From NCBI GenBank assembly GCA_003054495.1, contig CP028514.1, forward strand, positions 2,558,001-2,622,000: 64,000 bases of DNA, given 5' to 3'. This stretch comes from Carboxydocella thermautotrophica. Its GTDB lineage: Bacteria > Bacillota > GCA-003054495 > Carboxydocellales > Carboxydocellaceae. Position numbers and translations under genes: made by a program. Under the pieces are notes generated by a model. It was not told the origin of the DNA. It did not search any database and saw only the letters and a program-made list of their open reading frames with translations. Every line of letters starts with the position of its first letter. Within the stretch, counting starts at the first letter, position 1. Below are positions 1 to 64,000 of the stretch, one piece after another.

Positions 1-449
<449 letters not shown>

Positions 450-1679
450 TTAGGTCCGATAATCAGCATTGATCCTGACATAATCATAGGTTAAGTCACA
501 GCCCCAGGCGGTGGCCCTTTCTCTCCCCTGCGCCAGATCTACTGCGATGGTCACTTCTTTTTCTGCCAGCAGAGCCCGGGCTTCCTCTTCCGCAAAAGGC
601 ACCGGTGCACCTTCCTGGAATACCAGTAAACTCTTTTCCCCGGCCCGGAAACTAATGGAAACTGCCTGGGGGTCAAATTCCGCACCGGAATAACCCAGAG
701 CGGCCATAATCCGTCCCCAGTTGGCATCAGCGCCGAAGATAGCGCTTTTCACCAGACTGGAACCGGCAATCGTTCTGGCCGCCAGCCGGGCTGCCGCCAG
801 GGAAATTGCCCCTGTTACCTCAACAGTCAGCAATCTGGTAGCCCCTTCCCCATCGCGGGCAATAGCGATGGCCAGGCGGCGACAAACTTCCGTTACTGCC
901 AGAGTCAGCTCTTCCCAGCCCGGCTGCCCCGGGGCCAGGGCCGACTCAGGCCCGGCCAGGCCATTGGCCAGGGCAACTACCATGTCATTGGTACTGGTAT
1001 CGCCATCGACGGTAACCATATTGAAGGTCTGGTCCACCGCTTCCTTGAGCAAAGCTTGCCAGGCTGCCCCATCCACCCGGGCATCAGTGGTGATAAAGGC
1101 CAGCATGGTTGCCATATTGGGATGAATCATCCCCGACCCTTTGGCAATCCCCCCTACACGCACCGGTTGACCGGCAATTTCTATTTCCACTGCCGTTTCC
1201 TTGGCAAAGGTATCAGTGGTCATAATAGCTGCAGCAGCGTCACCACTGCCCTCCGGGTTGAGTTGAGCCCAGGCCCGGGTGATCCCGCTTTCAACTACAT
1301 CCATGGGTAAAGGCACCCCGATTACTCCAGTAGAGGCTACAATCACCTCTTCAGCAGTTATTTCCCCACCACTCAGAGCCGCTACCTGAGTTGCCATCGC
1401 TCTAGCATCCGCCAGGCCCTGTTCCCCGGTACAGGCATTGGCATTACCGCTGTTGGCCACAATGGCCCGCGCCTGGCCACGGTTAACCACTTCCTTTGAC
1501 CACAGGACAGGTGCCGCCTGCACTTTATTGGTGGTGAACACCCCGGCTACTATAGCCGGGGCCTGACTGATGATCACTGCCACATCTTTTTTGTCACTAT
1601 CCCGCTTTTTTATCCCTGCCGCTACCCCGGCCGCCTGATAGCCCCGGGGCGCGCATACTCCTCCTGGACAATCCCGCAT
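450..1679 (-). CDS. argJ: Glutamate N-acetyltransferase / amino-acid acetyltransferase (ornithine acetyltransferase)
   Basis: ArgJ moves the acetyl group from N-acetylornithine to glutamate, recycling it, and in many bacteria also makes acetylglutamate from acetyl-CoA. The 409-residue product has the usual family length. The self-cleavage site is plain: GMIHPNMATMLAF, with Thr191 the expected nucleophile that splits the precursor into alpha and beta chains. Other family marks are TTNKVQAAPV, NSGNANACTG and DGDTSTNDM. It lies 15 bases after argC. Whether this copy is bifunctional cannot be told; no separate argA is seen nearby. Confidence 0.96.
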   Translation of the reverse strand: MRDCPGGVCAPRGYQAAGVAAGIKKRDSDKKDVAVIISQAPAIVAGVFTTNKVQAAPVLWSKEVVNRGQARAIVANSGNANACTGEQGLADARAMATQVAALSGGEITAEEVIVASTGVIGVPLPMDVVESGITRAWAQLNPEGSGDAAAAIMTTDTFAKETAVEIEIAGQPVRVGGIAKGSGMIHPNMATMLAFITTDARVDGAAWQALLKEAVDQTFNMVTVDGDTSTNDMVVALANGLAGPESALAPGQPGWEELTLAVTEVCRRLAIAIARDGEGATRLLTVEVTGAISLAAARLAARTIAGSSLVKSAIFGADANWGRIMAALGYSGAEFDPQAVSISFRAGEKSLLVFQEGAPVPFAEEEARALLAEKEVTIAVDLAQGRERATAWGCDLTYDYVRINADYRT

Positions 1680-1694
1680 TTTCCTTTCCCCTTT

Positions 1695-2732
1695 CTATGG
1701 CCACAACCCTGTTTCTTCTAAGCCCATGGTTTCCGGCAAACCAAACAGGATATTCATATTTTGCACTGCCTGCCCGCTGGCCCCTTTGACCAGATTGTCA
1801 ATGGCAGAGACCAGAATTAAACGACCGGTGCGGGCATCTTTTTTCAAACCAATAAAGGTCCGATTGCTTCCCGCACACCACTTGGTCTGGGGATACTGAC
1901 CTGCCTCCAGTACCTTAACAAAAGGTTCTCCCCGGTAAAAGTCCCGGTAGATAGCCCTGATCTCTTCTTCCTCCAGATTCTGTCGTAACTTAGCATAGAC
2001 AGTGCTCAAAATCCCCCGTGTCATGGGTACTAGATGGGGAGTAAAAGTGATGGTCAGGGGTTTTCCCGCCAGGACCGCCAGTTCCTGCTCGATTTCCGCC
2101 GTATGCCGGTGCTGCCCGACATTATAGGCTTTAAAGTTTTCGTTAACTTCACTGAAGTGCACTCCCAGGCTCACACCCCGGCCAGCCCCGGATACGCCGG
2201 ACTTGCTATCGGCGATTATGGTATCGAGATGGAGCAGACCATGTTTCAGTGCCGGTGCCAGGGCCAGCAAAATGCTGGTGGGATAACAGCCGGGATTGGC
2301 CACCAGCCGGGCAGCCGCTATCTGCTCCCGTTTCAGTTCCGGCAAGCCATAGACTGCTTCAGCCAGCAACTGCGGGTATGAATGTTCCAGCCCATACCAG
2401 GTTTGATAGGCCACGGCATCTTTTAAGCGAAAGTCTGCACCTAAATCAATCACCTTCACCCCGGCTGACAGCAAACGGGCGGCAATGGGCATGGAAACCC
2501 CATGGGGCAGGGCCAAAAAAGCCACGTCCACCTCAGTTAGTTTGTCCTGTCCCTGCTCGATCAGTACCGGTAGCTCTAAGGGTGAAAGCTGAGGAAACAC
2601 CTGGGCAATTTCCTGACCTGCATAACTTTGACTGGTTAAAACCTCTATTTTTACCTCCGGGTGACCCTGAAGGATTCTGATCAGTTCTGCGCCAGTATAA
2701 CCGGTGGCACCAACAATACCAACTTTTATCAC
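1695..2732 (-). CDS. argC: N-acetyl-gamma-glutamyl-phosphate reductase
   Basis: ArgC reduces N-acetylglutamyl phosphate to the semialdehyde with NADPH. The 345-residue protein opens with the nucleotide-binding motif GIVGATGYTGAEL and carries the active-site cysteine at 149 in NPGCYPT, plus the conserved HRHTAEIEQEL segment. It is the first gene of argC-argJ-argB and sits behind a promoter whose -35 is covered by an ArgR-type box. No anomaly is seen. Confidence 0.97.
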   Translation of the reverse strand: MIKVGIVGATGYTGAELIRILQGHPEVKIEVLTSQSYAGQEIAQVFPQLSPLELPVLIEQGQDKLTEVDVAFLALPHGVSMPIAARLLSAGVKVIDLGADFRLKDAVAYQTWYGLEHSYPQLLAEAVYGLPELKREQIAAARLVANPGCYPTSILLALAPALKHGLLHLDTIIADSKSGVSGAGRGVSLGVHFSEVNENFKAYNVGQHRHTAEIEQELAVLAGKPLTITFTPHLVPMTRGILSTVYAKLRQNLEEEEIRAIYRDFYRGEPFVKVLEAGQYPQTKWCAGSNRTFIGLKKDARTGRLILVSAIDNLVKGASGQAVQNMNILFGLPETMGLEETGLWP

Positions 2733-2760
2733 ACCGATCCCCCCTGTATAACATGTTATA

Positions 2761-2790
2761 ATTATACATCATTTCTGCATAATAATGCAA
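2761..2790 (-). promoter_or_regulatory. argC promoter with ARG box over the -35
   Basis: Read on the minus strand, TTGCAT (2785-2790) and TATAAT (2761-2766) are 18 bases apart, a good sigma-A promoter for argC. The perfect palindrome TGCATAATAATGCA at 2776-2789 fits the Firmicute ARG box (TGMATWWWWATKCA) bound by ArgR/AhrC and covers the -35, so arginine repression by blocking polymerase is the likely logic. The binding is inferred. Confidence 0.8.
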
Positions 2791-2820
2791 GAAAAAAAGA
2801 CTCCGGTTATTGCCGGAGCC
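2791..2820 (-). terminator. Rho-independent terminator after the EamA gene
   Basis: On the minus strand the stem CTCCGG/CCGGAG (2801-2818) is followed by seven T (2792-2798). It ends the deacetylase-EamA transcript before the argC promoter. Confidence 0.85.
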
Positions 2821-2835
2821 ATTTCCGCAATAATG

Positions 2836-3699
2836 CTATACCATCTTTTGCCTGCTGGCAAAAACTGTCCAGGCAATCCCCAGCAATAACAAGCCCAGCC
2901 ATATCCCCTGTTCAAGGGAAGGAACCTCATGTAAAAACAGAGCCGCTAACAGAGTAGCTCCCACCGGTTCACTCAGGGCGGTAAGGGAAATCAGTCCTGC
3001 TGGCAAAAATTTTAGCGCCCACATCAAAAGGCTATGTCCTAGCAGGGTAGGAAAAAGAGCCAGCGCCAGGAACGCCAGCCAGTCCTGCCCGGAATAGCCG
3101 GTAAAGGAATAAGGGGAAAAGAGAATGGCCAGAGCCAGAAACAGGGCACAGGCACTATAAACTAAAAAGCTGTAATTCAGTGCTGTCAGGTACTGGCGAC
3201 ATTTCCTCCCGATCAAAAAATAAGCTGATACCATAACCGCTGAAAACAAAGCCAGCATTTCCCCCCGTAAATCCCCGCCAGTTCCTTGCATCTGCTGCCA
3301 GCTCAAACCGGCAGTAGCCAGAATAGCCAAAAAGATGCCAGACCAGCTCCCGGACGGTAATCTCTCCCCCAGCCAGAGTCGACTCCCCAGGAGAACAAAA
3401 ATCGGATGGGTAGCCACCAGTACCGTAGCCATTGCCACCGAGGTATATTTAAATGATTGCAACCAGGTACTCCAGTGCAGGGCTAAAAAAATTCCGGCCA
3501 GTACCGGCCAAAACCAAAACTTTGGTTTTATCTCTCCGTTATGCTCCCGCCAGTGCCTTACCATCAGCGGCAGATAAAGTATTACAGCAAAAAAGACCCG
3601 ATAAAAAGCGATAACCAGGCCATGGGCCGTTGCCAATTTAGCCCAGAGCCCGGCTGACGATATAGCCAGAGTAGCGATAATCAAACCTGCTAACGCCAT
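2836..3699 (-). CDS. EamA-family (drug/metabolite) transporter
   Basis: A 287-residue membrane protein with about ten hydrophobic helices in two similar halves, the EamA layout. The second half holds the typical LISLTALSEPVGATLLAALFLHE stretch, read here in parts (LTALSEPV, LLAALFLHE), and the first half has FIGLEV-like counterparts (FYRVFFAV, HWSTWLQSFKYTSVA). Members export amino acids or metabolites; the substrate cannot be read. It overlaps the polysaccharide deacetylase gene by 10 bases and is probably translated with it. A terminator follows. Confidence 0.88.
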   Translation of the reverse strand: MALAGLIIATLAISSAGLWAKLATAHGLVIAFYRVFFAVILYLPLMVRHWREHNGEIKPKFWFWPVLAGIFLALHWSTWLQSFKYTSVAMATVLVATHPIFVLLGSRLWLGERLPSGSWSGIFLAILATAGLSWQQMQGTGGDLRGEMLALFSAVMVSAYFLIGRKCRQYLTALNYSFLVYSACALFLALAILFSPYSFTGYSGQDWLAFLALALFPTLLGHSLLMWALKFLPAGLISLTALSEPVGATLLAALFLHEVPSLEQGIWLGLLLLGIAWTVFASRQKMV

Positions 3700-4436
3700 A
3701 ACTCCTCCCCATTTCTTATCTCTTTCTCAGTATCTAGCAACTGACTCAAAGTAACAAAGCGATAGCCCTGGGCCCGCAGTCTGGTGATAATGAGCGGCAA
3801 AGCCTGCACCGTTTTGATTCGGTTCAGACGGCCATCATGCCCCAGGATAATCGCCCCGGGATAAACTTTAGCCACTACCCGGTCTGCCATTGCCTCAGGT
3901 GTTCTGGTCGTGTGATTTTCAATGCCCACTGTCCAGAGAACAATCCTCAGTCCTCTGAGCTCACAGGCTTCGATCAGCCGCCAGTCAAAGCGGCCCCGGG
4001 GCGGCCGAAAGTAGTCCGGCACTTTACCGGTGATACGCTCCAGCAGAGAATTGGTCATATCTATTTCCAGAGCAATTTGTTGCTCATTCATCGCCACCAT
4101 ATCCTGATGGCTAAAAGTATGGTTGGCTATCTCATGTCCTTCAGCTATTTCCCGTTCCAGCAGGTCCCGGTGATCCTGTGCCGCCTGACCAATGACAAAA
4201 AAAGTAGCAGGAACGCGATATTGCTGAAGGATGTCCAGTATTTGCGGAGTAAAACGGGGATCAGGACCATCATCAAAGGTCAGAGCAACCAGCTTCTCCC
4301 CCTGGGTATGGGCAGAAATCACTATCCTTCCCAGCAGATGGGCACTGGCCATAGCCTGCATCAGCTGGGGTTGCAAGACCCGCCAGACCAGGTAAACCAG
4401 CAAAAAAGTTAAAACCATCCAGTAGTGTCTTTTCAT
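3690..4436 (-). CDS. Polysaccharide deacetylase (NodB domain), membrane-anchored
   Basis: A 248-residue protein with an N-terminal hydrophobic segment (about residues 7-20) acting as anchor or signal, then a NodB domain. The metal site is visible: TFDDGPD at 53-59 and NHTFSH at 105-110; the RPPRGRFD motif and a late LGHDG complete the catalytic set. Such enzymes deacetylate peptidoglycan or chitin-like sugars; in spore formers the PdaB/YlxY type acts on cortex or wall. The precise substrate is not decidable. It overlaps the EamA gene. A TATAAT lies upstream near 4473-4478 but its -35 is poor. Confidence 0.9.
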   Translation of the reverse strand: MKRHYWMVLTFLLVYLVWRVLQPQLMQAMASAHLLGRIVISAHTQGEKLVALTFDDGPDPRFTPQILDILQQYRVPATFFVIGQAAQDHRDLLEREIAEGHEIANHTFSHQDMVAMNEQQIALEIDMTNSLLERITGKVPDYFRPPRGRFDWRLIEACELRGLRIVLWTVGIENHTTRTPEAMADRVVAKVYPGAIILGHDGRLNRIKTVQALPLIITRLRAQGYRFVTLSQLLDTEKEIRNGEELWR

Positions 4437-4524
4437 GGCTATCTCCGCCCTTCTGGTTATCCGTCTATATTAATTATAGCCTTGCTAGTACTGGCTGGCC
4501 ATTGTTTTTTGCTGGAATGTCGAA

Positions 4525-5358
4525 TTACCTGGTTTTACGGGTGTCTTCAAAGTATGGCAGGGGAATGTACTGTACAGAAGGACGACGCTGAGGCGGTTGA
4601 GGATAGTACTCCATCAGTTCATAAATTTCCCGGGGCATGGCCGTGGAAACTGGTAACCCCAGTTCCCGTAACTGTTCATAAGAAATAGGATAATCATGAG
4701 TCCAGCGACCTTCACTGAAAATTTTCGCTAGTTCCGCTGCCCGCTCAGGCTGAAACTTATCGGCCAGAATTTCCTTGAGCTTGGTCTCCACCTGATTCAT
4801 TGCCTTTCTGGCAATATCGGCCAGAATTAGGGTCTCGTCTTTACAATGTTCCTTCCCTTTTTCCTCTACTACCTTAATAACAGAGGCAGCCGGGTACTGA
4901 CCGATCTGGGGATCCACCGGGCCCAGGACCGCATTTTCATCCATCACGATTTCGTCTGCCGATAATGCCAGCATCGTCCCCCCTGACATGGCATAATGGG
5001 GTATAAATACTGTTACTTTGGCTTTGTGCCTGCTTAAAGCTGAAGCAATTTGCTCTGAGGCCAGTACTAAGCCCCCTGGTGTGTGCAGAACCAGGTCTAT
5101 GGGCATATCTTCGGGTGTAAGCCGGATCGCCCGCAAAACTTGCTCTGAGTCCTCAATATTGATAAAACGTGAAATCGGTATGCCCAGCAGGTTAATGGAT
5201 TCCTGACGATGAATAAGGGTGATCAAACGAGAACCCCTTTTTAACTCAATTTCCCGCATTAAACGCACACGCTGCAACTCCAGGCGCCGCTGATTGAACA
5301 TGGGCACCAGTGCCATAATCATAAAAACCAGCCAGAGCAAATTAAGGATAGTAGCCAT
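4525..5358 (-). CDS. SDH-type serine protease (ClpP/crotonase fold), membrane-anchored
   Basis: I place the start at the ATG at 5358, preceded by GGAGGG, giving 277 residues; the longer upstream frame runs through the spacer without a site. Residues 3-20 form a membrane helix. The ClpP-like core has LVLHTPGG (90-96) and YAMSGGT (122-128), where Ser125 fits the nucleophile in the oxyanion loop. This matches the SDH_protease family (Ser-Asp-His), close to SppA/NfeD proteases. The role is probably cleavage of membrane or signal peptides; no substrate is implied. The next gene upstream on the strand is a SASP. Confidence 0.85.
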   Translation of the reverse strand: MATILNLLWLVFMIMALVPMFNQRRLELQRVRLMREIELKRGSRLITLIHRQESINLLGIPISRFINIEDSEQVLRAIRLTPEDMPIDLVLHTPGGLVLASEQIASALSRHKAKVTVFIPHYAMSGGTMLALSADEIVMDENAVLGPVDPQIGQYPAASVIKVVEEKGKEHCKDETLILADIARKAMNQVETKLKEILADKFQPERAAELAKIFSEGRWTHDYPISYEQLRELGLPVSTAMPREIYELMEYYPQPPQRRPSVQYIPLPYFEDTRKTR

Positions 5359-5395
5359 CTTTTCCCTCCTCTGCAGTAGAAAAGGGGGCGCACCC

Positions 5396-5698
5396 CTAGC
5401 GAACCGCCCGGAGCCGCTGCACCCCCAGGGCCTGTGCAGCCAGTTGAGGCCGCCGCTGGGCATGAACCAGCCGCATTTGCGACCGCCGCTGCCGCGCCTC
5501 ATATTCTGCCACCAGCGCCCGCTGACCAAGTTCAATCAGCCGTTTAACCATGGTACCGCCGATTTTCCCTACCTGTCTGGTAGTCAGGTCCCCGTTATCC
5601 TCCTCATTCAGAGGAATTCCCAACTCCTGAGCCACTTCAAACTTCAATTGTTTGAGGGCCGCTTCGGTAACCGGGTCCTTGCGCTTTCGGCGTGCCAT
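5396..5698 (-). CDS. Alpha/beta-type small acid-soluble spore protein with long C-terminal tail
   Basis: SASPs coat spore DNA and shield it from UV and heat, and are degraded by GPR at germination. The signature is clear: LKFEVAQELGI near residues 17-27 and NGDLTTRQVGKIGGTMVKRLIE near 35-56 (read in parts NGDLTTRQVG and GGTMVKRLI). Most members are 60-75 residues; this one has 100, with an Arg/Gln/Ala-rich tail from about residue 65. It marks the organism as an endospore former. Expression is normally by sigma-G in the forespore; I did not identify that promoter with certainty. Confidence 0.9.
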   Translation of the reverse strand: MARRKRKDPVTEAALKQLKFEVAQELGIPLNEEDNGDLTTRQVGKIGGTMVKRLIELGQRALVAEYEARQRRSQMRLVHAQRRPQLAAQALGVQRLRAVR

Positions 5699-5733
5699 TT
5701 AACCAGCCTCCTTTCGGAACTTGGTCAATTTTA

Positions 5734-6915
5734 TTATGAGCAGGAACCCCGGTTTTCAAACTCACTACGAATCTGTTTTTGCAAGGCAGGCTTGTTTAAG
5801 ATTTCCAGTGCTGTTAAAGCCATTGCCTGTGCGCCCAGCAGCAATCCATTTAAGCCCCCCGGTCCACCCGCCGCCTGAGCAAATTCCTGGGTATGAGCTG
5901 TTAGCCCCAGTGACCCTATGGCTACATAGGGATGAATAGCCGGTACTACCTGGCTGACATTGCCCATATCCAGGGAACCCATGCCTTCCCGTCCTGAACG
6001 TATCTGTTCCACTCCCAGATAGCGTAACTTTTGCTCAAAAATACGGGCCATGGTCTGATTAGTACACATCTCATCATAGGATAATTCAAAATTATGCCAT
6101 TCCACCTTGCAGCCAGTAGCCAGGGCTGCTCCCCGGGCGCAGTTATGTACCTTCTCCACCAGGGTATTGAGGTAGTTTCTCTGTTTGGCTCGAATATAAA
6201 ACCGCGCCACTGCCCGTTCCGGAACAATATTGGGAGCTATGCCCCCTTCTGTGATAATGCCATTGATCCTTACCCCATCGGGTAAATAGGGACGCAGTGC
6301 ATTAATATTATTGAATAGTTGAATAACCCCTTCCAGGGCACTGATTCCTTCCTGGGGACTGGCCGCAGCATGGGCTGGTTTGCCGTAAAAAACATACTCA
6401 ATCGCATCCATCGCCGTTGATGTAACCTGGGCACAAAAATGGTCAGCCGGATGAATCATCATAGCAAAATCCACGGCCTGAAAATAACCCTTCTGTACCA
6501 GAATCACCTTTCCGCCCCCGGTTTCTTCCGCCGGTGTACCTATTACTGCGATCCGTCCCGACCACTCTGACCGAAAGCGGGCCAGAGCAAGACCTGCTGC
6601 TACTGCTGCTACCCCGATTATATTATGGCCACAGGCATGGCCCAGTTCCGGCAAAGCATCATATTCCGCCAGCAAAGCCAGGGTTGGCCCGGTCCCCTTG
6701 CCCTGGCATTCGGCCCAAAAGGCGGTTTCCATCTCACCTATGCCTTTTTGTACGGTAAAGCCACCAGCAGCCAATGCCTCAGTTAACAATTTACAGGCAA
6801 AGTACTCCTGGTAGCCCAGTTCTGGATGGCGGTGAATAGCCAGGCTTAAATCCTGCCAGGTACTAAGATTTTCCTGCAACCATGTACAAATTCTTTCCCC
6901 GGTATCCTTTAGCAA
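5734..6915 (-). CDS. M20-family amidohydrolase (AbgB-like)
   Basis: A 393-residue metallopeptidase of the M20D group, which hydrolyses N-acyl amino acids, p-aminobenzoyl-glutamate or amino-acid amides. Metal ligands are visible in order: EYDALPELGHACGHN (Asp and His ligands), the catalytic EETGGG, and a C-terminal HTQEF. The small lid domain carries GKPAHAAA. The start is TTG at 6915 with GGAG about ten bases upstream, and it overlaps the end of cheX by 7 bases, so the two are likely co-translated. The exact substrate is unknown. Confidence 0.88.
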   Translation of the reverse strand: MLKDTGERICTWLQENLSTWQDLSLAIHRHPELGYQEYFACKLLTEALAAGGFTVQKGIGEMETAFWAECQGKGTGPTLALLAEYDALPELGHACGHNIIGVAAVAAGLALARFRSEWSGRIAVIGTPAEETGGGKVILVQKGYFQAVDFAMMIHPADHFCAQVTSTAMDAIEYVFYGKPAHAAASPQEGISALEGVIQLFNNINALRPYLPDGVRINGIITEGGIAPNIVPERAVARFYIRAKQRNYLNTLVEKVHNCARGAALATGCKVEWHNFELSYDEMCTNQTMARIFEQKLRYLGVEQIRSGREGMGSLDMGNVSQVVPAIHPYVAIGSLGLTAHTQEFAQAAGGPGGLNGLLLGAQAMALTALEILNKPALQKQIRSEFENRGSCS

Positions 6916-7382
6916 TTATTTTTCACTCCTCGCAAAGCTACTAACAAAGTTAAGGGCCCAACGGCAGTAGTTAGCTGCACCACCAGATAGGTTAAGCCCA
7001 CCAAATTGATTTTGGCCTGTTCTCCTACCAGCACGACAGGGGTACTGATATCAGTAGTATAACCTGCCCTTTCCAGTTCCCGGGTGGCTATGCCGGAAAT
7101 CACATTTCCCATTTCTGCCACCGCACTATACACTATTTCATTAAATTCACCTATAGGCTCCCCCAGCATCAGGCTGGCCAGCTGGCAAGCCTGATGCTGG
7201 TCCAGACCATAAAAAATCAGGCCTTCTACATCTCCGGTCATGGCAATATTGACCTTAACTTCCCTGCTTGTTAAGAGATGATTGTCCAGACTAAGCTGGC
7301 CTATCTGTACATCACTGCCTATTTCCTGTTGCAAAACCTCTCTGGCAGCTATAATAAAAGGATTAATCAACTCCGCTTGCAA
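6909..7382 (-). CDS. cheX: CheX-like chemotaxis phosphatase
   Basis: CheX removes phosphate from CheY and resets chemotactic signalling. The 157-residue protein has the CheC/CheX fold with the catalytic Glu-x-x-Asn motif in AEMGNVISG. Only one such motif is present, as in CheX. The start appears to be TTG at 7382 with GGGAGAG upstream. No chemotaxis or flagellar gene is in the window, so this is an orphan copy, joined instead to an amidohydrolase gene by a 7-base overlap. Family assignment is good; its partner is unknown. Confidence 0.82.
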   Translation of the reverse strand: MQAELINPFIIAAREVLQQEIGSDVQIGQLSLDNHLLTSREVKVNIAMTGDVEGLIFYGLDQHQACQLASLMLGEPIGEFNEIVYSAVAEMGNVISGIATRELERAGYTTDISTPVVLVGEQAKINLVGLTYLVVQLTTAVGPLTLLVALRGVKNNC

Positions 7383-7447
7383 GTCTCTCCCGTCCTTTCA
7401 GGCAAACTACTGGCTATTTCGACACTGCCGCCCCTCTTTCCTGCTGC

Positions 7448-8302
7448 TCAGGGCAAGTTACCTAAATAAACATATTTTAAATAGCGCGAGGCGATAGCTT
7501 GCGCCTCATACATTCTCTCCAACGGAGTGGGTGGTGCTGTTAAACTGCGCCGGGGAAAATAGCGGGATAGATGAAGTGGGATTTTAGAAGATAGATCTGC
7601 CAGCCTTCTTGCCAGCGCCTCGATCTGCTCCGGGCTGTCGTTTTCATCAGTAACCAAAAGACAGGTTATTTCCACATGAACCCCCGCCTCTACCGCCAGT
7701 TCTACTGCACGCCACACCGGTTCCGGGCGGGCTTTACACAGCTTACGGTAGAACTCTTTCTCTCCTTTAATATCAATGTTAGCTGCATCCAGCCAGGGCA
7801 ACAGCTCCCGCCAGGGAGCTTCATTGATATAGCCATTGCTGACCAGCACATTTGCCAATCCTTTCCCCCGGGCCAATTTGGCCGTAGCCAGGACAAACTC
7901 AAACCACATCAAGGGCTCGGAATAGGTATAAGCCAGACCAATATTCCCGACTGGCCGGTAGTTTTCTGCCAGGGCCACCAGTTCTTCCGGACTGATTTCC
8001 TCCCTGCCTCCCCTGCCGCTTACCAGTTCCCAGTTCTGGCAAAAGGCGCAATCCAGGTTACAGCCCGTTGTTCCTACTGACAAAATCATGCTACCCGGTT
8101 TAAAGCGAAAAAGGGGTTTTTTCTCGACAGGGTCCAGGGCCAGGGCCCCAATTTGTCCATAATTGAGGGCATAAAGCTTGCCTCCTCTGTTCTCTCTCAC
8201 TCCGCATCTACCTTTTTGTCCATCTGCCACAAGACAGTAATGAGGACATAACTGGCAGCGGATTTTTTCCCCTTCCCTCTGCCAGTACTGAGCCTCTTTC
8301 AT
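7448..8302 (-). CDS. amrS: AmmeMemoRadiSam system radical SAM enzyme
   Basis: This radical SAM protein has the cluster motif CNLDCAFC (Cys81, 85, 88, a CxxxCxxC) and a preceding Cys-rich N-terminus (CQLCPHYC at 16-23, CGV at 33-35), as in pyruvate-formate-lyase-activase-like AmrS enzymes. I choose the ATG at 8302 (284 residues) because GGAGG sits just upstream, right after the stop of the Memo-AMMECR1 gene; the longer frame from 8317 would begin on that site itself. The AmrS-Memo-AMMECR1 trio is conserved in prokaryotes but its reaction is not established. Confidence 0.9.
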   Translation of the reverse strand: MKEAQYWQREGEKIRCQLCPHYCLVADGQKGRCGVRENRGGKLYALNYGQIGALALDPVEKKPLFRFKPGSMILSVGTTGCNLDCAFCQNWELVSGRGGREEISPEELVALAENYRPVGNIGLAYTYSEPLMWFEFVLATAKLARGKGLANVLVSNGYINEAPWRELLPWLDAANIDIKGEKEFYRKLCKARPEPVWRAVELAVEAGVHVEITCLLVTDENDSPEQIEALARRLADLSSKIPLHLSRYFPRRSLTAPPTPLERMYEAQAIASRYLKYVYLGNLP

Positions 8303-8316
8303 ACTATATCCCTCCA

Positions 8317-9726
8317 CTACAGGTAGCGGGTTACAGTAAAGCGCCAGATCTCTACATCCTGATCCATCGGGTTAATGCCTGCTTTTTGCTTGGCAATCCG
8401 CAGCTGTTCTTCTACTGTGTCCACCCCTGGCAAATCAGGCAAAAGCAGGCCGCTACTTCGGCCTTTGCGAACTATCACACCATACTGGCGGGGATCCAGA
8501 TCGGCCAGGGAATTAACCCGTTCTGCCGGGTTAAGAATATCTACGGAATATAGCAATTGACTCAATTCCTCTTCCTCTACCGGCCAGAACCGGGGGTCCC
8601 TGGTTCCTGCCGCAATGGCATTATGAATAATCTCCTCGGCAATAGTAGGCTGGGTAGGCTCGGTTGTGCCAATGCAGCCACGCAGCTGTCCATGTTTCTT
8701 TATGGAAACAAACACACCAGCAGCCTTTTCCAGTTCTGGAGGCAAATCTTTGGGTTTGTCCAGAATCTCTCCATTTCTCAGATAGTATTCCAGAGAACGG
8801 CGAGCCAGCTTTACCGGATAGCTTTCCCGGGCCCGACGGGCAGCAATTTCCTCTTCCCTGCGGTCAATCAATTTTTCCTGCAGTTCCCGCTCCGGATTGG
8901 GTCCCTGAGGCTTAAAACCACAGACTAGATATCCTACTCCAAAGGGGCCTTCATAGCTGAAAATCTCACACTGAGCATCCAGGCCATCCAGCGCTCCCAA
9001 AGCCATAATTAAGGGCCGCAAGCCACACTCCCCTGCCTTTTCCACCAGCTCTTCAGGCAAACGCAGAATTTCCTCAATTTGTAATAACTCCAGATTCTCT
9101 TTAATGCGCCGGTCAAATTCTTTGCCCTCAGGGGCAAAGCCAGAAGGAGCATCTGGTGTCAGTCGATGGGATAAATCCCCACTGGCAATTACCGCAACCC
9201 TGCGGCCCAGCAATCCTGCTGCCCGTTGCACCGCCAGCCCAAAGGCGTACAGTTCCTCTACCGCCAGTAGACCCATGTTAACTGAAACCAGAGCGCAGTC
9301 CAGCCCCGCTTCCTGCAAGTACCACAGAGGAACGATTGCACCGTGGTCCAGTTCCCATTTAGCACCTAGCCGCTGCATTTCCTCCCGGTCCAGAGAAACG
9401 ACATTCACCTGCTCCCGGTATGCCATCAGGCCAATAGCCTCCAGTAAATTCAAATCTACCGGCCAGTCTGCCTTGACTTGCGGAGCACCAAAATCCGCCA
9501 GATTTCCCTGTACTCTTTCCCCCTTGCGGATAGTAATAGCATCACTGAAAACTGTCCCATGGGGGGAAATGAGTACAATCGCATCCGGTTCAGCCCTACG
9601 CACCTCATCAGCCCATTTTTTCATACCTGTTACGGTAGCCTCTACTTTAGTCAGCTCTTCCTTACCTATGGCCGGAATGATAATAGGGGGATGAGGGCTG
9701 AGCCCAACATAAACAATATTGTTCAA
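8317..9726 (-). CDS. Fused Memo-like / AMMECR1 protein (AmmeMemoRadiSam proteins B and A)
   Basis: A 469-residue two-domain protein. The first part (about 1-280) is a Memo / class III extradiol dioxygenase-like domain, with SPHPPIIIPAIG at the start, SPHGTVFSD, an internal DHGAIVPLWYL and SGDLSHRLTPDAP. The second (about 290-469) is an AMMECR1 domain with the core HGQLRGCIGT and later TRDPRFWPV. The two are often separate genes; here they are one frame. It starts at TTG 9726 with GAGGTG upstream and directly precedes amrS. The radical SAM neighbour suggests all three act together. The biochemical role is unknown. Confidence 0.9.
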   Translation of the reverse strand: MNNIVYVGLSPHPPIIIPAIGKEELTKVEATVTGMKKWADEVRRAEPDAIVLISPHGTVFSDAITIRKGERVQGNLADFGAPQVKADWPVDLNLLEAIGLMAYREQVNVVSLDREEMQRLGAKWELDHGAIVPLWYLQEAGLDCALVSVNMGLLAVEELYAFGLAVQRAAGLLGRRVAVIASGDLSHRLTPDAPSGFAPEGKEFDRRIKENLELLQIEEILRLPEELVEKAGECGLRPLIMALGALDGLDAQCEIFSYEGPFGVGYLVCGFKPQGPNPERELQEKLIDRREEEIAARRARESYPVKLARRSLEYYLRNGEILDKPKDLPPELEKAAGVFVSIKKHGQLRGCIGTTEPTQPTIAEEIIHNAIAAGTRDPRFWPVEEEELSQLLYSVDILNPAERVNSLADLDPRQYGVIVRKGRSSGLLLPDLPGVDTVEEQLRIAKQKAGINPMDQDVEIWRFTVTRYL

Positions 9727-9732
9727 CTTTAT

Positions 9733-10467
9733 TCACCTCTGTACCTCAGTCTGGTTAATTTTAGTATAATATTGCAAAATGCCACAGTAAATAGCCCAGG
9801 CTACTTTATTCTGGTAATCCGGGTCCATCATTAGTTTTTCCTCTTGCGGATTGGATATAAAGCCAATTTCCACGGTAACTGATGGCATTGATGACACCCG
9901 GTTGGTGAAAATATCAGCAGTTTTTGCCACCCGTCGGGTACCGGTTATTCGTTGCAGTTCACTCTGAATTGCTTCTGCCAGCTGTTTGCTCCTGGCATCC
10001 CCCCCTTGATAGAAGGTCTGGGCCCCATACCATTTTTCTGAAGGAAAGGCATTAACATGAATACTGAGGAGCAGATCTGCTTTTGCGGATTCAGCAATTT
10101 CGACCCTTTTCTTTAAATCCAGCTGTTTTCTCAAGCTGAGAGAATCCACATCCTCAGGGGCCAGGTCATAATCACCGTTTCTGGTCATCAGGACTCCTGC
10201 CCCGGACTGAGCCAGCGCCAGTGCCAGTCGCTGACTCACCGCCAGGGTTATCTCCTTTTCAACCCCGCCATTTTTCCCTTTGGCTCCGGGGTCATACCCG
10301 CCATGGCCTGGGTCCAGTATTATCATTTTTCCAGCCAGTAATGGCGCCATAACCAGTATTTCCTCTTGCCTATTTTTCTCCCCTAGATACAGCCCCATAC
10401 CAGTGGCTATCAACAGAAGTGCCAGTACACTCACCAGTGAACGCCAGCGAAAATAGATTACCCGCAT
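9733..10467 (-). CDS. cwlD: N-acetylmuramoyl-L-alanine amidase CwlD
   Basis: CwlD cuts the peptide from muramic acid as a step towards muramic-delta-lactam in spore cortex. The start is the ATG at 10467, with a strong GGGGGAGGTGG site; the longer frame begins inside that site. The 244-residue product has an N-terminal membrane helix (about 10-27) and the Amidase_3 zinc ligands in LDPGHGGYDPG (His55), GGVEKE (Glu70) and LLSIHVNAF, with the catalytic Glu in SVTVEIGFISN. It fits a spore former together with the SASP. Confidence 0.9.
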   Translation of the reverse strand: MRVIYFRWRSLVSVLALLLIATGMGLYLGEKNRQEEILVMAPLLAGKMIILDPGHGGYDPGAKGKNGGVEKEITLAVSQRLALALAQSGAGVLMTRNGDYDLAPEDVDSLSLRKQLDLKKRVEIAESAKADLLLSIHVNAFPSEKWYGAQTFYQGGDARSKQLAEAIQSELQRITGTRRVAKTADIFTNRVSSMPSVTVEIGFISNPQEEKLMMDPDYQNKVAWAIYCGILQYYTKINQTEVQR

Positions 10468-10505
10468 TTGTTCCCACCTCCCCCTCAAACATTATGCCCG
10501 TGGAA

Positions 10506-10541
10506 GAAAAAATAAAACCGCTCAGCTGGCTGAGCTGAGCG
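10506..10541 (-). terminator. Terminator after the PIN-gene island
   Basis: On the minus strand the nine-base stem CGCTCAGCT/AGCTGAGCG (10519-10541) is followed by a T-rich run (10507-10517). It closes the accessory transcript before cwlD. Confidence 0.8.
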
Positions 10542-10577
10542 AAGTACTTTTAAACTATTATTGCTTAAATTATTTTT

Positions 10578-10999
10578 TTAAGTGCACACCAGGATCCCGA
10601 AAAAAAAAATAACTTCACATATTTTTTTCTCTTTTACTGGAATAAACTCTTTATGATCTGCCGTTACCACAGGAGCATTTATGCGTTTTGCTAACGCAAT
10701 TGCGAAGCAATCAGGAATAGAGATTTTTTTTATATTTATTTTTACATCCGCAGCAGTCTTCCATAGTTGCGTTTCCATATTTTCGATAACCTCTACTACA
10801 GATTTAATATCCTCAATTGCATTACTTGCAATTTCTTCTTTACCTGTAACTCGTAGAAAGTCTCGTGATATACTTCATAAGCATTAATCGCATGTAAATA
10901 GCAGCAATCTTCATTTTTAATAATCTCACTAATCATGTCTGCACCAGGTTCGTCACGTAGCCAGGCAATAATGGCACAAGCATCAAAAACAACCGCCAT
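10578..10999 (-). pseudogene. PIN-domain ribonuclease gene split by a frameshift
   Basis: Two reading frames together make one PIN (VapC-like) nuclease. The first (ATG at 10999) gives MAVVFDACAIIAWLRDEPGA and AYEVYHE; after about 10870 the coding frame moves and continues GKEEIASNAIEDI through IPDCFAIALAKR and VTADHKEF to the end. The acidic residues expected for the metal site (Asp6, the Glu in AYEVYHE, Asp in IPDCFA, Asp in TADH) are all kept, spread over both frames. A single lost base near CACGAGACTTTC would explain it; recoding or a sequence error remain possible. It overlaps the small gene upstream by 15 bases. No classical VapB is seen. Confidence 0.75.
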
Positions 11000-11297
11000 C
11001 CGTATCCCCTTCTTTTTCTATTTCCTCCCACTTACTTCTGATAAATTCCTCGCTACTAGTCGGTACAAAAGCATATTTTCCTTGAATTGCTTTTATCTTT
11101 GCACAGCGAAGTTCTCTCCATGTTTGAACTTCATAAGGAAGTTGCACCGATCGTGATGCAGATGTTTTTTTTATTATACCATCTTTTACAAACTTATGAA
11201 CACAATTAAATTTATTATATTCAATGCTAGAATGGCTAGTTGTCAAAATAATTGACGTAGCAATTGCGGCCGCCCCACACACAAACGCATTAGACAT
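10983..11297 (-). CDS. Small protein of unknown function paired with the PIN gene
   Basis: I do not recognise this protein of about 104 residues. It begins with a moderately hydrophobic stretch (AFVCGAAAIATSIILTTS) and ends in a charged tail (SEEFIRSKWEEIEKEGD). It may start at the ATG at 11297, with AGGGAG eleven bases upstream, or at a GTG at 11309 that overlaps the stop of the gene before it. Its 3' end overlaps the start of the PIN gene by 15 bases. That tight packing suggests one three-gene transcript in which this product might be the PIN partner; this is inference from position alone. Confidence 0.6.
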   Translation of the reverse strand: MSNAFVCGAAAIATSIILTTSHSSIEYNKFNCVHKFVKDGIIKKTSASRSVQLPYEVQTWRELRCAKIKAIQGKYAFVPTSSEEFIRSKWEEIEKEGDTDGGCF

Positions 11298-11305
11298 ACT
11301 CTTTC

Positions 11306-12034
11306 TCACTCCCTAAATTGCGCAAGAACACTATTTAGCTCTGTGAAACCTCGTTCGATAATTTCATTAAGTATTGATTTATCGGAAAAATAATTTTCAA
11401 TTTCATTGAATGCATACCTGTCATTAAAATCACAAATTACTTCAATACCACGCTTCAGCGCACCTTTATTCGAAAGGCGTATAACTTCCTGATGGTCATT
11501 GTGTTCCCATGTGCGAAAATTACGTACAATTATGTTACTATAAAAGCGATTATCTACTATTTTGGTATTTTTAACTTCTATATCGCTTGTATTATCAGAT
11601 AACTCTTTCAAAAAAGTATTTGCTATCTGTTTTAAAACAACCTTATCACTTATAGTGTCTATGTTAATTTGGGCTCTATTCGTAATACCGCAAAAATAAG
11701 GTTTAATATCTCCAATTAAGTCAAGTAAGTTAAAAATTAAAGAACTGCGTTCCATAAAATATTTTTTACCTAATTCCATATTTTCTTGCCAGTCCGGGGA
11801 ATAGAATGCAGTCAGTTGAATGTTTACCTGCGAAACAATCAATTGGCTATAACCATGATGCGAGCTGAATATTATTCGTGGCATTTCCGGGTCAATTTCA
11901 TCAGGAACTGGTAAGATCTCAGGTTGCAAATATAAATTTTTTAGTCTATCCTCTAATTCGTACGCTTTTCTACGAATGTGGGCCTGACGGGGAAATACAA
12001 CACTAAAACTCGTATTAATCAATTTATTTTTCAC
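11306..12034 (-). CDS. TIGR04255-like protein, function unknown
   Basis: A protein of about 242 residues whose pattern (SVVFPRQAHI, then FSSHHGYSQLIVSQVNIQLTAFYS, read in parts) resembles the sporadically distributed TIGR04255 family; this is by recall, not search. The frame opens at 12082, but that ATG lies inside the -10 of a good promoter, so it cannot be in the mRNA; the first plausible start is GTG at 12034, with GGGGG nine bases upstream. It is first of three tightly packed AT-rich genes with the small protein and the PIN nuclease. No catalytic motif is evident. Confidence 0.6.
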   Translation of the reverse strand: MKNKLINTSFSVVFPRQAHIRRKAYELEDRLKNLYLQPEILPVPDEIDPEMPRIIFSSHHGYSQLIVSQVNIQLTAFYSPDWQENMELGKKYFMERSSLIFNLLDLIGDIKPYFCGITNRAQINIDTISDKVVLKQIANTFLKELSDNTSDIEVKNTKIVDNRFYSNIIVRNFRTWEHNDHQEVIRLSNKGALKRGIEVICDFNDRYAFNEIENYFSDKSILNEIIERGFTELNSVLAQFRE

Positions 12035-12080
12035 TTCACGGACCCCCAAAAATATTATTTTCCTCATGACACACATTTGC

Positions 12081-12108
12081 ATTATACTCTTACAAGTATT
12101 ATGTACAA
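12081..12108 (-). promoter_or_regulatory. Promoter of the PIN-gene island
   Basis: On the minus strand TTGTAC (12103-12108), 16 bases, then TATAAT (12081-12086). It directs the three-gene island and rules out the most upstream ATG of the first gene. Confidence 0.6.
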
Positions 12109-12153
12109 TCTTTTATTGCAATGCAATATCCTACGTAAACTTATGTACTTTCT

Positions 12154-12200
12154 AAAAAATCCCTGCGCCTAACCCGGAAAAACAGGTAGTCGCAGGGATT
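12154..12200 (-). terminator. Terminator after rpsI, end of the ribosomal cluster
   Basis: On the minus strand the ten-base stem AATCCCTGCG/CGCAGGGATT with a long loop is followed by a run of six T. It ends the rplM-rpsI transcript. Confidence 0.85.
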
Positions 12201-12219
12201 AGATTCAGACAATATGAAA

Positions 12220-12618
12220 TTAACGCTTGGAGTATTGAGGAGCTTTGCGGGCCTTTTTCAAGCCATACTTGCGGCGCTCCTTCATGCGCGGGTCACGAGT
12301 GAGGAAACCAGCCCGCTTCAAAGCAGGCCGCAATTCTTCATCTGCTTTAGTCAGAGCACGAGCGATGCCATGACGCACAGCGCCAGCCTGGCCGGAAATC
12401 CCACCACCATGAACTTTAACCAGGACATCAAATTTGCCCAGAGTATTGGTGATTTCCAGAGGCTGCTTTACGATCATTTCCAGAGTCTTTTTCCCGAAAT
12501 ATTCACCCAGTTCCCGGTTATTAACCAGAATCCTGCCAGTGCCACCGGGAATCAGACGTACACGAGCAACGGCATTTTTCCGTCTTCCGGTACCCCAGTA
12601 TTGAACTACTTGAGCCAC
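12220..12618 (-). CDS. rpsI: 30S ribosomal protein S9
   Basis: S9 is a 3'-domain 30S protein whose C-terminal tail reaches the P-site tRNA. The 132-residue product has the usual length, with [14 protein letters not shown] at the start, [10 protein letters not shown] in the middle and the arginine-rich end [16 protein letters not shown], whose last SKR is the conserved tail. It is the last gene of the rplM-rpsI pair, 21 bases after rplM, and is followed by a strong terminator. Confidence 0.98.
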
Positions 12619-12639
12619 TATTACTACCTCCTTCCTCTG

Positions 12640-13074
12640 TTACTCTTGACCTACCCACAGCTCAGGCTGTTGAGCCTGGTGGGGATGTTGACTGCCCCGA
12701 TAGACGCGGAGCTTTTTCAACATTTTGTCACCCAGCCGGTTATGGGGCAGCATGCCTTTGACAGCCAGCTGCACAGCCAGTTCCGGTCTGGTCTGTAACA
12801 GAGTCCGGTAGTCAGTGGACTTAAATCCGCCCGGGTAACCGGAGTGACGCTGCCATTTTTTCTGATCCAGTTTTTTCCCGGTCAGGACTACCTTTTCGGC
12901 ATTGATGATGATCACATGGTCACCGGTATCCACATGGGGAGTGTAAATGGGTTTATGCTTGCCCCGCAGCAACCTGGCAGCTTCAGAAGCCAGGCGGCCC
13001 AGGGGTTTTCCTGTCGCATCCAAGATGTACCACTTGCGCTGCACCTCTTGGGGTTTGGCCATATAGGTGGTCAT
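12640..13074 (-). CDS. rplM: 50S ribosomal protein L13
   Basis: L13 is an early-assembly 50S protein. I take the ATG at 13074 ([16 protein letters not shown]), with GGAGGG upstream, giving the standard 144 residues; the longer frame crosses the leader. Motifs: [20 protein letters not shown], read in parts, [14 protein letters not shown] and the C-terminal [18 protein letters not shown]. It pairs with rpsI behind its own promoter in the end of truA. The leader (13075-13158) can fold through GGTAT/ATACC and may be an L13-type autogenous site, which I hold only loosely. Confidence 0.98.
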
Positions 13075-13163
13075 GTTTTTCCCTCCTTGCATCCTGACAG
13101 AACTGCAAATCGTGGTATAAAAACCCTCCGGGGCAGGGGTATTCCATACCATGTCATAAAATC

Positions 13164-13192
13164 ATTGTAATATGCAGAAGTTGTCATGTCAA
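13164..13192 (-). promoter_or_regulatory. rplM-rpsI promoter
   Basis: On the minus strand TTGACA (13187-13192), 17 bases, TACAAT (13164-13169). The -35 overlaps the last bases of truA, so rplM-rpsI can be transcribed apart from the alpha operon. Confidence 0.8.
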
Positions 13193-13932
13193 TAGTTAAC
13201 TTCCAGTAAACACAGCCCCTGGGGGGGCGCCGTGGGCCCGGCCTGGTTACGGTCCCGGCTGGCAATGATTTGGGTAATAACCTCCGGGTTCAGTTTTCCT
13301 TTGCCAATTTCCACCAGAGTACCAGCAATGATGCGTACCATATTGTACAGAAAACCATTGCCGTTAATGGTGATAGTGAGTAAAGGACCATCCTGAGCCA
13401 CTGCTACTTGATTAATCGTCCTAATCGTTGTCTTGCTGGTAGCTCCTGCTGCCCGAAAAGCGGCAAAATCATGGGTGCCGAGCAAAAGGCGAGCTGCCTC
13501 AGCCATCGCCTGGCTATCCAGCAAAACAGGAACATACCAGCTATAACGATGCCAGAAAGCTGAAGGTATCCGACTATTATAGATGGTATAACGGTAGGTT
13601 TTGTTTTTGGCCCAGAACTGGGCATGAAAAGCCGGTTCCACTTCCTCTGCCTGCTTGATAACAATATCAGGCGGCAACCCGCCAGAATTAAGAGCCAGAG
13701 GCACTTTATCCACGGGTATCGGCCAGCTGGTATGGAAGTTAACCACCTGGCCCCGGGCATGGACACCGGCATCAGTTCGGCTGGCGCCAATTACCGTGAT
13801 GGCTTCACCAGTCCAGCGCTGTAATACTCTTTCCAGCTCACCCTGAATAGTAGGTAGCCCCACTGTTGCCTGACTTTGAAAGCCATGATAATTAGTGCCA
13901 TCATATTCCAAGATCAATTTGAGGTTGCGCAT
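13189..13932 (-). CDS. truA: tRNA pseudouridine(38-40) synthase
   Basis: TruA makes pseudouridine at positions 38-40 of the tRNA anticodon arm. The 247-residue protein has LEYDGTNYHGFQ at the start and the catalytic aspartate in SRTDAGVHARGQV, and GNGFLYNMVRIIAGTLVEIG near the end, read in parts. It comes 85 bases after rplQ. In many Firmicutes the ecfA1-ecfA2-ecfT transporter genes lie between rplQ and truA; they are missing here. Confidence 0.96.
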   Translation of the reverse strand: MRNLKLILEYDGTNYHGFQSQATVGLPTIQGELERVLQRWTGEAITVIGASRTDAGVHARGQVVNFHTSWPIPVDKVPLALNSGGLPPDIVIKQAEEVEPAFHAQFWAKNKTYRYTIYNSRIPSAFWHRYSWYVPVLLDSQAMAEAARLLLGTHDFAAFRAAGATSKTTIRTINQVAVAQDGPLLTITINGNGFLYNMVRIIAGTLVEIGKGKLNPEVITQIIASRDRNQAGPTAPPQGLCLLEVNY

Positions 13933-14017
13933 AATTTAGCCCCTCAATTCATCAAAACAAGAAGTCAGGAGAGCAGCTGCCAGCGGCTGTTACCCATCCT
14001 GACCCTTGCTAACATAC

Positions 14018-14356
14018 TTAGACCAGCTCGAGTATTACAACCTCAGCAGCATCACCGCGGCGATTGCCAACTTTTACAATGCGGGTATAGCCGCCCTGGC
14101 GCTCGGCATATTTGGGTCCAATTTCATCAAACAGCTTTTTTACTACGGTTTCATCCAGGATATATGCCAAAGCCTGACGGCGGGCTGCCAGGTCTCCCCG
14201 CTTGGCCAGGGTAACCATTTTTTCGGCAATGCTCCGTACTTCCTTGGCCTTAGGAGCAGTAGTCTCGATGCGCTCTTCCTTAAACAAGGAGGTTACCATG
14301 TTCCGTAACAGAGCACGCCGGTGGCCACTGTTCCGACCCAGCTTTCTGTATGCCAT
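14018..14356 (-). CDS. rplQ: 50S ribosomal protein L17
   Basis: L17 sits near the peptide exit tunnel. The 112-residue product starts [20 protein letters not shown] and includes [15 protein letters not shown] and the end motif [14 protein letters not shown]. It follows rpoA by 19 bases, closing the alpha operon, and is followed by truA. Length and sequence are ordinary. Confidence 0.98.
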
Positions 14357-14375
14357 TTAAGTTTCCCTCCTCAGT

Positions 14376-15320
14376 CTACTCTTCGGATTTCTTCAAGGAC
14401 AGGCCCAGTTCTTGCAACTTGTTAATGACCTCTTCCAAGGACTTTTTGCCCAGGTTGCGTACCTTCATCATATCTTCTTCGGTCCGGTTTACCAGTTCTT
14501 CAACGGTATTGATACCGGCCCGCTTCAGACAGTTATAGGAACGCACCGAAAGGTCCAGTTCCTCGATAGTCATTTCCAGAATCCGATCCTTGGCTTCTTC
14601 TTCCTTCTCGACCATGATCTTGACATCACCAATGGCATCTGTCAGACCAACGAAAAGGGAAAGATGCTCGGACAGAATTTTAGCGGCCCAGCTGAGGGCA
14701 GCATCGGGACGAATACTGCCATCAGTCCAAATTTCCATGGTCAGCTTATCATAGTCAGTAATCTGTCCGACCCGGGTGTTTTCAATCGCATATTTCACCC
14801 GCCGTACGGGAGTAAAGGCTGAGTCAACGGGAATAACCCCAATTTCATGGTCCGGCTTTTTGTTGCGGTCTGCAGAAACATAACCGCGGCCTTTAGCCAC
14901 AGTGATTTCCATATAGATACGACCGTGATCTAAGGTAGCTATATGCAGATCGGGATTCAAAATCTCCACATCTGCATCAGCTTTGATGTCTCCGGCCTTG
15001 ACTTCGCCCTCTCCTTCAGCTTCAAGGATCAGAACCTTTTCCTCATCGGTATGCATTTTTAAACTGAGGCCTTTTAAGTTGAGGATGATATCAGTAACAT
15101 CCTCAACTACACCGGGAATAGTTGAAAACTCGTGCAGTACCCCTTCAATCCGGACCGAGGTTACCGCCGCCCCCGGTAAGGAAGACAACAGCACCCGCCG
15201 CAGGGAGTTGCCCAGGGTTACGCCATAACCCCGCTCCAGCGGCTCGACAACGAATTTGCCATAGGTGTTGTCCTCAGCCAGTTCCACACATTCAATGGTG
15301 GGTTTTTCGATTTCCAGCAT
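14376..15320 (-). CDS. rpoA: RNA polymerase alpha subunit
   Basis: RpoA dimerises to start polymerase assembly. The 314-residue protein has the N-terminal domain ([23 protein letters not shown], read in parts, about 29-51), a short linker near residue 230 and the C-terminal domain with [16 protein letters not shown] and [12 protein letters not shown], which contacts DNA and activators. It lies 56 bases after rpsD in the usual rpsM-rpsK-rpsD-rpoA-rplQ order. Confidence 0.99.
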
Positions 15321-15376
15321 CCTATTTGTACCCTCCTTCTCGAGAATTCAGACCACCAGAGGGTTAGAACCAACCA

Positions 15377-16003
15377 TTATCTGGAGTACAACTCGACGAT
15401 CAGGTGCTCTTGAACAGGTACGTCGATGTCTTCTCGAGCAGGAAGAGCAACCACTTTACCGCTTAAAGTATTGAGATCCCGCTCCAGCCATGCCGGTACA
15501 CCCCGGTTAGGAGCCAGCTCGATTAATTCCTTGAACCGCGGGGACTCTGTACTCTTTTCATTGATGGCAATCACATCCCCGACTTTTACCTGGAAGGAGG
15601 GGATGTTTACCCGACGACCGTTAACAGTGAAATGTCCATGCCGTACCAACTGCCGGGCTTCGTTCCGGGAGGAAGCAAAACCCAGACGATAGACTACGTT
15701 GTCCAGGCGCCGCTCCAGCAGCCGCAGCAGGTTTTCACCGGTAATGCCAGGCATCCGGTCTGCCTTTTCGAAATAGTTGCGGAACTGGGTTTCCAGCAAA
15801 CCATAAATCCGCTTGGCCCGCTGCTTTTCCCGCAACTGCACACCGTATTCAGACAACTTTTTCCGAGCCTGACCATGCTGACCAGGGGCATAGCTCCGGC
15901 GGTCAATTGCACACTTACCAGTATAGCAGCGTTCGCCTTTCAGGTAGAGCTTGATACCTTCCCGACGGCACAGACGACAGCTGGGACCAGTATATCTTGC
16001 CAT
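15377..16003 (-). CDS. rpsD: 30S ribosomal protein S4 (zinc-binding form)
   Basis: S4 nucleates 16S rRNA folding. The 208-residue protein keeps the four N-terminal cysteines (Cys9, 12, 26 and 31 in SCRLCRREG and RCYTGKC), the zinc-binding C+ form, then the S4 RNA-binding domain ([21 protein letters not shown], read in parts). It sits in the alpha operon between rpsK and rpoA; in Bacillus subtilis rpsD is a separate unit, so this is the general clostridial arrangement. Confidence 0.98.
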
Positions 16004-16019
16004 GTTTCAACAGCACCTC

Positions 16020-16409
16020 CTAAACACGACGCCGCTTGGGCGGGCGGCAACCGTTGTGGGGAATGGGAGTTACATCCTTAATCAGGCTAACTTCCAGACC
16101 AGCAGCTTGCAGTGCCCGAATCGCTGCTTCCCGACCGGCTCCCGGTCCTTTAACATAAACTTCGATTTCCTTCATGCCATGTTCGATCGCTTCCCGGGCG
16201 GCATTTTCCGCAGCCAGCTGAGCGGCAAAGGGTGTGCTCTTGCGGGAGCCCTTAAAGCCACTGGTTCCGGCAGAAGCCCAGGAAATAGTGTTACCTTGCC
16301 GGTCTGTAATGGTAACGATGGTGTTATTGAAGGTAGACTGGATGTGGGCTACGCCCTTGTCTACATTTTTCCGTTCCCGCTTCTTGGTTCTTTGCGGTCT
16401 CCGAGCCAT
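16020..16409 (-). CDS. rpsK: 30S ribosomal protein S11
   Basis: S11 lies in the 30S platform near the Shine-Dalgarno helix. The 129-residue protein includes [32 protein letters not shown], and the C-terminal [18 protein letters not shown]. It is 18 bases after rpsM. All features are standard. Confidence 0.98.
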
Positions 16410-16427
16410 GCTTAAATTCCCCCCTTA

Positions 16428-16796
16428 TTACTTCTTCTTGCCGGCTACCGTCTTCCGCGGACCTTTGCGGGTCCGGGCATTGGTCTTAGTCCGCTGACCA
16501 CGGACAGGCAGCCCACGACGATGACGAATGCCCCGATAGCAGCCAATTTCAATCAGACGCTTGATGTTAAGAGCGATTTCCCGCCGCAGATCACCCTCAA
16601 CTTTATAGTTCTTATCAATAACTTCCCGCAGACGAGCAACTTCATCTTCAGTCAGATCCCGCACCCTTGTGTCGGGGTTAATTCCGGTTTCGGCCAGAAT
16701 CTTCTTGGAAGTGGGAAGACCAATACCAAAAATATAGGTCAGAGCCACTTCTACCCGCTTTTCCCGGGGCAGGTCTACACCAGCAATACGGGCCAT
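16428..16796 (-). CDS. rpsM: 30S ribosomal protein S13
   Basis: S13 forms bridge B1 to the 50S head and contacts the P-site tRNA. The 122-residue product begins [19 protein letters not shown] and holds the helix-two-turn-helix ([18 protein letters not shown]) and the basic tail [15 protein letters not shown]. It follows rpmJ by 23 bases. Confidence 0.98.
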
Positions 16797-16819
16797 AGTT
16801 CGCTACACCTCCTATGTCC

Positions 16820-16933
16820 TTAACCTTGCTTCTGTTTGTGTTTGGGATTTTCGCATATCACCATAACAGCGCCCTTGCGCTTGATAATTTTACATTTTTC
16901 GCAGATAGGTTTTACAGATGGTCTAACCTTCAC
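16820..16933 (-). CDS. rpmJ: 50S ribosomal protein L36 (zinc-binding form), GTG start
   Basis: A 37-codon gene read directly from the DNA. The start is GTG at 16933, with AAGGAGG seven bases upstream. The product begins [20 protein letters not shown] and ends [15 protein letters not shown], with three cysteines and a histidine forming the zinc ribbon of the C+ type. It lies between infA and rpsM as expected. Confidence 0.97.
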
Positions 16934-16957
16934 GGCAATTCCTCCTTTTGTCCCGGG

Positions 16958-17176
16958 TTACTTATACCGATATACAATCCGGCCTCTGGTCAGGTCATAA
17001 GGAGATAATTCCACAGTGACCCGGTCCCCGGGCAGGATCCGGATGAAATTCATACGGATTTTGCCGGACACATGGGCCAGCACCCGGTGTCCATTATCCA
17101 GTTCCACGGTAAACATGGCATTAGGTAGGGGCTCAATTACAGTGCCCTCTACCTCGATGACATCTGATTTGGCCAT
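16958..17176 (-). CDS. infA: Translation initiation factor IF-1
   Basis: IF-1 occupies the A site during initiation. The 72-residue S1-fold protein starts [15 protein letters not shown] and ends [17 protein letters not shown], both conserved, with the core [16 protein letters not shown] as [16 protein letters not shown]. It lies between the KOW gene and rpmJ. Confidence 0.98.
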
Positions 17177-17205
17177 AGGTCTTTACCCTCCTTGTGTCCC
17201 ACAAA

Positions 17206-17490
17206 TCATTGCTCAGGTATTGCTCCCAGGTCCTTCAAAGCCTTGCGGACTTCATGGTTGAAGATGCGCACGCCGGCCAGCTTTTTTCTGGCAATCTCCT
17301 CGGCAATAGCAGGCATGGCTTTCAAGTGTTTAATATTCTTTTTCTTTGGAGATTCCACTTTGCGCAGATCCCCATCTACCACCGCCACCATGGTATCAGA
17401 CAGATAATCCCATACCAGGAAGGGGCGGCCTTGATCCCGGCCAGCCCTGGAGTAAACCAGCTGACCGATTTGCAATTCCTTCTCAGCCAT
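17206..17490 (-). CDS. KOW-domain RNA-binding protein (L14e-like)
   Basis: A 94-residue protein beginning MAEKELQIGQLVYSRAGRDQ. The start at 17490 is chosen because TGGAGGTG precedes it; the longer frame starts in that site. The segment QIGQLVYSRAGRDQGRPFLV is a KOW motif as in archaeal/eukaryotic L14e and the small Firmicute proteins found in this place between map and infA. It is probably a ribosome-associated RNA binder; its exact site is not established. Confidence 0.85.
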   Translation of the reverse strand: MAEKELQIGQLVYSRAGRDQGRPFLVWDYLSDTMVAVVDGDLRKVESPKKKNIKHLKAMPAIAEEIARKKLAGVRIFNHEVRKALKDLGAIPEQ

Positions 17491-17517
17491 GGATTGCACC
17501 TCCATGCCACAAGGCAC

Positions 17518-18267
17518 CTAAACCTTAGTCAATATTTCCGGGCCATCGGCTGTGATGGCGATGGTGTGTTCGAAATGAGCCGACAGCGAACCATCCAGGG
17601 TCACCACTGTCCACCCATCCGCCAGTGTCTTGACATGATACTCACCCATATTGACCATCGGCTCAATCGCGAGAGTCATCCCTGGCAGCAACCTGTGGCC
17701 TCGCCCTGGCGGACCGAAATTGGGCACCTGGGGTTCTTCATGCATTGCAGTACCTATGCCATGGCCAACATAGTCCCGAACCACGGAAAATCCGTGGCTT
17801 TCTACATATTTTTGTACTGCGTGGGAAATATCTGAAATCCGGTTGCCGACTTTCGCCTGACTGATGCCCTGGTAGAGGGATTCTTCTGTAACTGCCAGCA
17901 GCCGCCTGGCATCAGCAGAAATGTCACCTACCGGAAAAGTCCTGGCACTGTCACCATAAAATCCATTAAGTACCGCACCCACATCAATACTAATAATATC
18001 ACCATTTTCCAGTTTTCTTAAACCGGGAATGCCGTGGACAACTTCTTCATTGACTGAAGCGCAGATTGTGGCCGGATAGCCGTGATAACCTTTGAAAGCG
18101 GGTACTGCCCCCAGCTTTCGGATCACATTTTCAGCTATCCGGTCCAATTCCGCCGTGGTTATGCCCGGGCGAACTGCCTGTTCCAGCTCTGCCAGAGTTA
18201 TAGCCACCACCCGACCGACTTCCCGCATCAATTGTAGTTCCTTCTCGGTTTTAAAGTGAATGGCCAA
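17518..18267 (-). CDS. map: Methionine aminopeptidase, type I
   Basis: Map removes the initiator methionine. The 249-residue protein has the pita-bread metal ligands: [23 protein letters not shown] (two Asp), a [14 protein letters not shown] (His, Glu) and the final Glu in ALEHTIAIT as [10 protein letters not shown]. It lies 38 bases after secY; the adk gene normally between them is absent. Its small downstream neighbour is the KOW gene. Confidence 0.97.
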
Positions 18268-18305
18268 CCCGTTCCCTCCTGTTCAGGACGACAGCCCACC
18301 GGCCA

Positions 18306-19568
18306 TTACCCCCGCATGAATCCCTGGTAATGGCGCATCAGCATCTGCGCTTCCATTTGCTTCATAGTATCAAGGGCTACCCCGATCACGATAAGCAGGG
18401 CCGTACCTCCGAAATAGACGTTCTGGATTTTGGTTATTGCCATCATGAAGTTAGGCAGGATGGAAATCAAGGCCAGGAATACCCCACCTGCTAATGCCAG
18501 TCTCATCATAATCCGATTGAGAAACTCTGCGGTGGGACGGCCTGGTCGAATTCCCGGAATAAAGCCGCCATACTTCTTCATGTTGTCCGCTACATCTACC
18601 GGGTTAAAGGTAATGGCCGTATAGAAAAATGTAAATGCGATGATTAGTAGAGCAAAGAAGATCGTATTCAAAAAGCTGCCCCAGCCAAACCACTGGATAA
18701 ACCACTGGGCAAAACGGTTAGTAGGGAAATACTGGGCAATCTGTACCGGGAACATCAGCAAAGAAGAGGCGAAAATCACCGGAATAACGCCAGCCTGATT
18801 AACCTTAATGGGAATATGGGTACTCTGCCCACCATAAACTTTCCGGCCAACCACCCGTTTGGCATACTGTACCGGGACCCGCCGCTGTCCTTCTTGAATG
18901 AATACAATCCCGGCGATTACCAGTGCACCGATTACGACTAGAAGCAGCACATTCAAAACATTGATACTGCCTGCTGCCAGCAATTTTTGAATATTGGCAA
19001 GAGCAGAAGGAATGCGGGAAACAATCCCTGCGAAAATAAGCAGGGAAATACCATTGCCAATGCCCTTTTCCGTGATCTGTTCACCCAGCCACATCAAAAA
19101 GGCTGTACCGGCTGTCAGACTGGTAACAAAGACGATATAGGTTACAATCCCTTTATTGGGAATAGCTGCACCCAGCCCGAAGTAGATACCAGTTGCCTGG
19201 ATAAAAGCCAGCACAACCGTCAGATAGCGGGTGAATTCAACTATGCGCTTCCGCCCCTCAATACCTTCTTTAGCCCATTGCTCCAGAGTGGGAATAACCA
19301 CTGTCAGCAATTGCATGATAATGGAGGCGTTAATATAGGGGGTGATACTCATAGCAAAGATGGAGAAGTTTTTAAAAGCACCCCCGGAAATCACATCGAA
19401 AAAGGCTACAAAGGCCTGGCTTTCCAGCAATTTTCTAATAGCTGCTACATCGATACCTGGCACAGGCACGTGTACACCCAGCCGAAAAACAAACAGCATC
19501 ATTAAGGTATAAAGCAGCTTTTTCCGCAGCTCACCAATCCGCAGGGCATTGGACAGGGTTGACAGCAT
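18306..19568 (-). CDS. secY: Preprotein translocase subunit SecY
   Basis: SecY forms the protein-conducting channel with SecE (encoded at 45317) and SecG. The 420-residue protein has ten predicted membrane helices and the conserved LGVHVPVPGIDV, SITPYINASIIMQLL, TEKGIGNGISLLIF and the cytosolic YGGFIPGIRPGRPT motif. It follows rplO by one base, in the spc operon. Confidence 0.98.
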   Translation of the reverse strand: MLSTLSNALRIGELRKKLLYTLMMLFVFRLGVHVPVPGIDVAAIRKLLESQAFVAFFDVISGGAFKNFSIFAMSITPYINASIIMQLLTVVIPTLEQWAKEGIEGRKRIVEFTRYLTVVLAFIQATGIYFGLGAAIPNKGIVTYIVFVTSLTAGTAFLMWLGEQITEKGIGNGISLLIFAGIVSRIPSALANIQKLLAAGSINVLNVLLLVVIGALVIAGIVFIQEGQRRVPVQYAKRVVGRKVYGGQSTHIPIKVNQAGVIPVIFASSLLMFPVQIAQYFPTNRFAQWFIQWFGWGSFLNTIFFALLIIAFTFFYTAITFNPVDVADNMKKYGGFIPGIRPGRPTAEFLNRIMMRLALAGGVFLALISILPNFMMAITKIQNVYFGGTALLIVIGVALDTMKQMEAQMLMRHYQGFMRG

Positions 19569-19569
19569 C

Positions 19570-20013
19570 TTAGATCACCTCAGCTTTTCCGCCTGCTGCC
19601 TGAATCTTTTCCACAGCAGACTTGCTAAAGCCGTTGACCTTAACTGTCAAAGCCTTTTCCAACTCCCCGTTACCTAGAATTTTGACGCCATCCTTTACGG
19701 ACTTGATGACCCCGGCTTTGACCAGCAGTTCGGGGGTAACTTCCGTTCCGTTTTCGAAGATATTCAGAGCTGATACATTGATGGCCACGATTTCCTTGCG
19801 GAAGCGGGCATTGTTGAAACCACGCTTGGGTATGCGCTGTTGCAGCGGCATTTGACCGCCTTCGAAACCAGGACGCACGCCACCCCCACTCCGGGCCTTT
19901 TGCCCTTTGTGGCCGCGGCCGGCAGTCTTACCTAATCCCGATCCGATCCCCCGGCCTTTGCGGACAGGTTCGAACTTAGAGCCAGGAGCCGGTTGCAGCT
20001 CATGAAGCTTCAT
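19570..20013 (-). CDS. rplO: 50S ribosomal protein L15
   Basis: The ATG at 20013 follows GGGAGGTG; an in-frame GTG directly before it is a weaker choice. The 147-residue protein has the glycine- and arginine-rich N-terminal extension ([19 protein letters not shown]) that reaches into 23S rRNA, and the C-terminal [19 protein letters not shown]. It precedes secY and follows rpmD. Confidence 0.97.
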
Positions 20014-20031
20014 CACTTACACCTCCCTGTC

Positions 20032-20217
20032 CTATTCGCTAATTTCTTCAACCTTGAGCAGGTGTTGTACTTTTTTCACCATACCCCGAATCTGAGGGGT
20101 ATCATTATGAATAACAGTCTGTTGCAGCTTTCTGAGTCCCAGGGTCCGCACAGTGACCTTCTGGTCTTCAGCATAGCCAATTGGGCTCTTCACCAGAGTG
20201 ATTTTCAGTTGAGCCAC
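20032..20217 (-). CDS. rpmD: 50S ribosomal protein L30
   Basis: The 61-residue protein begins [20 protein letters not shown] and contains [16 protein letters not shown] and the ending [15 protein letters not shown], all typical of L30. It lies 11 bases after rpsE and 18 before rplO. Confidence 0.97.
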
Positions 20218-20228
20218 TGTACTCCCTC

Positions 20229-20738
20229 CTAACCGAGAATTTCGTCCGGATTTTTGCCCCGCAGTCTGGCTACTTCCTCAACGGTCTTGAGGGCTTTCAG
20301 TCCTTCCATGGTAGCCCGTACCACGTTGTTGGGGTTGGAAGTGCCCAGAGACTTGGCCAGGATGTCATGTACGCCGGCCAGTTCCAGAATAGCGCGTACA
20401 GCACCTCCGGCAATAACACCGGTACCTTCGGAAGCGGGCTTGAGCAGGACTTTGCCAGCGCCAAACTTCCCGACAACTTCATGGGGAATGGTGGTGCCTT
20501 TAAGTGGCACGCGAATCATGTTTTTCTTGGCATCTTCAATTCCTTTGCGAATGGCATCAGGTACTTCCCCGGCTTTGCCGAGACCAGCACCGACATGGCC
20601 ATTGCCGTCACCAACGACTACCAGGGCGCTAAAGCTGAAACGCCGACCGCCTTTAACAACCTTGGCTACCCGATTTATTGCCACAACCTTTTCGGTCAGT
20701 TCCAAGCTGTTGGGATCGATTTTCTCGATCTTGGCCAT
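20229..20738 (-). CDS. rpsE: 30S ribosomal protein S5
   Basis: S5 supports decoding fidelity and helps unwind mRNA at the entry site. The 169-residue protein has an N-terminal double-stranded-RNA-binding-like domain ([23 protein letters not shown], in parts; [20 protein letters not shown]) and the C-terminal half with [15 protein letters not shown]. It follows rplR by 25 bases. Confidence 0.98.
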
Positions 20739-20763
20739 TACTTTCCCTCCTTACGCAGGTACT

Positions 20764-21132
20764 TTAGAATTCCAGTCCGGCTTCGCGAGCTGCATCAGCC
20801 AGGGCCTTTACCCTGCCATGATATAGATAGCCACCGCGGTCGAAAACAACCTTGGTGATACCTGCTGCTCTGGCCTTCTCAGCCACAGCCTTACCTACTA
20901 CCCTGGCGGCTTCTACATTACCGCCATATTTTACCTGGCTGCGAATTGCCGGCTCAACGGTAGACGCGGCTACCAGAGTTGTACCGGTCTCATCATTGAT
21001 GATTTGAGCATAGATATGATTCAAACTGCGGTAAACTGCCAGACGAGGTCTTTCGGCAGTCCCAACTACTTTTTTCCGAACCCGCAGATGTTTTTTGCGC
21101 CGAATCTCACGCCGATCTATGCGCTTATACAC
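20764..21132 (-). CDS. rplR: 50S ribosomal protein L18
   Basis: L18 binds 5S rRNA with L5. I choose the GTG at 21132 (122 residues, [21 protein letters not shown], read in parts), eleven bases after AAAGGAG; the GTG at 21144 overlaps that site. Conserved segments are [20 protein letters not shown] and [26 protein letters not shown], each read in parts. The start differs from a longest-frame call by four codons. Confidence 0.95.
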
Positions 21133-21175
21133 AGGTAAGTTCACTCCTTTCAGTTCAGGTGTTTAGGCCACCTGC

Positions 21176-21727
21176 TTACTTCTTCTTACCTTTACCACCG
21201 GTTTTACCGACTTTGCGGCGGATAACTTCCCCTTCATACTTAACACCCTTGCCCTTATACGGCTCAGGCTCACGGATGGAGCGAATTACAGCAGCCAGCT
21301 GTCCGACTTTTTCCTTATCGATACCGACTACAGAAATCTTGGTAGCTGCCGGAACTTCTATCTCAATCCCTGGTTCGGGTTCGATTTCAACCGGATGACT
21401 AAAGCCAAGGCTCAGCACCAGCTTACGCCCCTGCTTCTGAGCCCGGTAACCAACCCCTACCAGCTCCAGGTTTTTGCTGAAACCTTTGGTAACCCCTTCA
21501 ACCATATTGGCGATCAGGGTTCTGGTCAGGCCATGCAGAGAGCGATGTTGTTTTTCATCAGAAGGTCTCTCGACGATAATTTGATTATCCACCAGGCTGA
21601 TTTTCATGTCCTGGTGAAAGGTTTTGGTCAGCTGCCCTTTGGGGCCTTTGACAGTTACGACATTGCCGTCGATTTTGACTTCCACCCCATTGGGAACAGC
21701 CACCGGCTGTTTACCGATTCTGGACAT
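21176..21727 (-). CDS. rplF: 50S ribosomal protein L6
   Basis: L6 lies near the factor-binding site and the sarcin-ricin loop. The 183-residue protein starts [19 protein letters not shown], has two similar domains and the signature [21 protein letters not shown], read in parts, followed by a lysine-rich end. It lies 19 bases after rpsH. Confidence 0.98.
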
Positions 21728-21745
21728 GATGACACCTCCTACTTC

Positions 21746-22144
21746 TTACCATACGTAGCAGATTACTTCGCCGCCCAGTCCTTCTTTGCGAGCTTGCTTA
21801 TCGGTCATCAAGCCTTTGGAAGTGGAGATAACGGCAATTCCGAGTCCACCGAGAACCCGGGGAATTTCATCTTTCTTGGCATAAACCCGAAGGCCGGGTT
21901 TGCTAATTCGCTTGAGGCCGGAGATGACTTTCTCCTTGTTGGCACCATACTTCAGATAGATGCGCAAAACCCCTTGCTTGCCATCTTCAATATATTCATA
22001 ATCCTTGATGAAGCCTTCGTTTTTCAGAATCTCGGCCAGAGAGGTCTTCATCTTGGATGCAGGTACTTCCACTTTTTCGTGGTAGACCATATTCGCGTTT
22101 CTGATCCGGGTCAGAAAATCCGCAATGGGGTCGGTCATTACCAT
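21746..22144 (-). CDS. rpsH: 30S ribosomal protein S8
   Basis: S8 binds helix 21 of 16S rRNA and in many bacteria represses the spc operon. The 132-residue product begins [18 protein letters not shown] and ends with [28 protein letters not shown], read in parts. AGGAGGT precedes the ATG at 22144. It lies after rpsN. Confidence 0.98.
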
Positions 22145-22170
22145 GGTTGAGCTACCTCCTTCCGTTTATC

Positions 22171-22356
22171 CTACCAGCTGGCTTTTTTCACGCCGGGAAT
22201 TTCGCCTCGATATGCCAGCTCCCGGAAGCAGATCCGGCAAATGCCGAATTTCCGCATGTAGGCCCGGGGACGGCCACACAGTTTGCAGCGGTTATAACCC
22301 TGGACTTTAAATTTGGGCTTCCGCTGTTGTTTGGCAATCATCGATTTCTTAGCCAC
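22171..22356 (-). CDS. rpsN: 30S ribosomal protein S14, zinc-binding type Z
   Basis: The 61-residue short form with two CxxC pairs ([20 protein letters not shown], exactly the zinc finger) is the C+ type used when zinc is available. It ends GVKKASW as usual. It sits between rplE and rpsH. A zinc-independent paralogue, if any, is outside the window. Confidence 0.98.
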
Positions 22357-22368
22357 GTTCTTCCCTCC

Positions 22369-22914
22369 TTACTTGCTGGCCCGGAAGGGCATGCCCAACA
22401 AACGGAGCAGTTCACGGGCTTCTTCATCAGTTTTGGCGCTAGTAACGATGGTTACGTTCATTCCACGCAGTTTATCGACCTTGTCATACTCGATTTCAGG
22501 GAAGATCAGCTGTTCCTTCAGGCCCAGGTTATAATTGCCCCGGCCGTCGAAACCTGTAGGAGATACCCCGCGGAAGTCCCTTACCCGGGGCAGGGCTACA
22601 TGGAACAGTTTGTCCAGGAAATGATACATCCGGTCGCCCCGCAGAGTAACTTTCACACCGATGGGCATGTTTTCCCGCAGCTTAAAGCCGGCGATGGATT
22701 TTTTGGCCCGGGTGACGATGGGCTTTTGACCGGTAATCATGGTCAGGTCATTAACAGCAGCCTCAATGGCCTTGGGATTTTGAATGGCTTCTCCCAGACC
22801 GATATTGATTACCACTTTTTCCAGTTTAGGAATTTGCATAACGTTTTTATAGCCAAACTTCTGCATCAATGCAGGAGCTACTTCGGCTTGGTATTTCTCT
22901 CTGAGTCGTGCCAA
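22369..22914 (-). CDS. rplE: 50S ribosomal protein L5
   Basis: L5 holds 5S rRNA in the central protuberance. The 181-residue protein has [41 protein letters not shown], read in parts, [19 protein letters not shown] and a C-terminal FYNLTIVT-like [18 protein letters not shown]. It follows rplX by 28 bases. Confidence 0.98.
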
Positions 22915-22942
22915 GGTTACTACCTCCTTTCCCGGTCAAGTT

Positions 22943-23260
22943 CTATTCGAGGTTAGTGCCACACTTTTTGCAAACCCGAACTTTTACTCCGTCTTTAATC
23001 AGTTTGCCATAACGAACGCCTTTACCACATTTGTCACACCAGAGCATGACATTGGAAGCATGGATGGGAGCTTCCTTGCTGATAATCCCACCCTGGGGAT
23101 TTGCTTGATTGGGCTTGGTGTGGCGTTTTACAATATTCACACCTTCAACAACAACGCGGTTTTTGTCGGTGATTACCTGCAGCACTTTCCCTTTTTTACC
23201 GGCATCCTTCCCGGTAATAACTACTACAGTGTCGCCTTTTTTTACATGTACCCTGGACAT
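22943..23260 (-). CDS. rplX: 50S ribosomal protein L24 with C-terminal zinc ribbon
   Basis: L24 starts 50S assembly. The 105-residue protein has the KOW motif at the N-terminus ([20 protein letters not shown]) and a C-terminal pair of CxxC motifs (LWCDKCGK and VCKKCGTN), the zinc-ribbon version common in Firmicutes. It lies between rplN and rplE. Confidence 0.98.
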
Positions 23261-23272
23261 TCTGCCACCTCC

Positions 23273-23641
23273 TTAGAGAACTTCCGGAGCCAGGGAGATG
23301 ATTTTCATAAAGTCCCGATCCCGCAACTCCCGAGCTACAGGTCCAAAAATCCGGGTTCCCCGGGGGCTTTTGTCTTCCTTGATGATTACAGCGGCATTGT
23401 CATCAAACTTAATGTAGGAACCATCAGGACGACGTACTTCTTTATTGGTCCGCACCACAACGGCCTTGACCACATCACCTTTCTTGACCACGCCGCCAGG
23501 TGTTGCTTCTTTAACAGAACAGATGATGATATCACCAACCGAGGCATAACGGCGGTTGGAACCACCCATTACCCGGATGCACATCAGTTTCTTGGCCCCA
23601 GTATTGTCAGCCACATTCAGGATTGTCTGCACCTGAATCAT
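23273..23641 (-). CDS. rplN: 50S ribosomal protein L14
   Basis: L14 forms an intersubunit bridge and is the docking point of the silencing factor RsfS. The 122-residue protein starts [19 protein letters not shown] and includes [21 protein letters not shown], in parts, and [20 protein letters not shown]. Its length and ends are standard. Confidence 0.98.
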
Positions 23642-23659
23642 ATCTGGTGACCTCCTTTC

Positions 23660-23920
23660 CTACAGTTGTTCCTTCCGCTCCAGGATCTCGACAACCCGCC
23701 AGCGCTTATCCTTGCTCAGCGGCCGGGTTTCCATTATTTTGACTCTGTCGCCAATGCGGCAGGCGTTTTCTTCATCATGGGCCTTGAATTTCTTGGTCTG
23801 CTTAACAGTCTTACCGTACAACGGATGACGGAACATGGATTCAACAGCTACTACTACGGTTTTATCCATTTTGTCACTGACAACAGTCCCGATCCGAACC
23901 TTTCTGCTGTTTCTTTCCAC
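23660..23920 (-). CDS. rpsQ: 30S ribosomal protein S17, GTG start
   Basis: The 86-residue OB-fold protein begins at GTG 23920 with AAGGAGG upstream. Typical segments are [40 protein letters not shown], in parts, and [18 protein letters not shown]. It lies between rpmC and rplN. Confidence 0.97.
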
Positions 23921-23938
23921 AGGCGAAACCTCCTTTCC

Positions 23939-24142
23939 TTAAGCCTGGGTAGCTTTCAGTTCCCGCTCGCGAAGAATGGTCTTAACACGGGCGATGGTTT
24001 TGCGGACTTCCCGGATACGCATGGGATTGTCCAGCTGGCCTGTGGCCAATTGAAAGCGCAGCTTAAAGAGTTCATCTTTCAGGTCGCCCAGTTTCTGGGT
24101 CAACTCTTCATTGCTCAGGTTACGGATTTCGTTAGCTTTCAT
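23939..24142 (-). CDS. rpmC: 50S ribosomal protein L29
   Basis: The start is taken at the ATG at 24142 ([18 protein letters not shown]), where GGGTGG lies upstream inside the end of rplP; the two genes overlap by 11 bases. The 67-residue helical hairpin holds [22 protein letters not shown], in parts. L29 lies at the exit tunnel and helps bind trigger factor. Confidence 0.96.
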
Positions 24143-24566
24143 TTGCTTCACCACCCATTTCTTCGCGTTTTATGAACTTGGTTTTGATGGGAAGCTTGTG
24201 GGCAGCCAAACGCATGGCCTCCCGGGCAGTTTCCTCAGGAACGCCAGAGAGCTCAAACAGGATGCGACCGGGTTTTACGACTGCTACCCAGTACTCCGGT
24301 GAACCCTTACCGCTACCCATCCGAGTTTCAGCAGGCTTGGCGGTTATGGGCTTGTCAGGGAAAACTTTGATCCATACTTTACCGCCCCGGCGGATATAAC
24401 GAGTCATAGCAACCCGGGCCGCTTCAATTTGCCGGCTGGTGATCCAGGCGGGCTCTAAAGCCTGTAACCCATACTGACCATATGCCAGCTCGGTACCGCC
24501 TTTAGCACGGCCTTTCATCCGGCCCCGGTGTACTCTTCTCCATTTTACTCTTTTTGGTACCAGCAT
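24132..24566 (-). CDS. rplP: 50S ribosomal protein L16
   Basis: L16 orders the A-site region of the 50S. The 144-residue protein begins [20 protein letters not shown] and contains [23 protein letters not shown], in parts, [19 protein letters not shown] and [24 protein letters not shown]. It overlaps rpsC by one base and rpmC by eleven. Confidence 0.98.
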
Positions 24567-25243
24567 TACTGCTCCCCTCCTTCAGCAGCCTCAGCAACAG
24601 CTACTGCCGGCTTGGCTTCAGGCAGAACTTCGCCTTTGTAAATCCAAACTTTGACACCGATTTTGCCATAAGTGGTGTTGGCTTCTGCAAAGCCATAATC
24701 GATGTCAGCCCGGAGAGTATGCAAGGGAACTTTCCCTTCGTTATACCATTCAGTCCGGGCAATTTCAGCACCTGCCAGACGACCAGAGCAAGCGATTTTA
24801 ATACCGCCAGCACCCAGACGCAGCGCCCGGCTTACAGCTTGTTTCATTGCCCGACGGAAAGCAACCCGCTTTTCCAGCTGAGCGGCAACATTTTCTGCAA
24901 CCAGTTGTGCATCCAGCTCCGGCACTTTGATTTCCTGCACATTTACATTGACCCGCTTACCAGTCATTTTTTCCAGGTCCTTGCGCAGGTTTTCAATTTC
25001 AGCACCGCCACGACCGATAACAATCCCCGGCTTGGCTGTGTGAATGGTAACCTTGACCCTGTTGGCACTGCGCTCAATTTCGACCTTGGAGACACCAGCA
25101 CCATAGAGCCGATTCTTTACATAACGACGCAGTTTAACATCTTCCACCAGCAGTTTATCGAAATCCCGGGTTGCAAACCACTTGGCATCCCAGTCTTTAA
25201 TGATCCCGATCCGCAGTCCTTTGGGATGTACCTTCTGACCCAC
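24566..25243 (-). CDS. rpsC: 30S ribosomal protein S3
   Basis: S3 lines the mRNA entry channel. The 225-residue protein starts [20 protein letters not shown]; its KH domain holds [20 protein letters not shown] and the second half [22 protein letters not shown], in parts. The alanine-rich end ([14 protein letters not shown]) is variable in the family. It is one or two bases from its neighbours on both sides. Confidence 0.98.
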
Positions 25244-25245
25244 CG

Positions 25246-25587
25246 TTATCCCTCCTTCTTCTCGCTGACCACCACGGTTATATGGCTAGTACGCTTCCGA
25301 ATCAGATCGGCCCGACCCATAGCCCGCGGATTATACCGTTTCAAGGTTGGTCCCTGGTCAACGAAGATTTTGCTTATATAAAGGGATTGAGTGTCCATTT
25401 CATAGTTGTGTTCAGCATTAGCCACAGCAGATTTCAATACCTTTAGCACTTCCCGTGCAGCAGCTTTGGGCATGAATCGCAAGATAGCAAAAGCTTCTTG
25501 CACATCCTTGCCCCGCACAACATTAATAACCTGCCGAACTTTACGGGGCGAAATGCGTACATACTTCGCCACGGCTTTGGCTTCCAT
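25246..25587 (-). CDS. rplV: 50S ribosomal protein L22
   Basis: The beta-hairpin of L22 lines the exit tunnel and is a site of macrolide resistance changes. The 113-residue protein has [21 protein letters not shown], in parts, and the tunnel loop [25 protein letters not shown], in parts. No duplication is seen in the loop. It precedes rpsC by two bases. Confidence 0.98.
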
Positions 25588-25608
25588 GGAATTACCCCCT
25601 CTCGTCCG

Positions 25609-25887
25609 TTATTTCCTGGAAGTTGTCTTTTCCCCGGCGTGCCCTTTGAAGGTCCGGGTAGGAGCAAACTCACCCAGCTTGTGTCCGACCATTTCTTCAG
25701 TAATATACACAGGCACGTGCTTTCTGCCATCATGCACAGCAATAGTATGCCCAACCATTTCCGGGAAAATGGTGGAACGACGGGACCAGGTCTTAATGAC
25801 CCGCTTTTCCCCTTTTTCATTTAAAGCCCGCACTTTTTTCAGCAGGTGCTCATCACAAAACGGTCCTTTTTTCAGGCTTCTGCCCAT
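25609..25887 (-). CDS. rpsS: 30S ribosomal protein S19
   Basis: The 92-residue protein starts [19 protein letters not shown] and holds [25 protein letters not shown], in parts, and [17 protein letters not shown]19 lies in the 30S head and contacts S13. It follows rplB by 37 bases. Confidence 0.98.
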
Positions 25888-25924
25888 CTTCGCATCTGCC
25901 TCCCTTCACGCTGTCTTTCGCAGG

Positions 25925-26752
25925 TTATTTATTGCGACGGCGCACAATAAACTTATCAGTAGGATGGTTCTTCTTCCGGGTTTTAGCACCCAGAGCCGGT
26001 TTACCCCAGGGTGTAACCGGGTTACGCCCGATAGGTGAACGACCTTCACCACCACCATGCGGGTGATCGACAGGGTTCATTACCACACCGCGGACGGTAG
26101 GTCTGATACCCAGCCAGCGAGCCCGACCAGCTTTACCGATAGTAATGTTTTCATGATCCAGGTTGCCTACCTGACCGATGGTAGCCCGGCACTCGGCCAG
26201 TACTTTCCGCAATTCACCGGAAGGCATGCGCAGCAAGGCATACTTGCCTTCCTTGGCCATCAGCTGAGCATAGGAACCAGCAGAACGTGCCAGCTGGCCA
26301 CCACGGCCCGGCTTGAGCTCGATATTGTGGACAGTGGTACCTACCGGAATATTGCGCAACGGCAGAGCATTGCCCACTTTAATATCCGCTTCCGGCCCGG
26401 AGTAAATGACATCGCCAACTTTCAGACCAACAGGGGCGATGATATAGCGTTTTTCCCCGTCAGCATAGTTGATCAGGGCAATGCGAGCACTCCGGTTCGG
26501 ATCGTACTCGATAGTAGCAACGCGGCCAGGAATGCCATCTTTGTTGCGTTTGAAATCAATGATCCGGTACATCCGCTTATGTCCGCCACCTTGATGGCGC
26601 ACAGTCAACCGACCCTGATTGTTGCGGCCAGCCTTTTTCTTGAGAGGCTCCAGCAGGGATTTTTCCGGCTTATCAGTAGTAATCTCCTCAAAAGTGGAGA
26701 CAGTTACAAAGCGGCGGCCCGGAGAGGTGGGTTTAAAGGACTTGATCGCCAT
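25925..26752 (-). CDS. rplB: 50S ribosomal protein L2
   Basis: L2 is needed for subunit joining and peptidyl transfer. The 275-residue protein has the oligonucleotide fold in the N-terminal half, [20 protein letters not shown], in parts, and the conserved histidine region [19 protein letters not shown], with basic end KFIVRRRNK. It follows rplW. Confidence 0.99.
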
Positions 26753-26778
26753 TATGGTTCCCTCCCTTTCCTTGCGTC

Positions 26779-27066
26779 TTACACACCTTCGAACAATTCG
26801 ATCTTGTGGCCTTCAGCCAGTTTAACTATCGCCTTTTTCTTGTCAGGGGTCTTGCCAACAGTACGGCCTACCCGCTTGGTTTTACCCTTGATGTTCATGG
26901 TCCAGACATCTACAACTTTTACACCAAAGGCTTTTTCCACAGCATGCTTGATTTCGATTTTGTTAGCTGCAGGATTGACCAGAAAAGTATATTTATTTTC
27001 GGCCAGCAAAGCCATGGACTTTTCCGATACTACGGGGCGAATCAGCACATCTTGATAGCTCCGCAT
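26779..27066 (-). CDS. rplW: 50S ribosomal protein L23
   Basis: L23 is the exit-tunnel docking site of trigger factor and SRP. The 95-residue protein begins [18 protein letters not shown] and has [23 protein letters not shown], in parts, and [19 protein letters not shown]. It overlaps the stop of rplD by one base. Confidence 0.98.
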
Positions 27067-27686
27067 TAGGCTAGCACCTCCTCGACCCGAGCCACTGCAT
27101 CTTTGGTGATAACCAGACTGCCGTGTTTGAGCAGGTCATATACATTAATGCCAGAGGCAGTTACCGGTTTTACCCCAGGAATGTTGCGAGCAGATTTGAA
27201 GACGTTCTCATCCAGCTGAGCAGTTACCACCAGAGCATTTTGGGCTTTCAGGTTGTTCAGGACTTTCACCATTTCCTTGGTCTTAGGAGCCTCAAAGCTC
27301 AGATTGTCCAGTACAAAAATCTCATTAGCCAGAACCTTGGCGGAAAGCGCAGACTTCAGTGCCAGTCTTCTTACCTTCTTGGGCAACTTAAAGCCATACT
27401 TGCGCGGCTTGGGACCAAACACGATACCGCCCCCACGCCAGATAGGAGAACGAATGCTCCCGTGACGAGCCCGACCGGTACCTTTTTGCCGCCAGGGCTT
27501 CTTGCCACCGCCAGCGACCTCAGCCCTGGTCTTAGTGGAATGGGTGCCAGCCCGTTCAGCGGCCAGCTGAGCCACCACTGCTTGATGCAGCACATGCTTG
27601 TTGGGCTCAATGCCGAAGATCTCATCTTTCAGCTCAATTTCGCCCACCTGTTCACCGTTGATATTGTACAGTGCCACTTTAGGCAT
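27066..27686 (-). CDS. rplD: 50S ribosomal protein L4
   Basis: L4 extends a loop into the exit tunnel. The start is the ATG at 27686 after AAGGAGG, one codon inside the longest frame. The 206-residue product has the loop [25 protein letters not shown], in parts, and the C-terminal [19 protein letters not shown]. In proteobacteria L4 represses its operon; no such site can be recognised here. Confidence 0.98.
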
Positions 27687-27716
27687 CACTTTTTCCTCCT
27701 TTCCTGCCGTTTATCT

Positions 27717-28343
27717 TTAAGCTTTGACGCTAGGTTTGATGATCAGCAGGCTGTTTTTGTTGCCGGGTACACTGCCTTTAATAACCAGCAGGTTGCGTTC
27801 CCGGTCAACTTTTACCACTTGCAGGTTTTGTACAGTAACCCTTTCTCCACCCATACGCCCCGGCAGAGGACGGCCTTTAAATACCCGAGCCGGGCCTTTA
27901 GCACCCAGAGAACCGACGCGACGGTGGTACTTAGAACCGTGAGCCATTGGGCCGCGGGCAAAACCGTGCCGTTTGATGGCACCGGCAAAACCTTTACCCT
28001 TGGAAATACCGGTTACATCCACTGCTTCTCCTTCAGCAAAAATATCAGCGAAAATTTCCTGACCTACCTGATATTCATCGACATTATCTACGCGGAATTC
28101 GCGAACGTAGCGCTTGGGCTGAACCCCCGCCTTGGCAAAATGCCCTTTCAGAGGCTTGTTCACCCGGGTTTCCTTCACATCACCAAAAGCAACCTGGATG
28201 GCATTGTAACCATCGGTTTCTACGGTTTTCTTTTGTACTACGACGCACGGGCCAGCCTCAATCACAGTTACGGGGATCAATTTGCCATCTTCAGTGAAAA
28301 GCTGAGTCATCCCCACTTTTCTACCCAAGATACCTTTCGCCAT
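27717..28343 (-). CDS. rplC: 50S ribosomal protein L3
   Basis: L3 reaches the peptidyl-transferase centre and starts 50S assembly. I choose the ATG at 28343 ([17 protein letters not shown]), eight bases after AGGAGG, giving 208 residues. Characteristic stretches are [26 protein letters not shown], in parts, and [18 protein letters not shown]. It follows rpsJ. Confidence 0.98.
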
Positions 28344-28399
28344 TTTTGCCACCTCCTATGCATTTCTCAGAACACGCCCCCAGGCGTGCCGTAATGTGT

Positions 28400-28708
28400 T
28401 TACAGTTTAATTTCAATATCAACGCCCGCAGGCAGATCCAGTCGCATCAAAGCATCGACTGTTTTGGGACCGGGTTCTACGATATCAATCAGCCGCTTGT
28501 GGGTCCGCATTTCAAATTGCTCCCGACTGTCCTTGTTGACATGCGGAGACCGCAAGATGGTGTAGATGGCTTTTTCCGTAGGCAACGGAATCGGCCCAGC
28601 TACCTTGGCCCCTGTCCGTTTGGCTGTTTCCACGATTTTAGCCGCAGACTGGTCCAAAATCTTGTGGTCATAGGCCTTCAAACGGATTCTGATTTTCTGT
28701 TTGCTCAT
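28400..28708 (-). CDS. rpsJ: 30S ribosomal protein S10 (NusE)
   Basis: S10 is a 30S head protein and, as NusE, links ribosome and polymerase through NusG. The 102-residue protein includes [21 protein letters not shown], in parts, and [23 protein letters not shown], in parts. It opens the S10 operon, about 120 bases after the start point expected from the promoter at 28835-28863; AGGAGGGG lies upstream of its ATG. Confidence 0.98.
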
Positions 28709-28772
28709 TGATTTACCCCTCCTTTTTTCGCCCGATCGTTGCGGACATTCTCAGTGAAAATTCCCCTTGACG

Positions 28773-28812
28773 GGTAGGTGGCCCGACAAGGCAACCTTTC
28801 ACCTCATCGCCT
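28773..28812 (-). promoter_or_regulatory. Structured 5' leader of the S10 operon
   Basis: The leader between promoter and rpsJ can pair CGACAGGC with GCCTTGTCG across the loop. It is the only clear structure in the 240-base gap 28709-28948. A role in autogenous control is possible but no known ribosomal leader class was recognised. Confidence 0.35.
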
Positions 28813-28834
28813 GTCGATTTGCCAACAATTATAT

Positions 28835-28863
28835 ATTATATTGATTTTACCCCAGAAATACAA
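28835..28863 (-). promoter_or_regulatory. S10 operon promoter
   Basis: On the minus strand TTGTAT (28858-28863), 17 bases, TATAAT (28835-28840). It lies in the gap between tuf and rpsJ and gives the operon its own start. Confidence 0.75.
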
Positions 28864-28890
28864 GGGGTTTGCGAAAATTTCTATAGAGAA

Positions 28891-28926
28891 ACAGATACTG
28901 CAGACTTTTTTGCCTGCAGTACCTGT
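28891..28926 (-). terminator. Hairpin after tuf, probable weak terminator
   Basis: The arms ACAGGTACTGCAG and CTGCAGTATCTGT form a 13-bp stem (one G-U) directly after tuf. The T run behind it is short (TTTCTCT), so read-through into rpsJ is likely. Confidence 0.5.
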
Positions 28927-28948
28927 CCCCAAAAGTATAACTTTAAGA

Positions 28949-30151
28949 TTATTCGTTGATAGCTGATACCACGCCAGCGCCTACAGTCCGGCCACCTTCG
29001 CGGATAGCGAAGCGCAGACCTTCTTCAATAGCGATGGGGGTGATCAGTTCTACTTCGATCTTAACGTTGTCACCAGGCATAACCATTTCTACACCTTCGG
29101 GCAGCTTGATTACACCGGTAACGTCAGTGGTCCGGAAGTAGAACTGGGGGCGGTAACCGTTGAAGAAAGGAGTATGACGGCCACCTTCTTCTTTGGTCAG
29201 CACGTATACTTCAGCGAAGAACTTGGTGTGGGGCTTGATGGAACCAGGCTTGGCCAGAACCTGACCGCGCTCGATTTCCTTCCGATCTACACCCCGCAGC
29301 AGGGTACCGATGTTGTCACCAGCCTGGGCCTGATCCAGCAGCTTGCGGAACATTTCCACACCGGTTACAACGGTCTTCTTGGTTTCTTCTCTCAGACCGA
29401 CGATTTCTACTTCGTCACCAACCTTAATAGTACCGCGTTCAACCCGACCGGTAGCAACAGTACCCCGACCGGTAATGGTGAACACGTCTTCAACCGGCAT
29501 CAGGAAGGGCTTGTCGATATCCCGCTCAGGAGTGGGGATGTAGCTGTCAACAGCATCCATCAGTTCCCAGATCTTGCCGCACCACTGGCAATCCCGGGAG
29601 CCGCAGCCGCACTCCAGCGCCTTGAGGCCGGAACCGACAACAACAGGAATGTCATCGCCAGGGAACTCGTATTCATTCAGCAGCTTCCGCACTTCCATTT
29701 CAACCAGTTCCAGCAGCTCGGGATCATCTACCATGTCAGCCTTGTTCAGCCAGACTACGATGTGAGGCACACCTACCTGACGGGCCAGCAGGATGTGTTC
29801 CCGGGTCTGAGGCATAGGACCATCTGCAGCGGATACAACCAGGATAGCACCGTCCATCTGGGCAGCACCGGTGATCATGTTCTTAACATAGTCAGCGTGA
29901 CCAGGACAGTCCACGTGAGCATAGTGACGCTGGTCAGTTTCATATTCAACGTGGGCAGTATTGATGGTAATACCTCTTTCCCTTTCTTCAGGAGCAGCGT
30001 CGATTTCATCGTATTTCTTAACTTCAGCTTTACCCTGGGTAGCCAGTACTACAGTGATAGCAGCAGTAGTAGTGGTCTTACCATGGTCTACGTGGCCGAT
30101 AGTACCAACGTTTACGTGGGGCTTTGTCCGTTCGAATTTAGCTTTAGCCAT
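28949..30151 (-). CDS. tuf: Elongation factor Tu, copy 1
   Basis: EF-Tu brings aminoacyl-tRNA to the ribosome. The 400-residue protein has the G motifs GHVDHGKT (19-26), DCPGH (81-85) and NKAD (136-139), then domains 2 and 3. Residues 181-191 ([11 protein letters not shown]) form an extra four-cysteine loop in the G domain, absent from E. coli EF-Tu and suggestive of metal binding. It differs from the second copy (45907-47109) at nine residues. It follows fusA with a hairpin between them, as in a str operon. Confidence 0.98.
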
Positions 30152-30198
30152 TTAATCTTTCCTCCTATCTACTATGTATTTCCTCAAATATAAGCAAG

Positions 30199-30216
30199 GG
30201 GGGCCATCTGGCCCCC
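30199..30216 (-). other. GC hairpin between fusA and tuf
   Basis: GGGGGCC and GGCCCCC face each other across a four-base loop, with no T run. It may set relative levels of EF-G and EF-Tu by pausing or mRNA end protection; function is inferred. Confidence 0.4.
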
Positions 30217-30245
30217 ACAAGCTGTCACCACAACTATAAGGAACC

Positions 30246-32321
30246 TTAGCCTTGCCGTTTGGCAATGATCTGTTCGGCGATGTTGCGTGGTACTTCCTCG
30301 TAGTGCGAGAATTGCATTACGTAGGTTCCGCGCCCTTGTGTTCTGGACCGCAGGTCGGTAGCATAACCAAACATTTCGGCCAGCGGTACAAAGCCCCGGA
30401 TAACCTGAGCATTCCCTCTGGGTTCCATGCCTTCAATCCGACCACGACGGCTGTTTATGTCACCGATTACATCACCCATATATTCTTCTGGAACGACTAC
30501 CTCTACCTTCATGATGGGCTCCAGGATCACCGGATCTGCCTTGGGAGCTCCGGCCTTAAAGGCCATGGAACCAGCAATCTTAAAGGCCATTTCTGAAGAG
30601 TCCACATCATGATAAGAACCGTCGTAGACAGTAGCACGAATGTCGATAGCGGGATAGCCGGCTAAAATACCGTTTTCCATGGCTTCTCGGATACCAGCAT
30701 CAATGGCCGGGATATATTCCTTGGGAATGACACCACCGACAATCTTGTTAACGAATTCGTAACCTTTACCCGGCTCGAGAGGCTCAAACTCAACCCAGCA
30801 GTGACCGTATTGACCGCGACCACCGGATTGCCGGACAAACTTACCTTCAGCCTTAACAGACTTGCGAATGGTTTCCTTGTAAGCAACCTGAGGACGACCA
30901 ACATTGGCCTCTACCTTGAACTCCCGCACCAGACGGTCAACGATGATCTCCAGATGCAATTCACCCATACCCGAGATAATAGTCTGACCGGTTTCCGGGT
31001 CAGTATGCATCCGGAAGGTCGGATCCTCTTCAGCCAGACGCTGCAGAGCGGTGCCCATCTTTTCCTGGTCTGCCTTGGTTTTGGGCTCAATCGCTACGGA
31101 GATAACCGGATCCGGGAATTGCATGGATTCCAGGACTATCGGCTTTTTCTCGTCACAGAGAGTGTCACCGGTAGTGGTATCCTTTAAACCAACAGCAGCA
31201 GCGATATCACCGGTCCAGACTTCAGAGATTTCCTCCCGGTGGTTGGCATGCATCTGCAAAATTCGGCCTATCCGTTCCTTTTTGCCCTTGGTGGAGTTCA
31301 GAACATAGGAACCGGCGGGCAGATGACCGGAATAAACCCGGAAGAAGGCCAGCTTACCCACATAAGGGTCAGCCATAATCTTGAAGGCCAGAGCGGAGAA
31401 GGACTCATTGTCATCTACGCGGCGAATATCTTCTTCACCGGTATCAGGGTTGATCCCTTTCACAGCTGCGATATCCAGCGGAGACGGCAGGTAGTCCACT
31501 ACTGCATCCAGCATGGGCTGTACACCCTTGTTTTTGAAAGCAGAACCGCACAGAACAGGAATCAGTTTAACGCTACAACAAGCAGCCCGCAGAGCCTTTT
31601 TGATTTCCTCTACAGTCAATTCTTCCCCGTCCAGGTACTTCATCATCAACTCTTCATCGGTTTCGGCCACGGCTTCAATCAGCTTTTCCCGGTATTCTGC
31701 CACCAGGTCAACCATATCAGCAGGAACATCGGTTACAGCCGACTGAGTACCCAGGTCATCAGTGTAGATGATAGCCTTACCGGTTACCAGGTCAACTACG
31801 CCCTGGAATTGATCTTCGGCACCGATGGGGACCTGGATGGGCACAGGGTTAGCTCCCAGACGATCCTTGATTTGCTTGACTACATTAAAGAAGTCAGCCC
31901 CAATCCGGTCCATTTTGTTAACAAATGCGATCCGGGGAACACCGTATTTATCAGCCTGACGCCACACTGTTTCTGACTGAGGTTCAACACCGCCAACGGA
32001 ACAGAAAACAGCTACAGCACCATCCAGAACACGCAGGGAGCGTTCAACCTCTACGGTAAAATCCACGTGCCCAGGCGTGTCGATAATGTTAATTCTATGC
32101 CCTTTCCATTCGCAGGTGGTAGCAGCAGAGGTAATGGTAATACCCCGCTCCTGTTCCTGCACCATCCAGTCCATAGTGGCAGCACCATCATGGACCTCAC
32201 CTATCTTGTGCACCCGACCGGTATAGAACAAAATCCGCTCGGTGGTGGTGGTTTTACCCGCGTCAATGTGGGCCATAATCCCGATGTTTCGGGTTTTATC
32301 CAAAGGAAACTTACGCGGCAC
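30246..32321 (-). CDS. fusA: Elongation factor G
   Basis: EF-G drives translocation. The 691-residue protein has G motifs [10 protein letters not shown] (17-26), DTPGH and NKMD, and the conserved [10 protein letters not shown] and domain IV region [25 protein letters not shown], in parts. It lies between rpsG and tuf in the normal order. One copy is seen. Confidence 0.99.
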
Positions 32322-32366
32322 TGTTTTTCCCCCTTTCCACCAAAGATGGAGCTCCTACCGGGGTAA

Positions 32367-32858
<492 letters not shown>

Positions 32859-32896
32859 CTAGTATTGGTAATTTATCGTCAGCTTAAACCTGATTA

Positions 32897-33277
32897 CTAC
32901 TTCTTGGCCTTAGGCCGTTTTGTACCATACTTGGAGCGACCTTGCAAACGGTTCTGCACACCAGCGCAGTCCAAGGCACCCCGCACAATGTGATATCTGA
33001 CACCGGGCAGGTCTTTAACCCGGCCACCGCGTACCAGCACCACAGAGTGTTCCTGCAGGTTATGGCCGATACCGCCGATATAGGAGGTTACCTCTACACC
33101 GTTGGTCAGGCGTACCCGAGCTACTTTCCGCAGGGCGGAGTTGGGCTTTTTCGGAGTGGTAGTGTAAACCCTGGTGCAGACCCCTCTTTTTTGCGGACAC
33201 TCTTTCAGAGCAGGTGCTGAAGACTTTTCAGCTACTGCTTTCCGCCCTTTGCGAATCAACTGGCTAATTGTCGGCAT
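32897..33277 (-). CDS. rpsL: 30S ribosomal protein S12
   Basis: S12 controls decoding accuracy and is the streptomycin-resistance site. The 126-residue protein has [33 protein letters not shown], in parts (wild-type lysine at the classical resistance position), and [16 protein letters not shown]. It follows the L7Ae-like gene and a hairpin. Confidence 0.98.
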
Positions 33278-33318
33278 GTGTACACCTCCTTCCCGGAAAA
33301 CATCTAACAGAAAAATGG

Positions 33319-33350
33319 AAGGCCCTCAACTCTTTCGAGCAAAGGGCCTT
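33319..33350 (-). other. Tetraloop hairpin between the L7Ae-like gene and rpsL
   Basis: On the minus strand AAGGCCCT-TTG-CTC-GAAA-GAG-TTG-AGGGCCTT: two stems separated by a symmetric TTG/TTG internal loop and capped by a GAAA tetraloop, followed by CCATTTTTC. It could be a weak terminator or a protein-binding leader for rpsL. Confidence 0.5.
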
Positions 33351-33375
33351 GTGATCAAGTTAGCCCTTCTCCCGA

Positions 33376-33624
33376 TTAAAGTAGAATCGCAGCAGAAGCA
33401 CTGCCTACTTCAATACCGCAAGCTTTACCCAATTCGCGCATACTCGGCACATTCACCACAGTTATACCTTTAGCCTGGCACAACTGCAGCAGGGGAGCTA
33501 TCACATGGTTTTCCGCATCCTGGGCCACAAAGACTTTCGTCGCCTGGCCCCGCTCCACCGCCTTGATAGTCTGCTTGGTGCCGATGGCCTTGCGCCTGGC
33601 AGTTTGCAACTCTCCCAATGGCAT
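33376..33624 (-). CDS. rplGB: L7Ae-like K-turn RNA-binding protein
   Basis: An 82-residue L7Ae/L30e/Gadd45-family protein (YbxF type) that binds kink-turn RNA. The start is ATG 33624, seven bases after AAGGAGGAG; the longest frame begins upstream without a site. Conserved parts are IGTKQTIKAVERGQATKVFVAQDA, in parts, and VPSMRELGKACGIEVGSASA, in parts. It lies between rpoC and rpsL as in Bacillus. Confidence 0.92.
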   Translation of the reverse strand: MPLGELQTARRKAIGTKQTIKAVERGQATKVFVAQDAENHVIAPLLQLCQAKGITVVNVPSMRELGKACGIEVGSASAAILL

Positions 33625-33672
33625 AAGCAGGCTCCTCCTTATAAATCCAGACACTTTAATAATATATCACGC

Positions 33673-36600
33673 TCATGAATTACTGTCAACCTCTTTAATC
33701 TTTATATTCCTGTATCTGGACATGCCTGTACCAGCCGGCACCAGCTTACCTATAATTACGTTTTCCTTCAAGCCCAGCAGCGGGTCAGTCTTACCCTTGA
33801 TTGCTGCCTCTGTCAGCACCCGGGTGGTTTCCTGGAAGGATGCTGCTGACAGGAAGGACTCGGTAGCCAGCGATGCTTTGGTGATACCCAGCAATACCGG
33901 TTTGGCGGTAGCAGGGGTGCCGCCAGCTGCCAGTACTCTTGCATTTTCATCTTCAAAATCAAAGATATCTACTGCTGCACCCGGCAAGAGTTCGGTATCG
34001 CCCGGGTCTTCAATTTTCACTTTCCGCAGCATCTGCCGTACCATTACTTCGATGTGCTTGTCATTAATATCCACACCCTGCATCCGGTAAACCCGCTGTA
34101 CCTCGCTGACCAGGTAGGTTTGTACTCCCTCTAAACCAACAACCCTCAGGATATCATGCGGATTGATGGAACCTTCAGTCAGCGGCTGCCCGGGCTCAAC
34201 CCGATCGCCGTTCCGCACCTTTAGGCGGGCCCCAAAAGGCACGGAATAGACGCGACTGTCCACCGGATTATCGGCCAGGATCTCGATCTCCCGGCGATTG
34301 GCCTTGGGTTCAGTGATTTTTACTATCCCTGCTACTTCGGCAATTATCGCTTGCCCTTTAGGTCTACGAGCTTCAAACAATTCTTCTACCCGGGGCAAAC
34401 CCTGGGTAATGTCCTCACCTGCAACACCACCGGTGTGGAAGGTCCGCATCGTCAGCTGGGTACCAGGTTCGCCGATGGACTGGGCAGCAATAATACCCAC
34501 CGCTTCCCCGATGTCCACCATATGACCGGTCGCCAGGTTGCGGCCATAACATTTTTTACATACACCATAACGGGTTTTACAGGTCAGTATTGAACGAATC
34601 TTGACTTTGGTAATTCCTGCCTCGATGATCCGATCGGCGGTATCGTCATCAATTTCTTCGTTAGCCCGGACCAGAACTTCCCCAGTCTCGGGATGAACTA
34701 TATCTGTCGCTGCAATGCGGCCAGCAATCCGGTCCTTCAAGTTCTCAATGACTTCCCGCCCGTCGGTAATTGCTTCCACGGTAATCCCGGCGGTTGTACC
34801 GCAATCTTCTTCCCGTACTATCACGTCCTGAGCCACATCCACCAGACGGCGGGTGAGGTAACCGGAGTCAGCCGTTCTCAATGCCGTGTCAGCCAGACCT
34901 TTCCGGGCCCCGTGAGTAGAGATGAAGAACTCCAGCACTGACAGACCTTCCCGGAAGTTAGCCTTAATTGGCAAGTCGATAATTCGCCCGGAAGGGTCAG
35001 CCATCAAGCCCCGCATACCGGCCAGCTGCCGGATCTGCTGGATATTACCCCGAGCACCTGAGGTAGCCATCATGTAAACGGGATTGAAGCGGTCCAGGTG
35101 TTCCATCAAGGCATTGGTTACCTCTTTGGTAACCTTATCCCAGATAGCGATTACCTGATTGTAGCGCTCCTCTTCGGAAATCAATCCGCGTCTGAACTGG
35201 GTCTCAATTTTTTCTACCTGTTTATCCGCCTCTTCCAGCAAGATTTTTTTCTTAGGCGGAACTGTGATATCAGCAATACCAATGGTTATCCCCGCCTGGT
35301 TGGCGTAACGATAACCCAGTTTTTTCATACCATCCAGCAGCTCGGCAGTCTTACTGTAACCCAGTTTACGATAACAACGGTCTACCAGCTGGGCCAGGGC
35401 CTTTTTATCCATCAGCTTGTTGTAATACCCCAGCTCATCAGGAATAACTTCATTGAAAATCAGACGACCAATAGTGGTTTCCAGCATTTCGCCTTTGTAA
35501 CGCACCTTGATTTTAGCCTGTAATTCGCACCGACCGGTTTCATAGGCCATAATGGCTTCATTGGGATCGCGGAAATAGCGGCCTTCCCCATAAGCCCCTT
35601 CTTTTTCAATGGTCAGGTAATAGGCCCCTAATACCATGTCCTGGGTGGGAGCTGCTACCGGCCGTCCATCCTTGGGGTTGAGGATATTATGGGCAGACAG
35701 CATCAGCAAACGAGCTTCTGCCTGGGCCTCTGCCGAGAGGGGAACGTGAACAGCCATCTGGTCCCCATCAAAGTCAGCATTGTAGGCAGTACAGACCATA
35801 GGATGGATCTTGATGGCCCGCCCTTCAACCAGAACCGGCTCAAAAGCCTGAATTCCCAGACGGTGCAAGGTAGGAGCCCGGTTAAGCAGGACGGGATGCT
35901 CCTTGATCACCTCTTCCAGGACATCCCAAACCTGCGGGTTAACCCGTTCTACCATCCTTTTGGCACTTTTGATATTATGGGCCAGCCCTTTGGCGACCAG
36001 TTCCTTCATCACAAAGGGCTTAAAGAGCTCTAGAGCCATTTCTTTCGGCAACCCACACTGGTGCAACTTCAATTCCGGGCCGACAACGATAACAGAACGG
36101 CCGGAATAGTCTACCCGTTTACCCAACAGGTTCTGGCGGAAGCGCCCCTGTTTCCCCTTCAGCATATCACTGAGGGATTTCAGCGGCCGGTTGCCCGGGC
36201 CAGTAACCGGTCGGCCCCGACGGCCATTATCGATTAGAGCATCTACTGCCTCCTGCAACATGCGTTTTTCATTGCGTACAATTATATCCGGAGCCCCCAG
36301 CTCCAGCAGGCGCTTGAGCCGGTTATTGCGGTTAATTACCCGGCGATAGAGATCATTCAGGTCTGATGTGGCAAAACGACCACCATCCAGCTGGACCATC
36401 GGACGCAGTTCCGGCGGAATAACCGGCAGTACATCCAGAATCATCCATTCCGGTCTGTTCCCGGACTTGCGGAAAGCCTCCACTACTTCCAAACGGCGAA
36501 TGGCCCGCACTCGCCGCTGTCCGGTGCTTTCCTGAATTTCCCGTCTTAGTTCAGCTGCCAGCTCATCCAGGTCCAATTCCATCAACAATTCTTTGATGGC

Positions 36601-37119
36601 CTCTGCCCCCATACCGGCTTTAAAGTCATCACCATATTTTTCTTTGTATTCCCGATACTCTCCCTCTGTAAGCAGTTGTTTTTTCATCAGCGGAGTATCA
36701 CCGGGGTCGATGACTACATAATTGGCAAAGTAGAGGACTTTCTCCAGGGAACGGGGCGACATATCGAGTATCAGCCCCATACGGCTGGGGATGCCCTTAA
36801 AATACCAGATATGGGAAACGGGAGCCGCCAGTTCAATATGGCCCATCCGTTCCCGGCGCACTTTGGCTCTGGTAACTTCCACGCCACAGCGCTCGCAAAC
36901 TACACCTTTATAACGCACCCTTTTGTACCGGCCACAATGGCACTCCCAGTCCCGGGTAGGACCAAAAATCCGCTCACAAAACAGCCCATCCCGTTCCGGT
37001 TTCAAGGTGCGGTAGTTGATGGTCTCGGGCTTCTTTACTTCACCGCTGGACCAGGCCCGAATCTGATCGGGCGAAGCCAGCCCAATGCGCATGCGGTCGA
37101 AGTTATTGACGTCCAACAA
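33673..37119 (-). CDS. rpoC: RNA polymerase beta' subunit
   Basis: The 1148-residue subunit carries the catalytic NADFDGD motif that holds the active-site magnesium, the N-terminal zinc ribbon ([20 protein letters not shown]), the second zinc site (CGTTAGI ... [11 protein letters not shown]) and the trigger-loop region [18 protein letters not shown], in parts. The start is TTG at 37119 or the next TTG, 18 bases after rpoB. Length fits Clostridia; no split or insertion is seen. Confidence 0.98.
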
Positions 37120-37136
37120 GGGCCTCGCTCCCTTCC

Positions 37137-40100
37137 CTATTCTTCATCAAAGTAATCGCCATCATCCAGGACAGTATCCATATCTGCTATTTTTTCCAGT
37201 TCTTCCAGGCTCTCAAAGTCGATGCTGTCTTCATCCATATCCTCGCTATAATTATCTTCCTCATTGTATTCATCATCACCTGGTTTTACAGGTGCCTCGG
37301 GCAGGACAGCACTCAGACCCAGTTCCTTGGCCTGGTCGGTAGTATCATCTTCAAATTCACCGATTTCAATTTCCTCATCGTTTTCTGACAGGACCTTCAC
37401 ATCCAGACCCAGGCTCTGCAGTTCCTTAATCAATACTTTGAAGGACTCTGGTACACCGGGTTCTGGCACATTTTCGCCTTTGACAATGGCTTCATAGGTC
37501 TTTACCCGACCCACCACATCGTCAGACTTAACGGTGAGGATTTCCTGCAGTGTATAGGCAGCACCATAAGCCTCCAGGGCCCATACCTCCATCTCACCAA
37601 AACGCTGTCCACCAAATTGAGCCTTACCACCCAGAGGCTGCTGGGTAACCAGAGAGTAAGGGCCGGTAGAACGCGCGTGGATCTTGTCATCAACCAGGTG
37701 CGCCAGTTTTAGCATGTACATGTAACCCACAGTTACCGGGTTATCAAAAGGCTCACCGGTACGACCATCATAAAGGATAGTCTTGCCATTAGCCGGCAGA
37801 CCAGCGGCCTCCAGGGTCTTGAAAACATCATTCTCTTTGGCCCCATCAAATACAGGGGTAGCAACCCGGATGCCCAGGGTTTTGGCAGCCCAACCCAGGT
37901 GAGTCTCCAGCACCTGACCGATATTCATCCGGCTCGGCACACCCAGAGGGTTGAGCACGATTTCCACCGGTGTACCGTCCGGTAAAAAGGGCATATCTTC
38001 TTCGGGCAGGATTTTGGAAATAACCCCTTTGTTCCCGTGGCGACCGGCCATCTTGTCACCAACGGAAATTTTCCGCTTCTGGGCGATAAAAACCCGCACC
38101 AGCATGTTTACACCAGGAGGCAGTTCATCCCCTTTATCGCGAGAGAACACCTTTACATCCACGATTTTGCCGGCCTCACCATGGGGTACACGTAGAGAAG
38201 TATCCCTTACTTCCCGGGCCTTTTCACCGAAGATAGCGCGCAACAACCTTTCTTCCGCAGTCAGCTCCGTTTCACCTTTCGGGGTAACCTTACCCACCAG
38301 GATATCGCCGGGCCGAACCTCAGCACCCACCCGGATAATTCCGTTTTCATCCAGGTCTTTCAGAACATCATCCCCGACATTGGGGATATCACGGGTGATT
38401 TCTTCCGGACCCAGCTTGGTATCCCGGGCTTCACATTCGTATTCCTCGATATGGATAGATGTAAAGTAATCTTCCTTGACCAGTTTCTCGCTGATCAAAA
38501 TGGCGTCCTCGTAGTTATAACCCTCCCAGGGCATAAAGGCAACTAGCACATTGCGCCCCAGTGCCAGTTCGCCCTGGTCGGTCGAAGGCCCATCAGCGAT
38601 GATTTCCCCTTTTTCAACCCGTTGCCCTTTTTTGACAATGGGCTTCTGGTTAATACAGGTCCCCTGGTTGGAACGGGTAAACTTGGTCAGTTTATATACA
38701 TCTACAGTACCCTCATCAGACTTAACGATGATTTCATTGGCTGTTACCCGTTGTACCACCCCGCTATTGCGGGCAACGATAACCACTCCACTATCCAGAG
38801 CCGCCTTGTATTCCATACCGGTACCCACATAGGGTGCATCAGTGCGCAGCAATGGCACTGCCTGCCGCTGCATGTTGGAACCCATTAGAGCCCGGTTAGC
38901 ATCATCGTTCTCCAGGAAGGGAATCAACGCCGTAGCAATAGAAACAACCTGTTTGGGTGAAACATCCATCAAATCGATTTTTTCCACCGGAACCATGATA
39001 ATATCATGACCATGCCGGACATTGGCCTTATTGACCAGAATCTTCCCATTTTCATCCACCGGCAGATTGGCCTGGGCGATATAATATTTATCCTCTTCAT
39101 CAGCCGTTAGGTATACGATTTCATCGGTAACAACGCCCCGCTCCTTATCCACCTTGCGATAAGGAGTTTCAATAAAGCCATATTCGTTGATACGGGCATA
39201 AGTGGATAGTGACCCGATCAAACCGATGTTGGGACCTTCAGGGGTCTCAATCGGACACATCCGCCCATAGTGAGAATGGTGAACGTCCCGGACTTCGAAA
39301 CCGGCTCGTTCCCGGCTCAAGCCACCAGGTCCTAGAGCTGACAAGCGCCGTTTGTGGGTTAGCTCAGCCAGCGGATTGGTCTGATCCATAAACTGGGACA
39401 GCTGGCTGCTGCCAAAAAATTCTTTAATGGCAGCTGAAACCGGACGGGTATTGATCAGGATTTGAGGTGTTACCCCCTCCACATCCTGAATAGTCATGCG
39501 CTCCCGTATAACCCGCTCCATACGGGCCAAACCAATCCTGAACTGGTTTTGCAACAACTCACCAACCGAGCGCAAACGCCTGTTGCCCAGATGGTCGATA
39601 TCGTCACCTTCACCTTCTCCATCCATCATTTTCAGCAACCGTTTCATGGTAGCTATAATATCTTCTTTGGTCAGGTGACGGACATCTTTGGCAATATCCA
39701 GTCCCAGTTTTTTATTGAGTTTATAACGGCCTACATGGGCCAGATCATAGCGTTTGGGGTCAAAAAACAAAGAGTTGAGTAAGGTTCTGGCACTTTCTAC
39801 CGTCGGCGGTTCACCGGGTCGCAACCGTTTATAAATTTCAATCAGGGCCTCATCTTCCGAATCAGCATTATCCCGCTCCAAAGTCATTCTGATGCGAGCG
39901 TCATCATCAAACAGCTCCAGGACCCTGGCATTGGTCCCCCAGCCCAGCGCCCGTACCAGAACAGTCGCTGGCAGTTTGCGGGTCCGGTCTATCCGCACAA
40001 ACAGGTTGTCATTTAGATCTGTTTCAAATTCCAGCCAGGCACCTCGGTTTGGAATAATGGTTGCCCCAAAGACATCCTTGCCGCTGGGGTCCATTTGTTT

Positions 40101-40535
40101 GGAAAAATAAACCCCGGGAGAACGAACCAGCTGGCTGACGATTACCCGCTCTGCCCCATTGATAATAAATGTTCCCTTTTCTGTCATCAGCGGGAACTCA
40201 GCCATAAATACTTCCTGTTCCTTAATTTCCCCGGTTTCCTTGTTGATCAACCGTACCTTTACTTTCAGAGGCGCCGAGTATGTAACATCCCGTTCCTTAC
40301 TCTCTTCCACCGAGTACTTGGGCTCCCCCAGATTATAGTCAACAAACTCCAGGGAGAGGTTGCCGGTAAAATCCTCGATGGGCGAAATATCGCGGAACAG
40401 TTCACGCAGGCCCTCGTCCAGGAACCATTTATAGGAGTTCTGCTGGATTTCAATCAGGTTGGGCATGTCCAACACCTCTTGAATCCGCGCATAACTCCAG
40501 CGTTCCCGTTTTCCGACCTTGACCGGATAGAACAT
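37137..40535 (-). CDS. rpoB: RNA polymerase beta subunit
   Basis: The start is ATG 40535 ([18 protein letters not shown]), with GAGGTGAGG upstream; the longer frame begins in that site. The 1132-residue subunit has the rifampicin region ([31 protein letters not shown], in parts, wild type), [12 protein letters not shown] and a strongly acidic C-terminal tail (about the last 80 residues, rich in Glu and Asp), which is variable in Firmicutes. It follows rplL across a terminator. Confidence 0.98.
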
Positions 40536-40630
40536 GCAGAACCTCACCTCTCGCTATTTTTTCGCATACTTATAGCATGGCATTTTTTAATTATAGCATT
40601 CATCCTTTCCTTCGTCAAGAAAATAATTAC

Positions 40631-40668
40631 AAAAAAAGACACCTCATATCGAGGTGCCTTTTTTTTAT
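40631..40668 (-). terminator. Partial terminator between rplL and rpoB
   Basis: GGCACCTC/GAGGTGTC stem with seven T after it on the minus strand and eight on the plus strand. Such a site between L12 and rpoB commonly lowers polymerase subunit synthesis relative to L7/L12; rpoB has no evident separate promoter, so read-through must occur. Confidence 0.85.
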
Positions 40669-40673
40669 CCAAG

Positions 40674-41054
40674 TTACTTAATTTCAACGGTAGCGCCAGC
40701 TTCAACCAGCTTGGCCTTGATGGATTCAGCTTCTTCCTTGGAAACTTTTTCTTTAACAGGCTTGGGAGCGCCATCCACCAGGTCCTTGGCTTCTTTCAGG
40801 CCCAGACCGGTTATTTCGCGTACAACTTTGATAACGTTAACTTTCTTGTCGCCAGCGGCGGCCAGAATTACATCGAATTCAGTTTTTTCTTCTGCAGCAG
40901 GAGCAGCGGCAGCGCCAGCTACAGGAGCAGCAGCTACAGCTACAGGAGCAGCAGCAGATACACCGAATTCTTCTTCAAAAGCCTTTACCAGCTCAGCCAG
41001 TTCCAGAACAGTTAAACCTTTAACAGCTTCCAAAATTTCATTTACCTTGGACAT
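40674..41054 (-). CDS. rplL: 50S ribosomal protein L7/L12
   Basis: L7/L12 forms the flexible stalk that recruits GTPase factors. The 126-residue protein has the N-terminal dimer part ([21 protein letters not shown], in parts), an Ala-rich hinge ([16 protein letters not shown]) and the globular domain ending [14 protein letters not shown]. It follows rplJ by 50 bases. Confidence 0.98.
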
Positions 41055-41104
41055 TATAATCTTCCTCCTTCAGCAAAATCTAAGATTTTTAAGCGATCAG
41101 GCAC

Positions 41105-41635
41105 TTAAGCAGCGCCTTCCTCTTTCTTCTTGCGGATAGATTCCAGGACGTAAACCAGATTGCGCAGATTGCCCTGGAGAACATTGGCAAACCCATAAAG
41201 AGGAGCTTGCAGACCACCCAGCACTTTGGCCAGCAGCACTTCCCGCGGCGGCAAGTCGGCCAGAGCCTTAACCCCGGCAACATCGATTACCTTGCCATCC
41301 ACGATACCGGCCTTGATTTCCAGCTGCTTGTTGTCCTTGGCGAATTCACTCAGAATCTTCGCCGGAGCAACAGGATCTGTTAAGCCAAAAGCCAGTGCGT
41401 TGGGACCTTCCAGATAGGGTTCCAGATCAGACAGGCCAACTTCACGGCAAGCCAGGCGTGCCAGAGTATTCTTAACGACCTTGTATTCCACTCCAGCTTC
41501 CCGCAGGCGTTTCCGCAGCTCAGTAGCCTGAGCCACATTCAAACCCCGGTAGTCAACCAGCACTACCCCGACGGCCTGCTCCAGTTTTTCTTTCAGCTCC
41601 TGTACAACCGGCTGTTTCTCGGCAATTTTAGCCAC
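41105..41635 (-). CDS. rplJ: 50S ribosomal protein L10, GTG start
   Basis: L10 anchors L7/L12 and, with it, represses its own mRNA. The start is GTG at 41635 ([18 protein letters not shown]), six bases after GGAGGTGG; the longer open frame to 41743 merely runs through the leader and attenuator. The 176-residue product has [24 protein letters not shown], in parts, and NTLARLA. The gene has its own promoter and leader, and an insertion sequence lies just upstream of that promoter. Confidence 0.97.
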
Positions 41636-41840
41636 AATTCCACCTCCTTGCACCTGTATCGGTACATCCCAAGCCGCGAAGTCAAACAAAAAAGGGTCTC
41701 CGTAGACAAGCCAGGAGACCCTCTGATGGACATACTTAGCCAACAGAGTTGACTTCCAAAGCCTCGGTAGGCGGATTTCTCCTTTAAGCCAGCAGGCACC
41801 GACTGTCTACAGCTTGGTTCACCTATATCAAATTGTCAAC
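41636..41840 (-). ncRNA. L10 leader with attenuator hairpin
   Basis: The 200-base leader of rplJ has a clear intrinsic terminator at 41688-41721 (GGGTCTCC/GGAGACCC plus six T) some 50 bases before the start codon. Upstream lies a structured stretch (41740-41820) where the L10-L12 binding fold of the Firmicute L10 leader is expected. The model is that free L10-L12 binds and favours the terminator. Confidence 0.75.
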
Positions 41841-41846
41841 AGGTTA

Positions 41847-41875
41847 ATTATAGCCTGGCCAGAGGCTATTGTCAA
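41847..41875 (-). promoter_or_regulatory. rplJ promoter, full consensus
   Basis: On the minus strand TTGACA (41870-41875), exactly 17 bases, TATAAT (41847-41852). The insertion sequence with its target duplication begins two bases upstream of the -35, so the promoter is intact. Confidence 0.88.
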
Positions 41876-41877
41876 CA

Positions 41878-41892
41878 GTACAGGAAAGATTT
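41878..41892. repeat. Target-site duplication, left copy
   Basis: The 15-mer gtacaggaaagattt flanks the insertion sequence here and at 43520-43534. Matching element-end bases extend the apparent identity to 19. Confidence 0.85.
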
Positions 41893-41970
41893 TGTGATTA
41901 TCTTGTGATAATGTCACCTTGTAAAGTATTTTGATAAAATGTCACTATGAGAAACGAGGTGCGTTATCTA

Positions 41971-43293
41971 ATGACACAAAAACAACTAAATAGGTACAAG
42001 GTAATTTCTTCCTTAATTGATGGGAAACTATCAATCAGTGAAGCAGCTATGAGCTTAGGTCTAAGTGAACGCCAGATTAAGCGCCTTAAAAAAGGAGTGA
42101 TGGAACAAGGGCCGGCGTTCCTTATCCATAAAAATACAGGTCGTAAGCCGCAGCATGCGCTCACTGACGAGCTTAAAAGCAAGATTATCTTATTGAAACA
42201 GTCCGATAAGTACAAGAACGCCAATTTCAAGCACTTTATGGAGCTTCTGGAGGTGCACGAGGAAATAGCCATAAGTTATTCCTGTCTCCACACTATTTTG
42301 ACCAAAGCAGGCATTAACAGTCCTAAGAAACGAAGGAGATTTAAACCTCATCGCCGCAGAAAGAGAAGGCCTCAGGAAGGCCTCCTTATACAAATGGATG
42401 CCACTCCTTTTGAATGGTTTGGCACTAATGAAAAGTTTGCTCTCCATGGTGCAATTGACGATGCCACCGGGAAAATAGTAGGACTCTACCTGGCCAAGAA
42501 TGAATGCTTGCAAGGATATTTTGAGGTAACCTGGCAAATCGTTAACAAACACGGTATTCCAGCAAGTATCTATGCAGACAGACACTCAATTTTTCTCTCC
42601 CAAAACGCTTCAAGGCTTACGATTGAGGAGCAATTGCAAGGCAAAGTTGTTAACGACACCCAGTTTGGCAGAGCTATGAAAGAGCTAGGTATAACCCTTA
42701 TTCCAGCACGTTCACCCCAGGCCAAAGGTAGAGTAGAGCGACTATGGGAAACGCTTCAAAGCAGGCTCCCCGTTGAATTCAAAATAGCCGGTATTACCAC
42801 TATTGATGAAGCTAATGAGTTCCTATCTCAATATATAGAGAAATTTAACAGTCAGTTTGCAGTGAAAGCTTTAGAGCCAGAAACTGCTTATAGGGCGCTT
42901 GACCAAAACATTGATATTGGCCATATACTATGTGTTAAACAAAAAAGAACTATCGATAATGGGGGCGTATTTTCTTTCTATAACAGGCATTTTAAGGTTA
43001 TCTATAAAGAAACCAATCCTATTCCGCCACGTACGAAGATAGATGTATTAATAAGTCCGGTTTTTGGTGTAAAAGTGCAATACAAAAACACTGTATTTGA
43101 AACGATCCCCTATGTTAAGCCACAAAAGACGCAAAAGCCAAAAACTGAAGCTACTGAAAGAAAGCCCTATATACCTCCAGATACGCATTACTTTAAGTAT
43201 GGACACAATCTGGTTAAAAGACTTACCTACGAAGACAGTGACAGGGATATATTAAAAATGCTTGAAGAGATATTTCTCCGAAAGTATGCTTAG
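41971..43293 (+). CDS. DDE transposase (rve integrase core), IS1202/ISNCY-like
   Basis: A 440-residue transposase. An N-terminal helix-turn-helix (SISEAAMSLGLSERQIKRLKK, about 21-41, in parts) is followed by a basic stretch (RRRFKPHRRRKRR) and the catalytic core: Asp143 in LLIQMDATPF, Asp203 in IYADRHS and Glu256 in QAKGRVERLWE. The ATG at 41971 with GAGGTG upstream is preferred over one at 41947. The frame is intact with all catalytic residues, so the copy may be active. It is the only plus-strand gene in the ribosomal region. Confidence 0.9.
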   Translation: MTQKQLNRYKVISSLIDGKLSISEAAMSLGLSERQIKRLKKGVMEQGPAFLIHKNTGRKPQHALTDELKSKIILLKQSDKYKNANFKHFMELLEVHEEIAISYSCLHTILTKAGINSPKKRRRFKPHRRRKRRPQEGLLIQMDATPFEWFGTNEKFALHGAIDDATGKIVGLYLAKNECLQGYFEVTWQIVNKHGIPASIYADRHSIFLSQNASRLTIEEQLQGKVVNDTQFGRAMKELGITLIPARSPQAKGRVERLWETLQSRLPVEFKIAGITTIDEANEFLSQYIEKFNSQFAVKALEPETAYRALDQNIDIGHILCVKQKRTIDNGGVFSFYNRHFKVIYKETNPIPPRTKIDVLISPVFGVKVQYKNTVFETIPYVKPQKTQKPKTEATERKPYIPPDTHYFKYGHNLVKRLTYEDSDRDILKMLEEIFLRKYA

Positions 43294-43314
43294 CTTTGCC
43301 TGGATCTAATTTTT

Positions 43315-43447
43315 AGGAACCTTAACCGGGCTTGATTTGCCAAAAGTTATGAAGTGAGGTTAAGTCAAGGGCGGGCGAAGCCCGTTCACTTTACCCTTGA
43401 CTTAACCGAACGTAATAACTACAATTGCCAAAGCCCGGTTAGGTTCT
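43315..43447. repeat. Long imperfect inverted repeat inside the insertion sequence
   Basis: About 65 bases downstream of the transposase gene pair with the following 65: arms run AACCGGGCTT / AAGCCCGGTT, GGTTAAGTCAAGGG / CCCTTGACTTAACC, and the loop end GGGCGAAGCCC folds by itself. It probably ends transcription from both sides or serves the element in some other way. Confidence 0.75.
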
Positions 43448-43519
43448 TAGCAGGGTGTGACATTTTGTGACGATAATTAACCCTATTTTGGGGTGACATT
43501 TTCACAAGTTATTGACACA

Positions 43520-43534
43520 GTACAGGAAAGATTT
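43520..43534. repeat. Target-site duplication, right copy
   Basis: Second copy of gtacaggaaagattt, directly abutting the rplA stop codon. Removing the element and one copy restores an rplA-rplJ spacer in which the rplJ -35 lies about 20 bases after the rplA stop. Confidence 0.85.
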
Positions 43535-44230
43535 TTAACGAGTAACCTTTAACGGATTGACCTTAATGCCAGGGCCCATAGTGGAGGAAACAGCCACTCC
43601 CTTGATATATGTTCCCTTGGCAGCTGCCGGCTTAGCCTTGAGCAAAGCATCCAGCAGAGTATAGAAGTTGTCCAGCAGCTTCTCGGTACCAAAGGAGACC
43701 TTACCAATGGGCGCATGAATGTTAGCACCCTTGTCAACCCGGTATTCCACTTTACCAGCCTTAATATCTTTAACAGCCTTGGCTACATCAAAAGTAACAG
43801 TTCCGGTTTTGGGGTTAGGCATCAGGCCTTTAGGACCTAAGATCCGACCCAATTTACCTACAGCACCCATCATATCCGGAGTAGCTACGGCTGTATCGAA
43901 ATCCAGCCAACCGCCCTCAATCCTGGCAATCAGGTCTTCAGCGCCCACTACGTCAGCGCCAGCAGCTTCTGCTTCCTTGGCTTTCTCGCCTTTAGCGAAA
44001 ACAACTACACGGGCAGTTTTCCCTGTGCCATGGGGCAGTACTACTGCACCCCGAACTTGCTGATCCGCATGCCGGGGGTCCACACCTAGTTTAACTGCAA
44101 CCTCAACGGACTCATCAAACCTGGCAGAAGCCAGTTTCTGTACCAGTTCCAGAGCTTCCTGAGGATCATACAGTTTGGTTTTGTCTACCTGTTTGGCAGC
44201 TTCCAGATATTTTTTACCGTGTTTAGCCAT
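43535..44230 (-). CDS. rplA: 50S ribosomal protein L1
   Basis: L1 forms the mobile stalk that guides E-site tRNA out. The 231-residue protein has [24 protein letters not shown], in parts, [26 protein letters not shown], in parts, and the end [17 protein letters not shown]. It follows rplK and is directly followed by the insertion-sequence target duplication; the coding sequence itself is untouched. Confidence 0.98.
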
Positions 44231-44284
44231 TTTGTTTACCTCCTTTGTGGTAGTAACGGATTATATCCTCCCACTTGTGGACCA

Positions 44285-44713
44285 TTAAGCTTCTACTACT
44301 TCAATACCCATGCTGCGCGCTGTGCCTTCAATCATCCGCATTGCCGCTTCCAGGCTGGCAGCATTCAGGTCCCGCATTTTCAGCTCTGCAATTTCCCGGA
44401 CTTTGTCACGGGTTACCTTGCCGACCTTCTTCTTGTTGGGTTCACCAGAACCACTCTCAATCCCAGCTGCTCTTTTCAGCAAAACTGCAGCCGGAGGAGT
44501 CTTCAACACAAAAGTGAAGGACCGGTCTTCATAAACGCTAATTTCCACCGGGATAATCAACCCGGCCTGGTTAGCGGTTTTTTCGTTAAATTCCTTGGTG
44601 AAAGCCATAATATTTACACCATGCTGACCCAAAGCCGGACCAACCGGGGGAGCAGGGGTGGCTTTACCAGCAGGACATTGCAGCTTGATTACTGCTACTA
44701 CCTTTTTTGCCAT
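44285..44713 (-). CDS. rplK: 50S ribosomal protein L11
   Basis: L11 lies at the GTPase centre and is the thiopeptide and RelA-sensing site. The ATG at 44713 ([20 protein letters not shown]) follows AAGGAGGTG. The 142-residue product has [22 protein letters not shown], in parts, and ends with the [10 protein letters not shown] motif. It follows nusG. Confidence 0.98.
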
Positions 44714-44744
44714 TATTTCCACCTCCTTAATCTGTCTACTGTCA

Positions 44745-45272
44745 TCATTCTACTTCAGCCACCTGTCCGAAATCCAACTCCAGAGGAGTCTCTCTTCCGA
44801 ACATTGACACCAGGACTTTCAGCTTACCCTTTTCAGGGTAGATTTCTTCCACACTACCCACGAAGTTCTGGAAGGGGCCGGCTATCACGCGGACTTCATC
44901 GCCAACCTTAAAGCGCAGTTTGACCTTGGGTTCTTCCATCCCCATCTGTTTCAAGATGGCGGCTGCTTCTTCATCCCTGAGTGGAATCGGCTTGTTGCCG
45001 CTGCCAACAAATCCGGTTACACCGGTTGTATTGCGAACCACATACCAGGAGTCATCGGTCATGATCATTTCCACCAGCACATACCCCGGAAACACTTTGC
45101 GCTTACTGACCTTGCGCTTGCCATCCTTGATTTCCACTTCATCTTCCATGGGTACCAGAATGCGAAAGATCTTGTCTCCCATGTTCATGGACTCAATGCG
45201 CTTTTCCAGATTGGCTTTTACCTTATTTTCATAACCGGAGTATGTGTGAATGACATACCACTTTTTCTCCAT
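44745..45272 (-). CDS. nusG: Transcription termination/antitermination factor NusG
   Basis: NusG binds polymerase, Rho and S10. The 175-residue protein starts [19 protein letters not shown] at ATG 45272, has the NGN domain with [28 protein letters not shown], in parts, and the KOW domain [22 protein letters not shown], in parts. No Shine-Dalgarno lies within 15 bases of this ATG; a strong one lies 29 bases away, separated by a hairpin (see 45281-45307). A GTG at 45302 would overlap that site and add ten atypical residues. Confidence 0.96.
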
Positions 45273-45280
45273 ACCCAGAA

Positions 45281-45307
45281 GGGACCCAGTTAGGTCCCTC
45301 ACCTCCT
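45281..45307 (-). promoter_or_regulatory. Shine-Dalgarno plus hairpin spacer before nusG
   Basis: AGGAGG (45302-45307) is followed by the hairpin GGGACC-TAACTG-GGTCCC (45281-45298) and then eight bases to the ATG. With the stem folded the effective spacing falls from 29 to about 11 bases. Confidence 0.55.
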
Positions 45308-45316
45308 AGCATAAAT

Positions 45317-45562
45317 TTATCGTTCCACAATCAGCGTCAGCAACCGACCCAAACCCAGATCGATTACCCAGATCAAGACTGCCATGATAGCTACCGCCGT
45401 CAGCACAACACCGGTATAGGTCAACACCTGTTTGCGGTCAGGCCAGTTAACTTTGCGCAATTCGGCTTTAGTTCCGGAAAGAAAGTTAACCAGTTCGGAC
45501 CAGGCCTTATTTTTTTCCGCCTTCTTGGCACCTTCTTTTTTGGTGGTTTCTTTATTTACCAT
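45317..45562 (-). CDS. secE: Preprotein translocase subunit SecE
   Basis: SecE clamps the SecY channel. The ATG at 45562 follows TGGAG and gives 81 residues: a charged lysine-rich N-terminus, the amphipathic motif AELRKVNWPDRKQVLTYTGVVL, in parts, and one membrane helix (AVAIMAVLIWVIDLGLGRLL). It lies between rpmG and nusG. Confidence 0.95.
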   Translation of the reverse strand: MVNKETTKKEGAKKAEKNKAWSELVNFLSGTKAELRKVNWPDRKQVLTYTGVVLTAVAIMAVLIWVIDLGLGRLLTLIVER

Positions 45563-45602
45563 AAGAAACTCCACATCCTTAAAACAGTATCGGTGTTAGC
45601 CC

Positions 45603-45752
45603 TTACCGGGTTTCCTTATGGACGGTTTGCGTGCCGCACCATTTACAGAACTTCTTCAGCTCGATTCTGTCCGGGTCATTCTTTTTGTTTTTAGTGGTTG
45701 TATAATTTCTTCTCTTGCACTGAGTGCAAGCGAGGGTAATGCCCACGCGCAT
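45603..45752 (-). CDS. rpmG: 50S ribosomal protein L33 (zinc-binding form)
   Basis: A 49-codon gene read from the [23 protein letters not shown], then [20 protein letters not shown] and TQTVHKETR. The two CxxC pairs are the C+ zinc form. GGGAGGTGG precedes the ATG at 45752. It starts the rpmG-secE-nusG-rplK-rplA transcript. Confidence 0.97.
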
Positions 45753-45817
45753 TGTGCCACCTCCCTAAAAAGTGTCCTGTGCCGACAAGTGGTCCAGAAT
45801 AGTCCGTTACCCTATAC

Positions 45818-45846
45818 AATTTATCATAATTCCCATAGAGTGTCAA
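45818..45846 (-). promoter_or_regulatory. rpmG-secE-nusG-rplKA promoter
   Basis: On the minus strand TTGACA (45841-45846), 17 bases, TAAATT (45818-45823), about 65 bases before rpmG. Confidence 0.7.
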
Positions 45847-45862
45847 TAGCAAAAGAGACAGG

Positions 45863-45896
45863 CATAAAGAAAGCGCTTCCGTTTCCGGAAGCGCTT
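45863..45896 (-). terminator. Terminator after the second tuf gene
   Basis: AAGCGCTTCC/GGAAGCGCTT stem (45871-45896) followed by TTCTTT on the minus strand. Confidence 0.8.
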
Positions 45897-45906
45897 TTCC
45901 GCCTTT

Positions 45907-47109
45907 TTATTCAACGATAGCGGATACAACCCCTGCGCCTACAGTTCGGCCACCTTCGCGGATAGCGAAGCGCAGACCTTCTTCAATAGCGATGGGAGTG
46001 ATCAGTTCTACTTCGATCTTAACGTTGTCACCAGGCATAACCATTTCTACACCTTCGGGCAGCTTGATTACACCGGTAACGTCAGTGGTCCGGAAGTAGA
46101 ACTGGGGCCGGTAACCGTTGAAGAAAGGAGTATGACGGCCACCTTCTTCTTTGGTCAGCACGTATACTTCAGCGAAGAACTTGGTGTGGGGCTTGATGGA
46201 ACCAGGCTTGGCCAGAACCTGACCACGTTCTACCTCTTTCCGGTCTACACCCCGCAGCAGAGTACCAATGTTGTCACCAGCCTGGGCCTGATCCAGCATC
46301 TTACGGAACATTTCCACACCGGTTACAACGGTCTTCTTGGTTTCTTCTCTCAGACCGACGATTTCTACTTCGTCTCCAACCTTAACAGTACCGCGCTCAA
46401 CCCGACCGGTAGCAACAGTACCACGACCGGTAATGGTGAACACGTCTTCAACCGGCATCAGGAAGGGCTTATCGATATCCCGCTCAGGAGTGGGGATGTA
46501 GCTGTCAACAGCATCCATCAGTTCCCAGATCTTGCCGCACCACTGGCAATCCCGGGAGCCGCAGCCGCACTCCAGCGCCTTGAGGCCGGAACCGACAACA
46601 ACAGGAATGTCATCACCGGGGAAATCATACTGATTCAACAGCTCCCGCACTTCCATTTCAACCAGTTCCAGCAGCTCGGGATCATCCACCATGTCAGCCT
46701 TGTTCAGCCAGACTACGATATGAGGCACACCTACCTGACGGGCCAGCAGGATGTGTTCCCGGGTCTGAGGCATAGGACCATCTGCAGCGGATACAACCAG
46801 AATAGCGCCGTCCATCTGGGCAGCACCGGTGATCATGTTCTTAACATAGTCAGCGTGACCAGGGCAGTCTACGTGAGCATAATGACGCTTGTCGGTTTCA
46901 TACTCAACGTGAGCAGTATTGATGGTAATGCCTCTTTCCCTTTCCTCCGGAGCGGCATCGATCTCATCATAACGCTTGACTTCAGCCTTACCTTGAGTTG
47001 CCAGAACTACAGTAATCGCAGCAGTGGTAGTTGTTTTACCATGGTCAACGTGACCGATGGTGCCCACGTTTACGTGAGGCTTAGTTCTTTCAAATTTTGC
47101 CTTTGCCAT
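45907..47109 (-). CDS. tuf: Elongation factor Tu, copy 2
   Basis: A 400-residue EF-Tu nearly identical to the copy at 28949-30151, including the cysteine loop at 181-191. Protein differences are nine and mostly conservative (for example KYDE/RYDE, QRHY/KRHY, NEYEF/NQYDF, final INE/IVE). Long blocks are identical in DNA, while the 5' part and scattered patches differ at synonymous sites, a mosaic typical of gene conversion. It has its own terminator and lies after the two tRNA-Met genes. Confidence 0.98.
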
Positions 47110-47172
47110 CTCTTCAAACCTCCTACATATATTTTTTGTAGTATTTTGGGCTAAATAAGATTGATTATATGT

Positions 47173-47201
47173 AAAAAGAAAAACCAGCCATAGGCTGGTT
47201 T
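47173..47201 (-). terminator. Terminator after the tRNA pair
   Basis: Nine-base stem AAACCAGCC/GGCTGGTTT with a three-base loop, then TTTTTCTTTTT on the minus strand. It separates the tRNAs from tuf. Confidence 0.85.
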
Positions 47202-47213
47202 ACCTGACCTTAG

Positions 47214-47290
47214 TGGTAGCGGCGGAGGGATTCGAACCCCCGACACTGCGGGTATGAACCGCATGCTCTAGCCAACTGAGCTACGCCGCC
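47214..47290 (-). tRNA. tRNA-Met (CAT), elongator
   Basis: A 77-base cloverleaf starting GGCGGCGTAGCTCAG, anticodon loop TTCATAC, T arm GGGGGTTCGAATCCCTC, acceptor CGCCGCT and encoded CCA. It matches the Bacillus elongator tRNA-Met closely; a lysidine-modified Ile2 tRNA also reads CAT but its body differs. Confidence 0.9.
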
Positions 47291-47294
47291 TTAT

Positions 47295-47370
<76 letters not shown>

Positions 47371-47448
47371 ACGAAGAACTGTTACGTCATTGACAAAATC
47401 TATTATAGCCTTCCTTGCACCAATGGTCAAGAAGTAAACCCTGCCAAT

Positions 47449-48102
47449 TTAGCCACAGTCCCGTTTTTCCAGATATCTTTCTATTTTTCTTTTTACCCGT
47501 TGCAAAGCATTATCAATGGACTTAACATGCCTCTTAAGGTCAACTGCTATTTCCTGATAGGACTTGCCGTCTAGATAGGACATTAACACTTTCCATTCCA
47601 GCGAACTGAGCAACTCCCCCATTTTCTCCTCAATGTCATCGAATTCTTCCCTGCTGATAATCAATTCTTCCGGATCTGTAATCTTAGTACCCGAAATCAC
47701 ATCCAGCAAAGTACGATCAGAATCTTCGTCATAAATAGGCTTATTCAGGGAGACATAGGAGTTTAATGGGATATGCTTCTGTCTAGTTGCTGTCTTAATA
47801 GCAGTGATGATCTGCCGGGTAATGCACAATTCGGCGAAGGCCCGGAAAGATGATAGCTTATCAGGGCGAAAATCCCTGATGGCTTTATAGAGGCCAATCA
47901 TCCCCTCTTGTACAATATCCTCCCGGTCGGCGCCGATCAGGAAATAGGATCTCGCCTTAGCCCGCACAAAGTTTTTGTACTTATTGATGAGGTACTCAGC
48001 GGCTGCATTGTCTCCGGCCTTGGCCAGTTCTACCACATCCTCATCAATCATTTCCTCAAAACGTTCGCAGGCATCCGGTTGGGCACTCAGACTCAAGGTC
48101 AT
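47449..48102 (-). CDS. sigH: RNA polymerase sigma factor SigH
   Basis: SigH (Spo0H) directs early sporulation genes. The ATG at 48102 after GGAGG gives 217 residues; upstream starts lie within the promoter. Region 2 is clear (LINKYKNFVRAKARSYFLIGADREDIVQEGMIGLYKAI, in parts) and region 4 holds LDGKSYQEIAVDLKRHVKSIDNALQRVKRK, in parts. It follows rlmB, the usual order, and precedes the two tRNA-Met genes. Confidence 0.95.
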   Translation of the reverse strand: MTLSLSAQPDACERFEEMIDEDVVELAKAGDNAAAEYLINKYKNFVRAKARSYFLIGADREDIVQEGMIGLYKAIRDFRPDKLSSFRAFAELCITRQIITAIKTATRQKHIPLNSYVSLNKPIYDEDSDRTLLDVISGTKITDPEELIISREEFDDIEEKMGELLSSLEWKVLMSYLDGKSYQEIAVDLKRHVKSIDNALQRVKRKIERYLEKRDCG

Positions 48103-48151
48103 CGCCTCCGCTCTATTTGGTATTACCCGGGGTCGCAGTGATACATAAACT

Positions 48152-48180
48152 ATTATACTCACAGGCTTGGACATAGTCAA
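48152..48180 (-). promoter_or_regulatory. sigH promoter
   Basis: On the minus strand TTGACT (48175-48180), 17 bases, TATAAT (48152-48157), the -35 overlapping the end of rlmB. Confidence 0.78.
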
Positions 48181-48917
48181 GCCTTGCGCTGGCGTTGCCG
48201 CAAAACTTCATAAACACAGATGGCTGTAGCAACGGAGGCGTTCAGGGAGTTAATCTTGCCTGACATTGGTATTTTAATCAGAAAATCACAGTTTTCTTTT
48301 ACCAGCCTGCTCAAACCCTTGCCTTCTCCTCCCACCACCAGAGCCAGCGGCCCGGTAAGGTCTTGTTCCCAAAGGCTTTTTTCTGCCTCTCCGTCCAGAC
48401 CGGCTACCCAAACCCCTTTTTCTTTCAGTTCCCTGATTATCTGTACCAGATTGGACACCCGGGCCACCGGTACATACTCTACCGCACCCGCAGCAGCTTT
48501 CGCCACCGTTCCTGTCAACCCCACATTTCGACGTTTGGGTATAATCACCCCGTGAACTCCGGCCCCTTCGGCAGTACGCAGGATCGCCCCCAGATTGTGA
48601 GGATCTTCCAGTTCATCCAGCAAAATCAGCAAGGGCTGTTCTCCCCTGGCTTCCGCCTGGGCCAGTATCTCTTCCCAATCAACATAGGAGGCGGCCGCTA
48701 CCTGAACCGCTACCCCCTGGTGAGCGGAAGTACCACAGATGCTGTCCAAACGCTCTCTGGTCACTTCCTGGAAAGGTACCCGACTCTCCCGCAAGACTGC
48801 CATAAGATTAGGGGGAAGTTTGGTGCCTTTGGCGACCAGGATTTTGTTCAGCTCTCTACCTGCTTTAATCGCTTCCAGTACAGGATTACGGCCATAAACC
48901 CATTCCAGTTCACCCAT
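48177..48917 (-). CDS. rlmB: 23S rRNA (guanosine-2'-O-)-methyltransferase RlmB / TrmH family
   Basis: A SPOUT methyltransferase of 246 residues. The N-terminal part has VYGRNPVLEAIKAGRELNKIL, in parts; the knotted SAM domain has LILLDELEDPHNLGAILRTAEGAG, in parts, LALVVGGEGKGLSRLV and IPMSGKINSLNASVATAI. The start is ATG 48917; its Shine-Dalgarno (CAGG) is weak. It normally follows thyX; here a decayed TnpB element and a terminator lie between, and no promoter is evident in the 20 bases between terminator and start. Confidence 0.93.
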   Translation of the reverse strand: MGELEWVYGRNPVLEAIKAGRELNKILVAKGTKLPPNLMAVLRESRVPFQEVTRERLDSICGTSAHQGVAVQVAAASYVDWEEILAQAEARGEQPLLILLDELEDPHNLGAILRTAEGAGVHGVIIPKRRNVGLTGTVAKAAAGAVEYVPVARVSNLVQIIRELKEKGVWVAGLDGEAEKSLWEQDLTGPLALVVGGEGKGLSRLVKENCDFLIKIPMSGKINSLNASVATAICVYEVLRQRQRKA

Positions 48918-48936
48918 CCTGGCCTGTCCCTGGTTC

Positions 48937-48969
48937 AAAAAACTTGACTATTTTTATTTTCAGTCAAGT
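48937..48969 (-). terminator. Terminator at the element end before rlmB
   Basis: ACTTGACT/AGTCAAGT stem with a 12-base A-rich loop, then six T on the minus strand. It may close the element's transcript or be part of the element end. Confidence 0.6.
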
Positions 48970-49306
48970 CGGCCCCCAGACCAGGCTTTCGCCTCCTTTC
49001 CGAATACTTGATTTGCCCCCGCGGGGCAGGGCGACAGGGGACCTCGGCCCGGGAGTTCCACCCGGACGGGAGTACTGCACCGGTTTATGCTGACCTCCCG
49101 GTGGGAGTATAACTCCGCCTCCCGCGTCCTGTTAGGACGCCTACCGGTTTCTCCGACACCGGCTAAACGGGGTCACCGTACGGACAGGGCCAATAACTTC
49201 AGGTCAGGCCAGACGGAGTTATACGCCTCCTGTTCACACGGAGCAAGCCCGTTATGCACAGGAAGCCTCTCCTCCAGCCGCCTCAAGCAGGCCCTGACCC
49301 CACGGG
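48970..49306 (-). ncRNA. GC-rich structured tail of the TnpB element, candidate omega RNA
   Basis: Downstream of the TnpB relic lie about 340 non-coding bases rich in short inverted repeats: GCGTCC/GGACGC, ACTCCC/GGGAGT several times, and AGGCGTATAACTCC against GGAGTTATACTCC. In IS605-type elements the guide-bearing RNA overlaps the tnpB end and reaches the right element end, which is this position. No known model was run and the exact end is undetermined. Confidence 0.4.
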
Positions 49307-50375
49307 TCATCCCTTTTTTCCTTCCCCAGGTCTATCAGGATTAACCTTCCGGGTCAGGTTTTGCTTGATTTGCGATACCAGTTGCCTGAGTTCTATAGTC
49401 ACCCGTTCCCTGAGGCCCAGCGCCCGGCGTCCTGTAACCAGTGCCGCCGCGCAATGCACCGGAACGGCATAACGTTTCATATACTTCCAGTAACCTATAG
49501 TTGAAGTATGCCGGGGTGATACTAACTTGAAAGGCACCCCTTCTTTTACCGCTCTCCGATACATTGACCCTACCATTTTTGCAAATGGAAAATTGGAGGC
49601 CATGCGGTTAAACTTTTTATTAGCTAAAACGCCTATCAGGTAGCTACGCCGGAAGCTGGAAGCATGGGCTAAGTCTGGTATTCTGATATAAAGAAAGCCG
49701 TTCGGGTAAGGGATAACCTGAAACTCTCCTTCGTACTTGCCCAGGTTGCCGGGATAAGGAATATTAAAACCCTCCGGCCACGGCTCCGGCTGGCCGGAAG
49801 CACTAACGTTACACAGGGCTACCCCATCAGGGTTTGTGTCTATAGCCAGACAACCTTTAGCAAAGTCCGGTTCCATCACCCTGACCACTTCAAATGTCAA
49901 ATGTACCAAGTAGCGTCCTTCCAGGGTGCGGATCAGTTCTACCGCATAGGGTAACTTCATGGCCAGCCATATCTGAAGCAGCCCCCTTTTCCTCTGCCTT
50001 CGCCAGTTTCCTCATAGCCAGGCTGAGCTTCTTCCTGGCCCGGCCCAGTTTCTTTTCTGTTTCTTCATTTTCTAACTTCAGCAGTTCTGTTTGGGAGTCC
50101 AGCAGGGCCTGTGCTTTAAGTCTGGCGTCATCGACAAAGCGGGAGTTCAGCCCGAAAAGTTCTTGTCCTGACTTCTTGATTTCATGGCGGGAAGTACCTT
50201 CCAGGAGCCGGTTAAAGGCCCACCGCATACAGGCACAGAAGAGACGCATCTCCGTAGTCAGCGGGTCTTCTTCGCCCCGGCTCTACTTCGAAGACCGGTG
50301 AGTCGGGTAAATCTCCGGAAAAAACTCCCCGCACACAGTTATGCTAAATTTGTTCTTCTCGTGTTTCTTTGGCAT
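49307..50375 (-). pseudogene. IS200/IS605-type TnpB nuclease relic
   Basis: Three pieces in different states make a TnpB-like protein. It starts at ATG 50373-50375 (MPKKHEKNKFSITV), meets an in-frame TAG at about 50283, continues MRLFCACMRWAFNRLLEG to KLAKAEEKG, then shifts frame near 49965 into KLPYAVELIRTLEGRYLVHL, AIDTNPDGVAL (first RuvC Asp) and YAVPVHCAAALVTGRRALG. Compared with relatives about 100 residues before KLPY seem to be missing. No TnpA is present. It lies between thyX and rlmB, which are normally adjacent. Confidence 0.75.
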
Positions 50376-50473
50376 TCCTGATCAGCTCCCCGAAACCCTG
50401 CCGGACTTTGCTGCTTCACCAATGGATAATAGTTCCATACTTTTAATGTAGCAAAACAGTTAAATACAATCAA

Positions 50474-51226
50474 TTATAGTCTAGTTTTCTGAAGCTGCTG
50501 CATACCTCCTTTGCCCAGATAGCTAGCCCGAACCCGGGCCGCCTGACCACAGGTCATAGCCCCTTCCGGACAAGGCCCCCTTAAACAACCAGGCCCAGCC
50601 TGGGCAAATAAGACCGGGGCTACCTCTTTGACCAGAGCCAGCATGCGCTCTGCCAAAGCACGGATCTCCCACTGGGCCCGATTGCAACAACGCAAACTAA
50701 AGAAATGCAATAATTCCCGCGCATTCATGGTCACCACAAACTTGGTCTCTGCCGCATTGGGCAGGACAAAGCGGGCATCCTCATTGCTGGCTTCCTTGTT
50801 ACCTCCCAGCCTTTCCTGCCAGTATCTGTACCACTGGTTGATCTGGGCCATCTGCCGCTCAAATTCCGCTACTGCCTCCGGCCCCAGTTCCTGAATGCGA
50901 GGAGGAATAATGTAGCAAAAATCCGCCTCTCCCACATAACGCTGGGATTTAACAGAAAAGCTGGCAATACGATGTCGGGTAATCTGAGCCAGTAGCGCCC
51001 GGGATACTCCTTCTACTCCAAAGGTGAACACTGCATGCTCAATCGGAGATAAATGTTCAAGCTCCATAAGTTTTTGCAGAAAAGGCTGCTGATCCCTTTC
51101 TGCAATCCCCTGGGCCAGTTCAGTCATATCCGCAGCCGAATAACATAACTTAGCCGCCAGAGCAATAATTTCTTCCGGTACAGGGGTGTAACGCAACAGA
51201 TAAACTTTCATTTCCGCTTGCGGCAT
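50474..51226 (-). CDS. thyX: FAD-dependent thymidylate synthase
   Basis: ThyX makes dTMP from dUMP with flavin and methylene-tetrahydrofolate. The ATG at 51226 lies one base after the mrnC stop, with GAGGAGGAT inside the end of mrnC. The 250-residue protein has the signature RHRIASFSVKSQR (84-96, RHRx7S) plus conserved LEHLSPIEHAVFTF and RELLHFFSLRCC-AQWEIR. Presence of ThyX does not exclude ThyA elsewhere. Confidence 0.96.
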   Translation of the reverse strand: MPQAEMKVYLLRYTPVPEEIIALAAKLCYSAADMTELAQGIAERDQQPFLQKLMELEHLSPIEHAVFTFGVEGVSRALLAQITRHRIASFSVKSQRYVGEADFCYIIPPRIQELGPEAVAEFERQMAQINQWYRYWQERLGGNKEASNEDARFVLPNAAETKFVVTMNARELLHFFSLRCCNRAQWEIRALAERMLALVKEVAPVLFAQAGPGCLRGPCPEGAMTCGQAARVRASYLGKGGMQQLQKTRL

Positions 51227-51227
51227 T

Positions 51228-51611
51228 TTATAAATCCTCCTCAGCCAGGCGTACGATCTCACGGAAAAGCTCCTCTATCCGTTCTTCTTCACCTTTTAGA
51301 TGTAAATAGCCAAACAAACACTCCAGAGCTGTAGCATGACGATAAGCCACCACATCCACATGGCGGGGTGGCTGAGAACTGGTATTCCGACCACGCCGGA
51401 CAATAGCTTTTTCCTCCTCGGTCAAGAGAGGGTCCAGCCCGCGCAAAAAGCGGGACTGGGCTTCCGCTTTCACAAAATCTACCGCTGCTTTATGCAGCCA
51501 ATTCACCTTAGCCAGGCCCTTTTCTTTTACCAGATACCGTCGTACCAGTAATTCGTAAACAGCATCCCCAAGATAGGCTAAAACCAGTGATGATGGCAGC
51601 TCCATACTCAT
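51228..51611 (-). CDS. mrnC: Mini-ribonuclease III
   Basis: Mini-III matures 23S rRNA ends and lacks the dsRNA-binding domain. The 127-residue protein is one RNase III domain with [18 protein letters not shown] and the later acidic pair in [13 protein letters not shown]. It overlaps cysS by four bases and is almost joined to thyX. The order cysS-mrnC-thyX-rlmB is typical for the group. Confidence 0.94.
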
Positions 51612-53005
51612 TTCCTCTTCCAGCGCGGACCGTTGGGAGTATCTTCAACAATAATCCCCAGATCCCCTAGTTTGTTGCGAATAGCATCCGCGGTAGTCCA
51701 GTCTTTGCGGGCCCGGGCCTCCTGACGCAATAACAACAGGAAGTCCACCAGCTCCTTCAAGAGACCGGCATCCGCCTCAGCTTTTTCCCCTGCCTTCAAT
51801 TCCAGTCCCAGTACCTGGGCCAGTTCAGCCAGCACCCCGGTAAGGCCGGCGATTTTCTCCTTTTCTTCCCCGGCCGCAACCCCGGCATTGATCTGCCGGG
51901 CCAGTTCAAAGAGCACACTCAAAGCCAGAGCGGTATTAAAATCATCATCCATTGCCTGGATAAATTCTTCCCTGGCCGCAGCAGCTTCCTCAGACATTAT
52001 CCCATTCACACCATTACTGTATTCCTGCCCATTAGCCAGGGCATTGCTCAAGCGCTCCAGGCCCTTTTTCGCTTCTTCCAGTTTTTCCGGACTGTAATCC
52101 AACGGGTTGCGGTAGTGGCTGGAAAGCATGAAGAAACGGACGACCTGGCCGGAAAAATGCTGTAATATCTCCCGGACAGTAAAGAAATTGCCCAGAGATT
52201 TGGACATTTTTTCTTCCTTTACAGTAATAAAACCATTATGCATCCAGTAACGAGCAAAAGGCTGTCCCAGATAAGCCTCGGACTGAGCAATCTCATTTTC
52301 ATGATGGGGGAAGATCAGGTCAAAACCACCGCCATGAATATCGAACTCTGCTCCCAGATATTTCAAGGACATCACCGAGCATTCAATATGCCAGCCCGGC
52401 CTTCCCTCACCCCAGGGACTGGGCCAGGAAGGTTCTCCCGGTTTGGCTTTTTTCCAGAGAGCAAAATCCATGGGGTGGCGCTTGCGCTCATCCACCTCTA
52501 CCCTGGCCCCTGCCTGCATATCCTCCAAGCTGCGGCCGGAAAGTTTACCATAGGAGGCAAACTTTTCAACAGCATAATATACATCCCCATCTACCTCATA
52601 GGCAAAGCCTTTTTCAATCAACCCGGCAATCATTTCAATGATTTCCGGAATGTGCTCCGTTACTTTGGGATGATGGGTAGCAGGCTTGACTCCTAGTGCC
52701 TGGGCATCTTTAAAAAATTCATTGATATAACGAGCAGAAAGCTGCAGGGCATCCTCCCCTGTTTCCTGGGCCCTTTTAATGATTTTGTCATCGATATCAG
52801 TAAAGTTCTGTACAAATATTACTTCATAGCCCCGATATTCCAGATAGCGACGCACCGCATCAAAGACTATCAAAGGCCGGGCATTACCCAGATGGATAAA
52901 ATTATAAGTGGTAGGTCCGCAAACATACATACGTACCTTCCCCGGTGACCGGGGTTGAAAATCCTCTTTCTGTCTGGTCATGGTATTATAGATTTTGATG
53001 GTCAC
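51608..53005 (-). CDS. cysS: Cysteinyl-tRNA synthetase
   Basis: The start is taken at GTG 53005 ([16 protein letters not shown]), which aligns with the usual N-terminus; the gene then overlaps cysE by 20 bases. The 465-residue class I synthetase has the zinc cysteine and HIGH-type motif [19 protein letters not shown], in parts, the zinc site near HIECSVM and [13 protein letters not shown], and KMSKSLGNF. It shares the Cys T-box transcript with cysE. Confidence 0.95.
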
Positions 53006-53651
53006 GACCTTGTTCTCTCCCTTCCAGCTGCGCAATCCTGTTTTCCAGCATCTCAATCTTGCGCTGCAAGCATTGCAACATTTCCGCTACCGGGTCAGGA
53101 ATCTGGTCATGGAGCAAGTCATCCACCCGTTGTCCTTCCCGGATTACTACCCGTCCTGGGACCCCGACTACTGTACAGTTAGGCGGTACAGGTTTCACTA
53201 CTACTGCTCCTGCCCCGATTTTGGAATTATCACCGACAGTAAAGGAACCCAGCACTTTGGCCCCAGCGCTGATTACCACATTATTGCCAATGGTGGGGTG
53301 ACGCTTGCCTTTTTCCTTACCGGTGCCACCCAAGGTTACCCCTTGATATATGGTAACATTATCGCCTATTTCCGCTGTCTCACCAATCACTACCCCCATA
53401 CCATGGTCGATAAACAATCCCTGGCCGATTTTGGCCCCTGGATGGATCTCAATCCCGGTAAGAAAACGGGAAAGCTGGGAGATAAAGCGGGCCAGTACCA
53501 CCCAGTTTTTCTTATACAGCCAGTGGGCAACCCGGTGAAACTGAATGGCATGGAATCCGGGATAACAGAGGATAACCTCCCACACAGATTTTGCTGCCGG
53601 ATCCCGTTCGAATACTGCTTCAATGTCGCGCTTCAACTGTTGAAAGAACAC
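52986..53651 (-). CDS. cysE: Serine O-acetyltransferase
   Basis: CysE makes O-acetylserine, the cysteine precursor. The 221-residue protein starts at GTG 53651 behind GGGGGG and has the left-handed helix repeats ([28 protein letters not shown], in parts) with catalytic Asp-His (FIDHG), and [19 protein letters not shown]-terminal coiled tail ([20 protein letters not shown]) follows. It lies directly behind the T-box. Confidence 0.95.
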
Positions 53652-53681
53652 AGCCTATCCCCCCTCACAAACATTATAAAA

Positions 53682-53907
53682 ACCTTCGTCTCCTATCCAG
53701 AGACGAAGGTTTCCCTCCGCGGTTCCACTCTGGTTGGCAAGGAAAAACCCTCGCCCACCTCTTTCGGTCAGCTAACGGTGACCAGCCGGAAAGCTCCAAG
53801 GCGCACTTCAACAGGAGGAATTCAGGATGCTTCCAGCCTTGACATCCCTCTCTGGCGAATCCCTTTCCTGCCTACTCTTCCTCTTCATCGCTCATTTTTT
53901 AGTTGAT
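53682..53907 (-). ncRNA. T-box riboswitch, Cys type
   Basis: Upstream of cysE-cysS. The T-box sequence AGAGTGGAACCGCGG (53717-53731) can pair with uncharged tRNA acceptor ends; it is followed by a strong terminator (ACCTTCGTCTC/GAGACGAAGGT with TTTTT, 53682-53711). In stem I a TGC (Cys) at 53803-53805 follows GAAG and fits the specifier. The riboswitch reads uncharged tRNA-Cys, which suits both genes downstream. Confidence 0.88.
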
Positions 53908-53914
53908 ACAAATA

Positions 53915-53943
53915 ATTATAAAAGTCTGCCTAGCCAACGTCAA
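53915..53943 (-). promoter_or_regulatory. Promoter of the T-box cysE-cysS transcript
   Basis: On the minus strand TTGACG (53938-53943), 17 bases, TATAAT (53915-53920). The -35 lies within the last codons of gltX. Confidence 0.8.
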
Positions 53944-55378
53944 CCCTTAAACTATCCAGTCGCTTTTTCACTCCACTATAGCCCAGAATAGCCAGCAGGA
54001 AATATAGTTCCGGGCCATGGGCCTGACCAGTAAGCGCGATCCGAATCGGCATGTAAACCTGTTTGCCGCCTAGTTTCAGCTCTTTGGTCAAGGTTTTCAG
54101 TACCCCTTTGGCCTCTTCCGGAGTAGGAGCCGGGTTTTCTTCCAGCTTATGCAGCAATGCTGCCAGTACCGCCGGAACCTGTTCCTGTTTCAGGACCTCC
54201 CTGGCTGCCTCATCTTCAAACTTTACTTCATCCTGGTAAAATACCTGTACTGCCTCTACCACTTCGGCCAGACAATTGATGCGCTCCTGTACGGCCTGTA
54301 TGAGCCAGAGATATTTTTCACCTTCCGGTGGATTTAACCCGGCTTCGACCAGGAAAGGTCGTGCCAGCTCAGCAATCCGTTCCGGGGCGCTGTGGCGGAT
54401 ATAATAGCCATTGAGATAATTTAACTTGTCCATATCAAAGACCGCCGGGCTTTTGGCCACTCGATCCAGCGAAAACTCCTGAATAAGCTCTTCCAGGGAG
54501 AAAATTTCATTCTCACCCTGGGGAGCCCAGCCCAATAAAACCAGGAAATTGACCAGAGCTTCCGGTAAATAGCCCATTTTCTTATATTGCTCAACTGCCG
54601 TCGAACCATGGCGTTTGGACATTTTGGTCCGGTCCTTGCCCAGAATCAGGGAAACATGGGCAAACTGAGGGGACTTAAGCCCCAGGGCCTGATAAAGCAG
54701 AATCTGACGGGGTGTATTGGAAAGATGTTCTTCCCCCCGAATGACATGGGTAATCTCCATGGTAGAGTCATCAATTACCACCGCAAAATTATAGGTGGGA
54801 ATGCCATCGGATTTAACGATAACAAAATCGCCAATTCCATCGGTTTCAAATACCACCTGGCCCCGAACCAGATCATCGATGACCACCTTTTCCCCTTCCG
54901 GAACCCGGAAGCGGATCACAGGCTTGACACCCTCAGCCTCTTTGGCCGCCCGCTCTGCCGGAGTCAGGTGACGGCATTTACCCAGATAACGGGGCAACTC
55001 CCCTTTAGCCAGCAGCTGTTCCCGTTCGGCTTCTAGCTCCTCTTCCGAGCAATAGCAATAGTAGGCCTGCCCCTGGGCCAGAAGCTTTTCCGCTGCTTCC
55101 CGATACAAATCCAATCTCTCTGTTTGCCGGTACGGACCATGGGGACCACCTACCTCAATCCCCTCATCCCAGTTTAATCCTAACCAGCGTAAGGAGGCAA
55201 GGATATTTTGTTCTGATTCCCGGCTAGACCGCTCCAGGTCTGTATCTTCAATCCGAACAATAAACTGGCCCCCGGTTTTTCTGGCCATCAGCCAGTTAAA
55301 CAAAGCAGAACGGGCGCCGCCAATATGTAAAGGCCCCGTAGGACTGGGGGCAAATCTTACCCGCATCGGTGTGGTCAT
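53930..55378 (-). CDS. gltX: Glutamyl-tRNA synthetase
   Basis: The 482-residue class I synthetase has [21 protein letters not shown], in parts (HIGH motif), a zinc region with [10 protein letters not shown] and GKCRHLT, and KMSKRHGS. It may also charge tRNA-Gln if a GatCAB amidotransferase exists. It follows ispF by 37 bases. Confidence 0.97.
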
Positions 55379-55415
55379 GTGCAGTTACCTCCTCATTTCT
55401 GCCTGATTCGCTTTA

Positions 55416-55898
55416 TTATACCATTCTTTTTGCGACTGTGACAACGGCATAAGCCGCAATCCCTTCCCCCGTTCCAGTAAAGCCCAGCCCTTCAGTTGTG
55501 GTGGCCTTGATATTCACCTGCTCTGCCTCTATTCCCAGGATAGTAGCAACCTTTTCCCGCATAGCCGGGATATAAGGGGCCATTTTAGGCTTCTGAGCAA
55601 CAATGGTTCCATCCACATTGTTGACCTGGTAGCCTCTTTCCTCAACAATTTCCCTCACTCTGGCCAGCAGGCGACCACTATCAGCCCCCCTCCACTTAAC
55701 ATCACTATCAGGAAAGTGTTTGCCGATATCTCCTGCCGCTACTGCCCCCAGCAGAGCATCCATAATAGCGTGTAACAGGACGTCCGCATCAGAGTGGCCC
55801 AGCAACCCTTTCTCATAGGGTATCTTTATTCCGCCAATAATCAGTTCCCTATCTACCACCAGCCGGTGAACATCATAACCCATACCTACCCTGAACAA
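55416..55898 (-). CDS. ispF: 2-C-methyl-D-erythritol 2,4-cyclodiphosphate synthase
   Basis: IspF closes the cyclodiphosphate ring in the MEP isoprenoid pathway. The 160-residue protein has the metal site [25 protein letters not shown] and the family motifs [10 protein letters not shown] and [17 protein letters not shown]. The start is TTG 55898 right after the ispD stop, with GGGGAGG upstream. ispD and ispF form a pair here and are not fused. Confidence 0.96.
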
Positions 55899-55899
55899 A

Positions 55900-56607
55900 C
55901 TACATACCTCCCCTTGCCTGCAATAAAGCCTCGGCCAGAATTAAGTCTTCCGGAGTGGTAATTTTCAGATTGGCATAGTCCCCTTGCAGCATTCGCACCG
56001 GATAGCCTGCTCGTTCCACTAAAGCAGCATCATCGGTCCCCAGAAAACCTTCTTGCCAGGCCTGTTGATAAGCAGCCAGTAACCAGTCCCGGCGAAAAAC
56101 CTGGGGAGTCTGTACTGCCCACAGCCTTTTCCGTTCTGGAGTTCCGATAATTAGGCCCTGTTCATCCACTGTTTTGATCGTATCTTTTACCGGCACGCCT
56201 ACAACTACCGCTCCTGTCTCCTGTGCCATCTGCAGGGCTGAGCGGACAATCTCCGGGGTGACCAACGGCCTGGCTCCATCATGGACAGCTACCAGGGCAA
56301 GCTCTGGAGGAACTTGTTGCAGGCCATTCCAGACAGAATGCTGCCTTTCCTCCCCGCCACTGACAATCAGCCAGCGTTCGCGCTCCTTCCGAATGAGAGG
56401 AGATAATACCCTCGCAATTTCCTCTTCCTCTCCCGGTCGCGCAACTACAATCATTTGCTCTAGTTCCAGCACCTGAGCCAGAGCTGTACAAGTATGCAAT
56501 AAAAGGGGCAACCCGCCCAAGCTAAGAAACTGCTTGTTCAGCTGGTTGCCCATTCTTTTGCCCTGGCCCGCGGCTGGAATAATCGCCGCAGCTTTAACCA
56601 ATGGCAT
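55900..56607 (-). CDS. ispD: 2-C-methyl-D-erythritol 4-phosphate cytidylyltransferase
   Basis: IspD adds CMP to MEP. The 235-residue protein has the nucleotide-binding [35 protein letters not shown], and [15 protein letters not shown]. It overlaps the PIN/TRAM gene by 14 bases and abuts ispF. The pathway supplies isoprenoids for menaquinone and undecaprenol. Confidence 0.96.
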
Positions 56608-57724
56608 TCACCTCGTTGAGCTTGGTTCGATTAGCATCATCTTCTTTTATCTCCAGTTTGGGACGGGCAAAAATCATTCTCCCCGCTGCTGTCTGCAAGA
56701 CACTGGTTACTACTACAATAACGTTTTGCCCAATGTGGCGTTTCCCACCATCGACAACAATCATAGTCCCATCTTCCAGATAACCTACGCCCTGCCCGGT
56801 TTCTTTGCCATCCTTAACAATTTGCACATTCATTTCCTCTCCAGGCAAGACCATAGGCTTAACCGCATTGGCCAGTTCATTGATATTTAAAACCAGAACT
56901 CCCTGCAATTCAGCCACTTTGTTGAGATTAAAGTCATTGGTAATGATTTTGCCATTAAGCTGCTGGGCCAGACGGACCAGCTTGGAATCCACTTCCGCAA
57001 TATCATCAAAATCCTTTTCAACGACTTCTACTTTAACCTTCAGATCCTTCCGGATCTTGTTCAATATATCCAGCCCTCGCCTGCCCCGATTGCGTTTTAA
57101 CACATCAGAGGAATCAGCGATATGGCGCAATTCTTCCAGAACAAAGCCAGGAACTACCACTGGCCCTTCCAGAAAACCGGTTTCTATAATATCGGCAATG
57201 CGGCCGTCGATAATTACACTGGTGTCCAGGATTTTAGGAATAGCTCCTTCTGAAACCACCTGGCTCTGGCTTTCTTTTTTCTTTCTACCCAGACTGATAA
57301 TCATGGTAAACAATTCGTCTTTCTTTTTTGCCCCAATATTCATACCCAGATAACCCAGAAGAGTGGCTCCTATTATCTTCACCACTGTTGCCAGAGGCTG
57401 AAACCAGGAAAAGGCCGAACCCAGCAATATACCAATAAGTAAGCCAATAATAAGTCCTAGAGCGCCGCCGAAAATTTCAGATAAAGGTATTTTTTGCAAG
57501 CGCTGCTCCAGCCAGGTTGTCGTCCTCACCACCCAGTTAGCCAGCCAGGGTGCCAGAAAGATGCCTACCAGAAGGCCCAACAACATGCCAATGATTACCG
57601 ACATTAGAGGCCCGGATAAAAACTGTACCGGCTCCAGCCGGTCCAGGGGCAAATACTGCCCGCTTAAGCCGCCGATTCCGATAAAAATCAGCATCCAGAC
57701 AGCCCGCAGTATCTTCATCATCAT
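56594..57724 (-). CDS. PIN/TRAM-domain membrane protein (YacL-like)
   Basis: A 376-residue protein with four membrane helices in the first 130 residues, then a PIN nuclease domain (KILDTSVIIDGRIADII, with later LVRLAQQLNGKIITNDFNLNKVA) and a C-terminal TRAM domain (GQGVGYLEDGTMIVVDGGK). It matches YacL, found between carD/disA and ispD in Firmicutes. PIN acidic residues are kept, so RNase activity is plausible; the substrate is unknown. A promoter is at 57770-57798. Confidence 0.92.
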   Translation of the reverse strand: MMMKILRAVWMLIFIGIGGLSGQYLPLDRLEPVQFLSGPLMSVIIGMLLGLLVGIFLAPWLANWVVRTTTWLEQRLQKIPLSEIFGGALGLIIGLLIGILLGSAFSWFQPLATVVKIIGATLLGYLGMNIGAKKKDELFTMIISLGRKKKESQSQVVSEGAIPKILDTSVIIDGRIADIIETGFLEGPVVVPGFVLEELRHIADSSDVLKRNRGRRGLDILNKIRKDLKVKVEVVEKDFDDIAEVDSKLVRLAQQLNGKIITNDFNLNKVAELQGVLVLNINELANAVKPMVLPGEEMNVQIVKDGKETGQGVGYLEDGTMIVVDGGKRHIGQNVIVVVTSVLQTAAGRMIFARPKLEIKEDDANRTKLNEVNAIG

Positions 57725-57769
57725 AATATCACCTCCTTCGCTGACTATTTTACCCCGGGCCCCGGTATT

Positions 57770-57798
57770 ATTATACAGTTTTTACCTTTATCAGGCAA
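57770..57798 (-). promoter_or_regulatory. Promoter of the PIN/TRAM-ispD-ispF group
   Basis: On the minus strand TTGCCT (57793-57798), 17 bases, TATAAT (57770-57775), overlapping the end of carD. Confidence 0.65.
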
Positions 57799-58267
57799 AA
57801 ACTTCTTCCAAGCGTTCTGTTATTTTTTCCTTTTCTTCCTCCCAGACCAGGGCTAATTCGCTTAACAGAATTTGTCGAGCGGTATCCAGCATTTTGCGTT
57901 CCCCTGTAGATAGCCCCCGTTGCCGGTCCCGCCAGCCCAGGCTGCGCACTACTTCTGCTACTGCCCTGGCATCCCCGCTTTTGATTTTTTCCATGTTCTG
58001 CCGGTAGCGTAAATTCCAGTTCCCTATCGGTTCTCTTTCCTCTTCCTGTAATAAATCCATGATTTCAGCAGCTGTTTGCCGGGAGACTACTTCTCTGAGT
58101 CCTAAGGCCCGGCCCTTTTCTACCGGAACCATTACCCGCATATTGCCTACCGGTACATGCATTACATAATAGCTGATTTTTTTGCCACCAATTTCTTTTT
58201 CTTCGATGGACTCAATGATGCCTGCTCCATGCATGGGGTATACCACCTTATCTCCTACTTTAAACAT
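57791..58267 (-). CDS. CarD/CdnL-family RNA polymerase-binding regulator
   Basis: CarD-type proteins bind the polymerase beta subunit and stabilise open promoter complexes, often at rRNA genes. The ATG at 58267 follows GGGGGAAGG and gives 158 residues. The N-terminal interaction domain is FKVGDKVVYPMHGAGIIESI, in parts, and the helical C-terminal DNA-binding part ends with REVV onwards. It lies between disA and the PIN/TRAM gene with its own promoter. Confidence 0.93.
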   Translation of the reverse strand: MFKVGDKVVYPMHGAGIIESIEEKEIGGKKISYYVMHVPVGNMRVMVPVEKGRALGLREVVSRQTAAEIMDLLQEEEREPIGNWNLRYRQNMEKIKSGDARAVAEVVRSLGWRDRQRGLSTGERKMLDTARQILLSELALVWEEEKEKITERLEEVFA

Positions 58268-58340
58268 CTTTCCTTCCCCCTTCAAACAGGCCTATTGCTA
58301 ACTATTATAACACGGATTTTATAGGGCGTCAAAAAATGTG

Positions 58341-58370
58341 ATTATATCATAGCCATTTTTCTCTTGTCAA
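58341..58370 (-). promoter_or_regulatory. carD promoter
   Basis: On the minus strand TTGACA (58365-58370), 18 bases, TATAAT (58341-58346). It is divergent from a second strong promoter 26 bases to the right. Confidence 0.85.
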
Positions 58371-58395
58371 TAACCAGGCTCTTCCTTCTGTCAGA

Positions 58396-58425
58396 TTGAC
58401 AAGACAAGCCTCTCCCCGTTATAAT
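58396..58425 (+). promoter_or_regulatory. Plus-strand promoter of the conserved unknown gene
   Basis: TTGACA (58396-58401), 18 bases, TATAAT (58420-58425), about 50 bases before the start codon at 58475. Confidence 0.85.
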
Positions 58426-58474
58426 AACCGTAGAAAGCCAGCCACCGGTGGCTGTTTTGAAAGGGGATTGCAGA

Positions 58475-58870
58475 ATGAAGGACTTGCTATGTGATGAGTT
58501 CCAGGAAACTGTCGGCGAATTGCTAATCCGCCACCAGAGCATTCTGGATGTCATCACCAAATACCAGGAGAGTTGTGCCCGCACCAATCGGGCTGTTGTC
58601 AAAGCAGTCACCAACTGCGGCTGTCTCAAAGTAGAAGCAGAAAAGCACCCTCTCCCGCCTGATGCATCCCTGGAAGATTTGCGCAAGCTGCGGGATTCCC
58701 ATTTGCGCGGCAAAATCTGTGATCAGTGCCGGGAAATTGTAGAAGATGAAATTGGTCGTTCCCTTTTCTATCTTGCTGCTCTCTGTAATATACTGGACAT
58801 AAACCTGTATGATTGCTTTATCAAAGAACATAAAAAGCTCAATACCCTTAGTATTTTTAATATGCGCTAA
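58475..58870 (+). CDS. Conserved Clostridia protein, unknown function
   Basis: A 131-residue protein starting MKDLLCDEFQETVGELLIRH at ATG 58475 after AAGGGG. It has paired cysteines (TNCGCLK and KICDQC) and a C-terminal helical part LFYLAALCNILDINLYDCF that recalls MazG-like pyrophosphohydrolases, but the acidic MazG motif is not convincing. I recall similar proteins in the same place in other Clostridia, sometimes labelled DUF1573. It is the only plus-strand gene between 43294 and 61330, divergent from carD and convergent with disA. Confidence 0.8.
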   Translation: MKDLLCDEFQETVGELLIRHQSILDVITKYQESCARTNRAVVKAVTNCGCLKVEAEKHPLPPDASLEDLRKLRDSHLRGKICDQCREIVEDEIGRSLFYLAALCNILDINLYDCFIKEHKKLNTLSIFNMR

Positions 58871-58878
58871 TAAACAAA

Positions 58879-58901
58879 GAGGAGGGGAATTTCCCCTCCT
58901 C
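58879..58901. terminator. Palindromic hairpin between convergent genes
   Basis: GAGGAGGGGAA/TTCCCCTCCTC, an almost perfect palindrome between the plus-strand unknown gene and disA. T runs are weak on both strands, but the position suits a two-way terminator. Confidence 0.6.
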
Positions 58902-58912
58902 CTTGCATTATG

Positions 58913-59974
58913 TTAAAAGGCGACCTGCTCCCTGTAACGTTTTAAGCCTTCCTGAATGGTACGTGCCCGCACCTCGCCAATCCCTTCTACTTCATCCAGT
59001 TCTTCAATGCTTGCTTTCAAAATCGCCGGTAAATGCCCAAACGTTGCCACCAGATTTTCTATAACCGGCCAGGGTAAGCGGGGTACCTTATCAAGGATAC
59101 GATAACCCCTGGCAGTAACCGGTTGCTCCAGAGCCGCCACCGTGCCAGGATAACCCAGGGCCCGGGTCAACAAAGCCAAATCCAGCAGGTCTTCTGACGC
59201 CCAGTTGCGAATTGTATGCAGCACTTCCTCCGGAGTTTTGTCCGGAGTATTTAGATAATCCCTGACTATTAACAATCCTTCATTTTCAATATCCGCCACC
59301 AGTTCCTCCAGCTGCATCTTAACCAGACGCCCTTCAGTACCCAGCTCACTTATGTACCGTTCAATTTCCGCCACTACCCGTAGTACCATTTCCGTCCTCT
59401 GCAGAGCTTTGACCACATCATGCAGAGTCACCATGTCCTTGAATTCCAGCTCACTCAAGCTGTTTAAAGCTCTTTGCAAAACATCCTTATATTTCTCCAG
59501 CGTCTGCAGGGCCTGGTTGGCTTTGGCCAGAATCACGCTAATATCCCGTAGAACATATTTAAGGTTACCTTTATAAATAGTTATTACACTACGACGCTGG
59601 GAAATGGAAATTACCATTTCTCCCGTCTGCCGGGCTACCCTTTCTGCCGTCCGGTGTCTAATCCCGGTTTCATTGGAGGGAATAGCTGAATCCGGCACCA
59701 GCTGGGTATTGGCCGCTAGAATTCGCCGGGCATCAGAGCTGAGGATAATAGCCCCATCCATTTTGGCCAGTTCGTAAAGACTGGCTGGACTGAATTCAGA
59801 GTTGATTTCAAAACCACCCTCTACGATTTCCATCACTTTAGGCGAATCGCCCACGACAATCAAGGCGCCCGTTTTAGCCCGCAGAATATTTTCCAGCCCT
59901 TCGCGCAACGGCGTGCCCGGAGCCACTATTTTCAGTGCCTGTACCAGTTCGCGGTCCACCCGCTCCTCTTTCAT
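58913..59974 (-). CDS. disA: DNA integrity scanning diadenylate cyclase DisA
   Basis: DisA makes c-di-AMP while scanning DNA for branches, pausing sporulation on damage. The 353-residue protein has the DAC domain with MDGAIIL (73-75 DGA) and [11 protein letters not shown] (RHR 106-108), a central helical linker and a C-terminal helix-hairpin-helix domain ([19 protein letters not shown], in parts). It overlaps radA by four bases. Confidence 0.97.
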
Positions 59975-61329
59975 CTGCCCATTCCCCCTAAAGACCAGTC
60001 TAATGCTTCTGCTACCGTCCCTACTTCTATTATTTCCAACTCGGCCGGGCCTTCCGGTTTTTGCCCCGAAGGCACCACTGCCCGTTTAAATCCGATCCTG
60101 GCGGCTTCCTGCAAGCGTTTTTCCATCTGGTTTACCCGCCGCACCTCACCTGTCAAGCCCACTTCCCCGATAATTACCATCTCGGGGTCTACCGACCGCT
60201 CTCGCCAGCTGGAGGCCAGCGCTACCGCTACCCCCAGATCCACCGCCGGTTCCGTCAGCTTCAAACCACCAGCCACATTAACAAAGGCATCCATGTGGCT
60301 CAACTGCATGCCCAGGCGCTTTTCCAGCACCGCCAGCAGCAACGCCACCCGCTGATAGTCCAGCCCCGAGGTCATGCGGCGAGGGTTGGCCAGATTGCCT
60401 GGCGATATCAGAGCCTGGATTTCCACCAGAATAGGACGGCTGCCCTCCATAGCCACCACTACCACAGAACCCGGTTCGCCAACAGGGCGCTGGGCCAGCA
60501 ATAGCCCCGAGGGGTTACTGACATCAATCAGTCCACTGCCGGTCATTTCGAACAGGCCCAGCTCATTGGTGGAGCCAAAGCGGTTTTTCACTGCCCGCAA
60601 CAGGCGGTAATTCTGGTGACGTTCTCCCTCAAAATACAGGACAGTATCCACCATATGCTCAAGTACCCGCGGTCCCGCCAGAGCTCCTTCTTTTGTGACA
60701 TGACCTACAATCAGAGTGGCAATCTCCCTGCCCTTGGCCAGATCCAGCAAGAGTCCGGTACAATGCCGCACCTGACTGACACTGCCCGGAGCGGAGGTAA
60801 TTTCCCGGCTGTGCACGGTCTGGATGGAATCTATAATCACCGCCTGCCAATCCTGGCCGGCATCTACTGCCGTCAGGATATCCTCCAGGCAGTTTTCCGC
60901 CGCTGCCAGCACCTGCGGCCCCTCCACTCCCAGCCGTTCCGCCCGCATCCGCAACTGGCTCAGCGACTCTTCCGCAGAAATATACAACACCGGGCCCTTT
61001 TGGGCCAGATATCCAGCTGCCTGCAGAAGCAAAGTGGATTTACCGATACCGGGGTCACCTCCTACCAGCACCAGGGAACCCCGCACCAGTCCACCTCCTA
61101 ACACCCGGTCCAGCTCAGCCAGACCGGTAGCAGCCCGTTCCTGCTTCTCTGTTTTGATCTGGGGCAGCGGCACCGGAATGATCTTTTTTCCACTTGTTGC
61201 TGTTCTGGTTTCCTGACGCACTTCCTCCACCAGGCTATTCCACTCACCGCAACCAGGACAGCGTCCCAGCCAGCGCAGTTCCACCTGACCGCAATTCTGG
61301 CAAACATACCGCGTTTTTTCCCGTTTCAA
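59971..61329 (-). CDS. radA: DNA repair protein RadA (Sms)
   Basis: RadA is a DnaB-like helicase for branch migration in recombination. The 452-residue protein has the zinc finger (Cys10, 13, 24, 27), Walker [12 protein letters not shown] (91-101), the RadA motif KNRFGSTNE and a C-terminal Lon-protease-like domain without protease residues ([19 protein letters not shown], in parts). The start is TTG 61329. It pairs with disA. Confidence 0.97.
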
Positions 61330-61361
61330 GGCCCGGCCTCCCTGTTTCCTGATACCATAAT

Positions 61362-61391
61362 ATTATACCATTGTTTTACTCTTGCTAACAA
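61362..61391 (-). promoter_or_regulatory. radA-disA promoter
   Basis: On the minus strand TTGTTA (61386-61391), 18 bases, TATAAT (61362-61367). Confidence 0.65.
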
Positions 61392-61422
61392 GAAGGATGA
61401 GCGGTAAAAATTGTCTCTGGTT

Positions 61423-61504
61423 TTGTCAAATTGAACGGGGATTTGTCGAATTTTTGTGGTAAATTTTGGTTGTTTTTTGTTTGTGATATGATTTGTTTAA
61501 GGCG
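61423..61504 (+). promoter_or_regulatory. Spo0A-like double-box promoter, copy 1
   Basis: TTGTCAA (61423) and TTGTCGAA (61443), both close to the Spo0A box TGNCGAA, start 20 bases apart. Downstream lie TATGAT (61487-61492) and ATTTGTTTAAGGCG. The layout recurs at 62758-62844. Confidence 0.6.
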
Positions 61505-61557
61505 ATATATCAAAGATTATGCTAAATATGGAGCCAATAATATTTGGCCTTCTGTTA

Positions 61558-61592
61558 ACTGATGGGGAATGGACTATTATTCCTCATCCAGT
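61558..61592 (+). other. Hairpin in a long 5' leader
   Basis: ACTGATGGGGAAT pairs with ATTCCTCATCCAGT in the about 200-base leader before the gene at 61708. No riboswitch class is recognised. The rest of the gap 61593-61707 shows only a ribosome-binding site (AAAGGAG). Confidence 0.4.
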
Positions 61593-61707
61593 TTAGTGCT
61601 ATCCCTTTCCAAATCAGACTTGTCAGGGCCTGCACCTGATCAACTCATTCCTTCAGGGGCAAGCCCTTATGGTGGAAGTAATTAATTTAAAGAAAGGAGA
61701 AGGCCAA

Positions 61708-62295
61708 ATGAAAAAGAGAGCTTATTTTATAGCTCTGAGTTTAGGTTTACTTGTGGTTTCAGTTTCTTTCACGGGCATTTTTGCTGATGAAAACAAACAA
61801 GTAACTTCTCTGGTAAAAATGGTCAATGACAATAAACTAATTAAAGATCCTGATAAAGTTGTATTTAAAGTAAATGGAAAACCTGTTTTAGCTAGAGAAT
61901 TTGTTAAGGAGAAAAATTTACTTATTTATCTTGCTAAAATAAACGGGAGCGCATTTCCCTCTGAACATGATGTCATAAATTCACTAGCAAAACGTGAAGC
62001 ATTGTATCAAAAAGCAGTTGAATTAGGTTTGGAAGCTACTGATAACGAGGTTAGAGAATTTGTAAAGCAACAAAGGTCAAAATTTGAAGAATATGACCCA
62101 AATGCCACTGGCAAAGAATTAATTGAAGCTGAGATAAAGGCTACCGGTTTAACGGCAGATGAATATTGGGAACGTACAATTCCTGAGTACAAAAAAATCT
62201 TAACTCTAAGCAAATTATCCGATTATTATCTTAAACAATTAGGATCACTAAATTTAGAAAACCCTAATAATGTAGAGAAAATTAAATATTTTTAG
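61708..62295 (+). CDS. Secreted SurA-N-like protein, shortened by a frameshift
   Basis: A 195-residue protein starting at ATG 61708 after AAAGGAGAAGG. It has a signal peptide (MKKRAYFIALSLGLLVVSVS, cleavage near residue 26) and a helical domain (VFKVNGKPVLAREFVKEKNL; REALYQKAVELGLEATDNEV) like the N-terminal chaperone part of SurA/PrsA-type foldases. No PPIase domain follows. At the 3' end a run of five T (62289-62293) shifts the frame: one more T would extend it by 20 residues (FLDQEFDKIARETTIKIVK) to a TAG at 62346. Confidence 0.7.
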   Translation: MKKRAYFIALSLGLLVVSVSFTGIFADENKQVTSLVKMVNDNKLIKDPDKVVFKVNGKPVLAREFVKEKNLLIYLAKINGSAFPSEHDVINSLAKREALYQKAVELGLEATDNEVREFVKQQRSKFEEYDPNATGKELIEAEIKATGLTADEYWERTIPEYKKILTLSKLSDYYLKQLGSLNLENPNNVEKIKYF

Positions 62296-62428
62296 ATCAA
62301 GAATTTGATAAAATAGCTAGAGAAACAACTATTAAAATTGTAAAATAGCGCTCCTTGAGGTAGGAATTTTTCCAACCTCTTTATGTCTTTATACCTGAGA
62401 GAACAAATTACCAGGAGGTCTGTTAATA

Positions 62429-62698
62429 ATGCCAATAAAAGGTGATTATAAACAATATACTGACCCTGAGGAGCAAGCAAAAATGATGGGAAATTTTTTG
62501 GGTAGTTTTCTCAATAGTTCTAAGATCCCTATTGGACTTAAATGGTTAGGCTGGTTTTTGCTCCTCTGCTCCAGTATATTTTTTCCCTTCGTTATCATCA
62601 AAGATCTTCTTAGTGGAGGTCTGGAGATATTTTTATTAGTACCGGTATTGTTTCAATGGGTATTGGTTTATTATATTTTAAAGAAACTATTAAGATAG
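62429..62698 (+). CDS. Small two-helix membrane protein, unknown function
   Basis: I do not recognise this 89-residue protein. It has a polar start (MPIKGDYKQYTDPEEQAKMM), then two hydrophobic segments (WLGWFLLLCSSIFFPFVII and IFLLVPVLFQWVLVYYIL) and a basic end (KKLLR). AGGAGG lies upstream of the ATG. It follows the SurA-like gene by 133 bases and may share its transcript; a hairpin follows. Confidence 0.7.
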   Translation: MPIKGDYKQYTDPEEQAKMMGNFLGSFLNSSKIPIGLKWLGWFLLLCSSIFFPFVIIKDLLSGGLEIFLLVPVLFQWVLVYYILKKLLR

Positions 62699-62708
62699 CA
62701 AGTAACAG

Positions 62709-62740
62709 TTACAGCCGGTGGAGAGTTTCACCGGCTGTAA
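62709..62740 (+). terminator. Hairpin after the membrane protein gene
   Basis: TTACAGCCGGTG/CACCGGCTGTAA, a perfect 12-bp stem with an eight-base loop; the following bases have only a short T run. Confidence 0.55.
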
Positions 62741-62757
62741 AAGTTTATACTTTGGCT

Positions 62758-62844
62758 TTGTCGAATCAAAGCTGAAATTGGCGAATTTTTGTGGAAAAAA
62801 ATGGTTGATCTTTTTTTTTTATATATTATAATTTGTTCAGGGCG
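62758..62844 (+). promoter_or_regulatory. Spo0A-like double-box promoter, copy 2
   Basis: TTGTCGAA (62758) and TTGGCGAA (62778), again 20 bases apart, followed by CGAATTTTTGTGG and TGGTTG shared with copy 1, a TATAAT (62827-62832) and ATTTGTTCAGGGCG. It precedes the metalloprotease gene. Confidence 0.6.
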
Positions 62845-62874
62845 CCCAGATATAAAATTTGGGAGGTGTGTCTA

Positions 62875-63471
62875 TTGAAAAAGATTGTTCTTTATAAAAA
62901 TCTTCTAGTAGTAATAATGCTTGTGCTTGTACTTGGAATGAATATACAATCTGCATCTGCTTATTTCACTCTACCTTATCGTTGGCCAGATAATATTTTT
63001 TATTATAAGATTGATAGCAGTGCTAACGATCTCACTAGCCTTATTTCGAATGCTGCCAATTCTTGGAACACAACGACACCTGTTTCTATTTCTAATTCCT
63101 CAACTGGAGAAATCCTTATTAAAAAGGTTAATGATTCAACCGTAACCTGGTCGGGTAAAACAAACCTATATGTTGGTTCTATCGGGGGAAAATATTATTA
63201 TAATCAAGGTATTGTTCAGATTAACCAAGCTAAAATAGGGAGTTATACTTCACTACAAAAACAAGGTGTAATAGCACATGAATTTGGCCATGTTATTGCC
63301 CTTGCCGATGATAATGGCTATCTGTTATACGGCGATCCAAAAGTTCTTATGCTTGGTTATGACTCCGAAAGACATAAATTAGGTATCTATACACCACAAT
63401 CTGTTAATAAATATGTGCCAGGTGTAGGTTATGTTTATGGCGATATTGAAGGAGCAAACTATCTGTATTAA
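62875..63471 (+). CDS. Secreted matrixin-like zinc metalloprotease, TTG start
   Basis: A 198-residue protein starting at TTG 62875, eight bases after GGGAGGTG; the upstream ATG at 62833 has no site. A signal peptide (residues 1 to about 29, ending SASA) precedes a compact domain with the zinc motif HEFGHVIALAD (135-145), where the third ligand would be Asp as in snapalysins, not His as in matrixins, and a Met-turn candidate (VLML, Met159). A Tyr-rich tail ends at ANYLY. It may be an exported metzincin; the substrate is unknown. Confidence 0.75.
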   Translation: MKKIVLYKNLLVVIMLVLVLGMNIQSASAYFTLPYRWPDNIFYYKIDSSANDLTSLISNAANSWNTTTPVSISNSSTGEILIKKVNDSTVTWSGKTNLYVGSIGGKYYYNQGIVQINQAKIGSYTSLQKQGVIAHEFGHVIALADDNGYLLYGDPKVLMLGYDSERHKLGIYTPQSVNKYVPGVGYVYGDIEGANYLY

Positions 63472-63490
63472 CTTTAAGGAGGTGTGAAAG

Positions 63491-64000
63491 ATGAAGGCTA
63501 AACCATTATTATTTATTGGGTTGCTGAGCTTACTAATAGTATCAGGCATTATTAATTCTGAGAATTCAAAAAAACCTATGATTATATCTCATGCTAGCTG
63601 GGTTAAATATTATCCTGACGTAAAATCCCTGGTAGAAGATGCCGATGTAATTGTCGAAGGAGAGGCTGAGTCAATAAAATCCTACCCGCGTTTTGATGAG
63701 CTTGATATTGCTACAGATGTCTATTTCAATGTCTCAAAGTGGTACAAAGGTTCAGAGCCTAAATCAAGAAATAAGATAATCATTGAACAGGACGGAGGAG
63801 TATATAAGGGAGTCACCAGTAAACTGGACAAAGTTGAAATAATGGAACCTGGCAAAAAATATCTGCTCTTTTTGCATTACTCTCCGGAAGAAGATAAGTA
63901 TGCTGTCTTAACTGGTTGGCAAGGTCAATTTAAACTTGGCTTTTTTAAGGCAGAAAATCCAGAACCAGCCCGCTCCATGGATAAAGATAAACTATATGAC
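63491..64000 (+). CDS. Secreted protein of unknown function (runs off the window)
   Basis: An open frame from ATG 63491, preceded by AAGGAGGTG, still open at the last base (170 codons). It begins with a signal-like helix (KPLLFIGLLSLLIVSGII). The mature part has the pattern SLVEDADVIVEGEAESI, YFNVSKWYKGSEP and KYLLFLHYSP, a beta-rich layout I have seen in exported proteins near such proteases but cannot name. It starts 19 bases after the metalloprotease stop, so both are probably one transcript. Confidence 0.7.
   Translation, partial: MKAKPLLFIGLLSLLIVSGIINSENSKKPMIISHASWVKYYPDVKSLVEDADVIVEGEAESIKSYPRFDELDIATDVYFNVSKWYKGSEPKSRNKIIIEQDGGVYKGVTSKLDKVEIMEPGKKYLLFLHYSPEEDKYAVLTGWQGQFKLGFFKAENPEPARSMDKDKLYD

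Follow-up and report, generated by a model that had tools for sequence, protein, structure and literature searches.

A recent IS1202-family insertion beside the rplJ promoter of Carboxydocella thermautotrophica suggests promoter targeting by long-duplication members of the family

Introduction

Insertion sequences of the IS1202 family carry a transposase in which the seventh residue after the catalytic glutamate is a glutamine (PMC10132070). Members with short target duplications, of the ISAjo2/ISAba32 type, are directed to dif or pdif sites with the XerC site 5 bp away, and the members with long duplications showed no conserved target (Harmer et al. 2023, PMC10132070). By its own statement that paper had few independent copies of long-duplication members, and the word "promoter" is absent from its available text. 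In the accessible literature, no IS1202-family element was found described as targeting promoters. Promoters are known as targets of TnGBS, ISLre2 and part of ISKra4 (p-MULT 3 and 4), which according to the available text of Guerillot et al. 2014 (PMC3942029) insert upstream of sigma-A promoters, at 15–17 bp from the −35 box, mostly in one orientation and with duplications of 8–9 bp; contact of these elements with the transcription initiation complex was proposed there.

Here we describe an insertion sequence in a 64,000-nucleotide stretch of the C. thermautotrophica genome (the window) and compare it with related elements. The reading that we prefer, with a probability of roughly 85%, is that it is a recent and intact long-duplication member of the IS1202 family that targets promoters and is guided by a promoter complex, this last part being inferred.

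Methods

Relatives of the element were collected from its own genome and 61 kin genomes (12 of the 61 with a match), from 398 genomes of the same phylum (34 with a match at E 1e-50), from 350 genomes of the phylum of genome G405 (24 with a match), from named assemblies (39 loci) and from plasmids (13 fetched among the best 60 of 4798 matching records). The viral contigs scanned contained no relative of the element. A script called an insertion site where TGT/ACA ends coincided with an inverted repeat and with a direct repeat no shorter than 14 bp. From 244 loci it gave 50 distinct sites; 168 loci, many of them fragments or second fetches, had no qualifying repeat pair and 26 repeated sites already counted. 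After correction there were 51 sites: L231 was turned on the basis of tblastn, L147 had its ends placed manually, and L152 was a manual addition. The 25-bp duplications of L147 and L152 are minimum lengths, 27 bp being possible. Sites from one genome have a transposase in common, and the 51 sites represent 31 element types from several phyla.

Promoters were recognised from sequence alone throughout, and the script thresholds and the list of left-end motifs were fixed after examples had been seen. The two-box threshold called for at least 4 of 6 matches in each box and a spacer of 16–18 bp. In a second scan, independent of duplications, the left end was set by an internal motif only. Out of 215 loci, 47 lacked a usable left-end motif and another 65 were repeats or contained N, which left 103 distinct left ends to be scored; some Chloroflexota loci (L221, L224), given a wrong left end by the motif, were kept among the 103 as misses. 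The transposase tree had 28 rows and long branches, and the short-duplication loci were left out of it.

Results

The element and its insertion site

A complete, intact insertion sequence of 1625 bp lies between rplA and rplJ/rplL (Table 1). The earlier note had recognised this position, the matching ends and an unbroken DDE transposase, and all three hold: the terminal repeats, TGTGATTATCTTGTGATAATGTCACC on the left and TGTCAATAACTTGTGAAAATGTCACC on the right when read inward, are identical at 22 of 26 positions, and the transposase frame is open over its full length. The direct repeats, which the note gave as perfect and 15 bp long, are indeed perfect but measure 17 bp (CAGTACAGGAAAGATTT). 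A second copy in the same genome (G000:C1:257426-259058) is 100% identical, has its own 17-bp repeat, AAATTTTAAAGAAAAGG, and puts the right tip two bases earlier, so a 15-bp duplication is rejected. The two extra bases (CA) that the note had counted to the right end belong to the target, because the second copy has other bases there. A 17-bp duplication thus accompanies the element at two independent sites. Copies lacking 15-bp repeats, which the note named as grounds for refutation, have no bearing as worded, since relatives have duplications of 15–18 or about 25–28 bp. A third copy in the same genome (G000:C1:2531459-2534387; L003, L005) is broken and its flanks no longer match; an apparent IS3-type element interrupts it.

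Table 1. Features of the insertion sequence and its surroundings, in window positions
Feature	Position	Strand	Remarks
rplJ (L10) ORF	41105..41743	-	true start inside; named by eye from translation
L10 leader RNA (RF00557)	41679..41830	-	downstream of promoter
−10 box TATAAT of targeted promoter	41847..41852	-	17-bp spacer
−35 box TTGACA of targeted rplJ promoter	41870..41875	-	abuts duplication
Target duplication, left copy	41876..41892	.	17 bp
Insertion sequence	41893..43517	+	TGT...ACA ends; IS1202 family, long-duplication part
Left terminal inverted repeat	41893..41918	+	
Inner (subterminal) repeat beside left end	41921..41945	+	inverted pair I3
Transposase ORF	41947..43293	+	448 codons, unbroken; D151, D211, E264, Q at E+7
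Long imperfect hairpin, transposase stop to right end	43314..43449	+	z −6.67
Inner (subterminal) repeat beside right end	43457..43481	-	inverted pair I3
Right terminal inverted repeat	43492..43517	-	tip TGTCAA read inward
Target duplication, right copy	43518..43534	.	17 bp
rplA (L1)	43535..44230	-	named by eye

The only genome of the same species that was met, G061, has an empty site with one 17-mer and no insertion sequence (contig C68, position 1455), and 200 bp on either side are identical to the window. As judged from these two genomes, this confirms that the insertion between rplA and rplJ is recent, as had been supposed, and polymorphic. It also follows from the empty site that the promoter predates the element. 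G061 has a second insertion in common with G000 (L247, L250 versus L002) and left ends of its own (L245, L248, L251).

On the right, the rplA stop codon (43535–43537) touches the duplication. On the left, the minus strand carries, directly at the edge of the duplication, a perfect TTGACA-N17-TATAAT followed by the L10 leader and rplJ. Numbered from this promoter, the duplication extends from −36 to −52, and the element begins at about −53. Because the promoter and the 17 bases immediately upstream of it are left intact, the insertion is tolerated even upstream of rplJ. The note was correct that the rplA stop and the rplJ promoter are spared, but what it treated as a mere detail is, on comparison of the sites described below, a targeting rule, with the promoter as the apparent target. 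A dif target was rejected for this element, as the base beside the duplication begins a promoter and not a XerC/XerD site.

Family membership and anatomy

The transposase matches NCBIfam profile NF033594 with 433 bits (cut-off 250); from the profile name and the plasmid members that it matched, we take NF033594 to be the IS1202 group. Glutamine rather than lysine or arginine is found at E+7, and E264 and Q271 are invariant in all 10 aligned transposase sequences. Other features of the family are also present: TGT/ACA outer ends with imperfect repeats in the 24–26 bp range, a second, inner repeat copy near each end (pair I3, 25 nt, 76% complementary, weaker than the outer terminal pair), and a duplication that falls within the 15–18 bp of the ISTde1 subgroup. 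The subgroup names and duplication lengths, with 15–18 bp for ISTde1, are reportedly those of Siguier et al. (2023, in Plasmid). The long duplication suggested by the note as an IS1202-type trait is thus supported together with the profile match and the glutamine. The element does not belong with the ISAjo2/ISAba32 subgroup, which has 3–5 bp duplications beside a XerC site, as it has 17 bp and a promoter. With TnGBS it shares a fixed distance and orientation to a sigma-A promoter; membership of TnGBS/p-MULT (Mutator-like, 8–9 bp duplication) was rejected, since the only Pfam matches are rve and HTH and the duplication is 17 bp. By the features tested in its sequence, the element is a member of the IS1202 family that resembles TnGBS in targeting.

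Going by published descriptions, as far as available, rather than by ISfinder sequences, the element resembles IS1202, ISTde1 and ISHahy13 in transposase family, Q at E+7, a length of 1.3–1.75 kb, TGT/ACA ends, inner repeats and duplications of 16–28 bp; unlike in those descriptions, a promoter lies beside its left end. The transposase may start at an inner ATG (41971), which by eye has a better-placed GAGG than the start at 41947. Its predicted fold (mean pLDDT 78.7) is most like TnsB of CAST and Tn7, IstA and MuA, the likeness being in the modelled transposase core, and a sequence profile search found TnsB at 1.5e-08. TGT/ACA ends and repeated end sites are further likenesses to Tn7. The Tn7, CAST, IstA and MuA systems use targeting helper proteins, of which MuB and IstB are examples, whereas the ORF list of the 1.6-kb element holds no second convincing gene besides the transposase. 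In a phage collection, relatives of the transposase occur in elements of about 9–13 kb (16 Vibrio 'PE' records among H63–H79), in many records 34–46 bases from one end, so that IS1202-type transposition may serve a larger mobile or satellite-like element there.

The hairpin lies in a span (43294–43470) with a folding energy of −73 kcal/mol (z −6.67), and Rfam has no family for it; a terminator, an end structure or an RNA are candidate roles. The right tip reads TGTCAA (outward TTGACA; 43512–43517 in the window) at 38 of the 51 sites, and GATAAT is found at left-end positions 15–20 in many element types (41907–41912 in the window). In other insertion sequence families, circles are formed in which the ends are joined with 3 bp between them. 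If the present ends were joined in this way, the resulting TTGACA-N17-GATAAT would be a junction promoter for the transposase.

Promoters beside the left end

The duplications at the 51 sites are 17 bp (29 sites), 16 bp (11), 18 bp (7), 15 bp (2) and 25 bp (2) long. In the left flank, TTG stands exactly at the edge of the duplication in 44 of 51 cases, and at most 4 times at any of 39 other offsets; TAnnnT follows at N17 in 37. The base counts at flank positions 1–6 are T49 T47 G45 A39 C33 A29 and at positions 24–29 T40 A42 T25 A36 A35 T40, with T28 and G27 at positions 21–22 as in extended −10 promoters. On the right side TTG is at the edge at 4 of 51 sites, and there is no promoter signal in 12 columns and no TTG or TAnnnT peak over 40 offsets. 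The two-box threshold is reached on the left at 41 of 51 sites, on the right at 1 of 51, and at 0.64% of 4540 nearby positions. Of the 31 element types, 24 have at least one passing site and 21 pass throughout, and the GC-rich hosts (L155, L156) have the same pattern.

Ten sites remain below the threshold (L028, L049, L052, L155, L160, L166, L182, L219, L227, L231). Several of these have one good box, for example TATAAT in L028 and TTGACA in L231, and L182 has a 15-bp spacer. L166 was scored from the inner of two copies, and its outer left end has TTGACA-N17-TATAAT at 16 bp. At this locus (G205:C1:803000-808300) the two copies stand in tandem beside a perfect promoter, with the same 17-bp repeat between them.

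The −10 box contributes beyond the −35 hexamer. Among target sites with TTGAC, 24 of 29 have TAnnnT at N17, compared with 84 of 1179 other TTGAC occurrences in the same DNA; the 22 target sites without TTGAC have TAnnnT at N17 in 13 cases and at N18 in 6. As far as these counts go, the −10 box is selected in its own right. The 350 bases downstream contain the start of an ORF of 100 codons or more at 37 of 48 sites, compared with 23 of 48 on the opposite side, an excess that lends weak backing to the promoter calls.

In the scan without duplications, 75 of 103 left ends had a promoter score of at least 9.5, 63 of them at a distance of 14–20 bp, 11 at 25–28 bp and a single one at 32 bp. On the wrong strand, used as a control, 9 of 103 reached this score, scattered. 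The gap between left end and −35 box thus falls in two distances, 16–18 and 25–28 bp. The 25–28 class comprises elements from G233, G401, G243 and G048 and two Enterococcus plasmid elements, and its 7 rows in the long-branched transposase tree are separated from the 21 rows of the 16–18 class by a fully supported branch. On Enterococcus plasmids (L184, L187, L188) an IS1202-like element of the 25–28 class lies upstream of the resistance gene cfr(D); in L184 the abutted promoter-like sequence precedes cfr(D), and an intact duplication was found in none of the three. Inspected by eye, the left-end fragments of G061, G004 and G000 have a promoter in 7 of 11 distinct cases, one of the seven being the L002 insertion; of the four others L246/L003 is rearranged and L254, L257 and L008 are decayed. 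At a contig end, the left end of L020 adjoins a tRNA-like sequence.

Discussion

The register of the two boxes with the left end makes it very probable that long-duplication members of the IS1202 family insert in one orientation next to sigma-70/sigma-A promoters. Promoter homing itself has precedent in TnGBS, ISLre2 and ISKra4; what is new is its occurrence in the IS1202 family and a duplication that fills the gap to the −35 box. As far as the available descriptions go, both groups insert in an oriented manner at a fixed distance upstream of the −35 box. TnGBS, ISLre2 and ISKra4 have a Mutator-like transposase and place the right end beside the promoter, whereas the window element has an rve/TnsB-like transposase and places the left end there.

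Within the family, the ISAjo2/ISAba32 type has the same layout of left end, duplication and host-protein site in one orientation. In its case a 5-bp gap leads to a XerC site, and in the long-duplication members about 17 or 27 bp lead to a promoter. In the short-duplication plasmid relatives collected here (L185, L186, L263–L267), 5 of 7 have a XerC/XerD-like site that starts about 5 bp from the left end, as expected from PMC10132070, and for L265 and L267 the script found no left end.

In the sequences, the left end points at the promoter and the duplication spans the distance to the upstream edge of the −35 box, 16–18 bp in most members and about 25–28 bp in one branch. DDE transposases make two end joins that are staggered by the duplication length, and it follows that the right end was attached at the −35 edge, near −36, and the left end some 17 or 27 bp farther upstream. 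In the proposed mechanism the transposase would be docked on sigma region 4 or on RNA polymerase holoenzyme positioned at −35/−10. The short-duplication relatives, thought to be guided by XerC on dif, may be a parallel case. Since both boxes matter, the holoenzyme is favoured over a naked hexamer, and docking of the transposase on a promoter complex already in place fits a join that is constant at the −35 edge and a second one 17 or 27 bp away. On these grounds guidance by RNA polymerase in a promoter complex appears somewhat more probable than its contrary.

The main rival is that the transposase reads promoter DNA directly, mainly TTGACA, without RNA polymerase, its own right end having the same hexamer. 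The strongest positions are the T, T and G at the edge (49, 47 and 45 of 51), as direct reading would predict, and the tip TGTCAA is common among the sites. However, the −10 box is far more frequent than at other TTGAC sites and keeps its place at sites without TTGAC, and elements with other right tips (TGTTAG, TGTCGT) abut promoters too, so we consider direct reading unlikely. Near-random insertion followed by selection for copies that spare promoters and genes would agree with the intact rplA and rplJ, and such selection is common for insertion sequences, but a distance exact to one base is beyond its reach: with TTG at the edge at 44 of 51 sites, one orientation and a blank right flank, this explanation is very improbable. 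Chance is rejected on the register counts.

It could also be argued that the pattern is a product of the search, through end calling, AT-rich DNA and a few copied sites. Several sites do come from one genome, the thresholds were chosen by us, and the family paper, in its available text, gives no conserved target for long-duplication members. Against this stand the 31 element types from several phyla, the right-flank and wrong-strand controls and the GC-rich hosts, and the paper by its own account had few independent copies (PMC10132070); a search product is scarcely credible. We therefore retain promoter targeting as the preferred reading.

From 5 to about 17 and on to about 27 bp, each step in distance is close to one helical turn, which may point to a periodicity. 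A rule for the whole family can be suggested, tentatively and at slightly less than even odds: the transposase would dock on a host machine already bound to DNA, which would be XerC in the 5-bp members and RNA polymerase with sigma in the 16–18 and 25–28 bp members. The right end would be joined at the edge of this machine, and the left end farther out by 5 bp, to which no, one or two helical turns are added. The unusual length of the duplications would then reflect the geometry of docking, and a TnsB/MuA-like lineage would have acquired promoter homing independently.

Conclusions

Promoter targeting would give a widespread group of insertion sequences the target that was not found for it in the 2023 family paper, as far as its available text shows (PMC10132070), and would unite the long-duplication group and its dif-hunting relatives by one layout. 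Promoter homing, known from Mutator-like elements, would be present in a second, unrelated transposase lineage, in what appears to be a one-gene system suited to direct testing of targeting by the transcription machinery. It would also explain harmless residence within a ribosomal-protein operon, and the rule predicts landing places, such as those upstream of cfr(D) in Enterococcus plasmids.
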